Source: a virus
Direction: 5' to 3' (one strand)
DNA: 43,093 bases
Virus record (IMG/VR): IMGVR_UViG_3300017971_000122
Location: 1-43,093 of that record
Shown here piece by piece: positions 1 to 43,093 of this stretch (position 1 is the first letter of the stretch; each line of letters starts with the position of its first letter). Under the pieces are notes generated by a model. The model was not told the origin of the DNA. It ran no database searches and saw nothing but the letters and a program-made list of their open reading frames with translations. Position numbers and translations under genes: made by a program.

Positions 1-123
1 GGTACGACCAAGAAAGGCCTGGCCTCTCAGTTCACCTACCTGCGTATGATGGGCAAGTGCCCGCAGCGTCAGGAGGACGGCACCTACAAGATCGTGTCAG
101 CCGAAGAGTGGGAAGCTTCCAAA
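1..123. repeat. Direct terminal repeat, left copy
   Basis: Bases 1-123 are identical to bases 42971-43093. The repeat lies inside a coding frame that is intact only when the ends are joined. This is what an assembler produces from a circular or circularly permuted molecule. P22-type phages package by headful and have permuted ends, so I read it as assembly overlap rather than a physical packaging repeat. The unique length is then 42,970 bp. Confidence 0.93.
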
Positions 124-441
124 GCCTCTGGCGGCACTGCCGGCAAGATCCTGACTCCCGCAGAGCGTGCGGAAAAAGCGGCAGCCCGTGAAAAACGTGC
201 GTCGACGGCCCTGACCAACGCCGAAAAGCGGCTTGAAGCCAATCCTGATGACGTCCTGGCCGGTCTGCAGAAGCAGAAATGCGAGATCGAACTGCAGATC
301 TCTTCGATTCTTCTGTCCCAGGCGGAAAAAGCAGCCGCCGAAGCCGAGCCCGAAGAGGCCAGCAAGGAAGAAGCAAGCAAGGAAGAGCTCGATGAGGGCG
401 GCAGCGGCTTCGAGGATACCGTCGAGGACGACCTGGAATAA
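1..441 (+). CDS. Winged-helix DNA-binding protein with acidic coiled-coil tail (C-terminal part; gene spans contig ends)
   Basis: This is the continuation of the gene that starts at 42896. Joined across the ends the protein is 171 residues. Residues 1 to about 60 form a winged helix (AIVKGG, LTGTTKKGLASQFTYLR, then a DGTYKIV wing). A long charged helix (AEKAAAREKR, NAEKRLEANP) follows, then an acidic tail ending EDDLE. The helix-turn-wing resembles the C-terminal half of the protein at 35384, with the domains in the opposite order. By eye, base composition is clearly more GC-rich than in neighbouring genes, which suggests codon selection for high expression. A strong hairpin terminator follows at 463. 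Likely role: an abundant DNA-binding or regulatory protein at the head of the dTMP and replication genes. The exact function is unknown. Confidence 0.85.
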   Translation, partial: GTTKKGLASQFTYLRMMGKCPQRQEDGTYKIVSAEEWEASKASGGTAGKILTPAERAEKAAAREKRASTALTNAEKRLEANPDDVLAGLQKQKCEIELQISSILLSQAEKAAAEAEPEEASKEEASKEELDEGGSGFEDTVEDDLE

Positions 442-462
442 CGTGACCATCATAAATGAAAT

Positions 463-495
463 AACGGGCACCCCAATAGCGGGGTGCCCGTTTTT
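463..495 (+). terminator. Rho-independent terminator after the winged-helix gene
   Basis: A perfect 12-bp stem (463-474 with 481-492) closes a 6-base loop, and the T-run extends to 495. It begins 21 bases after the stop codon at 441. The next gene starts at 517 with no visible promoter between, so it probably attenuates: the first gene is made in excess and part of the transcription reads through. Confidence 0.9.
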
Positions 496-516
496 ATTAA
501 CTGGACGAGGTGTACA

Positions 517-888
517 ATGGAAATAGCCGACTTTAATGCGTATTTTCAAGATATTCTGGGCACAATCCAAGCAGTTGAGCATAAAAAACAAGCAGAATAC
601 GTGCCTGGTGGAGAGAATGACAGACTGGCACATTTTAAAGAAATCGGAGCAATAACCGGTGAGCCGGCCCATCAAGCGCTCAGAGGTATGATGGTTAAGC
701 ATACTAAGTCAATCTATGATATGCTGAAGAGCCATGATACTACTGACTACGAATACGGCGTATGGGCTGAAAAGTGCATAGACCATATGGTCTATCTCGT
801 TCTTCTCATGGCCATTGCCAAAGAAAACGATGCTGTGCCTACTCCTGCTTTGGAGCCGGTGCCGGTGCCAGCTAGCAATCCCTATTAA
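517..888 (+). CDS. Hypothetical phage protein, 123 aa
   Basis: I do not recognise this protein securely. It is a mostly helical acidic protein (MEIADFNAYF start). A central stretch around residues 70-100 (YEYGVWAEKCIDHMVYLVLL) ends in a hydrophobic helix, and the C-terminus is a Pro/Val-rich linker. The ATG at 517 was chosen because a purine-rich GACGAGG lies upstream, whereas the in-frame GTG at 484 lies inside the terminator hairpin. It sits 14 bases upstream of thyX and probably shares its transcript. The helical pattern resembles small phage proteins encoded beside nucleotide-metabolism genes, but I assign no activity. Confidence 0.75.
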   Translation: MEIADFNAYFQDILGTIQAVEHKKQAEYVPGGENDRLAHFKEIGAITGEPAHQALRGMMVKHTKSIYDMLKSHDTTDYEYGVWAEKCIDHMVYLVLLMAIAKENDAVPTPALEPVPVPASNPY

Positions 889-902
889 GAAAGGAAGGCG
901 GT

Positions 903-1595
903 ATGCTTAAGACATATGATGATCAAAAGATAACCGTTATACAAGCTACCCCAAATCCCTCAAAACTCATCTCTTTAGCCGCGTCAATAACAACTAAAGA
1001 ACTCAAAGATGAGGAAACCATTTCTTATCCCCTTCCGCACAAGCGCGTCAAACTGATTAAGTTCATGCTGACCGCAAATCACACCTCTCTATTTGAACAT
1101 GCCACAATTACCGTGTTGATTCAAGGAATATCGCGTTCTCTTTTGGCACAGGTTACTCGTCATCGCATGGGTTCTTTTACTTCTGGATCACAACATTACC
1201 AGAAATACAGCGATTACGATGATATAGTCGATGCCAAAATGAAGAATATGCCGATAGCCAGCTATCTGATTGACGCGTCCAACCAAACTTACACCGACCT
1301 AATCAAGCATTACAATGTACCTGCTGAGGAAGCCCGTCAAATTCTGACAAATTCCAAAGCAGTTAATTTGCTCTGGACTACTAACGCTAGGTCTCTGATA
1401 AACTTCTTAAACATCCGGCTATGCAAACGCAATGTCAAAGAAATGTATGCGTTTGCACGCAATATGGAAACTATTGCAAATCAGTGGTTTCCGGAGCTTT
1501 TCCACTTTGTTGGGCCTGACTGTAAAATGCTTGGTTTTTGTAGGCAAGGTTTTATGAAAGCGGAGGAATGTCGTGCTAAGACAGTCCAAGGATGA
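903..1595 (+). CDS. thyX: Flavin-dependent thymidylate synthase ThyX
   Basis: The 230-residue protein carries the ThyX signature RHR-X7-S at residues 86-96 (RHRMGSFTSGS). ThyX converts dUMP to dTMP with methylenetetrahydrofolate, FAD and NADPH. Length and the single domain match the family, and a second conserved patch lies near residues 160-175 (NARSLINFLNIRLC). The start is an ATG with AAGGAAGG just upstream. The 3' end overlaps the next gene by 23 bases, so translation is coupled. With the deaminase and pyrophosphohydrolase that follow, it forms a complete route from dCTP/dCMP to dTMP for phage DNA synthesis in the host cytoplasm. Confidence 0.95.
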   Translation: MLKTYDDQKITVIQATPNPSKLISLAASITTKELKDEETISYPLPHKRVKLIKFMLTANHTSLFEHATITVLIQGISRSLLAQVTRHRMGSFTSGSQHYQKYSDYDDIVDAKMKNMPIASYLIDASNQTYTDLIKHYNVPAEEARQILTNSKAVNLLWTTNARSLINFLNIRLCKRNVKEMYAFARNMETIANQWFPELFHFVGPDCKMLGFCRQGFMKAEECRAKTVQG

Positions 1596-1992
1596 AGTAT
1601 ACCTTAGAATGGCTATGGCGATGTCTAAACGGTCCACCTGCCTTGATAAGCAGGTGGGCTGCGTTATAACCAGTTATAATGACATAGTACTGGCAACTGG
1701 CTATAACGGAGCCCCGAGAGGACGCCCACACTGTATTGACCACGGTACTTGCTGGAAAGATCTATATAACAGCCCAGACAAATGCCCTTCAGCTCATGCA
1801 GAACAGAATGCTCTGATACAATGTACTAGGCCTTATGATATAAAAACAGTCTATTGTACCTTAAGCCCATGCATAGCTTGTGTAAGAATGATTATGAATA
1901 CCTCATGTATCAGAATTGTATTTTTGCAAGAGCATAAACATCCTGAGCCAAGGGAATTATGGAAAGGAGCATGGATACATGTTACCCTCTAG
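1573..1992 (+). CDS. dCMP/cytidine deaminase family (zinc-dependent)
   Basis: The 139-residue protein has the zinc site of the dCMP deaminase (ComEB-like) family: HAE at residues 75-77 supplies one ligand and the catalytic glutamate, and SPCIAC at 98-103 supplies the two cysteines. It should convert dCMP to dUMP, the substrate of the ThyX encoded just upstream. Extra Cys/His residues between 54 and 71 fit the second zinc site of phage dCMP deaminases. The start is a GTG inside thyX, preceded by GGAGGA at 1562-1567. The 3' end overlaps the next gene by 14 bases. I am sure of the family; the choice of dCMP over other cytidine substrates rests on context. Confidence 0.92.
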   Translation: MLRQSKDEVYLRMAMAMSKRSTCLDKQVGCVITSYNDIVLATGYNGAPRGRPHCIDHGTCWKDLYNSPDKCPSAHAEQNALIQCTRPYDIKTVYCTLSPCIACVRMIMNTSCIRIVFLQEHKHPEPRELWKGAWIHVTL

Positions 1993-2521
1993 TATTTACA
2001 CAAGTCTAATTTCTACATCAAATAAGCCGACTAAGTGTAAAATCTGCGGAAGGTCATATGAGCAGAGCATGGTTACTCTTGATTACTATTCTACTTGTAC
2101 ATGTGAGAAAGGCTGTGAACCTGTGAACCCTATTAAGTATGAAAAGTCAATGGCATTTCAAGACGTATTTGCCAAGATCAAAGAGTATCATGATGCCCTT
2201 GGTCAGCAAAGGCATTACGATACAGAAGAACAGCGGATGCAGTCTGTACGAAATTTGTCTTTAGCTGCCATAATAGAAATGGTAGAAATGATCGATAGCT
2301 TGCCCTGGAAACCATGGCGAGAAATAGACAAGCAGTCACGTGACATCGAAAACTTCAAACGCGAGGTTATTGATGTTATATTCTTTTTGGCAGCGGTATG
2401 TGAAGATATAGGTGTTGATGGCCGCGACTTAGAAGAAAAATTCAAAGAAGTCATGGCCAATAACATACGTAGACTTACTAATGGTTATAGTAAAACAGAC
2501 TATACCAAGGAAAGGAGGTGA
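1979..2521 (+). CDS. Zinc-finger plus all-alpha NTP pyrophosphohydrolase (MazG/dUTPase-like)
   Basis: The protein is 180 residues from the ATG at 1979, which has AAGGAG 10 bases upstream; a longer in-frame extension lacks a ribosome site. The N-terminal 46 residues carry CxxC (20-23), CxC (40-42) and C46, a probable zinc finger. The C-terminal part has the metal-binding pairs ExxE (100-103) and ExxD (129-132) of the all-alpha pyrophosphatase fold, with SLPWKPW between them. Such enzymes hydrolyse dUTP or other dNTPs to monophosphates. Next to ThyX and the deaminase, hydrolysis of dUTP to dUMP is the simplest role. The fused Cys-rich N-terminus is not part of a usual MazG or dUTPase. Confidence 0.85.
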   Translation: MLPSSIYTSLISTSNKPTKCKICGRSYEQSMVTLDYYSTCTCEKGCEPVNPIKYEKSMAFQDVFAKIKEYHDALGQQRHYDTEEQRMQSVRNLSLAAIIEMVEMIDSLPWKPWREIDKQSRDIENFKREVIDVIFFLAAVCEDIGVDGRDLEEKFKEVMANNIRRLTNGYSKTDYTKERR

Positions 2522-2526
2522 TATTA

Positions 2527-2727
2527 ATGTCGACGCGGATAAGGGTCTCATATGGCCGTACTATTCAGCCTCGTAGCTATGAGGCAATTCGAATGGATGT
2601 GGCTATTGAGAAAGACGTGCCTGACGGTGAATCAGTAATTGATGCTGCTAACAAGTCTGTTGAAAGCCTCAGGAAATACGTCAAGGCAAAACTCACAGAA
2701 AGTATCCTTTTTGAGGGGTACAAATGA
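2527..2727 (+). CDS. Small hypothetical protein, 66 aa
   Basis: A strong AAAGGAGGTGA at about 2513-2523 precedes the ATG at 2527, which I prefer to the in-frame GTG at 2518. The protein (MSTRIRVSYGRTIQP start) predicts a beta hairpin followed by helices: VRVSYG-type strand, YEAIRMDVAIEKDVPDG, then an amphipathic helix (ANKSVESLRKYVKAKL). Similar short proteins often sit directly before DUF2815 genes in Firmicutes phages, but I cannot give a function. It lies in the nucleotide-metabolism and replication operon, 34 bases before the ssDNA-binding protein gene. Confidence 0.75.
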   Translation: MSTRIRVSYGRTIQPRSYEAIRMDVAIEKDVPDGESVIDAANKSVESLRKYVKAKLTESILFEGYK

Positions 2728-2761
2728 CAAATGACAACAGTCAAAAAGTAAAGGAGTTAAC

Positions 2762-3313
2762 ATGATTACTGGTATCGTAAGATTTTCCTACCTGAATGCC
2801 TTTGAACCCAAAAAGACGCCGTCTGGTGACATGAAATACTCGGCGTCAATATTGGTGCCTAAAGAGGACGAACTGAGCGTAAAAGAGGTAAAGGCTGCCA
2901 TCAATGCCGCCGTTCAGAAAGGCATTGATGCCAACAAGTTCTCGGCAGCTCAAACGAACAGCCCGAAGTTTCACAACCCGCTGCGTGATGGTGATGTGGA
3001 ATTTGAGAATGGCGATCGTGGAGCTGAGTACAAAGGCCATTACTTTCTCAACTCATCCTCAGTTAACAAGCCGGGCATCGTCGGCGCAGACGCCAAGCCC
3101 CTGTTCGATCCTGATGATTTCTATAGCGGCTGCCACGGCCGTGCGGACATCAACTTTTTTCCGTTCAAAAATGCCGGTAACATCGGCGTTGGCGTCGGTC
3201 TGAATAACCTGATGAAAATTCGCGACGGTGAGCGCCTGGATGGACGTCAGAAGGCCGAAGATGCTTTTGCCAATTACGCTGCAACCGAGCAAACCGAGGG
3301 CGATCTCGAATAA
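2762..3313 (+). CDS. DUF2815 single-stranded DNA-binding protein
   Basis: The 183-residue protein matches DUF2815, an OB-fold ssDNA-binding family related in role to T7 gp2.5. It opens ITGIVRFSYLNAFEPKK, contains MKYSASILVPKED near residues 22-34 and a central GHYFLNSSS region, and ends in an acidic tail (TEQTEGDLE). Acidic tails of this kind recruit polymerases and helicases in other SSBs. It lies upstream of polymerase, as DUF2815 genes usually do; the customary DUF2800 partner sits across the contig ends at 41609. Codon composition is more GC-rich than in the polymerase gene, and a hairpin follows at 3426, both fitting high protein output. Part of its 5' coding sequence recurs at 35894. 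Confidence 0.88.
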   Translation: MITGIVRFSYLNAFEPKKTPSGDMKYSASILVPKEDELSVKEVKAAINAAVQKGIDANKFSAAQTNSPKFHNPLRDGDVEFENGDRGAEYKGHYFLNSSSVNKPGIVGADAKPLFDPDDFYSGCHGRADINFFPFKNAGNIGVGVGLNNLMKIRDGERLDGRQKAEDAFANYAATEQTEGDLE

Positions 3314-3372
3314 ATAGGGTCATGTTATGTGGCATATGGTGAATTTGGCCCATAGTTCGCACATACTACCGT

Positions 3373-3392
3373 ATTGCTGTTACTACAGCAAT
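3373..3392 (+). other. Small hairpin in polymerase leader
   Basis: A perfect 8-bp stem (3373-3380 with 3385-3392) closes the loop TACT. It lies in the 157-base gap between the SSB and polymerase genes. I see no open frame or promoter there, so the gap is probably a structured untranslated leader. Confidence 0.55.
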
Positions 3393-3425
3393 AGATCGCT
3401 AACCTACCGGTACTGAAGATCTATG

Positions 3426-3447
3426 CAGGGGACCTCCGGGTCCCCTG
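3426..3447 (+). terminator. GC-rich hairpin after SSB gene, possible weak terminator or processing site
   Basis: A perfect 9-bp stem (CAGGGGACC at 3426-3434 with 3439-3447) closes a 4-base loop. Only TAATACTTT follows, so termination would be weak. It sits just before the polymerase ribosome site. It may protect the upstream SSB message or lower polymerase expression relative to SSB. Confidence 0.6.
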
Positions 3448-3470
3448 TAATACTTTAAAGGATAAGCTTT

Positions 3471-5378
3471 ATGAAGCCATTAGTTGGAATAGACTTTGAA
3501 ACAAAGTCAGACATAGATCTAGTTAAATGCGGTGCCATGAAATATTTTCACGGTAAAGACGCTGATATCCTGTTTTTATCTTATAAAATTGACGATGGAC
3601 CAGTTCTTCAATGGTTCCCTAAAACCGATTTACCAGATATAATCAGAATGCCTTACAACTTTCATTTTTACGCTTTCAATGCTTTGTTTGAATATAGAGC
3701 ATGGAATATACTCGGCCTTGCTAAGCACGGTTATACTGCTATTGACTTAAGCAACATGACTGATGTTATGGCTATATGCGGCAGGTTCACTTATCATCAG
3801 CAGTTAGAAAAAGCCGGTGAAGACCTTGACCTTAAAATTCGTAAGAATCCAAGAGGTAAAGCTCTAATAAAGAAAATATGTACGCCGCCTTATAATTACA
3901 CTCATGCAGAGTTTTACGAATTTATGAAGTATGGCGCCGATGACGTAAGAACCATGCATGAGATGCTCAATACTCTTCCGGCATTTAAGCTATCCCAAAA
4001 AGAACAGCAAATTTGGGAACTTACTCAGCGTATAAATCTTCGTGGTATACCAGTTGATATTGATGCTGTACATCAAATTCTCAAGGTAACTGAGGCGTAT
4101 AAGCAAGAGCAGAATACGCTGCTTCCTGAGTTGACTGGAGGCAACGTAACTAAAGCGACTCAAGCTCAACGGATAACTAATTGGCTGCGAAGAAAAGGCA
4201 TAGTTGTCCCTAATTTGCAAGCTAAAACGGTAGAGTCTCTTTTGGAACGGCGTGATCTTCCAGATGATGCCCGCCTTGTTCTTCAGTTGCGGCAAGAGCT
4301 TGGAAAGTCATCAACTGCCAAATACCAGAAGCTCGCTAACCAGGTATATAATGGTAGAATCTATGACAATCTAAGGTACCACGCAGCTGGCCCTGGCAGA
4401 TGGGGCGGTATGGGTTTTCAGATTCACAATCTTCCACGCAGTAAAGTTAAAGACGCACAACCAATAATTGACTCTTTCTTTGACCTAACAGTTATCGAGG
4501 GCAATCCAGTACAGTCTGCCAAAGATATTGTTCGCGGCATGATCAAAGCTGGCAAAGGCAAGATGATATGCGCTGCAGACTATTCTTCTATTGAAAATAG
4601 GGGCTTAGCCTGGTTTTCTGACGACCAAGAAACTTTACAGCTTTTTCGTGAAGGCCTTGATCAGTATATCGATATGGCATCGTCAAGGTATAATGTGCCA
4701 TATGATCAAGTCACTGAAGATCAAAGGCAGTTTGGTAAAATGCTAATTTTGGGTTGTGGCTATGGCTTAGGTGGTGAAGGTTTTCAAAAGAACGCCGCTT
4801 CGTGGGGTGTATATATTGACTTAATTGAGTCTCATGACGCTGTAAAAGCCTACAGGTTAAGGTACTCAAAAGTTGTTGATTTCTGGTACGCTTGTAAACG
4901 AGCAGCTATCAATGCCATTACTCATCCCAATAAAGAGTTCCGAGTTCATTTGGTAACGTATAAAATGATCAAGGACCGTAACGGTACAATTTGGCTGCGG
5001 TGTATGCTTCCTTCAAACAGAGCCATATATTACAATATGCCGAAAATAGTTGATGGAATATATGGCCCCGAAGTCTCTGCTATGGGTATAAATCCGTACT
5101 CCAAAAAATGGCAGCGACTACGAATTATACCAGGAAGATTTGTTGAAAACATTGTTCAAGGATTCTGCCGCGACGTATTAGCGGAAGGCAAACTAAATTT
5201 GGAAGCCGCTGGTTACCCGTTAATAGGATCTGTTCATGATGAAGCTCTTGCTGAAGTTGATGAAAGTTTTACTGATCTTAAGCATTTCTGCGATACTATG
5301 TGCAAAATGCCCGTTTGGGCTGAGGGCCTTCCGCTTGCTGCGGATGGGATGATAGAAAAACGCTACAGAAAAATGTAA
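3471..5378 (+). CDS. Family A DNA polymerase with 3'-5' exonuclease domain
   Basis: This 635-residue replicative polymerase has an N-terminal DnaQ-like proofreading domain: Exo I is GIDFET at about 6-11, an AFNALFEYR motif lies near 72, and ADDVRTMHEM lies near 155. The polymerase domain shows motif A DYSSIENRG near residue 369, motif B RQFGKMLILGCGYG near 418, and motif C SVHDEA near 587. All catalytic acidic residues are present. The length matches the compact phage PolA type found with DUF2815 and DUF2800 genes. The start is an ATG after AAAGGATAAGCTTT. It follows a 157-base leader with two hairpins, so expression may be set separately from SSB. No frameshift is seen. Confidence 0.96.
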   Translation: MKPLVGIDFETKSDIDLVKCGAMKYFHGKDADILFLSYKIDDGPVLQWFPKTDLPDIIRMPYNFHFYAFNALFEYRAWNILGLAKHGYTAIDLSNMTDVMAICGRFTYHQQLEKAGEDLDLKIRKNPRGKALIKKICTPPYNYTHAEFYEFMKYGADDVRTMHEMLNTLPAFKLSQKEQQIWELTQRINLRGIPVDIDAVHQILKVTEAYKQEQNTLLPELTGGNVTKATQAQRITNWLRRKGIVVPNLQAKTVESLLERRDLPDDARLVLQLRQELGKSSTAKYQKLANQVYNGRIYDNLRYHAAGPGRWGGMGFQIHNLPRSKVKDAQPIIDSFFDLTVIEGNPVQSAKDIVRGMIKAGKGKMICAADYSSIENRGLAWFSDDQETLQLFREGLDQYIDMASSRYNVPYDQVTEDQRQFGKMLILGCGYGLGGEGFQKNAASWGVYIDLIESHDAVKAYRLRYSKVVDFWYACKRAAINAITHPNKEFRVHLVTYKMIKDRNGTIWLRCMLPSNRAIYYNMPKIVDGIYGPEVSAMGINPYSKKWQRLRIIPGRFVENIVQGFCRDVLAEGKLNLEAAGYPLIGSVHDEALAEVDESFTDLKHFCDTMCKMPVWAEGLPLAADGMIEKRYRKM

Positions 5379-5388
5379 AGGAGGCAGT

Positions 5389-5850
5389 ATGGATAGTATG
5401 GAATGGCTAACTCCAAAGACTCAAATCGTGTATTTACCAGACCATGCAATTGGATTTGATGGTTTTAATCATCCTGATGCAGAATTCGGTTTTATTGTTA
5501 GTCCTACGCAAGCCGGAGCTTTTTGCAGATTCTGGCGAAAGGGTGAATTGGGAACACTAAGAACAGTGGCCAATAGTGAATCTACCCATTACCGTAACAT
5601 TTTCTTGCATAAGTCAGTTCCTGACCGCATAGTGAAGGCCACCTATAAAGACATAGTTTTAAACCCCGAAAAATATGGGTACATAAACATATTCGTAGAA
5701 GAGGGGGATGACTGCCCAATATGTCCAGGCACTATGGGTTTTGAACCTGTAGAAAATTGCTCTTGCCATGTCAACCCGCCGTGCAGTGCATGCGTAGATA
5801 ACCCATTAGTCTGTTTAGACTGTGGCTGGTCGTTGGAGGACTACCAATGA
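5389..5850 (+). CDS. Hypothetical protein with C-terminal Cys-rich zinc-binding region, 153 aa
   Basis: The start is an ATG preceded by AAAGGAGGCAG. The N-terminal 100 residues look like a compact alpha/beta domain with two GF-rich turns (HAIGFDGFNH, ADAEFGFIVSPTQAG). The last 45 residues hold several Cys pairs (CPIC, CSCH, CSAC, CLDC) that could bind two zincs. I do not recognise a family. It lies 10 bases after polymerase and overlaps the VRR nuclease gene by four bases, so it is translated with the replication genes and may be a DNA- or protein-binding accessory factor. Confidence 0.8.
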   Translation: MDSMEWLTPKTQIVYLPDHAIGFDGFNHPDAEFGFIVSPTQAGAFCRFWRKGELGTLRTVANSESTHYRNIFLHKSVPDRIVKATYKDIVLNPEKYGYINIFVEEGDDCPICPGTMGFEPVENCSCHVNPPCSACVDNPLVCLDCGWSLEDYQ

Positions 5851-6167
5851 AGCAAACTGAAAGTAATATTGAAAAGTTCTTCGTGTCAACTACCAAATCA
5901 ATGGGAGGTAAATCTTATAAGTGGACTTCTCCTAGCAATAGGGGTGTACCGGATCGTATATGCTTTTTCCCAGGAGGCCTGATAATCCTGGCAGAATTAA
6001 AGGCTCCTGGTAAAAAACCTAGGCCTTTGCAGCAAAAGGTAATCAGAACTTTAAGGGACCTCGGCACCGAAGTACTGGTTATTGACTCGGTAGAAAAGGT
6101 CAGAGTATTCAAAGAAATAGTAACCGAAATCATTGAAGGAGGAAGAAAAGATGGCCTGGACAAGTGA
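5847..6167 (+). CDS. VRR-NUC domain nuclease
   Basis: The 106-residue protein is a stand-alone VRR-NUC domain, a PD-(D/E)XK-type nuclease thought to cut branched DNA. Visible motifs are the N-terminal E near residue 5, SNRGVPDRICFFPGG at about 30-44 with the catalytic D in PDR, and ILAELKAPGKK at about 47-57 holding the E-x-K pair. QQKVIRTLRDLG follows. Length and motif order match phage VRR-NUC proteins. The start overlaps the previous stop (ATGA) with GGAGG upstream, and the end overlaps the ligase start. A likely role is processing replication or recombination intermediates. Confidence 0.92.
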   Translation: MKQTESNIEKFFVSTTKSMGGKSYKWTSPSNRGVPDRICFFPGGLIILAELKAPGKKPRPLQQKVIRTLRDLGTEVLVIDSVEKVRVFKEIVTEIIEGGRKDGLDK

Positions 6168-7305
6168 TGATGTTTTTTCTGGCATTGAAAAAGCGGCAGC
6201 GGCAAGTGGATACAGTAAGCGGTCTTTTCTGCATCCCGAGATGATGCTTTACCTTAAGGCGGCATATGACCCATTCACTCAGTACTATGCCAAAAGAAAT
6301 GAGGACTTTTGCATCGGTACCGGTGAAAAAGTATTTTCTCAGGATACTTGGACGCTGCTAGATATGCTAGCTTCCAGAGCTCTTACAGGGCATGCTGCTG
6401 ATAACGCCATTGACATGTGCATATTCCGGCTTTCGCCAAGGTCTGCTAGGTTATTCTGCCGCATTCTCAACAAGGACCTTCGTATGGGCCTGGCAGCTAA
6501 GTCAATCAACGCTGTTTTTCCTGGTTTGGTTCCTACGCACGACATCATGTTGGCAAAGCTATTTGATGAAAAGCGTGTTAAGTTTCCTTGCTTTGCATCG
6601 ACAAAGATTGACGGAGTACGGGCCATTTATCGGGATGGTAAATTCTTCTCTCGCAAAGGCCTTAGGTACGTCGGTTTAAAGCATCTTGAGGAACAGCTGT
6701 CCGATATCACTGAAGTACTGGATGGTGAGCTTGTTGTTCCGTTCGAGACTTTTCAGGTAGGCTCTGGAATGATTCGCCGCAATGAACGGACCCCCACAGC
6801 ACAGTTTCATATTTTTGAAGTCCCGACAATCCGGGCCCCGTTTATGGAGCGTGCTACCATAATATCTGACTTACACCAGATAGGCGATAACGTGCTCGCA
6901 GTAGAGCAGTATCCTATGAAGAATATGCATGACTTGATGGCGTTCTACCATAGATGTAGAAAACACGGCTTTGAGGGATCTATAGTGCGGCCCTGGGACT
7001 ATCAATACGTCGGTACACGTTCATACTCTTGGATGAAAATGAAGAACGTCAAGTCCGCTGACCTTATAATCATTGATTACTTCGAGGGCAAAGGTAAATA
7101 TGCCGGTCAGCTTGGTGGCTTTGTTGTCAAGTATGGCTACCGTACTGTTAAAGTCGGTAGCGGTTTTACTGATGAGCAGCGTGTTGAGTTCTTTAAGAAT
7201 CCTGAGTCTTATATTGATAAGATAGCTGAAGTACTTTATATGGAAGAGACTGATGACGGGTCATTGAGGCACCCCCGATTCGTAACTATTAGACATGATA
7301 AGTAG
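6151..7305 (+). CDS. ATP-dependent DNA ligase
   Basis: The protein is 384 residues from the ATG at 6151, which has GAAGGAGG upstream. The nucleotidyl-lysine motif I is TKIDGVR at residues 151-157, with K152 receiving AMP. Downstream are FSRKG, DGELVV, GFEGSIVRP and WMKMKN, the further motifs of ATP-dependent ligases. The region before motif I (NKDLRMGLAAKSIN) matches the N-terminal helical DNA-binding part of phage ligases. The enzyme should seal nicks during replication and recombination. It overlaps the VRR-NUC gene by 17 bases and sits 8 bases before a small HTH gene, so one operon is likely. Confidence 0.94.
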   Translation: MAWTSDDVFSGIEKAAAASGYSKRSFLHPEMMLYLKAAYDPFTQYYAKRNEDFCIGTGEKVFSQDTWTLLDMLASRALTGHAADNAIDMCIFRLSPRSARLFCRILNKDLRMGLAAKSINAVFPGLVPTHDIMLAKLFDEKRVKFPCFASTKIDGVRAIYRDGKFFSRKGLRYVGLKHLEEQLSDITEVLDGELVVPFETFQVGSGMIRRNERTPTAQFHIFEVPTIRAPFMERATIISDLHQIGDNVLAVEQYPMKNMHDLMAFYHRCRKHGFEGSIVRPWDYQYVGTRSYSWMKMKNVKSADLIIIDYFEGKGKYAGQLGGFVVKYGYRTVKVGSGFTDEQRVEFFKNPESYIDKIAEVLYMEETDDGSLRHPRFVTIRHDK

Positions 7306-7313
7306 GAGAAGCC

Positions 7314-7544
7314 ATGCAAACCGCAATTGACCGGCTCAAAGAAGACTACATCCATATCGATGCAATGTGTGTTTTCCTTGGTATAACTAAAAAGCGATGC
7401 CAGGATCTACTTAGCTTGCATAAAACTAATGGCCAGTTCATGCCGGCTTATAAGGCTTCAGCTGGTGTGTACTACTTTAAGTATGATGACGTGGTTAAAT
7501 ATCTCGAAAGTCGGGTTTCGACATCAGAGACTTTGAGTGATTAA
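7314..7544 (+). CDS. Small helix-turn-helix protein (excisionase/MerR-like fold), 76 aa
   Basis: A 76-residue protein begins with an ATG after TAGGAGAAGCC. YIHIDAMCVFLGITKKRCQD forms a helix-turn-helix, and VYYFKYDDVVKYLESR is the strand-helix that follows it in MerR/excisionase-type winged helices. Such proteins bind DNA as regulators or architectural factors. No integrase is present, so true excisionase function is unlikely. It ends the ligase transcription unit; a 129-base gap with an inverted repeat follows before the helicase gene. A local regulator of the helicase is possible but not shown. Confidence 0.75.
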   Translation: MQTAIDRLKEDYIHIDAMCVFLGITKKRCQDLLSLHKTNGQFMPAYKASAGVYYFKYDDVVKYLESRVSTSETLSD

Positions 7545-7584
7545 GAAGAACCTGACTGAATTTAAGTTAGTTGAGCATGTTATA

Positions 7585-7624
7585 AGGCCCTAAAAAGAAC
7601 TTAAAAGAGGAATTTTTAGGGCCT
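7585..7624. terminator. 12-bp inverted repeat between HTH and helicase genes
   Basis: AGGCCCTAAAAA (7585-7596) pairs with 7613-7624 across a 16-base loop. In RNA it forms a stem with U-rich 3' arm but no separate U tract, so it is either a weak terminator or a binding site ahead of the helicase gene. A TGTTATAAG just upstream (about 7578-7586) resembles an extended -10 but has no good -35. Confidence 0.5.
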
Positions 7625-7673
7625 ATACATATATACTAGGTTTTCAAAAAAGAAGAATAAAGGAAATATAAGA

Positions 7674-9020
7674 GTGTCTGAGCTAACTTTACACCAGTAC
7701 CAAGAGAATGCGGTGGACTTTGCTACTACAGCTAAGCAAGCTTTTTTAGCCCTTGATATGGGGCTAGGAAAGACTATTATTGCTTTAACCATAGCTAAAC
7801 GCTTAAATGTTCCAGCATTAGTAATATCTCCTATCCAGCCTATGTATACTACATGGCCTGCTGAAATAGAAAAATGGGGATTAAATTTAACCTGTGATAT
7901 TTTACATGGGCCTAATAAAGATTTAATATTTGCAACCACAAATGCAGATATTTTACTCATTAACTTTCATGGGCTTAAATGGCTGCACAACAAAATTTTG
8001 AAGTCTAAAAAGCTTTGGAAAAAGCGTATGCTTATTATAGACGAGTCGTCTATGGTTAAGTCGCATACTACACAGAGGTTTAAACTACTCAAAAGTATGC
8101 ATCCGCTATGGCTCGACTATAAACTCTGTCTTTCAGCAACACCTGCTCCTAACGGGTACCATGAATTGTGGACTCAGTATTTTTTACTAGACCGTGGTAA
8201 GACTCTTTTTGACTCATATTTTAAGTACCGTGGGGTATACTTTCATTATACTGGCCCGCCATTGTACAAAACAACGTTGCGTAGGGATTCCTATAAAGAG
8301 ATAGAAAAGCGAGTAAAACCAGTAACTTACAGGTTGAAAGCTGAAGACTATTTGGATATGCCGGAATACATACATAATGAAATTAAGCTTACGATGCCAA
8401 GGAAAACTGCGGCTCAGTATAAGCAACTGGAGGATGACTTTTTACTAGAGTTTGAAAAGTCATCGGCATCCGCATTTAGTGCTGGGGCTTTATCTATGAA
8501 ACTGCGGCAGTTTATCCAGGGCGCTGTGTATACCGATGATGGCAACGGCGAGTTTTATCCAATACACATGATCAAAATAGAGGCCCTAAAAGAGCTAATG
8601 GAATCGTGTGCAGGTCAACCAATTTTATGTCCGCTGCAATTTAAGTTTGAGCGCAAGATGATAAACACTGTACTAAAGCGGGATGTACCATGTATAGCAG
8701 GCGGTACATCACCTTCTTTGGCACAGAAGCATATTAAGGACTGGAATAACAACAAAATTCCGTTGTTATTATGCCATCCTGCGTCACTAGGCCACGGCGT
8801 CAATTTACAGTCTGGTGGGCATATAGTCTTATGGTACGGATTAACCTGGTCTCTGGAGCACTATAAACAGTTAAATGGACGCATATACCGGCAAGGGCAG
8901 AAAAACGCAGTTATCATAAACCACTTAATAATGGAGGGTACAACAGACGAGCGTATTAGTAAAGTTCTAAAGGCAAAGGACGCAACACAAGAAAGACTCT
9001 TAAACGCATTACGGAGGTAA
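7674..9020 (+). CDS. SNF2-family DEAD/DEAH-type helicase
   Basis: The 448-residue superfamily 2 ATPase has Walker A DMGLGKT at residues 28-34, a Walker B variant LIIDESS, motif III SATPAPNG, a SLGHGVNLQSGG stretch in the second RecA lobe, and motif VI NGRIYRQGQ. This pattern is typical of the compact SNF2-like helicases encoded beside VRR-NUC and PolA in phages. It probably unwinds or remodels DNA at forks or in recombination. The start is a GTG at 7674, since AAAGGA lies about 9 bases upstream and no ATG fits before the Q-motif-like LTLHQYQ. It is followed within 5 bases by a small Cys protein. Confidence 0.93.
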   Translation: MSELTLHQYQENAVDFATTAKQAFLALDMGLGKTIIALTIAKRLNVPALVISPIQPMYTTWPAEIEKWGLNLTCDILHGPNKDLIFATTNADILLINFHGLKWLHNKILKSKKLWKKRMLIIDESSMVKSHTTQRFKLLKSMHPLWLDYKLCLSATPAPNGYHELWTQYFLLDRGKTLFDSYFKYRGVYFHYTGPPLYKTTLRRDSYKEIEKRVKPVTYRLKAEDYLDMPEYIHNEIKLTMPRKTAAQYKQLEDDFLLEFEKSSASAFSAGALSMKLRQFIQGAVYTDDGNGEFYPIHMIKIEALKELMESCAGQPILCPLQFKFERKMINTVLKRDVPCIAGGTSPSLAQKHIKDWNNNKIPLLLCHPASLGHGVNLQSGGHIVLWYGLTWSLEHYKQLNGRIYRQGQKNAVIINHLIMEGTTDERISKVLKAKDATQERLLNALRR

Positions 9021-9024
9021 AAAC

Positions 9025-9258
9025 ATGGCTGTAAAAAAGAAAACCAATGTCTCTGTACCGGCTCCTGGCCCCTTAGATCCACCTGATCCGTGGGTAGGAA
9101 GATCTGTAGGAATGCGCTGCAGCAGCTGTATCTGGTTCGTCAAGAAAGGCGAACTGTTGGGAAGGTGCCGTAGAAGGTGTCCCACCCACAACGGCTATCC
9201 TGTAGTATTCCCTTCTGACTGGTGTGGGGATCACAAGCTTGACGAAAACAAGATCTAG
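9025..9258 (+). CDS. Small zinc-binding protein, 77 aa
   Basis: The start is an ATG after ACGGAGGTAAAAAC. A basic, Pro-rich N-terminus (VKKKTNVSVPAPGPLDPPDP) leads into CSSC, then CRRRC and WCGDH, giving five Cys and two His for one or two zinc ions. Short proteins with the CxxC...C...PVV....WCGDH pattern are common in phages, function unknown. It is the last gene of the rightward arm and ends just before the bidirectional terminator. Confidence 0.82.
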   Translation: MAVKKKTNVSVPAPGPLDPPDPWVGRSVGMRCSSCIWFVKKGELLGRCRRRCPTHNGYPVVFPSDWCGDHKLDENKI

Positions 9259-9272
9259 CTGTAATACAGAAA

Positions 9273-9314
9273 AATGAGGGGTGTCCACTCACCAGATTCT
9301 GGACACCCCTCATT
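9273..9314. terminator. Bidirectional Rho-independent terminator between converging arms
   Basis: AATGAGGGGTGTCCA (9273-9287) and its exact complement (9300-9314) form a 15-bp stem with a 12-base loop. A-rich sequence lies left and CTTTTT right, so it works on both strands. It sits between the last rightward gene (stop 9258) and the last leftward gene (stop 9358) and separates early and late transcription. Confidence 0.95.
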
Positions 9315-9357
9315 CTTTTTCCGCTTGCGTGACTGCTTCCAGGAGTCACATCGCTCA

Positions 9358-9510
9358 CTACTCTAGCCTGTAATTGGCACCACTCCTTTCTCTTTTAGGT
9401 TTCCAACCCGTCTTACGCATAGTGCCGTAGACGTATGCCTTTGCCTTCTTTCCTTTAAGGCCTTTCTTCTTAGCTTGCCGCTTTAACTTCTTTTCCATCT
9501 TCTTTGGCAT
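9358..9510 (-). CDS. Small very basic protein, 50 aa
   Basis: A short gene begins at ATG 9510 with AAGGAG about 8 bases upstream and ends TAG at 9358. The product starts MPKKMEKKLKRQAKKKGL, continues KAKAYVYGTMRKTGWKPKRE, and is strongly Lys/Arg-rich. The AYVYGTMRKTGW core is seen in many short phage proteins. Its charge suggests nucleic-acid binding, for example DNA condensed in the head, but the function is unknown. It overlaps the upstream gene by 41 bases in another frame and is the last gene of the late arm. Confidence 0.82.
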   Translation of the reverse strand: MPKKMEKKLKRQAKKKGLKGKKAKAYVYGTMRKTGWKPKRERSGANYRLE

Positions 9511-9889
9511 AGTCGATCTCCTTAATCAAAGGCTTGAGGATGGCAGCCTCTGCAAGTGTAAGGTTTGGCCACGAATCAGACAGTACCAAAAGAAAGCCGT
9601 TGATCTCTATCTTTTCGTTGTTGATGGAGTTTACAGCAGCTTCAAATTCGATGCGGTCATCTTCATTCTCGTGCTTGACTAGCCCATTCGGAAGGACTAT
9701 TCCGTTGGTATCTTTGATCAGATTTTTGAAGCCCTTTCTGTAATTCACCAAGGACTTGTCAATATCGCCCAACATGTTTGACAGCCGTATAGCATCCAAG
9801 AACGGAAACCTTCTCGACGTATCATTGAACAGGTTCTTGATGACGGGCGACGTAAGAGCATTTGCCTGAGCGTACGTAATCTGAATCAT
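9470..9889 (-). CDS. Hypothetical protein, 139 aa, late arm
   Basis: The start is ATG 9889 with AAAGG upstream. The protein begins MIQITYAQANAL, is helical throughout, and has a long charged middle section (residues 70-95) and a C-terminal TLAEAAILKPLIKEI helix. The N-terminal strand plus ITYAQANALTSP and the C-terminal LxxLEPLI-type helix resemble small helical phage proteins of unknown function encoded near tail genes. It lies 26 bases downstream of a tail fibre gene, so a fibre-assembly or virion role is possible. Confidence 0.78.
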   Translation of the reverse strand: MIQITYAQANALTSPVIKNLFNDTSRRFPFLDAIRLSNMLGDIDKSLVNYRKGFKNLIKDTNGIVLPNGLVKHENEDDRIEFEAAVNSINNEKIEINGFLLVLSDSWPNLTLAEAAILKPLIKEIDYAKEDGKEVKAAS

Positions 9890-9915
9890 TTTACAGCCTT
9901 TCGGTAAGGTTAGAA

Positions 9916-12192
9916 TTATAGCTCACAATTTATTATTGCGTAGCCATAGAAATACGCTTCATTATAGTCTGTGTTAGCATAGTCAGCCACCCTTATACCC
10001 ACATAGTCGTCAGGAGTTCCTATGCCAGGCCTCAGCATAAAAGTATTAGGAGCTGTACTGGGAAATCCACGAACTACTCTAGAAGAGGTAGTAACTACAG
10101 CACTAGCCGTATACCTCATATTAATTTTAAATGTAGTCTCTGCCATATAGTATACGCCACTTATAGAAGAGCCACTATAGTTATAGTTTACTTTCTGATA
10201 ATACCTCTCACACAGTGTCATTTCTTCTTGTATAGATCTTGACGAAAACGGTACTGCGCTAGATCCTCGTACTAACACAGGTTCAGATACAGTACGTGAA
10301 CTGGCATCCGCTGTAAATTCGACAGTAACATTAGAACCACCGGATACTACGAAGGTATACGGAGATGTTTGATCTGCTCCTCCATCAACAGAAGCTATAG
10401 CATCGCCTTCCCATGATAGGGTATACGTGCCAGCAGGAATATTAATAGCTTCAATGACTTGCTCTACAGAGTCATTAGGAGGGAGGGTTAATATACCATT
10501 GGCCCAAACAGCAGCTACGTTAGCTACAGCGGTACGCCACCTGTCTAGGAAATAAGAACCGGCAGAGGCTATATTTGTACCGCTACTTATAGCCCTTTGA
10601 TTGATGTAAAATCCAGGATTGATGAGTATATTATTGTTATACCCTGACATCGAGTCTACGTAAGCTTTGTTAGCAGCTTTGTTATCAGCGTCAGGAGGAC
10701 CAGCCACCCAAATGTTCTGTACCAAGAAAGATGAGGAGCCTATGTCGTAGGAGTCATCTAAGTTTGGTATAAGGTGTCCACTACTATTAAGGCCCCATCT
10801 AGCGATGCTGTCTGTACCGAAGACTATGGCATTAGCAGTCGCATTTGTGATATACATTATACCGTTTTCAGTGACTACATAAAAGTTAGACCCATCATGC
10901 TTTATGTAGGCGTCTTGATCAGTGCCAAATACAATCTGCCCGCTGTCCCCCATAAAGATATTACGGATAGTAGTAGTAAGCTCACCTATATCGTATGAGT
11001 CCCCGGCTTGCGGCAAGAAGTGACCATCTGAACTTACAGCCCATCTTAATAGGTTATTAGTAGCAAGGTACAACGCCTCTGTATCAATAGTTCCCAAGGT
11101 CAGTGCGCCTACAGAGGAACGAATATACCAGTCAGAGCCGTCATGGAGGATATAAGCATCCTGATCCGTACCAAAATAAAGGTTCTCGCTATCGGGAACT
11201 GTAGTTTCGTGCAGGACGGTAGAATAAATATCTTCAACCGGCACGGCTGCCGTACCTATATTCTGGCCGCCAAGAATGGGAGCCACATTGTTTAGAGCTA
11301 TCCAAGCACCTACTGCATTAACGTATATAAGATCGACGCTAGTTCCTTTGGCAAGGATAATACTACCAGAATCAATCCATATGGGTTTAGCGTCAAGAGC
11401 ACTCAAGGTTAGAGCGTAATCTGAAAGATTATAAATGCCCACTCTGAATAAGTCTGTAGTGGCACCCATAACAGGCAAATCGAACTGAGAATCAGTGACA
11501 GCAGTACTCCCAAGTATAAAGAAATTACCGCGTTCAGAAGGTAAGATTTCATAGTCCGTTGTCTTAACACTAGTAGCATAATAATCTGAAGCAATAGCAC
11601 GCCAATAAGAAGTGCTTTCATCAGGCTGATTTCCTGTATTAAGCGACATCAAAGAGGTATATAAATTGCCATCATAATGAACGGCACTATCTACTTCGTA
11701 TGTTACGTTAATATTCCATACCTGCAAGAACTCAATCTCTTCCCAGGATGAGGTCTCTACAGCCGGGTTAAGATTAAAGTTCGTGTTGACCAGAGATCTA
11801 TATACCTTATTATTGTAGGATACTATATCCCCAACGTCATAGGTATCAGAAGCGCTCCAGCTGACTAACCCTGCTCCGCCCCCTCCACTTCCGGCATCAC
11901 CAGCTGCAGTAACAGGATCAAATACTTGAATCTGTTCGCCTAAATCAGATTCATCTTCTAAGTTTCTAGTATAAGAAACTACACGGTAGCTTCCTTCTCC
12001 AAAAACACTGGGGCAACGACCGGCAGCGTCTAACTGAAGCGGGTTCTCATTGACTGTCTGAAGATTCTCATCATAATAGGTGTCTTTTAAAGTGTTATTG
12101 GTATTAGACTCCAAAAACTCAAGCCACCCATTAACAAGAGGCTCACCATCGTCATCAAAAAACTGTGCAAATGCCTCAATTAGTCTACCCAT
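9916..12192 (-). CDS. Receptor-binding tail fibre with carbohydrate-binding repeats, 758 aa
   Basis: Residues 1 to about 95 form a virion-anchoring domain nearly shared with the protein at 14538 (FFDDDGEPLVNGWLEF, NPLQLDAAGRCP, IQVFDPVTA). Two segments resembling carbohydrate-binding module 5/12 follow (WSASDTYDVGDIVSYNNKVY and a second with W and Y at like spacing). Then come two copies of a repeat of about 70 residues built around FGTDQDAYIxHDGSxFY and ending SYDIG. The C-terminal 220 residues (NILINPGFYINQR onward) match the whole of the protein at 13788 and the C-terminus of the one at 14538. This layout of anchor, sugar-binding modules, shaft and receptor tip indicates a host-binding fibre. 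Confidence 0.88.
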   Translation of the reverse strand: MGRLIEAFAQFFDDDGEPLVNGWLEFLESNTNNTLKDTYYDENLQTVNENPLQLDAAGRCPSVFGEGSYRVVSYTRNLEDESDLGEQIQVFDPVTAAGDAGSGGGGAGLVSWSASDTYDVGDIVSYNNKVYRSLVNTNFNLNPAVETSSWEEIEFLQVWNINVTYEVDSAVHYDGNLYTSLMSLNTGNQPDESTSYWRAIASDYYATSVKTTDYEILPSERGNFFILGSTAVTDSQFDLPVMGATTDLFRVGIYNLSDYALTLSALDAKPIWIDSGSIILAKGTSVDLIYVNAVGAWIALNNVAPILGGQNIGTAAVPVEDIYSTVLHETTVPDSENLYFGTDQDAYILHDGSDWYIRSSVGALTLGTIDTEALYLATNNLLRWAVSSDGHFLPQAGDSYDIGELTTTIRNIFMGDSGQIVFGTDQDAYIKHDGSNFYVVTENGIMYITNATANAIVFGTDSIARWGLNSSGHLIPNLDDSYDIGSSSFLVQNIWVAGPPDADNKAANKAYVDSMSGYNNNILINPGFYINQRAISSGTNIASAGSYFLDRWRTAVANVAAVWANGILTLPPNDSVEQVIEAINIPAGTYTLSWEGDAIASVDGGADQTSPYTFVVSGGSNVTVEFTADASSRTVSEPVLVRGSSAVPFSSRSIQEEMTLCERYYQKVNYNYSGSSISGVYYMAETTFKINMRYTASAVVTTSSRVVRGFPSTAPNTFMLRPGIGTPDDYVGIRVADYANTDYNEAYFYGYAIINCEL

Positions 12193-12214
12193 CGTTGCCC
12201 CCTACGTAACTTAG

Positions 12215-12415
12215 TTAATCCTCGTCAGGAATGTTAAAAGTTGAGCGGATCAAAGAACATAGAGGCAATACGATAGAATCGTCAACCTTAGTCTCTGATT
12301 TCTCGACGGCTTCTTCAGCGATGTCCAGAAGAGCATCCATAGCTTTTCTGAGCATCTCAGGAGAGAGCATCGACAGCAGGACAGTAACCAACTGCTTAAT
12401 CAGCATCTCTTTCAA
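12215..12415 (-). CDS. Small late protein, possible membrane-associated, 66 aa
   Basis: The likely start is TTG 12415, because AAAGGAGG lies 8 bases before it, whereas the ATG at 12406 is too far (17 bases). Residues 5-32 form a hydrophobic or amphipathic helix (IKQLVTVLLSMLSPEML). An acidic helix follows, then a conserved-looking C-terminus KVDDSIVLPLCSLIRSTF. I know no function. Its place beside a transmembrane protein and a secreted protein makes it one of the few candidates for a lysis or membrane factor, but a structural role is just as possible. Confidence 0.75.
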   Translation of the reverse strand: MKEMLIKQLVTVLLSMLSPEMLRKAMDALLDIAEEAVEKSETKVDDSIVLPLCSLIRSTFNIPDED

Positions 12416-12430
12416 CTACACCACCTCCTT

Positions 12431-12862
12431 TCATAGAGTACTTAGCCCCTTAGGTATAGCCGGAGACGGGTAAAACCGTATGCCGAAAATAATCCCGTCT
12501 TTTGTTACAGTCGGATCATCAGACCATGCTATAAGAGACTCTGCCACATCCTCCCATGTATCACCTATATTGATTTGAAATACAGCTTTGACGCCGGCTC
12601 GGTACTGGCCTCTTTCTGTCATGGTAATAACTAAAGTATTTTCTAAAGTCTCTCCTACAAGTGCCGGATTCGCTTTGTCAGGATCAACTACGATATCAGC
12701 CATAACAACACGGTAGATCAGTCTCTCACCCTCTTTAAGATCCGACGTATCGTTATAATCCCAGGATACCGTAACCTGATTTGCTGTGATCCATCCTGCC
12801 AAAGCCATTACAGGAGAAAACACTACACACAATACCAGAAAAAACAGCATTAGTCTCTTCAT
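12431..12862 (-). CDS. Secreted fibronectin-III-like protein, 143 aa
   Basis: The N-terminus is a signal peptide: KR, a hydrophobic core LMLFFLVLCVVFSPVM, then ALAGW with likely cleavage after ALA. The rest is beta-rich with VTVSWDYND, LIYRVVMAD and GQYRAGVKAVF, the spacing of a fibronectin type III-like sandwich. Export to the periplasm or surface fits a Gram-negative host. The start ATG overlaps the previous stop (ATGA). Possible roles are superinfection exclusion, a virion-associated adhesin or a lysis helper; the sequence does not decide. Confidence 0.8.
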   Translation of the reverse strand: MKRLMLFFLVLCVVFSPVMALAGWITANQVTVSWDYNDTSDLKEGERLIYRVVMADIVVDPDKANPALVGETLENTLVITMTERGQYRAGVKAVFQINIGDTWEDVAESLIAWSDDPTVTKDGIIFGIRFYPSPAIPKGLSTL

Positions 12863-13386
12863 TCTTCACCTACCCTTTCTGAGTTAACTTCGTTAGTCAT
12901 ATGCTTATGGCCTATATACCTATTTAATACTTTGACATCTTCATGTAGTTCGGTTAAAGTGCGCTGCAGCCTAACTTGGTCTTCTCTATAGCGCATGGCC
13001 ATAGCGTCTCTATGTACAGTATTAGCATCAAAACGAGTTATGAGTATGTCAATGCGGTTTACGTTCTGCTGTATAATCTTTTGATTACTAGATAGCAACT
13101 GTAATATGTCTGTTCTATCTCTTTGGTATGAGTCATAGACCATTGCATTGACAGTACCTACTATTGCCATAAGACCACCGATGATCCAGACAAAGTGTTT
13201 CCATTTGACAGACAACTTTATATCTCCTCTCATTTCATCTACATGATGAAATAGAGTAGTTATTCTCTCGTGATTACGTATGGCGACTGGACAGTCATCC
13301 TCACAGCTATCATGCGGCCAAATAAACGGCGCGTTATCCCGTCTATTATGAGGGTTCTGCCGCCTATCATCAGTTCTATCTGTCAT
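12859..13386 (-). CDS. Single-span membrane protein with coiled coil, holin-like candidate, 175 aa
   Basis: A hydrophilic N-terminal region (residues 1-60) holds a CEDDC pair and HERITTLFHHVDEM. One transmembrane segment follows at about 67-84 (FVWIIGGLMAIVGTVNAMV), and a long helical or coiled-coil region runs to residue 165 (DILQLLSSNQKIIQQNVNRI). Topology resembles XhlA-like or other membrane-anchored phage proteins found in lysis cassettes, but no family motif is diagnostic. The start at 13386 lies inside the previous gene, with no good ribosome site, so translation is probably coupled. It is followed by the secreted protein gene through an ATGA overlap. Confidence 0.8.
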   Translation of the reverse strand: MTDRTDDRRQNPHNRRDNAPFIWPHDSCEDDCPVAIRNHERITTLFHHVDEMRGDIKLSVKWKHFVWIIGGLMAIVGTVNAMVYDSYQRDRTDILQLLSSNQKIIQQNVNRIDILITRFDANTVHRDAMAMRYREDQVRLQRTLTELHEDVKVLNRYIGHKHMTNEVNSERVGEE

Positions 13387-13774
13387 TTTGCTTTGTCTGT
13401 TTTTCTAGCGTATCTAAAGCGTCTGCGATGCCCTTCGCTTCTTTTACGTCATCCAGAATACTACTGCCGGACTTTTTGAACTCTTCCTCAGTCCAGAGGC
13501 CTTTATCGATACCTATGTCAATAAGCACAGATAGCAGCTTGAGGGATTTCAGATCTACACTTGAAAGAGAGTTTTTCATGGCCAGTTTTTCCGCCTTCTT
13601 AGCATTTTCAGCTTGCTCTTCAGCAGTAAACTGAGGTTCCGGCGTGTTCCCGGCTTCAAGCCATTTCTGATAGGCTTTCCAGTGCCTATTTCTTACATTA
13701 TTAGGAATATACATTCCTGTAGGAATATGTTTTACACCTTCGCTACTGTCACCTAAAAGCTTGTATTCCGCCAT
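13376..13774 (-). CDS. Tail fibre assembly-like protein, 132 aa
   Basis: The start ATG 13774 has AAGGAG 7-8 bases upstream. Residues 20-50 carry NNVRNRHWKAYQKWLEAGNTPEPQ-type sequence (W..Y..WL..GN.P.P), a motif frequent in phage tail fibre assembly and fibre-associated proteins. The rest is an alpha-helical charged domain (AEEQAENAKKAEKLAMKNS, then LLSVLIDIGIDKGLWTEEEF). It lies directly after a stand-alone receptor-binding module, which supports a chaperone or fibre-associated role. The C-terminal third is not recognised. Confidence 0.72.
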   Translation of the reverse strand: MAEYKLLGDSSEGVKHIPTGMYIPNNVRNRHWKAYQKWLEAGNTPEPQFTAEEQAENAKKAEKLAMKNSLSSVDLKSLKLLSVLIDIGIDKGLWTEEEFKKSGSSILDDVKEAKGIADALDTLEKQTKQNDR

Positions 13775-13787
13775 ATCTCACTCCTTA

Positions 13788-14525
13788 TTAAAGTTCTGCA
13801 TCAAAGTCAAATTCTCCTCCGTATACCCTATACTGATCTGCGCTTGATACCTCGACACGCATAGCATAGCCCTCGTTAGTACTAATTATGTTGTCTAGTA
13901 TACATTGAGTATACGTAGGAGCAACTGCTATAGTTGTCGCCGGATCTGTACGCATTGTAACAGGAAATTGGCCGGATTGGCCTACACAGTTGACAAATGC
14001 GGAATCCATATATCTATATCCATAGCCATTACGGCCACCAAGCATACGGAGGAAATACCGCTGACATAGTATAAGCTCATAGCTATACTGTCTACGAATG
14101 AAAGGAAGTGGAAAATCACCAGGAACAAGCATAGGCTGTTGCAGAGTGCCTGGACCAAACTCAATCTCAACGTCAGTACCAGAAGAAACAGTGAAAGAAT
14201 GCGGCGAGCTTTGATCAGCGCCTCCGTCAATAGATAACTGAGCAGTACCTTCCCACGATATCGTATAGTCACCATTAGGGATATTCACATCCTCAACTAT
14301 CTGCTTTATAGCATCTCCTGCTGCAATAGTAAGTATGTCACCTGAAAGAGTAGGAGCCGTATTAGCTATAGCGGCACACCATCGGTCCATAGCATAATCG
14401 CCTACGGCCACTAAATTACCACCGGACGCCCACTCTCTCTGATTAATATCAAACTGAGGATTAATCAGAATATTACCGCGGTCTAAGATGTGACCTATAT
14501 CACCTAATACTCTCGCTTCTGTCAT
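13788..14525 (-). CDS. Stand-alone receptor-binding module, paralogue of fibre C-termini, 245 aa
   Basis: From residue 17 on, the protein aligns with the C-terminal domains of the fibres at 9916 and 14538: NILINPQFDINQR, DYAMDRW, DGGADQSSPHSF, then LCQRYF and an end in xDAEL. It lacks the anchor, sugar-binding modules and shaft. It has its own ATG with AGGAGAG, so it is a real gene rather than debris. It may be an alternative tip, a decoy, or a spare cassette for recombination into the fibre genes. The beta-sandwich appearance is inferred from the alternating hydrophobic pattern. Confidence 0.85.
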   Translation of the reverse strand: MTEARVLGDIGHILDRGNILINPQFDINQREWASGGNLVAVGDYAMDRWCAAIANTAPTLSGDILTIAAGDAIKQIVEDVNIPNGDYTISWEGTAQLSIDGGADQSSPHSFTVSSGTDVEIEFGPGTLQQPMLVPGDFPLPFIRRQYSYELILCQRYFLRMLGGRNGYGYRYMDSAFVNCVGQSGQFPVTMRTDPATTIAVAPTYTQCILDNIISTNEGYAMRVEVSSADQYRVYGGEFDFDAEL

Positions 14526-14537
14526 TTGGCTCTCCTA

Positions 14538-17354
14538 TTATAGTTCAGCATCAGCAGTGAATGATACGCCAAAGCTTGAAGCCCCAGTAGATGCTGTAGT
14601 AGCTTCAATCGCCCATCGAAAGCCTTCATCGGTCGCATAGTTAACTACTACATCCGTTTCATCCTGCCCATTAAAGCCGGCACCTGCCTCAGATGATCCC
14701 GTTATTACGACGGTAGCAGAGGTACGCATACGTACCGGATATACGGTGCCGTCATAATATGTCTGACCAACTTCAGTCTTGCCAGTAGACAGTCTTATAG
14801 GCTGGTCTGAGGCCATAACTATGTAATATCGCATACACAGGGCAAGTTCTTCAGCTGCCTTTCTTCTGTAAAACGGTGCTGCGTAGGAACCCGCCACTAG
14901 CATAGGCTGCTCTAGCGTACCAGCTTCCCAGTATACTGTGATATTCCCACCAGCATGAACAAATGTATAAGGAGAAGTCTCCCCACCAAGAGCCTCTGCC
15001 GTACCCTCCCATGACAGAGTATACGTACCAGCCTGTGCGCTTTCTACAATTTGACCAACCGCATCGCCGGCAGGAATAGTAAGCACGCCAGAGGACCACG
15101 AAGGTGCTGAATTAGCATTAGCAGCATACCATCTATCAAGGAAATAATCCTTAAAATTTGGAAGATTTGCGCCACTTACAGCACCACGCTGATTGATACT
15201 AAACTCAGGATTGATTAATAAGTTATCCCTTGGAACAGCATCTACGTACTGCTTAGTGGCCGCGCCTAAATCCGCTGTAGGATCGCCAGATAAGACTAAC
15301 AGGCCTGTCATAGTATCGCCTGTTTTATCAACAGCATCTGTGATAGGAAAGTCATCAATGGTGATAATGGTTACTTCATCACCCGCATTAGCAGCCGTAG
15401 TAAGAGTAACCACAGTACCAGAGAAAGTATAGTCTGTAGTACTCCACAGGAGGACACCATTGAAAAATACTAATTCCGTAGCTACTGTCTTTGAATGTGT
15501 AAATGCGGTTTGACCTGCTGTAGCAGTATGCTTTGAAATAGTCCTTGAACCTGCACCAATGTTTCCTACAGCAGTGTCAATTCCTGATAGATGCTGATCT
15601 ATCAGCTTTGTTTCGCCAACATCCAGAGAATAATTAGTAGGAGTCCACGTAGGATCTACATAAGTCTTATTGGCAGCATGGGCGCCTAACGTAGGAGCAT
15701 TACCCAAAAATGCGTAAGCTACTTTGTGCGTAGAGTCACCAATATCGTACGAATTGTCAGCAAAAGGCACAAAGTTACCGGCAGCTTCAATCACCCACCG
15801 TTCAACAGCAGTAGAGAAAAACCGTATATTATTCGCACCAGAAGTACCTAAAATAAAAGTACCAGTTCCCGTAGATATATAAAAGTCAGAGCCATCATGT
15901 CTTACGTACCCGTCTTGATCTGATCCAAGATATATCAAGCCCGAATCACCTACGTAAATATGCCTTACTTCGTAAGCCGTAGTACCAATATCGAAAGAGT
16001 TAGCAATACCCGGAAACAGAACTCCGGCAGAAGTTACTGTCCATCCGTTGAGGATAAGGTCCACAGACGGCTCAATAATCATATTACCACTAGTTGTAGT
16101 AATATAAAAATCGCTTCCGTCGAATACTAAGTTAGCGTCCTGATCTGTACCAAGAGAATGCACAGCACCGTCAACTTGGTACAAACTCGCTATAGGGCTT
16201 AAAGCTTCGCCGATGCTGTAAGGAGAGGCAGGTATGATATCACCGGTTGCGTTTATGCTCCATCTCGTAGAAGAATCTACTATAAGATTAATAGCCGAGG
16301 CCGAGGAATTCCCTATGTTTAAAACACCGGTGCCATTTAAGATCCAAAAGTCAGTCCCGTCATGGTTTATAGAAGCGTCTTGGTCAGTGCCAAAGAAATG
16401 ACTCTTACTATCTCCTTGGTATAGATTACCGATATGCAGCAAGGTACTGCCTATGTCATACTCAGCGGCAGGAACCAATACACCCGCAGCTGTAAGACTC
16501 CATTTAGTAGCACCACTTGTAGCTAAGTTAATAGCAGATGCGCCAGAAGTTCCTATAGTAACTTGTCCAGCAGACCACAAAAAGAAAGAAGTACCGTTAT
16601 GATAGATAGAGGCATCTTGGCTGTCTCCTAAGTAGATAATACCTGAGTCTTGCAGGTACACATTACCTATCATATTTGAGGGAGCGCCTAAGTTATATCC
16701 GGTAAACAACGGTTGAAAAGTTGTACCAGACTCTTCCCAATTCAGTAAGATAGTACCTGAGGCAGTAGGTTCCCACTCAGCAGGTGATACATCGGGGGTA
16801 TTGTTAAGATTGCCATTTACCTTAGAGAAATATAACTGAGAATCGTATATCGCTATATCGTCCTCAGCGTACGTAACATACTGGTTCCAGAAGCGTAAAA
16901 ACTCTATCTGCTGCCAATGGTCGGGGTTTATGTCTGGCACATTCCCTACATTAGCGGAGGTAACAGACTCATAGAAATTATCATCGTAAAAGACGATATA
17001 TCCTACATTATATACTACAGTAGAAATCCATTCAGCAAAGTATCCCTCTGCGCCCGGAAGTACATCTTCTGCTGTCACGGGATCAAAAACTTGAAGCTGA
17101 GTACCTGGTAATCCTGTAACAGGATTATGCTCATACAGAACTATTCTATAAATACCTTGCCCGAATACATCAGGGCACCTGCCTGCCGCGTCGAGTTGAA
17201 GAGGATTAGCATTGAGGATAGTTTGATCGGCATCGTTGAAAGTATTCTTATCTGAATTGTTGGTATCTGAGATAAGAAACCTTAACCAGCCATTTTCTAG
17301 CGGGTCACCAGCGTCATCAAAAAATTGCGAGAATGCAGGAAGTACTCTTGACAT
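14538..17354 (-). CDS. Large receptor-binding tail fibre, 938 aa
   Basis: The N-terminal anchor (residues 1-105: FFDDAGDPLENGWLRF, LQLDAAGRCPDVFG) is paralogous to the 9916 fibre. Two carbohydrate-binding-like segments follow (VGYIVFYDDNFYESV and AEDDIAIYDSQLYFS). Then come four shaft repeats with FGTDQDA..NHDG..FW and xYDIG (about 215-575), an AGDEVTI-containing segment near 600-670, a GDTMTGLLVL linker near 675, and the shared tip from NLLINPEFSINQR to the end. It is the longest gene in the window. Relative to the 758-aa paralogue it has two more shaft repeats and an extra linker. It probably binds surface polysaccharide. Confidence 0.88.
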   Translation of the reverse strand: MSRVLPAFSQFFDDAGDPLENGWLRFLISDTNNSDKNTFNDADQTILNANPLQLDAAGRCPDVFGQGIYRIVLYEHNPVTGLPGTQLQVFDPVTAEDVLPGAEGYFAEWISTVVYNVGYIVFYDDNFYESVTSANVGNVPDINPDHWQQIEFLRFWNQYVTYAEDDIAIYDSQLYFSKVNGNLNNTPDVSPAEWEPTASGTILLNWEESGTTFQPLFTGYNLGAPSNMIGNVYLQDSGIIYLGDSQDASIYHNGTSFFLWSAGQVTIGTSGASAINLATSGATKWSLTAAGVLVPAAEYDIGSTLLHIGNLYQGDSKSHFFGTDQDASINHDGTDFWILNGTGVLNIGNSSASAINLIVDSSTRWSINATGDIIPASPYSIGEALSPIASLYQVDGAVHSLGTDQDANLVFDGSDFYITTTSGNMIIEPSVDLILNGWTVTSAGVLFPGIANSFDIGTTAYEVRHIYVGDSGLIYLGSDQDGYVRHDGSDFYISTGTGTFILGTSGANNIRFFSTAVERWVIEAAGNFVPFADNSYDIGDSTHKVAYAFLGNAPTLGAHAANKTYVDPTWTPTNYSLDVGETKLIDQHLSGIDTAVGNIGAGSRTISKHTATAGQTAFTHSKTVATELVFFNGVLLWSTTDYTFSGTVVTLTTAANAGDEVTIITIDDFPITDAVDKTGDTMTGLLVLSGDPTADLGAATKQYVDAVPRDNLLINPEFSINQRGAVSGANLPNFKDYFLDRWYAANANSAPSWSSGVLTIPAGDAVGQIVESAQAGTYTLSWEGTAEALGGETSPYTFVHAGGNITVYWEAGTLEQPMLVAGSYAAPFYRRKAAEELALCMRYYIVMASDQPIRLSTGKTEVGQTYYDGTVYPVRMRTSATVVITGSSEAGAGFNGQDETDVVVNYATDEGFRWAIEATTASTGASSFGVSFTADAEL

Positions 17355-17365
17355 AATTAGCCCTC

Positions 17366-18805
17366 TTATTGCTGCTTTAATTTATCTACTTCAGAGAACA
17401 TATTTTTAACTAAGCGGTTAGGGTTATTTAAGTACTTATAGTAAAGCGAAATAGATTTTGCTGCGGCACCTGCTCCGATCATAGACGGATCTTTAAGTAT
17501 CATACCGCGAACAATTTGATCTCCAATAAAAATATCAGTAAAATCGATTAGGCCCTTACCAGCTTTTCGCGCATCAGCCATAGCGCTCTTAGTCACATCC
17601 TTTTCAATGCTACGCAAAGAGCCATAAGTCTGTTTAAGCTGACGATAATTCTGACCTGTTGCTTTAGTAATTTTACTGTCTAACTGTTCTCTGAATTTAT
17701 TGGCTATTAAAGCGTCAACTAAAGCCTTTCCTTTGGTAGCGGGAGACGGCGCTCTATGATAGTGTTCTAAAGACTGATTTAGTATCTGAATAGTTTCTTG
17801 AAGCTCAGTAGCTGAAGTAATGCTAGCGGACTCTAAAGAAGCCTGGCGCTCAAAAGCATATTTTACAGTTTCAGGCGATACGGCGTTTAGAGGTTCACTA
17901 TCAATAATTTTATCGAGTTCACTGATTGCCTCTTTCATACTGAAAGGCGCAGCTTCTTTGTCAGTAATTTTAGCTAAAGCATCGTATTCTTCAAAGACCT
18001 GGCGCTTGGTCTGCTCAATAGCCTGCGAAAATTCATTAAGAGTTTTTGGAAGTCCAGTCGTTTCTGTTCCGGTTTCATCAACATACTTTAAATCATCTTT
18101 TCTCTTAACTATCTCTTCAACAGCAGTCTTAGCCTTTTGCTTATATAAAGCTAGCTTACCAGCAGTATCTTTGCCAGTTACAGATGGCTTAATTGCTTTA
18201 TCAATTCCTTTACTAACTGCTTCTGCAGTCTTAGCATCAAGAACTGCAGCGCGTTTAGCGGGAGTACGCAAGTGGGCTATGCGAGCCCCGATTATAACTG
18301 GTAGGCCTTCTACAGCTGTATGTACAGCTGCAGCAGCGGCAGGTTCATCTTCCAATCCGGTTCTCTCAACAGTAGCTCCAGCTAATTCATGGAGCTTTTC
18401 CATAGGATATCCCACAGCTTTTTGAAGTTGCTGGCCGCCTTGTGACTGCGGCTGATAAATTAAAACTTCTTGAGCTTTATTCATCACATTTTCAGCAGTA
18501 TCAGTACCAAAGGGAAGAGCTAAAAGACCGGCCAGTCCAGTTAAAGGAACCCCATAAGTTGACGTAACTAGATTAGCAGCAGCCTCAGCCATCGGTACGC
18601 CTTGAAGCATAGATACGATAGACTGTCCAGCCCCAGTCAAAAAAGTATCAATGGGATCAGAAGCAGGTGCGGGTGTAGGCGGCACTTGTGCCGGTGTAGG
18701 CGGTGTAGGCGGCGCTTGTGCCGGTGCAGGCGCAGGCTCAGCTTCAGTTACAAGCTTGCCTCCAAACCTAGGCCTTCCAACTAGAGTTCCTTGAAATCTG
18801 GCCAT
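17366..18805 (-). CDS. DNA ejection protein candidate with Pro/Ala-rich linker, 479 aa
   Basis: The third gene of a three-gene set after the tail hub, in the place of P22 genes 7-20-16. An N-terminal basic patch is followed by an Ala/Pro repeat (residues about 22-50; DNA repeat 18664-18736). Hydrophobic helices (VPLTGLAGLLALPFG; GLPVIIGARIA) could insert into membrane. Long charged helical regions with coiled-coil character follow, and the C-terminus is SEVDKLKQQ. P22-like ejection proteins enter the cell with the DNA and form a channel. The role is inferred from context and composition, not a motif. Slippage in the proline repeat may vary its length. Confidence 0.72.
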   Translation of the reverse strand: MARFQGTLVGRPRFGGKLVTEAEPAPAPAQAPPTPPTPAQVPPTPAPASDPIDTFLTGAGQSIVSMLQGVPMAEAAANLVTSTYGVPLTGLAGLLALPFGTDTAENVMNKAQEVLIYQPQSQGGQQLQKAVGYPMEKLHELAGATVERTGLEDEPAAAAAVHTAVEGLPVIIGARIAHLRTPAKRAAVLDAKTAEAVSKGIDKAIKPSVTGKDTAGKLALYKQKAKTAVEEIVKRKDDLKYVDETGTETTGLPKTLNEFSQAIEQTKRQVFEEYDALAKITDKEAAPFSMKEAISELDKIIDSEPLNAVSPETVKYAFERQASLESASITSATELQETIQILNQSLEHYHRAPSPATKGKALVDALIANKFREQLDSKITKATGQNYRQLKQTYGSLRSIEKDVTKSAMADARKAGKGLIDFTDIFIGDQIVRGMILKDPSMIGAGAAAKSISLYYKYLNNPNRLVKNMFSEVDKLKQQ

Positions 18806-18814
18806 AGAACATCC

Positions 18815-20233
18815 TTATTTTACGTATAATTGTCCGTCGTCGGGATCAATAAAATGCGACCCAGGAGGTAGAGCATTAAACTCTTCTTCAGTCATTGGTT
18901 TGGCTGGATTCTGCTGAGTATACTGCTTAGTAGTTCCTTGCAGTATGCGGTTTCCTTCAGCCTTAATTGCGTCTAAAGCTTTCATATCAATCAGGCCTGA
19001 CTGAGCTCTAAGCTGTTCTGCAATTTTGCCGTCTCCATACGCCTCATCTAATACGGCTATAGCAGCGTAATTTGACTGCAAATCCGTTTTGGGATCAGTA
19101 GCCGCCTGCATATAAAACTCAAGTTCTTTTTCACTATCAAGACCTCTAGCTGACATATCAGTTGACTGCCTGATGTCCTGTACGATAAGAGGAATCAGCT
19201 TATTAATCTTTGCTCTTACAGACTGCGGTTTTGTGCCAAATACTCGGCCAATAGCTTGACCGGCAGTAGAAGACCGCGTAGCAGCAAAGATATTATCTAA
19301 GGCGTCTTTATCAGTATTGATAATGGCACCCATAGTGCTAAGGTCTTTATAATGATTGACAAGCTCAACAAGGCTACCAGACATACGGGCCTTAGCTTTA
19401 GATATTTTTTGCTGCGGCGTAATTTCTCCCTTAGCTTCAAGCACAGCCCCCGCTGTGGCAATTGTAGCCATAGCCTTTCCAAGCTCTTCGTTGCGCTTGA
19501 TAAGTTCTGCAGTAGCAGCGTCAGCTCCACGTAAAGCCAGCCTGGTTTTACGAACTTCACTTTCCTGAGCACGTTTATACTCTAAGGCGGCTTCGTTTTG
19601 CTTGCCAGGAGTAAGAGGCTTCCCATAAAGCCGAATTGACTCTTCATTAGCTCGCCGTACATAGTCATCAACGTCGGTCGCAGTAGGAGCTTTTGCAGCG
19701 GCTGATCTCATATCTTTTTCCCTGGGATAGGCGTTCCACTGATCAGCCATATCTACTGCTTGAAATATCTTAGCAAGCTTTGCCGTTTTCTCCTCTTTAG
19801 TCTCATTAGGCATACTTCTTATTTCTTGAAGGCTCAAGGCCATTGGATGATCCGGCTGAGTGCCGAGAACATCAAGGGCTTTATCAAGAGCGGCGTCTTG
19901 CGCAGCAGGATCTGTACTACGCGCTGCGTTATAAACATGAAAAGCGCTTTCTACAAAGTTAGTACGATCAAGATCACCAAAGATAAGGTTCATTTTGGCT
20001 GCTGCATCAGGGTCTCTAGTAGAAAGGACGCCTATAGCTTTTTGGAAGTTTTGAGTTTGACCTTTGGACCAGGCGCTAAAGGCCTGCTGTCCAATAAGCC
20101 TATTTTCTTTCTCAAAATCCCTGTCTTCTTCTATGCGCTGGTCTTCTTCTCCCATGCGTATAGCAGCTACTGAAGCTAATCCTGTAGACCGTAACGGTGA
20201 TCTTACATTTGCAAAAGCAGTCATATCCGGCAT
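18815..20233 (-). CDS. DNA ejection protein candidate, helical, 472 aa
   Basis: A long mostly alpha-helical charged protein without membrane segments. The N-terminal half looks like helical repeats (LIGQQAFSAWSKGQ, AFHVYNAARS); the C-terminus has MTEEEFNALPPGSHFIDPDDG, a short beta motif frequent at the ends of phage internal virion proteins. The position between two other internal proteins fits the P22 7-20-16 block. The start ATG 20233 has AATAGGAG upstream. Function is inferred from context. Confidence 0.72.
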   Translation of the reverse strand: MPDMTAFANVRSPLRSTGLASVAAIRMGEEDQRIEEDRDFEKENRLIGQQAFSAWSKGQTQNFQKAIGVLSTRDPDAAAKMNLIFGDLDRTNFVESAFHVYNAARSTDPAAQDAALDKALDVLGTQPDHPMALSLQEIRSMPNETKEEKTAKLAKIFQAVDMADQWNAYPREKDMRSAAAKAPTATDVDDYVRRANEESIRLYGKPLTPGKQNEAALEYKRAQESEVRKTRLALRGADAATAELIKRNEELGKAMATIATAGAVLEAKGEITPQQKISKAKARMSGSLVELVNHYKDLSTMGAIINTDKDALDNIFAATRSSTAGQAIGRVFGTKPQSVRAKINKLIPLIVQDIRQSTDMSARGLDSEKELEFYMQAATDPKTDLQSNYAAIAVLDEAYGDGKIAEQLRAQSGLIDMKALDAIKAEGNRILQGTTKQYTQQNPAKPMTEEEFNALPPGSHFIDPDDGQLYVK

Positions 20234-20246
20234 CGTTTATCTCCTA

Positions 20247-22094
20247 TTATCTAGACATTCCGGTATTCATTACTAAGTCAGTAGTTGGGTTCCCAGCAGG
20301 CGCCCACGTAGATGGAGTCGGATTTACAGCAGCTGCTCTGTTTGCGAGAGTATAAGCGGCTATATTACCAACGTCCTGCGCGGTCTGCCCTAAAGTTGCG
20401 GCAGACTGAGCTTGACCAGCTGCAAGAGCTGAGCCTCCGGCAGCAGTAAGATTAGCCACCTGGCTACCAGACTGAGTAGCCAAGTTAGCGAGAATTTGAG
20501 CAATATTTTGCTGGCCCGATAACTGATTCGCTGCACCAACCTGTCCTAAGTTCGCTATATCAGCAAGACCACCAGAGTACGCAGCAGCCTGAGCTCCGCC
20601 AAGTTGCGCAAGAGTACCTGCTTGCGCAGCTCCAATGGCTTGTTCTAGCGCTGCCAAAGAAAGCCCTGTCTGGTTAGCCAACTCAGACTTCTGTTGCGCC
20701 GTCAACTGAGTAAGATTTGCTCCTCTGACGCCAAGAGCTTCAGCTAACTGCGCAAGCTGAGCAGCAGCGCCTTGCTGGATCGCTGCTGACTGCGTACCCG
20801 CCGACTGAACGATACTAGCTCCAGTCGTATCCGCTGTCTGTCCACGAACTGCTAAGTCTCTTAAGTTTGTCAAATACTGTTGCTGCTGTGTAGACGCTAT
20901 GCCGAAAGCTTGTTCCTGTAGAGCCGTACGTACTCGGCCACCGCCTAAGCCGCCTATGGCAGCCTGGTTCCTCAACAGCGCCTGCTCTTGCTGTTCTCTA
21001 AGGTACTGCTGACCAGGAGACTCAATAAAAGAGTTAATAGCTTGCTGCTGTGCTTCAGGACCAAGAGCACCAGAAAGCGCAGCTTCCATATCAAGAGCAG
21101 ATCTTCCGGCCTCAGAATAAGGCTGAATACGTCCTAAAGCTTCTCCTTTGGCACCGGCAATAGTTGATAGAGCATCCTCTCTTCCACCTATAACATCTGC
21201 TCTAGCCTGCCCTGTACCAGCCGCAAGCTGAGCAAGACTTCTTTGCTCACCAGTTGTCAGCTGTTGCATAGCGCCGTAAAAGCCTGTTCCTGCGGCAGGG
21301 TCAGCGGTGGCCGCAGGAACAAACTCACCAGCCGCATTCTGCACCATATTAATTGCGTCAGGAGCTTCGGTAGTAGGGCTTTGATAAGGCACTTCGGTAC
21401 GCGGCGGCGCAGTTTGATCCCCATACAGTACCTGATCTAGGGTATCAAGTACAGCAGGAGCCATAGCTAGCTGAGCTATAGGAGAGCTTTCATTCCTGAA
21501 TCCCTGAGTACCGGCAGCATATCTTTCACCGAAAGGACTGGGATACTGGGGCCCAGGAGCTGCAGGGTCTGCCCCATATGTAGTTCCAGTAGTATCAGGT
21601 ACTGTAGACGCTACAGTAGAAGGAGTGCCCATAGATTGTAACGTCTGAGCAGCCTGGGGAAAAGCTTGCTGAATAGCCTGATTCTGCTGCGCGGGAGGTA
21701 AACTCTGAATTTGCTGATACTGCTGAGTAAATTCAGTACGAGGAACACCAGAAGCACTTGCAGCCGACCCCAAAAGAGCTTGCTTAGCATTAGCGCCAGA
21801 CTGAGTAAGTACCTGCATAGCATTCTGAGTAGAATCACTCAAAATTTGCATTACATCTACTGTACCATCAGCGACATAGCTCTGTAAGTTATCAATTTCT
21901 CTGCCATAATCAGCTAAAGCAGGAGTCATGCGGTCAAGAATCTCAGCTCTCGCTTTCTGAGTCTCTGCAATTATAGCATCGCTTGCTTCTTTAGTAGCTC
22001 TGGCTGATGTCTTAGCTGCATCTTTGGAACCTTTAGCAGAAATCATCCCGCCAACTACTGCCCCGCCTACTGCTGCCGTTATAGCTCCGGACAT
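20247..22094 (-). CDS. DNA ejection protein candidate, Ala/Gln-rich, 615 aa
   Basis: The N-terminus (AITAAVGGAVVGGMISAKGS) is a glycine-rich hydrophobic helix, as in many phage internal virion proteins. The body is very rich in Ala, Gln and Ser and contains YLREQQEQALLRNQAAIGGLG at about 370-390, a patch typical of podovirus injection proteins. The C-terminal part repeats helices of the SAAxxQxGxA kind. It is the first of three adjacent ejection genes. The start ATG 22094 has AAAGAGGTG. The product is expected inside the capsid before infection. I cannot say which of gp7, gp16 or gp20 it replaces. Confidence 0.78.
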   Translation of the reverse strand: MSGAITAAVGGAVVGGMISAKGSKDAAKTSARATKEASDAIIAETQKARAEILDRMTPALADYGREIDNLQSYVADGTVDVMQILSDSTQNAMQVLTQSGANAKQALLGSAASASGVPRTEFTQQYQQIQSLPPAQQNQAIQQAFPQAAQTLQSMGTPSTVASTVPDTTGTTYGADPAAPGPQYPSPFGERYAAGTQGFRNESSPIAQLAMAPAVLDTLDQVLYGDQTAPPRTEVPYQSPTTEAPDAINMVQNAAGEFVPAATADPAAGTGFYGAMQQLTTGEQRSLAQLAAGTGQARADVIGGREDALSTIAGAKGEALGRIQPYSEAGRSALDMEAALSGALGPEAQQQAINSFIESPGQQYLREQQEQALLRNQAAIGGLGGGRVRTALQEQAFGIASTQQQQYLTNLRDLAVRGQTADTTGASIVQSAGTQSAAIQQGAAAQLAQLAEALGVRGANLTQLTAQQKSELANQTGLSLAALEQAIGAAQAGTLAQLGGAQAAAYSGGLADIANLGQVGAANQLSGQQNIAQILANLATQSGSQVANLTAAGGSALAAGQAQSAATLGQTAQDVGNIAAYTLANRAAAVNPTPSTWAPAGNPTTDLVMNTGMSR

Positions 22095-22095
22095 A

Positions 22096-22971
22096 TTACA
22101 CCTCTTTAGGCCTAAATTGTATAGACTCTCGGTAGTCTATCGTTATCTCATCACCAATAATACCGCCTTGATTGCCACGAATCGGCTTTCTAGCTAGCAG
22201 ATGTAAGTCGCCATTAATATCAACTAACTTAGCATTTGGTTTACCACTGTGGTTAGTATATCTACCTGCAGGAGTTCTGAAAATTCCAACTCTTGCTGGA
22301 GCAATATAATCACCAGAAGCAAAAGACGCTGTTGCAAAAAGTCCTTTTCCTTCTATTGGTGACGGGAATACTGCTATAGCGTACATGCCATCAGGAAAAG
22401 GTACCAGATCACCGGCATACTCTGATTCTTTTCTGATCTGCGCCTCAGTAAAGCCAGTCTCTTTGAGAAAGCTTTCATAATCTTCGCGTTCAGCAGAACA
22501 ACGGTTTAACTTACCAAGATTTGCAAGCTCCTCTTTTGTCCATTGATCACTTTTATCAAAGAACATATCTTCTAGTGTAGCAATATCGGTTTCATCGGTA
22601 GGAAAGACATTAAGCCAAACCATGTCTTCTTCTACATACCCTATCTTTCTACCAGGTTCGCCAGTAAATATCATAGGAGCTTCTACTCTTCTTACCTCGC
22701 CATCTATGACTATAGTAACTGCGCCTTTAAGAAAGATATTAAGGTGTTTATGCTTCAGCTTATACCCAACTAATACAGTATCAGCAGGCACATTAAGCTG
22801 TCGTACATAAAGACCTGGGCTGAAAAAATGGTACGTAGGACAGTCTACTTGATCCTGCTTTTTTACTAAGTCAACGAATTCACGCACTTTCTCAGCAGTA
22901 GTAAGATCTTTAAATATATCTTTTAATTGAACTAGACTATCCAATAGCCACCCATCCTTTCGATCTATCAC
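22096..22971 (-). CDS. Cupin-SET domain fusion, putative protein-lysine methyltransferase
   Basis: Residues 45-125 have cupin-like strands with KLKHKHLNIFLKG near 71-83 (H74 and H76 as possible metal ligands) and FTGEPGRKIGY. Residues 197-283 form a SET-like domain: EGKGLFA at 207-213, NHSGKPNA at 240-247 (the NHS knot motif) and GDEITIDY at 273-280 (the GEEI.IDY motif). SET domains transfer methyl groups from S-adenosylmethionine to lysine. The frame opens with GTG at 22971, but TTG 22944 overlapping the previous stop has a better-spaced AAAGGA and may be the true start (282 aa). It lies in the virion operon between tail and ejection genes, so a virion or host protein may be the substrate. 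Confidence 0.8.
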   Translation of the reverse strand: MIDRKDGWLLDSLVQLKDIFKDLTTAEKVREFVDLVKKQDQVDCPTYHFFSPGLYVRQLNVPADTVLVGYKLKHKHLNIFLKGAVTIVIDGEVRRVEAPMIFTGEPGRKIGYVEEDMVWLNVFPTDETDIATLEDMFFDKSDQWTKEELANLGKLNRCSAEREDYESFLKETGFTEAQIRKESEYAGDLVPFPDGMYAIAVFPSPIEGKGLFATASFASGDYIAPARVGIFRTPAGRYTNHSGKPNAKLVDINGDLHLLARKPIRGNQGGIIGDEITIDYRESIQFRPKEV

Positions 22972-23206
22972 CGCCTATATCAGCAACTTGTTTAATATAT
23001 TTGACAGCACCTGCAGGACCAGCTTCATCCATGTATTCAACACCTTGTTGAGCAGTAACGACGTTCTCGGGATTACCAGTTCCTATGATAAGCCCACGCT
23101 CGGTGACCTGACGTACCCAAAGGTTAAAAGTGTCATGAGTCATTCCGGTCGTGGGCCATACCAAAGGAGTAATAGACGGATCAAATTGGTTTATTGTTCT
23201 TCTCAT
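22937..23206 (-). CDS. Hypothetical virion-operon protein, 89 aa
   Basis: The protein begins MRRTINQFDPSITPLVWPTTG and has a central FNLWVRQVTERGLIIGTGNPE. I do not recognise it. The ribosome site is weak. Its stop is inside the following cupin-SET gene. The WPTTGMTHDTFNLWV region suggests a small folded protein rather than a spacer. Its place among head and tail genes suggests a structural or assembly factor. Confidence 0.68.
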   Translation of the reverse strand: MRRTINQFDPSITPLVWPTTGMTHDTFNLWVRQVTERGLIIGTGNPENVVTAQQGVEYMDEAGPAGAVKYIKQVADIGGDRSKGWVAIG

Positions 23207-23217
23207 GGCTCACTTTA

Positions 23218-23910
23218 TTATGCTGCGAGTACAGGATGCCCGTATAAGCGGATCAGGAACTGTCCAGTAGCATATACCCCAGTAGCGCCACCCGTGTCAC
23301 CCTCACCCAGGTATAAATAGTCATTGTCAGTCAATTTCGGGGTATAGTTGACAGCCATTTCACCTGCAACCCAGTCACGGCCAGCCGCGATGACTGTATC
23401 ATCGACCGGGCCGTCGTATTCAACGTCTCCGTCATCTTCAGCCATTAGGTCAATATCAGGCTCGTAGGTCGCAGTATCCTCAGTAGGGGCTACGAGGCAG
23501 ATCATTTCAATTTTATGGCAGATGCCACATACTGCTGAGACATACCGGCCGATGAAAGCTGCACCGCCAGCGACCAAGCCGATGGCATCGCCCTGAGCAT
23601 CGCCCTTACAGCCGAGCCCAGTGATATCTACCTGGATCTCAGTGATAATGACGCCGTTCTCAATGCGCCGAGTAGTTTTGGGAGCAAAAGCCGTTCCGAT
23701 GGCGCCAGCACCGTGTTCCACACCCATATCTACACCGAAATTGCGGATATACTCGATCACATCGTCTTTCGTCCAAGCGGCTTCCCACTCCTCCCAATAA
23801 TCATCGATAAGTGCGTCACTGATAGCTAGCAGTGCAGCTGTTTGAGCTTTTGAGTAACCCTCCATGTACAGGTCCCTCGAAAATGCCTTTTTCTCATCAG
23901 CAGTCATCAT
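23218..23910 (-). CDS. Putative virion structural protein, 230 aa, GC-rich codons
   Basis: Residues 1-65 form helices, including a helix-turn-helix-like GYSKAQTAALLAISDALID. Residues 70-230 look beta-rich (TRRIENGVIITEIQVDITGLG, GLVAGGAAFIGRYV). There is a CGICHK pair near 148. The ribosome site GAGGAGG lies 7 bases before ATG 23910. Codon composition is clearly more GC-rich than neighbouring genes and close to the coat gene, suggesting an abundant product such as a head-decoration or tail protein. No family assignment is possible from sequence alone. Confidence 0.72.
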   Translation of the reverse strand: MMTADEKKAFSRDLYMEGYSKAQTAALLAISDALIDDYWEEWEAAWTKDDVIEYIRNFGVDMGVEHGAGAIGTAFAPKTTRRIENGVIITEIQVDITGLGCKGDAQGDAIGLVAGGAAFIGRYVSAVCGICHKIEMICLVAPTEDTATYEPDIDLMAEDDGDVEYDGPVDDTVIAAGRDWVAGEMAVNYTPKLTDNDYLYLGEGDTGGATGVYATGQFLIRLYGHPVLAA

Positions 23911-23932
23911 TATAAAACCTCCTCAATAAGTA

Positions 23933-25390
23933 TTAAGAAAAACCTACTTCCAATTTAACTACTACAGGTTTAACAGGATCAGACAAGCGGAATCTAGTAG
24001 TCGCAAATCGCGGTACTCTGCCATTTTTACGCCATATAGTTCTTTGCCCGTATTTTCCAGGTTTTCCTATGCGTCTGCTGCGCTCATAATCAAAAGTAAA
24101 ATTATTCTCTGATATTGCCATAGAAACTCTTGGATCTGAGCATAATGAGTTCCCAATGCCAGGTTCCATAGTCAATTCTATAAGTGGAACCCGGAAGGAA
24201 TTGCCTATACTTGCCATAGGCTGAGTAGAAAAAACCCTTACAATATTATTAGAATATTCTTGATAGACGCTATCGTCCAATCTACCAATTCTACCATCTT
24301 GACTATCCCCAACCAAAGTATAGCCATAAGCAGTAACGAGAGAATTAACCCTCCAGCGAGTTTGTTGTAAGTCACCATTCGAATCCGGTATACCTGATTG
24401 TTGAACATGCCAGAATCCAGTAGTTATATTATAGATAAAAGCCGTTGTAGTAAATACGAATGCTACATAAAACTGGCCTTTTTGACCCCAAGCAAGAGAG
24501 AACGCTGCTTCTATAGTCTCCTCAGAATAATCGTGTAATGCGCTATCAATGGCTATGGTAGATATTTTAGAAAAAGCACCTTGATAAAACATCCAGATAG
24601 CGGCACGCTCATTCTTTCCACCGCCTATCATAAAGAAGCGTTCATTAGTGGCGATTAACGACGCGGGAGCGTAGCACCCTTTATCATAGAACTGGTTTCC
24701 TCTTTGGAATGGGAAGCCAGAACCACCTATATTCTGAAAAGTTTCAGTTGTCTCAGACCCAGTAAGATAAATAAGGTTTTTATATACTATTGGCGCGACG
24801 ACTGGATCAGGATCCGACTCAGCAGAACTAAAATCAAGAGCATCCCAAGCAGTACCGTCATTAAGACTTGAAACAATCCATTTCTTGGAGTCTGTAGAGC
24901 AAGCAAAATAGCCATCAATAAATACAACATACTGAGGATTGCCGTTAGCAGTAAAATCAGCATCAGTTATCTGTACAAGGCCTCCAGCTACGGTATAAAT
25001 ATAGCCATTTCCACCAGGTACGAGTATCATTAACTGCGTGCCATTATCAGCTATAGATACGCGGCCAGTTCCTGCAACAGTACCAAGGGAGGTCGCTGTC
25101 CAAACTTCTTCGCCCAAGACAACAGATACGTTCAGCCTATATAGGGTGGTACCATTTACAAAGTAAGCTATGCCGCCCATATCCCATGATCCGCGATTGG
25201 CATCCGCAGAAAGTTCTCCAGTAGTAGTTAAAAGCTCTATCCCTTGAGAACCTATGAGAGCTATGTCAGTTAAGGCTGGATACTCAATTTTTATCGGTAT
25301 CCAATTGACGCACTCTTGATGCGAAATAGGCAAAGAATCTAGAGTATAAAATCCATTGCTAAGAGGAACTTTTTGTCTTTCAAATGGCAT
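23933..25390 (-). CDS. P22 gp10-like tail hub / DNA stabilisation protein
   Basis: The 485-residue protein has the features of P22 gp10 (472 residues), the packaged-DNA stabilisation and tail hub protein. It starts MPFERQKVPLSNGFY with SISHQECVNWIPI, followed by repeated beta-propeller-like strands (IAYFVNGTTLYRLN, TLVGDSQDGRIGRLD), and ends with a VVVKLEVGF strand. In P22, gp10 hexamers bind below gp4 and close the portal. The start ATG overlaps the stop of the upstream gene (TAATG). Order after the gp4 homologue supports the call, although an extra beta-helix protein is inserted between the two. Confidence 0.88.
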   Translation of the reverse strand: MPFERQKVPLSNGFYTLDSLPISHQECVNWIPIKIEYPALTDIALIGSQGIELLTTTGELSADANRGSWDMGGIAYFVNGTTLYRLNVSVVLGEEVWTATSLGTVAGTGRVSIADNGTQLMILVPGGNGYIYTVAGGLVQITDADFTANGNPQYVVFIDGYFACSTDSKKWIVSSLNDGTAWDALDFSSAESDPDPVVAPIVYKNLIYLTGSETTETFQNIGGSGFPFQRGNQFYDKGCYAPASLIATNERFFMIGGGKNERAAIWMFYQGAFSKISTIAIDSALHDYSEETIEAAFSLAWGQKGQFYVAFVFTTTAFIYNITTGFWHVQQSGIPDSNGDLQQTRWRVNSLVTAYGYTLVGDSQDGRIGRLDDSVYQEYSNNIVRVFSTQPMASIGNSFRVPLIELTMEPGIGNSLCSDPRVSMAISENNFTFDYERSRRIGKPGKYGQRTIWRKNGRVPRFATTRFRLSDPVKPVVVKLEVGFS

Positions 25391-26943
25391 TAGCTTGCGA
25401 TCCTCATAGTTATTTTGGTAATAGTTATATCTACTCCTGTATCATCATTCTGTACCCACAGCTCATAGTAATCACCATTTTCAGCCTCATCAGACCATAG
25501 CATATTGATATTACCAATATCGCCAGCAGTGTATTCTCTCGTTACAGCAGAAGCTGCTATCTGAACGCCGTTTTTATAGAAAAAGAATGTTGCGTCATCA
25601 GTACCAGTTACAATGCTTGATGAAATAGTAGCTTGAAGTACTACATGCGAGCCTTTACCATTATAGGTAAATCTTCCTCCCGCTGTCCCTGTTATACGAT
25701 GCTCTTCATGCATAGTCCATGTAGCACCAACGATAGCAGGAGTTGTAGCTGCGGCAATAACCACGTTACCAGAACCGCGAGTGGTTAAGACTTCATCATA
25801 TGAGTCGACTATTTGAGAATTAAGCTCCATCTGCCATCTGTCATCAAACGGCGATAAATTTTCGAGGATATCAGCAGAACCTAACTGAAGAATATTAGTT
25901 ATAGTGCCTATCCCTATAGACTGGATATTTGCAGAAGAAGCAGCACCTGTAATACAGTATCCTGTTCCGTTATTCTGGAATAGTACTTTGTCAATATTAA
26001 CAGAGTAGAATACAGCGGCATCAAGGTCTATAACGCTGTCAGATCCTGAGGCTTTAGTAAAGCCACAAATATTGATAATAAGAACATTGATATTGCCAGA
26101 GAAAGTCAGTCCTGTCCCAGATAAAACATATACATTGACATTATCGATGTATATAATGCCTCCATCATCGAAATTGCCCAAGTTGAGCACACTAATGCCG
26201 CAGCTGAATAAACGGAATATGTTAGTACCAACCGAGTCTGTCCAGTTAAACATAGTTCCGCTTGTACAGGTCAGATAGACATCTTTGATCTTAACACTTT
26301 TATCAGCTATAGTAAACATGGTAGCTGCACCAGTATAAGTCAAGTTTATCAGAGTACTATCTGATCCAGTTATAACAGTATTACTGCCAAATATGAATCT
26401 GCTTGCTGTCGATACGTCATTCAGCAGATAGTACTCAGTATCGTCTTCAAGAGTAATGACCCCACCTACAGCAGTAGGAAAGTCGCTTTCTTGGTATACG
26501 TAAACTGTTTTTGTAGAGCCGGGAGTACCTGATTCTGATATTTGGATGATATCACCAGAAGCCGCTACAGTAATACCGGTTCCACCAACGATACTTCTGA
26601 TAGTAGGGCTAACGGCAGATTCATTAGCTAAGACAGGTGCACCTGTTTTATTGACAGTGAAATTGTGATCAAGCTTAACGCCGCCGGCAGCACTCAAAGA
26701 AGCTGTTATTGCTGATCCGCCTATAATACTGCGGATATAGTTAATTCCACCTAACAGATAAAATACAGGAATAGCAGTAACATCGCCTATGGAAGCGATA
26801 TTGCCAGATATACCAAGGCTTGCCACAAAGTCCGCATAAGAGATACGAAAATTCTGCCCATTGCGTACAAAATCCAGATAATCACCTGTAGTCAATAATG
26901 ATTTTGCTATGAACTTACTCTTTTTAATATCAGAATCTCTCAT
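25390..26943 (-). CDS. Beta-helix tail or needle-type protein with C-terminal knob, 517 aa
   Basis: The protein lies between the gp4 and gp10 homologues. Residues 1-45 are a short helical region with GDYLDFVRNGQNFRISYADF. Two IRSIxGGxxIT repeats follow (about 70-80 and 117-127). A parallel beta-helix region occupies about 180-365, with regularly spaced LINLTY, FTIADKSVKIKDVYLT and VYVLSGTGLTFSGNINVLIIN rungs. The C-terminal 120 residues look like a TNF/C1q-type trimer knob (THE GRFTYNGKG and ATFFFYKNGVQI strands). It may be a tail spike or needle. The start ATG has GAGGAGAG and overlaps the upstream stop. Confidence 0.8.
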   Translation of the reverse strand: MRDSDIKKSKFIAKSLLTTGDYLDFVRNGQNFRISYADFVASLGISGNIASIGDVTAIPVFYLLGGINYIRSIIGGSAITASLSAAGGVKLDHNFTVNKTGAPVLANESAVSPTIRSIVGGTGITVAASGDIIQISESGTPGSTKTVYVYQESDFPTAVGGVITLEDDTEYYLLNDVSTASRFIFGSNTVITGSDSTLINLTYTGAATMFTIADKSVKIKDVYLTCTSGTMFNWTDSVGTNIFRLFSCGISVLNLGNFDDGGIIYIDNVNVYVLSGTGLTFSGNINVLIINICGFTKASGSDSVIDLDAAVFYSVNIDKVLFQNNGTGYCITGAASSANIQSIGIGTITNILQLGSADILENLSPFDDRWQMELNSQIVDSYDEVLTTRGSGNVVIAAATTPAIVGATWTMHEEHRITGTAGGRFTYNGKGSHVVLQATISSSIVTGTDDATFFFYKNGVQIAASAVTREYTAGDIGNINMLWSDEAENGDYYELWVQNDDTGVDITITKITMRIAS

Positions 26944-27428
26944 TATGAACTCTCCTCAGTGTCATCTTCAAGAGCGATGCTACCGCCGGTTTCCTCAAGA
27001 ATCGTACCTTGACTATCGGGATAAAAGGTATTGCTTGCAAAACTTGGATAGTTATTGCCAGAACCTTGAGGAAGGGTGTCGGGATATTGACTTTCTCCAA
27101 TTTCTACAACCAAATTAAGAATAGCATCCCAACCGTCTTTCGCTTTCTTAGCTAAAGTAGGGGTTATGGCGACATCATATTTATCAGCAATAATGATAGC
27201 AAGACCAGCTTTAACTCCTATTTTAGCGCCGTCAGGAATAGTAACTTCCTGACCTAAGTTATCAACTTGGGTATATCCTAAATTGACTCCGAGAGCTGCC
27301 CACATAGCCATCATGTCATTCAGCATCCTAAGAACGGCTCGGCCCTCTGGGGGCTCAATAGGAGCTTCGTCTGCTTGAACGACGAGGTCTTCAAGAGCAT
27401 CAACTACAAATTCATTTGCCTTTGCCAT
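26943..27428 (-). CDS. P22 gp4-like tail accessory factor
   Basis: The protein is 161 residues from ATG 27428 (AAGGAG 8 bases upstream); P22 gp4 has 166. It shows RAVLRMLNDMMAMWAALGVNLGY (helical region, residues 28-50), IPDGAKIGVKAGLAIIIADKYD, then a long flexible Gly/Ser-rich tail ending DDTEESS. Such proteins form the ring between portal and gp10. An earlier ATG at 27446 is in frame but has no ribosome site. It follows two small genes after the coat gene, the place of the gp4 homologue in P22-like phages. Confidence 0.88.
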   Translation of the reverse strand: MAKANEFVVDALEDLVVQADEAPIEPPEGRAVLRMLNDMMAMWAALGVNLGYTQVDNLGQEVTIPDGAKIGVKAGLAIIIADKYDVAITPTLAKKAKDGWDAILNLVVEIGESQYPDTLPQGSGNNYPSFASNTFYPDSQGTILEETGGSIALEDDTEESS

Positions 27429-27630
27429 CGATAAACTCCTTGACATGAGTAATAGCTATGTCTTTAACGGCGTCAAAAAAGCTTTCTTCTGATACTCCAG
27501 TTACTGAGTGTAAGTAGTCGCCAAGTTCCTCGAATGACTCGCATTGGGTAATAAACTGCGAGTGCCATAGCAAGGAACCTGGCTTGCCGGAGCCTTTATC
27601 AGGATTTAGAGGTCTCATCGGTCTCTTCAT
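27412..27630 (-). CDS. Small hypothetical protein before gp4-like gene, 72 aa
   Basis: The frame begins MKRPMRPLNPDKGSGKPGSLLWHSQF. The basic Pro-rich N-terminus leads into helices ESFEELGDYLHSVTGVSEESFF and VKDIAITHVKEF. The start is uncertain: ATG 27630 has GAGG too close, and ATG 27618 is an alternative. It overlaps the upstream 58-aa gene and the downstream gp4-like gene, so translation is probably coupled. Function unknown, possibly an assembly factor. Confidence 0.68.
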   Translation of the reverse strand: MKRPMRPLNPDKGSGKPGSLLWHSQFITQCESFEELGDYLHSVTGVSEESFFDAVKDIAITHVKEFIDGKGK

Positions 27631-27775
27631 CCTCAGCACCGTTGTTGACAATCTCAGCTTCTAACTGAGTTTCTTTGGCACCGTTCCTGATGAAGAAAGA
27701 ACGATCATTTTTATCAACAATCGCTTTTCTGTAAAAGGGCTCAGTCTTTTTGGGGAAATAAACAGTTACTAGCAT
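27599..27775 (-). CDS. Small protein after coat gene, 58 aa
   Basis: ATG 27775 with AAAGGA about 8 bases upstream begins MLVTVYFPKKTEPFYRK and the frame runs to TGA at 27599. The first part is a strand-turn-strand; the C-terminus is acidic (NNGAEDEETDETSKS). It lies 67 bases after the coat gene and a hairpin. It may be a small head or tail protein. No family is recognised. Confidence 0.68.
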   Translation of the reverse strand: MLVTVYFPKKTEPFYRKAIVDKNDRSFFIRNGAKETQLEAEIVNNGAEDEETDETSKS

Positions 27776-27797
27776 CACGGTATCCTTTCTTAAAGGA

Positions 27798-27826
27798 CTG
27801 CGCAGGAGACCAGGTCTCCTGCGCAG
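27798..27826 (-). terminator. Hairpin after the coat gene
   Basis: CTGCGCAGGAGACC (27798-27811) pairs perfectly with 27813-27826, a 14-bp arm with a single central base, so the real loop is a few bases. On the minus strand TCCTTT follows, a poor U tract. It lies 17 bases after the coat stop and just before a ribosome site. Partial termination or mRNA protection would give coat more product than the genes behind it. Confidence 0.75.
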
Positions 27827-27842
27827 GTTATAAGGTTATAGA

Positions 27843-29111
27843 TTAGGCCAGCCCCCAACCTTTACCAGCGAAGAACGGATTCAGACAAGCAAAAGCCGGC
27901 AGCAGGTCAAACCTGATCTTCTGCTCATTCTTGTCGCCATCACTGTACTTGGAGCAGCGAATGGCAATGCCGTCACTGGTCACAGCGACTGTATCCGTAG
28001 AATACAGCTTGGGCAGCTTCACGAACGCGATCGAGAAAGCGTCCTTGTGGTAGAACAGGTTCGGCTGATACGTAGTAGCCGTGGCACCCAGGAGATTCAC
28101 GACATCGCCAGAAACGGGAGCCGAACTGACGTTGTTGTACTGGCCGTTTGCTTCATAAATCGCAGGGCCAGAAACGAGCAGGTTTCCTGCACCGGAACCA
28201 TCCAGAGTGACATCGGCGGTTACTGTACCCTTCCAGGTAATCGCAGCACCAGATTGGTTGAGAACCACTTTGCCGGTACGAGGATGCACGTAGTACCGAC
28301 CCACGATCTCGACCATTTCACCAGCCTTGACAGTACCTGCGGCGGTAAAGCCAGTAACTGCCAGAGTCTGAATCATGGTGTCTTTGTGGGTGAGATAGGT
28401 AACATCAGGATCAGAGGCCAGGGCGCCAGCACGATCGGCGCAAGCACCAGATACGTAGGAGCTCAAACTGTTGCTGGACAGAGCACGCAGACCTGCAAAC
28501 GGAGTGGCAATCTGAGCGTTTTCCCATGCGCTGCGGATCAGCTGGTCTGCGGAATTGAGGCCGCTTTGGGCACCGGCCAGATTCTGAATGGTAAACGGGT
28601 TCATGACGTAGTGGTGCATGCCTTCAGGAATACCGATAGACTTCATCATCGACATGCCAGTGGCGACGTCAGCCCATGCATCCACGACCGTACCTACGGA
28701 GCCCACTTGCAGGGCCGCGCGCTGGTACATAAAGTCGCAGAAGTTGGTTTCCAGGGTGATCACGGCAGTTTCGGCGGCGGGGGCCAAAATCTCAGTCAGC
28801 TGGTCAAGACTGAGAGCCTCTTCCTTGTTGGTCCAGTCGATGGGCACCGTGATGTAGTTCTGCACCTGAGCGGTGGCTTTGCCACTGACGATGTCATTCC
28901 ACGTAGACGAGGAGATGTCACCACCAGCAGTTTCAACCGACCGGTACTGATGGGGCCGCTTGACGTCGACGTAGTCACCGGAAGAAGGATTGAATTTTCC
29001 CGCGAACAGCTGAGTGTTCACAGTTTTCGTGAGAACCCGCTGTTTTTCGAAAGCGGGAATGAAAGCTCGCATGACTTTGCGAGTAATGTTGCTTGCCAGG
29101 TTGTTCGCCAT
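27843..29111 (-). CDS. Major capsid protein, P22 coat (gp5) family
   Basis: The 422-residue protein (P22 coat has 430) carries P22-family features: MANNLASNITRKVM start, PSSGDYVDVKRPHQY near 40-55, the ITVPIDWTNKEEALSLDQL segment, then NPFTIQNLAGAQSGLNSADQL near 170-190. The fold should be the HK97 type. Base composition is clearly richer in GC than most of the genome, as expected for the most expressed virion protein. The start ATG has GAGAGG upstream. The gene is directly downstream of scaffold, and a hairpin follows. Confidence 0.95.
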   Translation of the reverse strand: MANNLASNITRKVMRAFIPAFEKQRVLTKTVNTQLFAGKFNPSSGDYVDVKRPHQYRSVETAGGDISSSTWNDIVSGKATAQVQNYITVPIDWTNKEEALSLDQLTEILAPAAETAVITLETNFCDFMYQRAALQVGSVGTVVDAWADVATGMSMMKSIGIPEGMHHYVMNPFTIQNLAGAQSGLNSADQLIRSAWENAQIATPFAGLRALSSNSLSSYVSGACADRAGALASDPDVTYLTHKDTMIQTLAVTGFTAAGTVKAGEMVEIVGRYYVHPRTGKVVLNQSGAAITWKGTVTADVTLDGSGAGNLLVSGPAIYEANGQYNNVSSAPVSGDVVNLLGATATTYQPNLFYHKDAFSIAFVKLPKLYSTDTVAVTSDGIAIRCSKYSDGDKNEQKIRFDLLPAFACLNPFFAGKGWGLA

Positions 29112-29124
29112 TGGTTATACCTCT

Positions 29125-30081
29125 CTATTCAAAAGTTACCCCGTCAAGGTATGGATCCTTGCCTTTCCCGGGCTTTCCATCCGGGATTTCTAAAGGATCC
29201 GGAGTATCAGAAACGGCAGGTTTATACTCCTTAGCTTTAGGCAAAACCTCTGATACCAAGAAAGCGACAGAGTTTATACTGTCTAAATTTGCCATTTTTT
29301 CCAAAGTAGAAATATTCTTGCCGAGGTGATTAACGATCAGAGCTGAGTCATTGTGCCCGAGGATAAATCGTGCAACAGCCGGATCTTTAATAAACATAGA
29401 TACCGTCTGATCAGCTTGGCTCATTGTCTCTTCTGAGATTCCAAGCTTTTTGGCGGTAGCCTGCATTTGTTTGATCTGGCTATCGACTAACTCGCGCTGA
29501 GCCTTTTGCTTAGCCGCTACGGCCTCGCGGGCCTGCTGCTGCTTAAGCTCAACTGCCGCATCTGCCTTTGCTTTCGCCTGGATGGCATTGTCCCTTTCTG
29601 TTAACTTGGCCGAGTATTCAGGGTCATAAACATCAGGCATAGGCGGAATTTCGATTACAGCCTCGCCCTCAAGCTCTTTTAGACGCTTAAGGACTTTTTG
29701 GTGCTCAGTTTCAAGCTCTTCTCGCTTTCTCCGTTCTTCATACTTTTCGAAGGTTAATTTGTTAATTCTGTTGTTGACCTTTTCCTGGTTAATAAGATCG
29801 GCCGTCTGGTCTGCAGCAGGATCGGTGGCAGGATCAGCGGCAGGATCAGTGGCAGGATCAGTGGCAGGATCAGTGGCAGGATCAGCCGCAGGATCCGTAG
29901 CCGGGTTGGCGGCAGGATCGGCGGTAGGATCGGCCAGGTCATCTTCATCCCCATCATCATAAACCGTGGTGTCCTGGTTTTCAGCCCCAGTAGGCGTATC
30001 CTGGTTTTCAGCCCCAGTAGGCGTATCCTGGTTTTCAGCCCCAGTAGGCTTCTGATTGTTAGCTGAATCTTGCAGTCCCAT
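29125..30081 (-). CDS. Scaffold protein with tandem repeats, 318 aa
   Basis: The protein lies between portal and coat, the scaffold position. The start is ATG 30081 (AAAGGA 7 bases upstream). The N-terminal 90 residues hold three copies of PTGAENQDT and about ten D-P-A-[AT] units (DNA repeats 29814-29936 and 29974-30049). The middle is a long charged coiled coil (EERRKREELETEHQKVLKRL), and the C-terminus is basic Pro/Gly-rich. P22 scaffold (303 residues) is likewise helical and acidic. The scaffold should drive procapsid assembly and exit before DNA packaging. Length variation in the repeats is possible. Confidence 0.88.
   Translation of the reverse strand: MGLQDSANNQKPTGAENQDTPTGAENQDTPTGAENQDTTVYDDGDEDDLADPTADPAANPATDPAADPATDPATDPATDPAADPATDPAADQTADLINQEKVNNRINKLTFEKYEERRKREELETEHQKVLKRLKELEGEAVIEIPPMPDVYDPEYSAKLTERDNAIQAKAKADAAVELKQQQAREAVAAKQKAQRELVDSQIKQMQATAKKLGISEETMSQADQTVSMFIKDPAVARFILGHNDSALIVNHLGKNISTLEKMANLDSINSVAFLVSEVLPKAKEYKPAVSDTPDPLEIPDGKPGKGKDPYLDGVTFE
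29814..29936. repeat. 12-bp tandem repeats in scaffold gene
   Basis: About ten imperfect copies of GGCAGGATCAGT encode the repeated Asp-Pro-Ala-Thr/Ala units of the scaffold. The period of 12 bp keeps the frame, so gain or loss of units changes only the length of the linker. Confidence 0.85.
29974..30049. repeat. 27-bp tandem repeats in scaffold gene
   Basis: Two exact 27-bp copies (29974-30000, 30001-30027) and a third that diverges at its end encode PTGAENQDT three times. The unit is a multiple of three, so copy-number changes preserve the frame. Confidence 0.9.
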
Positions 30082-30124
30082 AGCCAAGTCCTTTCGTTAA
30101 GTGCCTGGAATACCTCCAGTAGGG

Positions 30125-32209
30125 TTATTGGGTTGTTATTGTGTGTATAAGCTCTCTAGCCTGGCTGTCAAAAGCTCGAGCAACCGAAGGCGTAGCGATC
30201 ACTTCGATACCTGAAGCTTCTCTTATAAGCTTCAGAGTTTCTGCTTGCAGCTTAACCTGCTCATTCAAGCTCTTCATAGCAGCTAACATTCTATTATCAC
30301 GGTCTTTCTGGGCAGCTAATTGCAACTTCATTTCTTCAAGTTGCAGTTTAAGCGTTCGTTCCTGATTTTTGCCCTGCGCGTTTTCAAGCTCAGCCTGAGC
30401 AATCATTAAATTTGCTCTGTCGGTGGGAGTCATATTCCCGTCTTTGCTTTGCTCTTCTAGCAGCTTCTTTTCTTCATCAGTTAACTCGTCAGGAGGAATA
30501 AGGCCGCCAAGAACCATCTGCCGCCTCTTCCTAGCTGCGAGCTTATTCATTCCTGGCGCGTTAATATTATTCAGCAGTACATCGCCGCCTAACTGAAGAA
30601 TGGTCGGATCAACCTGGGCATAATCAGTGATTGCTGCAATTGTTTCTTGCTGTTTAGTTTTAAACGCTGGACCAGCAGAACAAGAGACGCCATACGTACC
30701 ACGACTCAAGTCATTCAAAGTTATGATCTTACCAGTTTCAGCGTCTCTTACTTTTTGGTAAAGAACTTTGGTATCTATTGATCCATCTTGCCCAGTTAAA
30801 GATATGATTTGTGTTTCTTTATAAACTCTTGGAATAGCTTTAACCAGAATTTCACAAGTATGACCAATCGCTAGTTCCAATGAGCTAAGCCATTTTCTTT
30901 TAGGAGCATCAGATTTGGTTTGGAGTTTCTCAATAGCGATGCCAGAACGACGTGCAGGAGCAGTCCCACGATCCTCGTCATATGTTCCAGAAGTTCTTTG
31001 AATAAAATTTTGAGCCGTGGCTGTAGTTTCTACCAGGCTTGGATTAGACTGTGGGGATCCAATATATCCGGGAGGATTCTGACCTTCAACATGGTCATAC
31101 AGCTGAACTGGATCATTATTAGTATTAAGAGTTCTGAGAGTATTTCTGACATCAGGAGATTTGGCCTGGTCTTTAGTTGCCCAAATTTTACCTTTAGGAG
31201 CTAAAGCGCCTTCTTCAATTTTACGTGATTCAGAGTAGTTAATTACCCTCTGCGGATCCATCAATTTCTCGATAAGACCCCAGTAGATAATTTTATTCTC
31301 AGATATTCTATAGTTGCCAAAAACAGGAACAATAGGTATGTAGCAAAAAACAGTGGGTTTACTCTCAGTAAGCCACGCGCTGCCATCGAATATACGCTGT
31401 TGAACCTCTTTATACGCGCGTTTACGCGTTTTATGGACATCGATGCCGGCTTTACGGAGTTCATCCACTACCAAGGAAAACTCTTGGTCAACTACGTAAA
31501 CCGCGCCGTTCGTCATAAGCGCCAATTCGCGGTACTTAGTCTTGCGCTCAAGTAGTTCACCGATGATTACCTCATCAGGCTTTTTATTGGTATAGACAGA
31601 AGTTACTAACCCTTGGCTAACTGACATTCCAGAGCCTTCAGGATATTTTTTCTCGTAAGCCCGTTTTGTAATAGAAGAAAGATTCCAGGCAACATCCGCA
31701 TCCGCCATTGTAGGTAAAACAGCATTCGGATCAAACCAAACGCAGTCCTGAGCGTTGGGTATATGCCGAATCATAAGATCTTGCTGAAATGAGTCACCAT
31801 CACGAAATTCTGTAACAACACGCCAGGCATCAAAACCAGTACTTATCATAGTCCTGGCTGCATGATTGTATGTAAATCTTGCAGGAGGCTGCGAAATTCG
31901 CTCAATAGTGCGTATCGCTCCTTCATATAGCTTAGCTATTTCTTTAGTAGCCTCGCCTCCAGCGGGACTAACGGTAATACCGAAGTCATTAGCCTCAACC
32001 TCACCCATGATGCCGTCAATGATCGGATTACACTCATCAAAAGTGTATTTTGGCCTGTTTTTGAATGTGTTAAGGACAGCAGATTCCCACTGCCCATCCC
32101 TCTTATTTAAAAACAAATCAGCCTCTTTAGACATTTCACGATTGTCTTCTTCGGCTTCTTGTGCTTCTTTTAAAAGGGTTAAACATTCATTGTGGGAACT
32201 GATTGCCAT
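30125..32209 (-). CDS. Portal protein, P22 gp1-like
   Basis: The 694-residue protein (P22 gp1 has 725) shows portal family features: RKPKYTFDECNPIID-type segment near 52-66, EGAIRTIERISQPPARFTYNHAA near 95-118, QDCVWFDPNAVLPTMADADV near 150-170, and a long C-terminal helical region rich in Gln and Leu (KLQLEEMKLQLAAQKDR), like the helical barrel of the P22 portal. Twelve copies should form the vertex ring for DNA entry. The start ATG has GGAGTAAGC. It follows TerL and an 85-aa basic protein and precedes scaffold, as in P22. Confidence 0.92.
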   Translation of the reverse strand: MAISSHNECLTLLKEAQEAEEDNREMSKEADLFLNKRDGQWESAVLNTFKNRPKYTFDECNPIIDGIMGEVEANDFGITVSPAGGEATKEIAKLYEGAIRTIERISQPPARFTYNHAARTMISTGFDAWRVVTEFRDGDSFQQDLMIRHIPNAQDCVWFDPNAVLPTMADADVAWNLSSITKRAYEKKYPEGSGMSVSQGLVTSVYTNKKPDEVIIGELLERKTKYRELALMTNGAVYVVDQEFSLVVDELRKAGIDVHKTRKRAYKEVQQRIFDGSAWLTESKPTVFCYIPIVPVFGNYRISENKIIYWGLIEKLMDPQRVINYSESRKIEEGALAPKGKIWATKDQAKSPDVRNTLRTLNTNNDPVQLYDHVEGQNPPGYIGSPQSNPSLVETTATAQNFIQRTSGTYDEDRGTAPARRSGIAIEKLQTKSDAPKRKWLSSLELAIGHTCEILVKAIPRVYKETQIISLTGQDGSIDTKVLYQKVRDAETGKIITLNDLSRGTYGVSCSAGPAFKTKQQETIAAITDYAQVDPTILQLGGDVLLNNINAPGMNKLAARKRRQMVLGGLIPPDELTDEEKKLLEEQSKDGNMTPTDRANLMIAQAELENAQGKNQERTLKLQLEEMKLQLAAQKDRDNRMLAAMKSLNEQVKLQAETLKLIREASGIEVIATPSVARAFDSQARELIHTITTQ

Positions 32210-32212
32210 TGC

Positions 32213-32470
32213 TTACTCCAGAGTGTAGTTAAAAGCTTTATCCAACTGGCTCTTCTTTTTACCGCGAGTGGTTAAGTAAGACCCGGCAGTATTGTCTTTT
32301 GCCTGTCTGGTAGGCGTATTCTTGCTAGCTTTAGCCTCTTTTGCCATCATTTTGTCAGCGTATTTCCAAGAGGCTGCAACAAGGTCCGGCCTAGCTTTAT
32401 TGCTATTTTTATGGCGCTTGAGATACCTTTCTGAGTACTCCAACCGGCGTTCTTTTTTACTCTTAGGCAT
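32213..32470 (-). CDS. Small basic protein between terminase and portal, 85 aa
   Basis: The Lys/Arg-rich protein begins MPKSKKERRLEYSERYLKRH and ends in KSQLDKAFNYTLE. It looks helical and charged throughout (ASWKYADKMMAKEAKASK). The ribosome site AGGAGGAAGT is strong. It may bind DNA or the portal during packaging, but no homologous function is known to me. Confidence 0.75.
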   Translation of the reverse strand: MPKSKKERRLEYSERYLKRHKNSNKARPDLVAASWKYADKMMAKEAKASKNTPTRQAKDNTAGSYLTTRGKKKSQLDKAFNYTLE

Positions 32471-32478
32471 ACTTCCTC

Positions 32479-33909
32479 CTAAAATACTGTAGTATATTCT
32501 ATTGGACCATCATCTCCGAATAGCTGTGGAGTTAATTGACTCATCATTATTGAGTCTGCCACATTAGGAGACTGGATTTTTAAACGCCGCATTTCAACCT
32601 TAGACATAATTTGTATTAAGCCAGAAGCATTAAATTTTCTTGGTATCCTACAAAGTTCTGATCTTAGCTGTTTTATATCATCTATGCCAGAAGAAATACT
32701 TAGCATGTTGTCAGGGTCAGTATATACCCCTTTTTCAACTGCTAAATACGTGGCATAAAGCTTATCTCTGACGCTCCAATAAAACTGAGCCCGCTTGTTT
32801 TTAAAAGTCTCTCTATTTGTGCGCTCTTTTTCTTGGAGTTTAGATGTCGGCAACAGCGGTTTATACTTTTTATGAGGGTTGGCCGGTGCTTCTGACCCTT
32901 TAAACATGTTAAATTCCATTTTCTTGCCCTTAAGAGCTTTACTAACCTGGCTTTTAAGAGCGACGCCCATTCCATCACAGTCCCAAATAAAAAGATCAGC
33001 ACCGGCTTCGATCGCGAGACTAAGGGCCCAGTCTGTTCCGTCATTCACATCACCATACTTTCTTGTGATGGCTTCAAGAATGACTGACCCTTGACGAATG
33101 ACGAAGCCTTTGTCGTCAGTTCCAAGATCAGATGGGTCATAGGCTGCAACAATAGCTCCCTCGGGCTTAAATCCAAGTTTTTCATGCGCGTCAACCGCAG
33201 CATCAAACCATTCTGTAAGGATGATTGAATCTTCAACAGAGTCATTAAACTCGCCCTCCCAGATATGGTCATACTGAGCGCGCGGTAAATACTTATAGTC
33301 ATGCTGGCGTTCCATCTCAAGAACTTCAGGAAACCAAGGATTATCATTGTAATTAATTTTAACAATATAGTGGAGGTCATCCTCATAATAGCCATACTTA
33401 TCTAAGTACTTTTTGTAAGGCAAAATGAATCGTTGCGAGAAGGGGTCGGCGGAGGATAGGGGATTGGCAGAGATCCATAATTCTGAACCCTCTTCTCGCA
33501 ACGTGGGCGTTAATATCTTCAGTGAATTTTCTGATATGAACTGTCCTTCTTCCAACCAAAAGATTTTGAAACCGTGCATAGACTTGACAGCTTCAATTGA
33601 ACGACTCAAGCCCTTAAAGCGAAACCCACCACCCGCTTTATGGTCAATCTTATTACTCAGAGGACGAAAGCCAGGTACACACAACTTGCTTATTCTATCT
33701 TTTATCAGGCTGTAAACTGAATCCTCTAACGAGTTTTGAAACTCGCGTATGCAGCCTATCATGGCCCTTTCTACCTGAGCTTTCTGAGTGAGCATGCCAG
33801 CAAATGACATGCTCTTAGCTGCACCACGCCCACCATAAGCAATCTTATAGCGCTTGTTCTTCGTCAGGAACGGGGCCAGCTTCGCTGGGACTTGTAGTTG
33901 GAGCGTCAA
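32479..33909 (-). CDS. Terminase large subunit
   Basis: The 476-residue packaging motor has Walker A GGRGAAKS at residues 26-33, a Walker B-like IFWLEEG near 116-122, the ATPase coupling segment SANPLSSADPF near 145, and nuclease acidic residues in AAYDPSDLGTDDKG near 245 and IWDCDGMG. Length is close to P22 gp2 (499). The start appears to be TTG 33909: an in-frame stop lies just upstream, no ATG precedes Walker A, and no ribosome site is visible. Translation therefore depends on coupling to terS, whose end overlaps by 65 bases. Confidence 0.93.
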   Translation of the reverse strand: MTLQLQVPAKLAPFLTKNKRYKIAYGGRGAAKSMSFAGMLTQKAQVERAMIGCIREFQNSLEDSVYSLIKDRISKLCVPGFRPLSNKIDHKAGGGFRFKGLSRSIEAVKSMHGFKIFWLEEGQFISENSLKILTPTLREEGSELWISANPLSSADPFSQRFILPYKKYLDKYGYYEDDLHYIVKINYNDNPWFPEVLEMERQHDYKYLPRAQYDHIWEGEFNDSVEDSIILTEWFDAAVDAHEKLGFKPEGAIVAAYDPSDLGTDDKGFVIRQGSVILEAITRKYGDVNDGTDWALSLAIEAGADLFIWDCDGMGVALKSQVSKALKGKKMEFNMFKGSEAPANPHKKYKPLLPTSKLQEKERTNRETFKNKRAQFYWSVRDKLYATYLAVEKGVYTDPDNMLSISSGIDDIKQLRSELCRIPRKFNASGLIQIMSKVEMRRLKIQSPNVADSIMMSQLTPQLFGDDGPIEYTTVF

Positions 33910-34387
33910 CGAATGTCACAGTCCAGTCTCTGGTCCCTTCATGGGGAGTATCTTCTTCCTCCTTGGGCGCCAGGATAGGGTTATTTTTAAGTAAGTCCAT
34001 CAACGTAGAAGTTAAAGTTCTGATGGCGCTTGCGCTCCCTGTAGTAGTCGATTCCAAAGAAGACGCTAAAGCGATGGACTTTTCTAATAATATGTTTTCT
34101 AGCTGGACGTACTTAGGCAGGAGGAATTTTTGCTTGATGAGGGAAATTATTTCTGCTTCATTTTTAACCTGGGAGGCTATTTCTTCACTAAGCTCGGTAA
34201 TACTATCTAGCTTAGTAAATTGGAGGGATTCTCTTATAGATGCCGGAGATTGCTTCCAATCCTTGGCTTGGTAAGCCATAATGGAAGCGTTTATCTCATA
34301 ACTGTCAGCTAATTCTTCCAAAGACTTACCTAGAACCTCAAATTCAAACTTCAATAGGTTCCAGTCTATTTCCGATAATTTCGCCAT
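33845..34387 (-). CDS. Terminase small subunit
   Basis: The protein is 180 residues from ATG 34387. The N-terminus has a helix-turn-helix-like WNLLKFEFEVLGKSLEELAD and MAYQAKDWKQS; a long helical central region follows, then an acidic C-terminus. P22 gp3 is similar in size (162). An upstream in-frame ATG at 34414 is excluded because it is part of the -10 box of the late promoter; GGAG lies at 34399-34402. The first gene of the late arm, it recognises packaging sites and controls TerL. The family call rests mainly on position and helix pattern. Confidence 0.85.
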   Translation of the reverse strand: MAKLSEIDWNLLKFEFEVLGKSLEELADSYEINASIMAYQAKDWKQSPASIRESLQFTKLDSITELSEEIASQVKNEAEIISLIKQKFLLPKYVQLENILLEKSIALASSLESTTTGSASAIRTLTSTLMDLLKNNPILAPKEEEDTPHEGTRDWTVTFVDAPTTSPSEAGPVPDEEQAL

Positions 34388-34412
34388 ATTTCTTTGTACT
34401 CCGTTTTTCTTC

Positions 34413-34441
34413 ATTATATCATATTTTTATAACTTTGTAAA
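34413..34441 (-). promoter_or_regulatory. Late-arm promoter (leftward)
   Basis: On the minus strand, TTTACA (34436-34441) is 17 bases from TATAAT (34413-34418), with the extended -10 TGA before it. It matches sigma-70 consensus at 11 of 12 hexamer positions. Start of transcription would be near 34406, 19 bases before the terS ATG 34387. It is the only clear promoter for about 25 kb of late genes. Confidence 0.85.
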
Positions 34442-34675
34442 TAGCAAATGTAGCGGGATGTTCAGAAATATTTGGGTGTCCCAGTAGGCTCTCATATTTT
34501 CTTTTTAATGCTTTATTCAAAACCTATATGGTTATATAGACCCTCTAAAAAACCTCTTTTTAAAGCTTAGTTGGTCTAATGCGGCCTTTCTTTTGCTCAA
34601 ATTCAGTTAAGTTCTTCTTTAAAAGGGAAGGTTTGGGACTTAAATCTGGACAATACATATGTAATGCTGCCGATG
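34442..34675. other. Non-coding stretch between late promoter and iterons
   Basis: I see no gene or promoter here. It holds a short CTATAT-GGTT-ATATAG hairpin near 34527-34542 and T-rich runs. Open frames are short and overlap the iterons. Confidence 0.45.
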
Positions 34676-34811
34676 AATTGCTGGTATCCAAAATTCAGCT
34701 GCCCATAAATTGCTGGTATCCAAAACCCAGTTACAGTAGAAATCTGCTACAGCCGTCAATAAATTGCTGGTATCCAAAATTCAGCTGCCCATAAATTGCT
34801 GGTATCCAAAA
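34676..34811. repeat. Four 18-bp iterons, candidate replication origin
   Basis: AATTGCTGGTATCCAAAA occurs exactly four times, at 34676, 34708, 34762 and 34794. The spacings are 32, 54 and 32, so a unit of about 86 bp holding two copies is itself duplicated with little change. Iterons of this kind bind an initiator protein at plasmid and phage origins, or a regulator. The array lies between the divergent arms. Confidence 0.8.
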
Positions 34812-34884
34812 CTCAGTTACAGTAGAGATTGACCATGACAGCTCCTTTTAAAAGCTTAGGTGGCGGCACAAGGCCCAGGACGGG

Positions 34885-35260
34885 CTGAATCCAGTTCAGT
34901 GAATGAACCTGGCCCAGGGTTTGAACCCAACTCATTCACTGAACCCGGTTCAGTATCCGAATCCAGTTCATTCATTGAATAGTATTCAGTGACTGAATCC
35001 AGTTCATTCACTGAATGCAATCCATTAAATAACCTGGACTTATTAAGTGGATAGTATCCACTAAATGAATAAGACTTACCAGGTGAATGAGATTCACAGA
35101 ATAATACTAGCTCACTAAATAACGCGGATTTATATAATGAGTTGCGCTCACAAAACCTAATCCTCTTTATTGATTTAGGAGGAGTTCATAAATTAAAAGA
35201 GGATTTAAATCCTCAAGGAGGAGTTCACCAAATGAATAGCACTCATTGATTATTGTCCAT
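34885..35260. repeat. Cluster of short inverted and direct repeats
   Basis: TTCAGTGAATG and its complement CATTCACTGAA recur (34896-34906, 34933-34943, 35004-35014), with variants at 34970 and 34985. Perfect palindromes follow at 35046-35062 (AGTGGATA-G-TATCCACT) and 35199-35214 (GAGGATTTAAATCCTC). GGAGGAGTTCA occurs twice, at about 35178 and 35217. No gene lies in this stretch. It probably binds replication or regulatory proteins, or forms secondary structure at an origin. Confidence 0.7.
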
Positions 35261-35295
35261 CATAAAATAAGAATTTCATTCCTTGAAAATAATTG

Positions 35296-35324
35296 TTTAC
35301 TTTTATATTTTTCTATGTTATATA
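35296..35324 (+). promoter_or_regulatory. Rightward promoter P1
   Basis: TTTACT (35296-35301), 17 bases, TATATA (35319-35324), with TGT as extended -10. It shares ATTTACTTTT-type -35 and TATGTTATA-type -10 sequences with the promoters at 36310, 39077 and 42804. It drives the regulator at 35384. Confidence 0.8.
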
Positions 35325-35335
35325 TTAATTATTCA

Positions 35336-35354
35336 AGTGATCATATAGATCACT
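35336..35354. promoter_or_regulatory. Palindromic operator candidate in the leader of the 35384 regulator
   Basis: AGTGATC-N5-GATCACT is a perfect 7-bp palindrome with a 5-base centre. It starts 12 bases after the P1 -10 box, at or just after the transcription start. A winged-helix dimer encoded just downstream could bind it and repress its own gene. Confidence 0.65.
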
Positions 35355-35383
35355 AACAAACAACCTAATGAAAGGGGAAAATC

Positions 35384-35683
35384 ATGGAAAATCAAGAAAC
35401 TCGAGAAACTTTGGAAACCATGGAAAAAGAAGATCTTCTCGAAATGATCAATCTTCTTCAAGAAGAAATTGAATCCCTGAAAATTCAATTGTCTTCTCGA
35501 AAGAAAGGGAGGAAACAGGAAGTCTATGATATTCTGAAAAGTGAAGGACCTTTGAATATTTCGCAGATTGCGAAAAAGCTGGGAATTACCACGAAAAACG
35601 TGAGTTCTCAACTTACCTACTTGAAATCAGATGGTGTCAAGATTTTCACAGATGACAATGGAAAAAAGTTTATTCATGATTAA
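35384..35683 (+). CDS. Coiled-coil winged-helix regulator, 99 aa
   Basis: Residues 1-45 are a leucine-rich coiled coil (KEDLLEMINLLQEEIESLKIQL), a probable dimerisation helix. Residues 50-99 form a winged helix: RKQEVYDILKSEGPLNISQIAKKLGI-type helices and a TTKNVSSQLTYLKSDG recognition helix, then a FTDDNGKKFIHD wing. It resembles the N-terminal domain of the protein starting at 42896, in reverse domain order. The start ATG has AAAGGGG. It is first in the rightward arm, with a promoter and palindrome upstream and a terminator behind, so it is a monocistronic early regulator. Confidence 0.88.
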   Translation: MENQETRETLETMEKEDLLEMINLLQEEIESLKIQLSSRKKGRKQEVYDILKSEGPLNISQIAKKLGITTKNVSSQLTYLKSDGVKIFTDDNGKKFIHD

Positions 35684-35694
35684 TTAGAAATACC

Positions 35695-35734
35695 AAAGAA
35701 AATCTAGAATTCGCAAGAGTTCTAGATTTTCTTT
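35695..35734 (+). terminator. Terminator after the 35384 regulator
   Basis: AAAGAAAATCTAGAA (35695-35709) pairs exactly with 35720-35734, a 15-bp stem with a 10-base loop and a U-rich 3' arm. It begins 11 bases after the stop. Confidence 0.85.
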
Positions 35735-36309
35735 CTGTTCACGGTGAATGAGCCTCATTTATTGGGTGAATAAAACTCAATGAATGAGGCTCATTTACTT
35801 TGCGGATTGGGTTTTTTATTTGGCTGGAAATTCCTTTACTGCCTTATTATAAGGACGAACTGAACTGTTTGTGCTGGGAAAGTGGCAGTTATACCTAAAG
35901 AGGACGAACTGAATCGGATGTCCTGTCCCAAAGAGACGAGCTTGGTTGGGAAATGGTCTTGCATATCTGACTTAGGATCAGTAAAACAAATCCTACCCTA
36001 TTCCTATTATTTTTTCTTAATCATTTCAATATGTTATATCTATTTATTAGGGAAAATAAAAAAAAAAAAATAATAACAGCTTCTCAAATTACACAAAAAA
36101 CGTAATATAAGGAAGTTTTTTCAACTAGCCTTCCTACTCCTATCCTATTCATAACATATTGAAATCATTACGAATATGAAATAGGAGTTTCCTATCTAGT
36201 CCATTGCTCACGCAGTCCAGCCACACCACGAATATACTTTATATAATAAAATCAAATACTTATGAGCTCACAGCACATAAGGTACTGAAATGATTAAGAA
36301 TAATAATTA
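35735..36309. other. AT-rich non-coding region with inverted repeats and an SSB-gene fragment
   Basis: AATGAGCCTCATT (35747-35759) and its complement (35783-35795) form a long inverted repeat. CCTAAAGAGGACGAACTGA at 35894-35912 copies part of the SSB gene (2858-2876). ATTTCAATATGTTAT at 36023-36037 recurs inverted at 36151-36165, flanking an A13 run (36058-36070). A weak extended -10 promoter (TTTTCT-N17-TATATC) may end near 36040. I find no convincing gene. Confidence 0.6.
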
Positions 36310-36338
36310 TTTACTTTTAATTTTGAATATGTTATAAT
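36310..36338 (+). promoter_or_regulatory. Rightward promoter P2
   Basis: TTTACT (36310-36315), 17 bases, TATAAT (36333-36338), extended -10 TGT. The strongest match of the four rightward promoters. It precedes the small HTH gene at 36376 and the primase-helicase. Confidence 0.85.
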
Positions 36339-36375
36339 TCCTTTATTAATAATTATAATCAACCATGGAGGTAAA

Positions 36376-36585
36376 ATGGACTTCACAAGTGACACGAAAA
36401 CTATTATTCTCGAGATGTATAAAGCACACTATTCTGCCAAAGAAACAGCCCTCACAATCAATGCACCTTATCAAAAGATAACTGCGATCTTTCGAGGCTT
36501 CAAGGTCGCAGGCATAAATAAGTATGACCGCCTCCATCTCTCTCCCACACTTTCCAATCATCTCAATACCATGCCATTAAATTAA
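36376..36585 (+). CDS. Small helix-turn-helix protein, 69 aa
   Basis: The ribosome site GGAGGTAAA precedes ATG 36376. Residues 8-45 form a helix-turn-helix (YKAHYSAKETALTINAPYQK, then ITAIFRGFKVAGI). The rest is short and basic or polar. It lies 35 bases before the primase-helicase and may regulate it or help load it at the origin. No family is recognised beyond the HTH. Confidence 0.75.
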   Translation: MDFTSDTKTIILEMYKAHYSAKETALTINAPYQKITAIFRGFKVAGINKYDRLHLSPTLSNHLNTMPLN

Positions 36586-36620
36586 GCCCAAACCCACCCC
36601 TAACAGGCGGACATCTAACT

Positions 36621-39050
36621 ATGCAAACAGTTCCATCTTCTAAAGAAGCTCAAACAATAAATACTATTCCAGATAAGGACTACCTTATCTCTGCAATTAA
36701 GCATAACCTACCATCGTTTCTTTTGGAACAGCCTATTTGGTTGGCATATTATTATAAACGTAATCCAGATGGTACGTATTCAAAGCCACCTTGTAAAGGC
36801 TACACAGTAAAAGATGATGAACCTGGCGTTTCCTTTGGTATTGCTATTAAAGATGGATATCCTGGTATTAAAATAAATAAACACAACAATTTAATAGCAT
36901 TTGATGTTGATGACCATGAAGCCAAAAAGGGTAACCGTGAATTTTCAACAAAGGTATTGCCTGATGACTTTAAAGCCTTCTTAAATAAGCATCGCTCATA
37001 TACTGAAATATCACCCTCAAAATGCGGATTGCGCACACTCTTCTTATGTAATGACAAATCCAGCCTTCCGGGACGCGTTAATTTAAATTCTGAGCTTTGT
37101 GTGGGTGGGGAGCTGTTTGCGAATTCGGGGTATGTTACGGTGACGGGAAATGCGCTCCGAAAATGGGATATAAAGGAGATATCGGCGAGTGAAATAGTTC
37201 CTTGGTTTAAAAAGAACGGTGATCAACTTGAGCCTGAGCCTGAACCTGACCCGAGTTTGGAACTGTTCAAGCAAGCCTCGAGCCTCCCTGATCTTGATGT
37301 CATGTTGGAAGCTCTCCGGCTGTGCAGACTCGACCAGAGTGCGGCCGTTAGACGCGCCTATGAAGTCATAATGAACCAGTCTTATAATCACTATGACTAT
37401 TGGTTTAAGGTGATGTCTGCTGTGCACAACTATATGTCTATTCTAGGAACTAATAGCGCCAAAATATTTGCCAATATACTAGAGTGGAGCCAGTCAGATA
37501 CTGAAGCGTATGTAGACGACGATGACGTAATGGCGCATTGGTCCTCACTATCGGATCAAGAAAATAAAATATCATACAACACGTTGTTCAAGTTTGCTAG
37601 ATTGATTAAGTTTGACTGGCCTGTTGAAAAGGTCGACAGAAAAGGCATAGGCACGGGAAAACCTTTAATCAACGAATATAAGAATTTTAAATACCTAATG
37701 GAATACTTTGATATATCATTTTATCATGAGCCATATACTAATGGACTATATGTCGAAACTGATATCAAGACTATCGAGAATTACTTTATTGATGAAACAA
37801 CCGCGTATTTCTTTGGTAAAGTTGGCCCATTTTCACAAGAAGATTTAGTTGCTACATTGTGGACATTAGCGCAGGACAACCACTACGACAACATACCATT
37901 AGGAACTATAGCGCCAATAGCTAAGACATATATCAGTAAAACTACCAAAAAGTTTAACCTAATGGATCAATGGTTGAATACAGAATATAAGGATCTGCCT
38001 CCTGAGTTATTGGAACCTGGCACTGATTCGTCGTGCTCTAACATAGACTATATTATTGACTGTCTAAAACTGCATCCTCTACAGAACAAAGACCTGGCTA
38101 AAAAGTATTTAGAAGCATTTTTCTTTGGTATAGTGATGCCAATCTATAATCCCAATAGGATATGGCCTGAACACAATTTCATGCTCATATTGACAGGTCC
38201 TGAGAACTGCCGTAAGTCTTCATTCTTTTCCTCTCTTATGCCTCCACAGTTTAAAAACTATCTTATCACGCATTCAACTGAAACACTATCCTCTGCTAAA
38301 TCATTGCGTGACTTTATGATTCAAATGACATCATCTGCACTATTAGTAATCGATGAGTTTGAAATATTTTATAATCGGAAAAATGATTCACTGTTCAAGT
38401 CTTTGGTAACATGTGACAGTGTTGATTATATTCCGATCTACAGCAAAATGATGACAAAGACTATAAGAACTGCTGCTTTAGCTGGTACAACAAACCAGCA
38501 AAAACTACCACTAGAGCAAGATAGTTCAAGGCGGGTAGCACTTGTTGAAGTAAGTTTTATAGATACAGACAGCCTTATGAAGGTGAATTGGCACCACTTT
38601 TACCGCTCATATGTTGAGAGAGGAAAAGAATTACTGAAAGCTAAAAAGTACCCTTGGAAACTCAGTCAAGCAAATATCAATATGCAATACCAAGAGAATG
38701 AGCGGTTTAGGGCGCCTACTGAACTTGAGTACGTTCTCAAAGAGCTGTATGACTTTGACTATGAGTTTCCTGGCCTTGAAGTTATTAAGTCTGTACAATC
38801 AGATAATACCTGGCTGAGCTCTAGAAACGATGTGATAGGAACAATCAAACAGAAATACCCATCTATGCCCGTCAAAATACCTGCTCTTGTCAATGTCCTT
38901 GAACAGTTATGTGGTAAATTTACGAGTACTTCCAGGACAAGCCGTGATCTGCCAAACTGTAAAGGCACTATTTCTAAAGGAATTGTTAAGCAAGCCAAGT
39001 ACACCAAGTATGTTATGCCTCCCAAACTAACCGACTTCAACTCTGAATAA
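36621..39050 (+). CDS. Primase-polymerase/helicase (AEP-type primase with VirE/D5-like ATPase), 809 aa
   Basis: The N-terminal 230 residues resemble archaeo-eukaryotic primase-polymerases of phages: WLAYYYKRNPDGTYSKPP near 40-57, AFDVDD at 93-98 as the catalytic acidic motif, SPSKCGLRTLF at 131-141, and FANSGYVTVTG near 156-166. In the third motif the usual His appears as Arg. The C-terminal part is a superfamily 3-type helicase: LTGPENCRKSS near 524 (Walker A), LLVIDEFE (Walker B) and LAGTTNQQKLPLE (sensor). It should prime and unwind at the origin. It sits near the iterons, with AGGCGGA ahead of ATG 36621. Confidence 0.9.
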   Translation: MQTVPSSKEAQTINTIPDKDYLISAIKHNLPSFLLEQPIWLAYYYKRNPDGTYSKPPCKGYTVKDDEPGVSFGIAIKDGYPGIKINKHNNLIAFDVDDHEAKKGNREFSTKVLPDDFKAFLNKHRSYTEISPSKCGLRTLFLCNDKSSLPGRVNLNSELCVGGELFANSGYVTVTGNALRKWDIKEISASEIVPWFKKNGDQLEPEPEPDPSLELFKQASSLPDLDVMLEALRLCRLDQSAAVRRAYEVIMNQSYNHYDYWFKVMSAVHNYMSILGTNSAKIFANILEWSQSDTEAYVDDDDVMAHWSSLSDQENKISYNTLFKFARLIKFDWPVEKVDRKGIGTGKPLINEYKNFKYLMEYFDISFYHEPYTNGLYVETDIKTIENYFIDETTAYFFGKVGPFSQEDLVATLWTLAQDNHYDNIPLGTIAPIAKTYISKTTKKFNLMDQWLNTEYKDLPPELLEPGTDSSCSNIDYIIDCLKLHPLQNKDLAKKYLEAFFFGIVMPIYNPNRIWPEHNFMLILTGPENCRKSSFFSSLMPPQFKNYLITHSTETLSSAKSLRDFMIQMTSSALLVIDEFEIFYNRKNDSLFKSLVTCDSVDYIPIYSKMMTKTIRTAALAGTTNQQKLPLEQDSSRRVALVEVSFIDTDSLMKVNWHHFYRSYVERGKELLKAKKYPWKLSQANINMQYQENERFRAPTELEYVLKELYDFDYEFPGLEVIKSVQSDNTWLSSRNDVIGTIKQKYPSMPVKIPALVNVLEQLCGKFTSTSRTSRDLPNCKGTISKGIVKQAKYTKYVMPPKLTDFNSE

Positions 39051-39076
39051 TTTTTAGCTTTCTTTGGTATTACGCA

Positions 39077-39105
39077 TTTACTTTTGGCATTACTTATGAT
39101 ATAAT
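39077..39105 (+). promoter_or_regulatory. Rightward promoter P3
   Basis: TTTACT (39077-39082), 17 bases, TATAAT (39100-39105), extended -10 TGA. It lies in the gap after the primase-helicase and drives the small-gene block from 39158. Confidence 0.83.
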
Positions 39106-39157
39106 TCTTTTATAAGTTTTGGGAATTTTATGCTAACTACCAAAGAAAGGGGAAACT

Positions 39158-39547
39158 ATGGGAACTTACGTTTGTAAAGAGGACAGAACAGAACAGGAAC
39201 AGGCCTTGATTGACTGCCTTGTAGACTACTATAAGGTTAGTCCACTCGTCGCGGCCATGTGCTGTTACTCAACCAAGAAACTAATGAGTTATTCAGGGTT
39301 TAACTTGGTTGATACAGGCGGAGGTTGTACAGCTTGGGAGTATACCTTTGATAATGGAGAATATCTTCTAATTACAGATGACACAGGACATACTGAAGCT
39401 ATTATGCTTGACAAGTGCGCAATAATATGCAAGTATAAAGAAGATGGTACTCCTTACGAGGACGAATCCTATAGACTGTACGAAATTATGGAAGCATGGA
39501 ATGACACTGTTAATATGCCAAAGAAACCCAGGAGGCGCAGAATATGA
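39158..39547 (+). CDS. Hypothetical protein, 129 aa
   Basis: The first gene after P3; AAAGGGG precedes ATG 39158. The N-terminus is helical (EDRTEQEQALIDCLVDYYKV), the centre beta-rich (GGCTAWEYTFDNGEYLLITDD), and the C-terminus very basic (PKKPRRRR). The pattern resembles small cytoplasmic phage accessory proteins. No family is recognised. It overlaps the next gene by four bases. Confidence 0.75.
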   Translation: MGTYVCKEDRTEQEQALIDCLVDYYKVSPLVAAMCCYSTKKLMSYSGFNLVDTGGGCTAWEYTFDNGEYLLITDDTGHTEAIMLDKCAIICKYKEDGTPYEDESYRLYEIMEAWNDTVNMPKKPRRRRI

Positions 39548-39861
39548 CTCCAGAATACGCGAAGTCTCATTTGGATGTTAACCTTGGCCTTAAATCAGTA
39601 AAATTTATGCTAGAAAATCCTCAGTATATCACCAACTCTTGCCCTGTACATAGAGGGCACAGCCAAATGCACAATGCATCAATATCTACCTGTGAAATGT
39701 GCTCAAGACTTAACCCGAAAAGAAAGCTTTTCTCTTGGCACAGAAGTATGGGTGTTATTATTTCTGTCATCTGTCCATGTAAATATTATTCTGAAAAGGA
39801 GGCGATGAACAAACTTATCCAGTATAAGCATATCCTACTCAAAGCAAAGGAATTATCATGA
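39544..39861 (+). CDS. Cys/His-rich zinc-binding protein, 105 aa
   Basis: CPVHRGHSQMHN and CEMCSRLN supply Cys/His ligands near residues 33-58, with ICPC near 77. This is a probable zinc finger of no recognised family. The ATG overlaps the previous stop (ATGA), and the 3' end overlaps the next ATG. It belongs to a run of short zinc-binding proteins. Confidence 0.72.
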   Translation: MTPEYAKSHLDVNLGLKSVKFMLENPQYITNSCPVHRGHSQMHNASISTCEMCSRLNPKRKLFSWHRSMGVIISVICPCKYYSEKEAMNKLIQYKHILLKAKELS

Positions 39862-40034
39862 ATATTACTGAGGTAAAATTTGTTTGCTCGTGTAAACCCG
39901 TTAAGCTTTGTGATGACTGCATAGCCGATATACCGCGCTTTTTTAATCGTTGTGAGTATACCGTTGACGCTGAAAGCCGAGAAGATATTATTGGCTATAA
40001 ATGCCCTAACTGCGGAAAGGACTGGGATGACTGA
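39858..40034 (+). CDS. Zinc-ribbon microprotein, 58 aa
   Basis: The frame from ATG 39858 begins MNITEVKFVCSCKPVKLCDDC and ends with YKCPNCGKDWDD. CxC/CxxC and CPNC pairs are the two halves of a zinc ribbon. It overlaps its neighbours by four bases or so (ATGA at the start, ATGACTGA at the end), which is strong evidence that it is expressed. Role unknown. Confidence 0.75.
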   Translation: MNITEVKFVCSCKPVKLCDDCIADIPRFFNRCEYTVDAESREDIIGYKCPNCGKDWDD

Positions 40035-40104
40035 ATTCACTCTGTTTATACTGGCTATCGCCGTTTTCTTAGTAATAATTCTATCACAGAAAGAAAAACC
40101 ATGA
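40027..40104 (+). CDS. Single-span membrane microprotein, 25 aa
   Basis: ATG 40027 lies inside the ATGACTGA end of the zinc-ribbon gene, and the TGA at 40102 overlaps the next ATG (ATGA). The product is almost all one hydrophobic helix (TEFTLFILAIAVFLVIILS) with a short basic end QKEKP. Coupling on both sides makes it likely real. Possible roles include membrane effector or lysis helper. Confidence 0.6.
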   Translation: MTEFTLFILAIAVFLVIILSQKEKP

Positions 40105-40346
40105 CACAATACAGATTTCATTTGGGAACATTACTAGATGGGCCAAGAGCAAAAGAGCATATCTTTGATGCTGACCGAGATGACGGACTCCTGGCGCGGT
40201 GTGGAACAGCTCATTACGAAAACTGCCACAATCGCGAAGGAATTTGTGATAAAGCAATTGACTTGATGATAACTACAGATCCAAACGAAATGTGTCAACG
40301 CTGCCGTATGAGTGTTTGCTTTGAAATATGGAAGGATAAAAAATGA
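40101..40346 (+). CDS. Cys-rich zinc-binding protein, 81 aa
   Basis: Cys and His residues near 34-70 (RCGTAHYENCHN, GICDKA, CQRCRMSVC) suggest one or two zinc sites. The N-terminus MTQYRFHLGTLLDG is beta-like. The gene overlaps both neighbours by four bases. No family is recognised. Confidence 0.72.
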   Translation: MTQYRFHLGTLLDGPRAKEHIFDADRDDGLLARCGTAHYENCHNREGICDKAIDLMITTDPNEMCQRCRMSVCFEIWKDKK

Positions 40347-40567
40347 CTACAGCTGTTCTCACCCCGGCGTATGGTAAGCAATTTAGCACAATTGCTGAAT
40401 TGACTGAGGCTTTCCAAAATGGAGAGGACTTTATACTGCAGACAATAACTCATCGTGATTCTGGAAGAGTCTGTAATATCAGAGATCTCAAGAAGTATAC
40501 AGACTTTAGGATGGCTGAACTGCGATTTGGCCGATATTTTGAGAACTTTACGCTAGTACAGATATAA
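40343..40567 (+). CDS. Hypothetical protein, 74 aa
   Basis: A small mixed alpha/beta protein (FSTIAELTEAFQNGEDFILQ, then RVCNIRDLKKYTDFRMAEL). The pattern of a helix, a strand with an acidic turn, and ERxxNFTLVQI end resembles small phage proteins of unknown function. The start overlaps the upstream stop by four bases. Confidence 0.7.
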   Translation: MTTAVLTPAYGKQFSTIAELTEAFQNGEDFILQTITHRDSGRVCNIRDLKKYTDFRMAELRFGRYFENFTLVQI

Positions 40568-40579
40568 AAGGAGGCAATA

Positions 40580-40801
40580 ATGGCAATGAAAAATCGGACC
40601 AAGACTATCTTTGTCGGCGATATAGGTTTTGATATGTATCGCAGGTATAGCACTAATGAATGGATCGTGCGTGTTACTAAAAATAACAAGCGCGTAGAGT
40701 CCAGGTGCTATTACACTTCTGATAGGGAAGACGCAGAAGAAACTCTTTTTGAAATGATTAGAGAGGAGGAACTCAACCATGTTAAAGTATCGAATAGTTA
40801 A
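40580..40801 (+). CDS. Hypothetical protein, 73 aa
   Basis: Strong ribosome site AAAGGAGGCAATA before the ATG. A beta-rich core (KTIFVGDIGFDMYRRYSTNEWIVRVTK) is followed by a helix (REDAEETLFEMIREEEL). No family is recognised. The 3' end overlaps the next gene by 23 bases. Confidence 0.7.
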   Translation: MAMKNRTKTIFVGDIGFDMYRRYSTNEWIVRVTKNNKRVESRCYYTSDREDAEETLFEMIREEELNHVKVSNS

Positions 40802-40994
40802 CGGAATTATTATAGCTTATGCCATCGGCATTACTGCTGTTTGTGGCTGGGCTCACTACAAGTACGAGCAGGGTAAAAAAGTAAGGCGGCAACAAGCAAT
40901 AGAGCTGATACATGCAGCTGTTGTTGCCGACGATATTGACAGAATTATGAATAATATTCTGGAAGATTTAGAAACCATTACCAAAGGAGAATAA
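40779..40994 (+). CDS. Small membrane protein, 71 aa
   Basis: A transmembrane helix occupies residues 6-25 (IVNGIIIAYAIGITAVCGWA), followed by a basic patch and an amphipathic helix (QQAIELIHAAVVADDIDRIM). Type II topology with the C-terminus in the cytoplasm is likely, by the basic residues after the helix. It may be a membrane-anchored accessory factor; a holin role is possible but unproved. AGAGAGGAGG-type purines lie upstream. Confidence 0.7.
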   Translation: MLKYRIVNGIIIAYAIGITAVCGWAHYKYEQGKKVRRQQAIELIHAAVVADDIDRIMNNILEDLETITKGE

Positions 40995-40996
40995 CT

Positions 40997-41515
40997 ATGA
41001 GTGTAAAAGTAGCAGAAGCGAGTGAGCTAACCGACCTGGCCATCGAATTGACTAATATGAAACAACGTATGGCAAAGCTTGAGTCTGAGTTTCGCCAAGC
41101 ACATGATCATGTGCCGAGTCTACACCGTCGTCTTACCGATTTGGAGATTTCTTTGGAACAGATTTCTCATGGTAAAAGACTTCCCACTGGCGTGATTGAT
41201 TGGCGCATGCAAAGAGTTGAAGAGAAGCTCAGCCAGCTAAGTAAGGCCTCTTCAACCAGTGTATGCGATACGAATGAAAAATCTCCAAGTTTTCTGGTAT
41301 ACTCTATTGGCGAACGAACGGGAAATCCCTGGTCTAACGAAGAAGAACGTTGGTTAACAAAACATTTTAAATCGGCGTTAAAAAAATGGGCAGTAGAAGA
41401 ACCCCCTACTCGAGAAACTCTTGAAATTATCAAGTCTCACCTTGGCTGTATAATAGGCCGCACTGCATTAGCAGTTGATTGCCGGTTAAAACAGCTCGGT
41501 TACGACTGGGTATAG
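40997..41515 (+). CDS. Coiled-coil protein with Myb/SANT-like C-terminus, 172 aa
   Basis: Residues 1-70 form a coiled coil (LTDLAIELTNMKQRMAKLESEF, LHRRLTDLEISLEQI). The C-terminus has NPWSNEEERWLTKHFKSAL and IGRTALAVDCRLKQLGYDW, the tryptophan-spaced helices and RTxxAVxxRLxxLG ending typical of Myb/SANT-like or GcrA-type DNA-binding domains in phages. It probably binds DNA. The start ATG 40997 follows GGAG with the previous stop two bases before. Confidence 0.78.
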   Translation: MSVKVAEASELTDLAIELTNMKQRMAKLESEFRQAHDHVPSLHRRLTDLEISLEQISHGKRLPTGVIDWRMQRVEEKLSQLSKASSTSVCDTNEKSPSFLVYSIGERTGNPWSNEEERWLTKHFKSALKKWAVEEPPTRETLEIIKSHLGCIIGRTALAVDCRLKQLGYDWV

Positions 41516-41540
41516 CAGGGAGCCTTTAAGCCCTGTGCGT

Positions 41541-41571
41541 CCAGGACCTGGTCCCCCTTTCCAGGTCCTGG
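41541..41571 (+). terminator. GC-rich hairpin before the DUF2800 gene
   Basis: CCAGGACCTGG (41541-41551) pairs with CCAGGTCCTGG (41561-41571), an 11-bp stem with a 9-base loop. No U tract follows, so it may process or pause rather than terminate. It recalls the hairpins at 3426 and 27798. Confidence 0.6.
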
Positions 41572-41608
41572 GGTAGGCAAAATATTAACCCTAACTGAAA
41601 GGATTACT

Positions 41609-42766
41609 ATGGATGAACATGCTTTTTTCTCACCATCAGGACTGCACCTGGTTCTCAAATGCCCAGGTTCAATCCGCTTAGCAGAAGCTCTGGCTTTGCA
41701 GGGTCTGGATGTTAAGAAAGAGCCGAGTGAAGCTGCTGCTCATGGCTCCCTCTCGCATACATATGTACCTGCAGGTTGGAAAAATCCAGCAGTGCTTAAA
41801 GAGCTCGAACTGAATGACCGGTCCTATGTGATTGAGTGCATAGAGTATCTGCAAACTCTGATTAAAAGCCTTGGTCACAACAATTATCATTTGCGGTTTG
41901 AAGAGCGGGTTAGCCTTAAGCACTGGGGCTTGAGTGAGGTGTGGGGCACAGCTGATGTTATCTTGATTGATAATGCTGCTCGTGTCCTCCATGTTATAGA
42001 CTGGAAATTCGGTTCTGGTGTTCCAGTCTACGCTTACAACAACCCGCAGTTAAGAGCTTATGCAGGTGGCGCTCTTTCTATTGCCTATGCCAAGGAAATA
42101 GAAGTTCATGTTGTACAGCCTCCGCTCGATAGCGCTACTACTGAGCGACTGTCGTACTTTGAGCTTTATGAGTGGGTACATGGTACTCTGGCTATTGGTA
42201 TCGGCAAGTGTTTAAGTGAAGAGCCTGTGTTCGTGCCTGGCGAAGAACAATGCAGATTCTGCCCTGTTAAAAACCATTGCGATACACGGTTTACATGGGC
42301 GCAAAACCATGCAGAAAAATTGTTTAAGGCCAGGGATTTACTGCCAACCAAGGTTACACCTGATGCAATCATGGAATTGTTGAAGCGTGCGCCTTTGGTT
42401 GAGAAGGTCATCAAAGACTTGCGCATATTCATATTCAATGAGCTGCAGCAAGGCAGTGATCTTTACCCGGACTATAAGTTGGTCCGTGGCCGGTCTATCC
42501 GTAAGTGGAAAAATGAAGCCGACGTTTTAGCTTTTTTGGACGAGTATGACGAAGATGATATTTTCATTACTAAACTCATCTCTCCTGCTCAGGCAGAAAA
42601 GCTTAACAAAGCCTTCAAGAAAGATGAAAAATTCCATGAGCTATATGAAAAACCGGAAGGTAAGCTTTCTTTGGCACCGTCTACGGATTACCGTGAAGCC
42701 GTGCAGCCAGAGCGGAAAGCCGTAGATATTTTTGCGGATTATGCTGTTCCTGACTCGCTTGAATAA
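41609..42766 (+). CDS. DUF2800 nuclease, Cas4/RecB-like PD-(D/E)XK fold
   Basis: The 385-residue protein matches DUF2800. Conserved sites are C18 in LVLKCPGS, H46/H50 in AAAHGSLSHTY, D116 in WGTADVILI, and D131-K133 in VIDWKFGSG. A C-terminal EQCRFCPVKNHCD (about residues 212-224) with C18 forms a four-Cys set like the iron-sulfur cluster of Cas4/AddB nucleases. It is probably an exonuclease for recombination or end processing. In many phages DUF2800, DUF2815 and PolA are adjacent; here they are separated by the dTMP genes across the contig ends. The start ATG has AAAGGATTACT. Confidence 0.9.
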   Translation: MDEHAFFSPSGLHLVLKCPGSIRLAEALALQGLDVKKEPSEAAAHGSLSHTYVPAGWKNPAVLKELELNDRSYVIECIEYLQTLIKSLGHNNYHLRFEERVSLKHWGLSEVWGTADVILIDNAARVLHVIDWKFGSGVPVYAYNNPQLRAYAGGALSIAYAKEIEVHVVQPPLDSATTERLSYFELYEWVHGTLAIGIGKCLSEEPVFVPGEEQCRFCPVKNHCDTRFTWAQNHAEKLFKARDLLPTKVTPDAIMELLKRAPLVEKVIKDLRIFIFNELQQGSDLYPDYKLVRGRSIRKWKNEADVLAFLDEYDEDDIFITKLISPAQAEKLNKAFKKDEKFHELYEKPEGKLSLAPSTDYREAVQPERKAVDIFADYAVPDSLE

Positions 42767-42803
42767 AGTCCAAATATTTTTGAGCTTTTTCCAGCTATAC
42801 GTA

Positions 42804-42832
42804 TTTACTTTTGGTGTATAACTTGCTATTAT
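42804..42832 (+). promoter_or_regulatory. Rightward promoter P4
   Basis: TTTACT (42804-42809), 17 bases, TATTAT (42827-42832), extended -10 TGC. It drives the winged-helix gene at 42896 and, by read-through, the genes at the other end of the contig. Confidence 0.82.
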
Positions 42833-42847
42833 TAAATTATTTCACAG

Positions 42848-42865
42848 GTTCTCAATAGCGAGAAC
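42848..42865. promoter_or_regulatory. Palindromic operator candidate downstream of P4
   Basis: GTTCTC-N6-GAGAAC spans 42848-42865, just after the expected transcription start of P4 (about 42839). It is a likely binding site for a dimeric regulator, perhaps the winged-helix protein encoded 30 bases downstream. It differs from the palindrome at 35336. Confidence 0.6.
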
Positions 42866-42895
42866 TAAACACAACCCAACGAAAGGAGTTTTACC

Positions 42896-43093
42896 ATGGC
42901 AATGAGAGATGTGATTTATGATGCAATCGTGAAAGGTGGAGCCACCAATGAATCTCTGCTCGCTCTGACAGGTACGACCAAGAAAGGCCTGGCCTCTCAG
43001 TTCACCTACCTGCGTATGATGGGCAAGTGCCCGCAGCGTCAGGAGGACGGCACCTACAAGATCGTGTCAGCCGAAGAGTGGGAAGCTTCCAAA
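42896..43093 (+). CDS. Winged-helix DNA-binding protein (N-terminal part; continues at position 1)
   Basis: ATG 42896 with GAAAGGAG 8 bases upstream begins MAMRDVIYDAIVKGGATNES. The frame continues across the ends to the stop at 441, giving 171 residues. This part is the winged-helix domain: helix AMRDVIYDAIV, then SLLALTGTTKKGLASQFTYL. It is under promoter P4 with a palindrome in between. The acidic coiled-coil region is in the part at 1-441. Confidence 0.9.
   Translation, partial: MAMRDVIYDAIVKGGATNESLLALTGTTKKGLASQFTYLRMMGKCPQRQEDGTYKIVSAEEWEASK
42971..43093. repeat. Direct terminal repeat, right copy
   Basis: Identical over all 123 bases to positions 1-123. Joining the copies restores the winged-helix gene. 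Confidence 0.93.

Follow-up and report, generated by a model that had tools for sequence, protein, structure and literature searches.

The closest structurally characterized counterparts of the protein described here are the SET methyltransferases of Pfam family PF00856, namely the SET domain of MLL1 and vSET from the chlorella virus PBCV-1, with which it shares a GxG loop, an R-x-x-NHxxxPN motif, a tyrosine within an ELT/IxDY sequence, and a common fold over 79 residues. Full-length homologues with both a cupin and a SET domain, such as gp30 of Rhodoferax phage P26218 and the proteins of phage zth2-2 and Pseudoalteromonas phage PH1, constitute PHROG 34170, the function of which is listed as unknown. 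A homologous cupin without the SET domain is encoded in the same genomic slot in podoviruses, examples being Bbp23 of BPP-1 and the proteins of VvAW1 and BA3 (PHROGs 12032 and 24280); in these the metal-ligand pattern varies. T7 gp13 (PF11090) and P22 gp14 (PF11039) share the operon position but are not homologous to the window protein. The T7 gp13 protein is required for the incorporation of other proteins into the virion. A search combining cupin, SET, and phage yielded no paper. The enzyme superfamily of the cupin-SET protein is known, but the papers searched do not describe it in such a setting, nor do they describe SET methylation in the assembly of bacterial viruses.

The window, namely the whole stretch of 43,093 nucleotides analysed (IMG/VR record IMGVR_UViG_3300017971_000122), carries on its minus strand, in this order, genes for terminase, portal, scaffold, capsid, small proteins, the nozzle Hc3, two small proteins, the cupin-SET protein, a DNA ejection protein, two large proteins, and the fibres. 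Coordinates are provided in Table 1. The open reading frame of the original prediction lies where it had been placed, with the signatures EGKGLFA, NHSGKPNA, and GDEITIDY all present, and its position between tail and ejection genes is confirmed by the Hc3 nozzle upstream and the ejection protein immediately following. Residues 1-10 of the longest reading frame are poorly modelled (low pLDDT), and thus the internal TTG codon is the probable start of the gene. An AAAGGA sequence stands 5' of this codon at the usual distance. The end of the preceding 89-residue gene overlaps the cupin-SET reading frame by 35 bases if counted from the GTG codon and by a few bases if counted from the TTG.

Table 1 Positions in the window of the cupin-SET gene, its domains and motifs, and its neighbours.
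Feature	Positions	Strand	Basis or remark
Cupin-SET coding sequence	22096..22971	minus	291 codons from GTG 22971; likelier TTG 22944, giving 282 residues
Small gene before cupin-SET, 89 residues	22937..23206	minus	Reading-frame list and weak PHROG matches
Cupin (RmlC-like jelly roll), residues 41-125	22597..22851	minus	AlphaFold2 model, PDB fold matches, PHROGs 12032 and 24280, homology to BPP-1 Bbp23
Helical segment, residues 157-190	22402..22503	minus	Accompanies SET in reversed and split relatives
Compact SET domain, residues 192-285	22117..22398	minus	Profile, fold matches, conservation in 69 sequences
GxG motif G208-K209-G210, AdoMet loop	22342..22350	minus	Both glycines 69/69
NHS motif N240-H241-S242	22246..22254	minus	N 69/69, H 68/69
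Catalytic-type Tyr280 of ITIDY	22132..22134	minus	69/69; aligns with DY of MLL1 motif IV
DNA ejection protein, 615 residues, candidate substrate	20247..22094	minus	phrog_598; next gene after cupin-SET
Tail nozzle/head-closure Hc3 (P22 gp10-like)	23933..25390	minus	phrog_578, E 1.8e-98; upstream in operon

An AlphaFold2 model of the window protein, based on an alignment of 69 family members, displays a mean pLDDT of 91.2 and a pTM of 0.87. The regions that match solved structures are residues 41-125, which correspond to cupins, and residues ~192-285, which correspond to SET domains, as had been anticipated for the two halves of the protein. The SET domain of MLL1 (7u5v) superimposes onto the model with a Z-score of 10.7 and an rmsd of 1.9 over 79 residues at 33% identity, and PBCV-1 vSET (3kma) with a Z-score of 9.7. 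EZH2 and SETD8 are also among the fold matches. The fold alignment spans both halves of the SET domain, and the modelled C-terminal half is a member of this fold.

The search with the Pfam SET model gave a divided answer. Taken singly, the window sequence scores 19.7 bits against a cut-off of 22.4, whereas a profile of 15 relatives searched against the PDB retrieves the MLL1 SET domain with an E-value of 2e-10 and PBCV-1 vSET with an E-value of 1.8e-5. The cut-off for PF00856 is exceeded by relatives at five loci, designated L107 (27.0 bits), L108 (34.9), L348 (43.0), L359 (40.7), and L369 (42.2); family members encoded as separate SET genes reach 40-43 bits, far over the threshold. In the profile alignment of the window protein with MLL1, SPIEGKGLFA is paired with SPIHGRGLFC, RYTNHSGKPNA with RFINHSCEPNC, and GDEITIDY with GEELTYDY. 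Fourteen columns are invariant among the 69 relatives, which excludes a chance likeness; those in the SET half include S204, G208, G210, T233, R237, N240, P245, E275, and Y280. The residues of the AdoMet site, i.e. the GxG loop and the NH motif with its nearly invariant histidine (H241 in 68 of 69 proteins), are accompanied throughout the family by the catalytic-type tyrosine of motif IV, as an active SET enzyme of the kind originally proposed would have them. Judging from the model and these residues, the cupin-SET protein is likely to be an active methyltransferase. PADLOC and NCBIfam gave no match for it.

There are several differences from MLL1 and vSET. The window protein is encoded in a phage late operon, has a very short SET-I, and lacks the C-terminal post-SET cysteines. 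Between the two matched blocks, from GxG to NHS, MLL1 contains ~38 residues and the family profile ~5 positions, so the SET-I substrate platform is nearly missing. The phage family is further distinguished by its fusion to a cupin, by a ~6-residue GC[x]GG insert before motif IV, and by isoleucine or valine at the Phe/Tyr switch. Indeed, with a single exception, the 69 proteins carry Ile, Val, or Thr at the equivalent of this switch (I278 in the window protein), which suggests a roomy lysine pocket.

Relatives of the window protein are encoded in at least 406 IMG/VR stretches, and the isolates or complete genomes that carry them include three Manatee Spring records in addition to Rhodoferax phage P26218, phage zth2-2, and Pseudoalteromonas phage PH1. 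The view that such a fusion is unusual holds only in part, for the protein belongs to a large, widespread phage family, one member of which was already annotated after the structure of the PBCV-1 SET methyltransferase. A fusion with the cupin first was observed in 105 of the 118 open reading frames of the first set. The order is reversed at four loci (L013, L014, L376, and L382), and the domains reside on overlapping or adjacent genes elsewhere, with SET preceding the cupin in L359 and L363 and following it in L108. In L348 three genes separate the two, and in L107 and L369 there is a SET domain but no cupin; L107 also lacks an ejection neighbour. A helical segment ahead of the SET core accompanies it in every arrangement. 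Given these reversed, split, and cupin-less forms, the SET module is mobile and yet usually tied to this cupin. Their repeated pairing in several architectures is classic evidence for, and argues for, a joint function. Independent origins of the cupin-SET arrangement were considered and set aside: the best cupin tree, which is weak, implies four changes, but a single SET clade is not rejected (AU p 0.64). The SET gene of L107 (L107:7998-8555) and the cupin and SET genes of L108 (L108:7213-8660) lie on bacterial chromosome contigs next to phage-like replication or integrase-type genes, and are apparently prophage remnants.

Of 67 non-redundant SET loci, 52 have a gene matching PHROG 598 ("DNA ejection") directly downstream. 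Cupin-only homologues occupy the same slot in P22-like phages, Zobellviridae, and T7-like phages, where they are usually followed by a gene of the P22 gp7 or T7 gp14 family, exceptions being BPP-1 and Alteromonas H4/4. The equivalent position, before the first ejection gene, is held in T7 by gene 13 and in P22 by gene 14 (between the nozzle/needle and the first ejection protein). The cupin-SET gene of the window thus has the operon position of gp13 and gp14 and specifies a product with neither a GNAT-type fold nor homology to them. The AlphaFold model of T7 gp13 (pLDDT 94) has a GNAT fold: the best 50 Foldseek rows are all acetyltransferases, VIA-align gives GNAT matches with Z-scores up to 12.1, and RimI/RimL-type N-alpha acetyltransferases are among the many GNATs that the model resembles. 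Note that T7 gene 13 (L128:1308-1721) bears the Pfam label of a probable scaffold protein (PF11090).

Other occupants of the slot differ again. In BPP-1 (bbp24) and Acinetobacter phage MD-2021a the gene next to the cupin encodes a GNAT recognised by Pfam. These two cases are best regarded as anecdotes since a GNAT is found in only 1 of 44 upstream neighbours surveyed, and a GNAT beside the cupin is not a general rule. In L369 a DUF6445 gene, to judge from its sequence possibly encoding an oxygenase-type jelly roll, replaces the cupin before SET, and an ejection gene follows. This DUF6445 gene (L369:3243-3992) falls into phrog_1644, "minor coat protein". Directly upstream of the split SET/cupin pair of L359 is a gene (L359:2941-4011) that scores 26.4 bits against PF18760, an ADP-ribosyltransferase of polyvalent proteins with a cut-off of 31.2; it may possibly encode another protein-modifying enzyme. 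With cupins, cupin-SET proteins, the GNAT-fold T7 gp13, and the GNATs of BPP-1 and MD-2021a there, the slot holds factors of differing folds, and several of its occupants have the predicted fold of a protein-modifying enzyme. By extension, the slot from the nozzle to the first ejection protein might be one for modification, in which interchangeable enzymes (the GNAT-fold gp13, a cupin-linked SET, SET with DUF6445, or GNAT with cupin) would act on the N-terminal region of the next ejection protein and would be needed for the loading or delivery of the ejection machine. This broader proposal is speculative and, on balance, improbable.

The explanation that we favour, and to which we give close to an even chance, is that the cupin-SET gene is expressed late and specifies a two-domain assembly factor. 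Its cupin half, the only one present at this slot in most related podoviruses, would most likely dock on an ejection or tail-assembly protein. Its SET half would most likely use AdoMet to methylate a virion protein on lysine (or another amine), and the DNA ejection protein of the next gene is the best candidate. The modification would precede or accompany packaging inside the infected cell, and could assist the ejection proteins in folding, loading, or later crossing the envelope. Considered separately, a service to virion assembly is slightly better than an even proposition, and modification of the ejection protein, a likelier target than any other, somewhat less than one. Counting against the favoured explanation are the lysine results given below for the ejection proteins, the lineage dependence of their N-terminal difference, the rarity of a GNAT upstream of the cupin, the L107 locus, a SET-I much shorter than that of MLL1, and the fact that the majority of phages need nothing beyond the cupin.

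Alternatively, the substrate of the SET half might be of host origin, namely a nucleoid or ribosomal protein, RNA polymerase, or an envelope protein; the enzyme would then either be synthesized late or enter the cell together with the ejection proteins. Effectors and histone methylases are among the SET enzymes already known, which lends this some weight. Phage modification enzymes can also strike host targets, as illustrated by the GNAT-like Gp38 of fHe-Kpn01, a non-virion protein that is toxic to E. coli (PMC7291057). The gene is located, however, within a late virion operon and stays next to the ejection gene even in divergent phages, and the same slot houses virion-assembly factors in T7 and P22. 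A host target is, in our judgment, unlikely.

If the ejection protein is the target, its lysines do not reveal the site. When the downstream ejection proteins were aligned over their N-terminal 220 residues, none of the lysine positions proved to be conserved, and there was no lysine enrichment in the ejection proteins of SET phages as compared with those of cupin-only phages. The ejection protein of the window contains eight lysines in all, five of which lie within residues 21-47. The extreme N-terminus differs between the groups: the SET phages have Gly, Ser, or Ala at residue 3, with Trp in 1 of 97, whereas 72 of 87 cupin-only phages have Trp there. Judging from this difference, the N-terminus could be the modified part. 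In the SET-phage proteins it reads MSG[VI]ATA, with Ser2 in 74 of 80 and Ala7 in 75 of 80. The Trp3 contrast tracks lineage, however, as the SET and cupin-only groups are largely two lineages with too few independent contrasts, and shared ancestry may explain the difference. An active enzyme with a target other than lysine could be envisaged, either by alpha-N-methylation of this conserved N-terminus, in which no lysine is conserved, or by histidine methylation. The SET histidine methylase SETD3 provides a precedent (PMC8537074), and the likeness of T7 gp13 to N-alpha acetyltransferases is in keeping with the former. Yet lysine is the usual residue modified by SET enzymes, membrane insertion can be the reason why an N-terminal glycine zipper is conserved, and lineage confounds the N-terminal contrast, such that we hold a non-lysine target to be rather unlikely.

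The names attached to PHROGs 12032 and 24280, "short tail fiber" and "tail fiber adhesin", would make the protein a tail or fibre component with a non-catalytic SET appendage. No experiment was found behind these names, and a PDB search of virion structures revealed no convincing chain of the cupin-only family, of T7 gp13, or of P22 gp14. In addition, 69 divergent proteins all share the motif residues of a SET active site, and the SET domain is also found as a separate gene. A structural role of this type is quite unlikely.

The cupin half of the model superimposes onto HP0902 (5j4g) with a Z-score of 10.1, and its jelly-roll fold also matches DddK and ectoine synthase. The canonical metal ligands of cupins (HxH...E, H) are not retained: at the positions in question the family has H70 in 62, Q72 in 51, and H76 in 63 of the 69 proteins. 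In contrast to its PHROG 34170 relatives, the window protein has lost both His70 and His/Gln72, with Tyr70 and Leu72 in their stead, and thus its metal site looks broken and metal-dependent catalysis by this cupin is unlikely. That the cupin is itself an oxygenase-like jelly-roll enzyme, with the two domains modifying one substrate in sequence, is very improbable, for although L369 has its possible oxygenase-type DUF6445 protein in place of the cupin and His70 and His76 are kept in most members, the canonical second histidine is Gln in the majority of the family and the window protein carries the two substitutions just described.

A late, virion-directed methyltransferase, should the favoured reading be correct, would mean an additional step in phage maturation. 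It would also account for a large PHROG whose function is unknown, and would offer a testable role for the operon position, long without explanation, that gene 13 has in T7 and gene 14 in P22. Were the broader slot proposal true, virion maturation would include a general step that has gone unrecognised, with SET methylation as one of its forms. The compact SET domain is, in addition, a natural minimal methyltransferase for enzymology.

Two other features of the window deserve mention. The consecutive minus-strand fibre genes at 9916-12192, 13788-14525, and 14538-17354 have a paralogous C-terminal domain in common at 40-47% identity. N-terminal and repeat regions are shared as well by the larger pair (9916-12192 and 14538-17354); the three are a duplicated set. 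The gene in the scaffold position (29125-30087, minus strand) has a TTG start, and the N-terminal third of its product contains strong TPTGAENQD and DPATDPA repeats.
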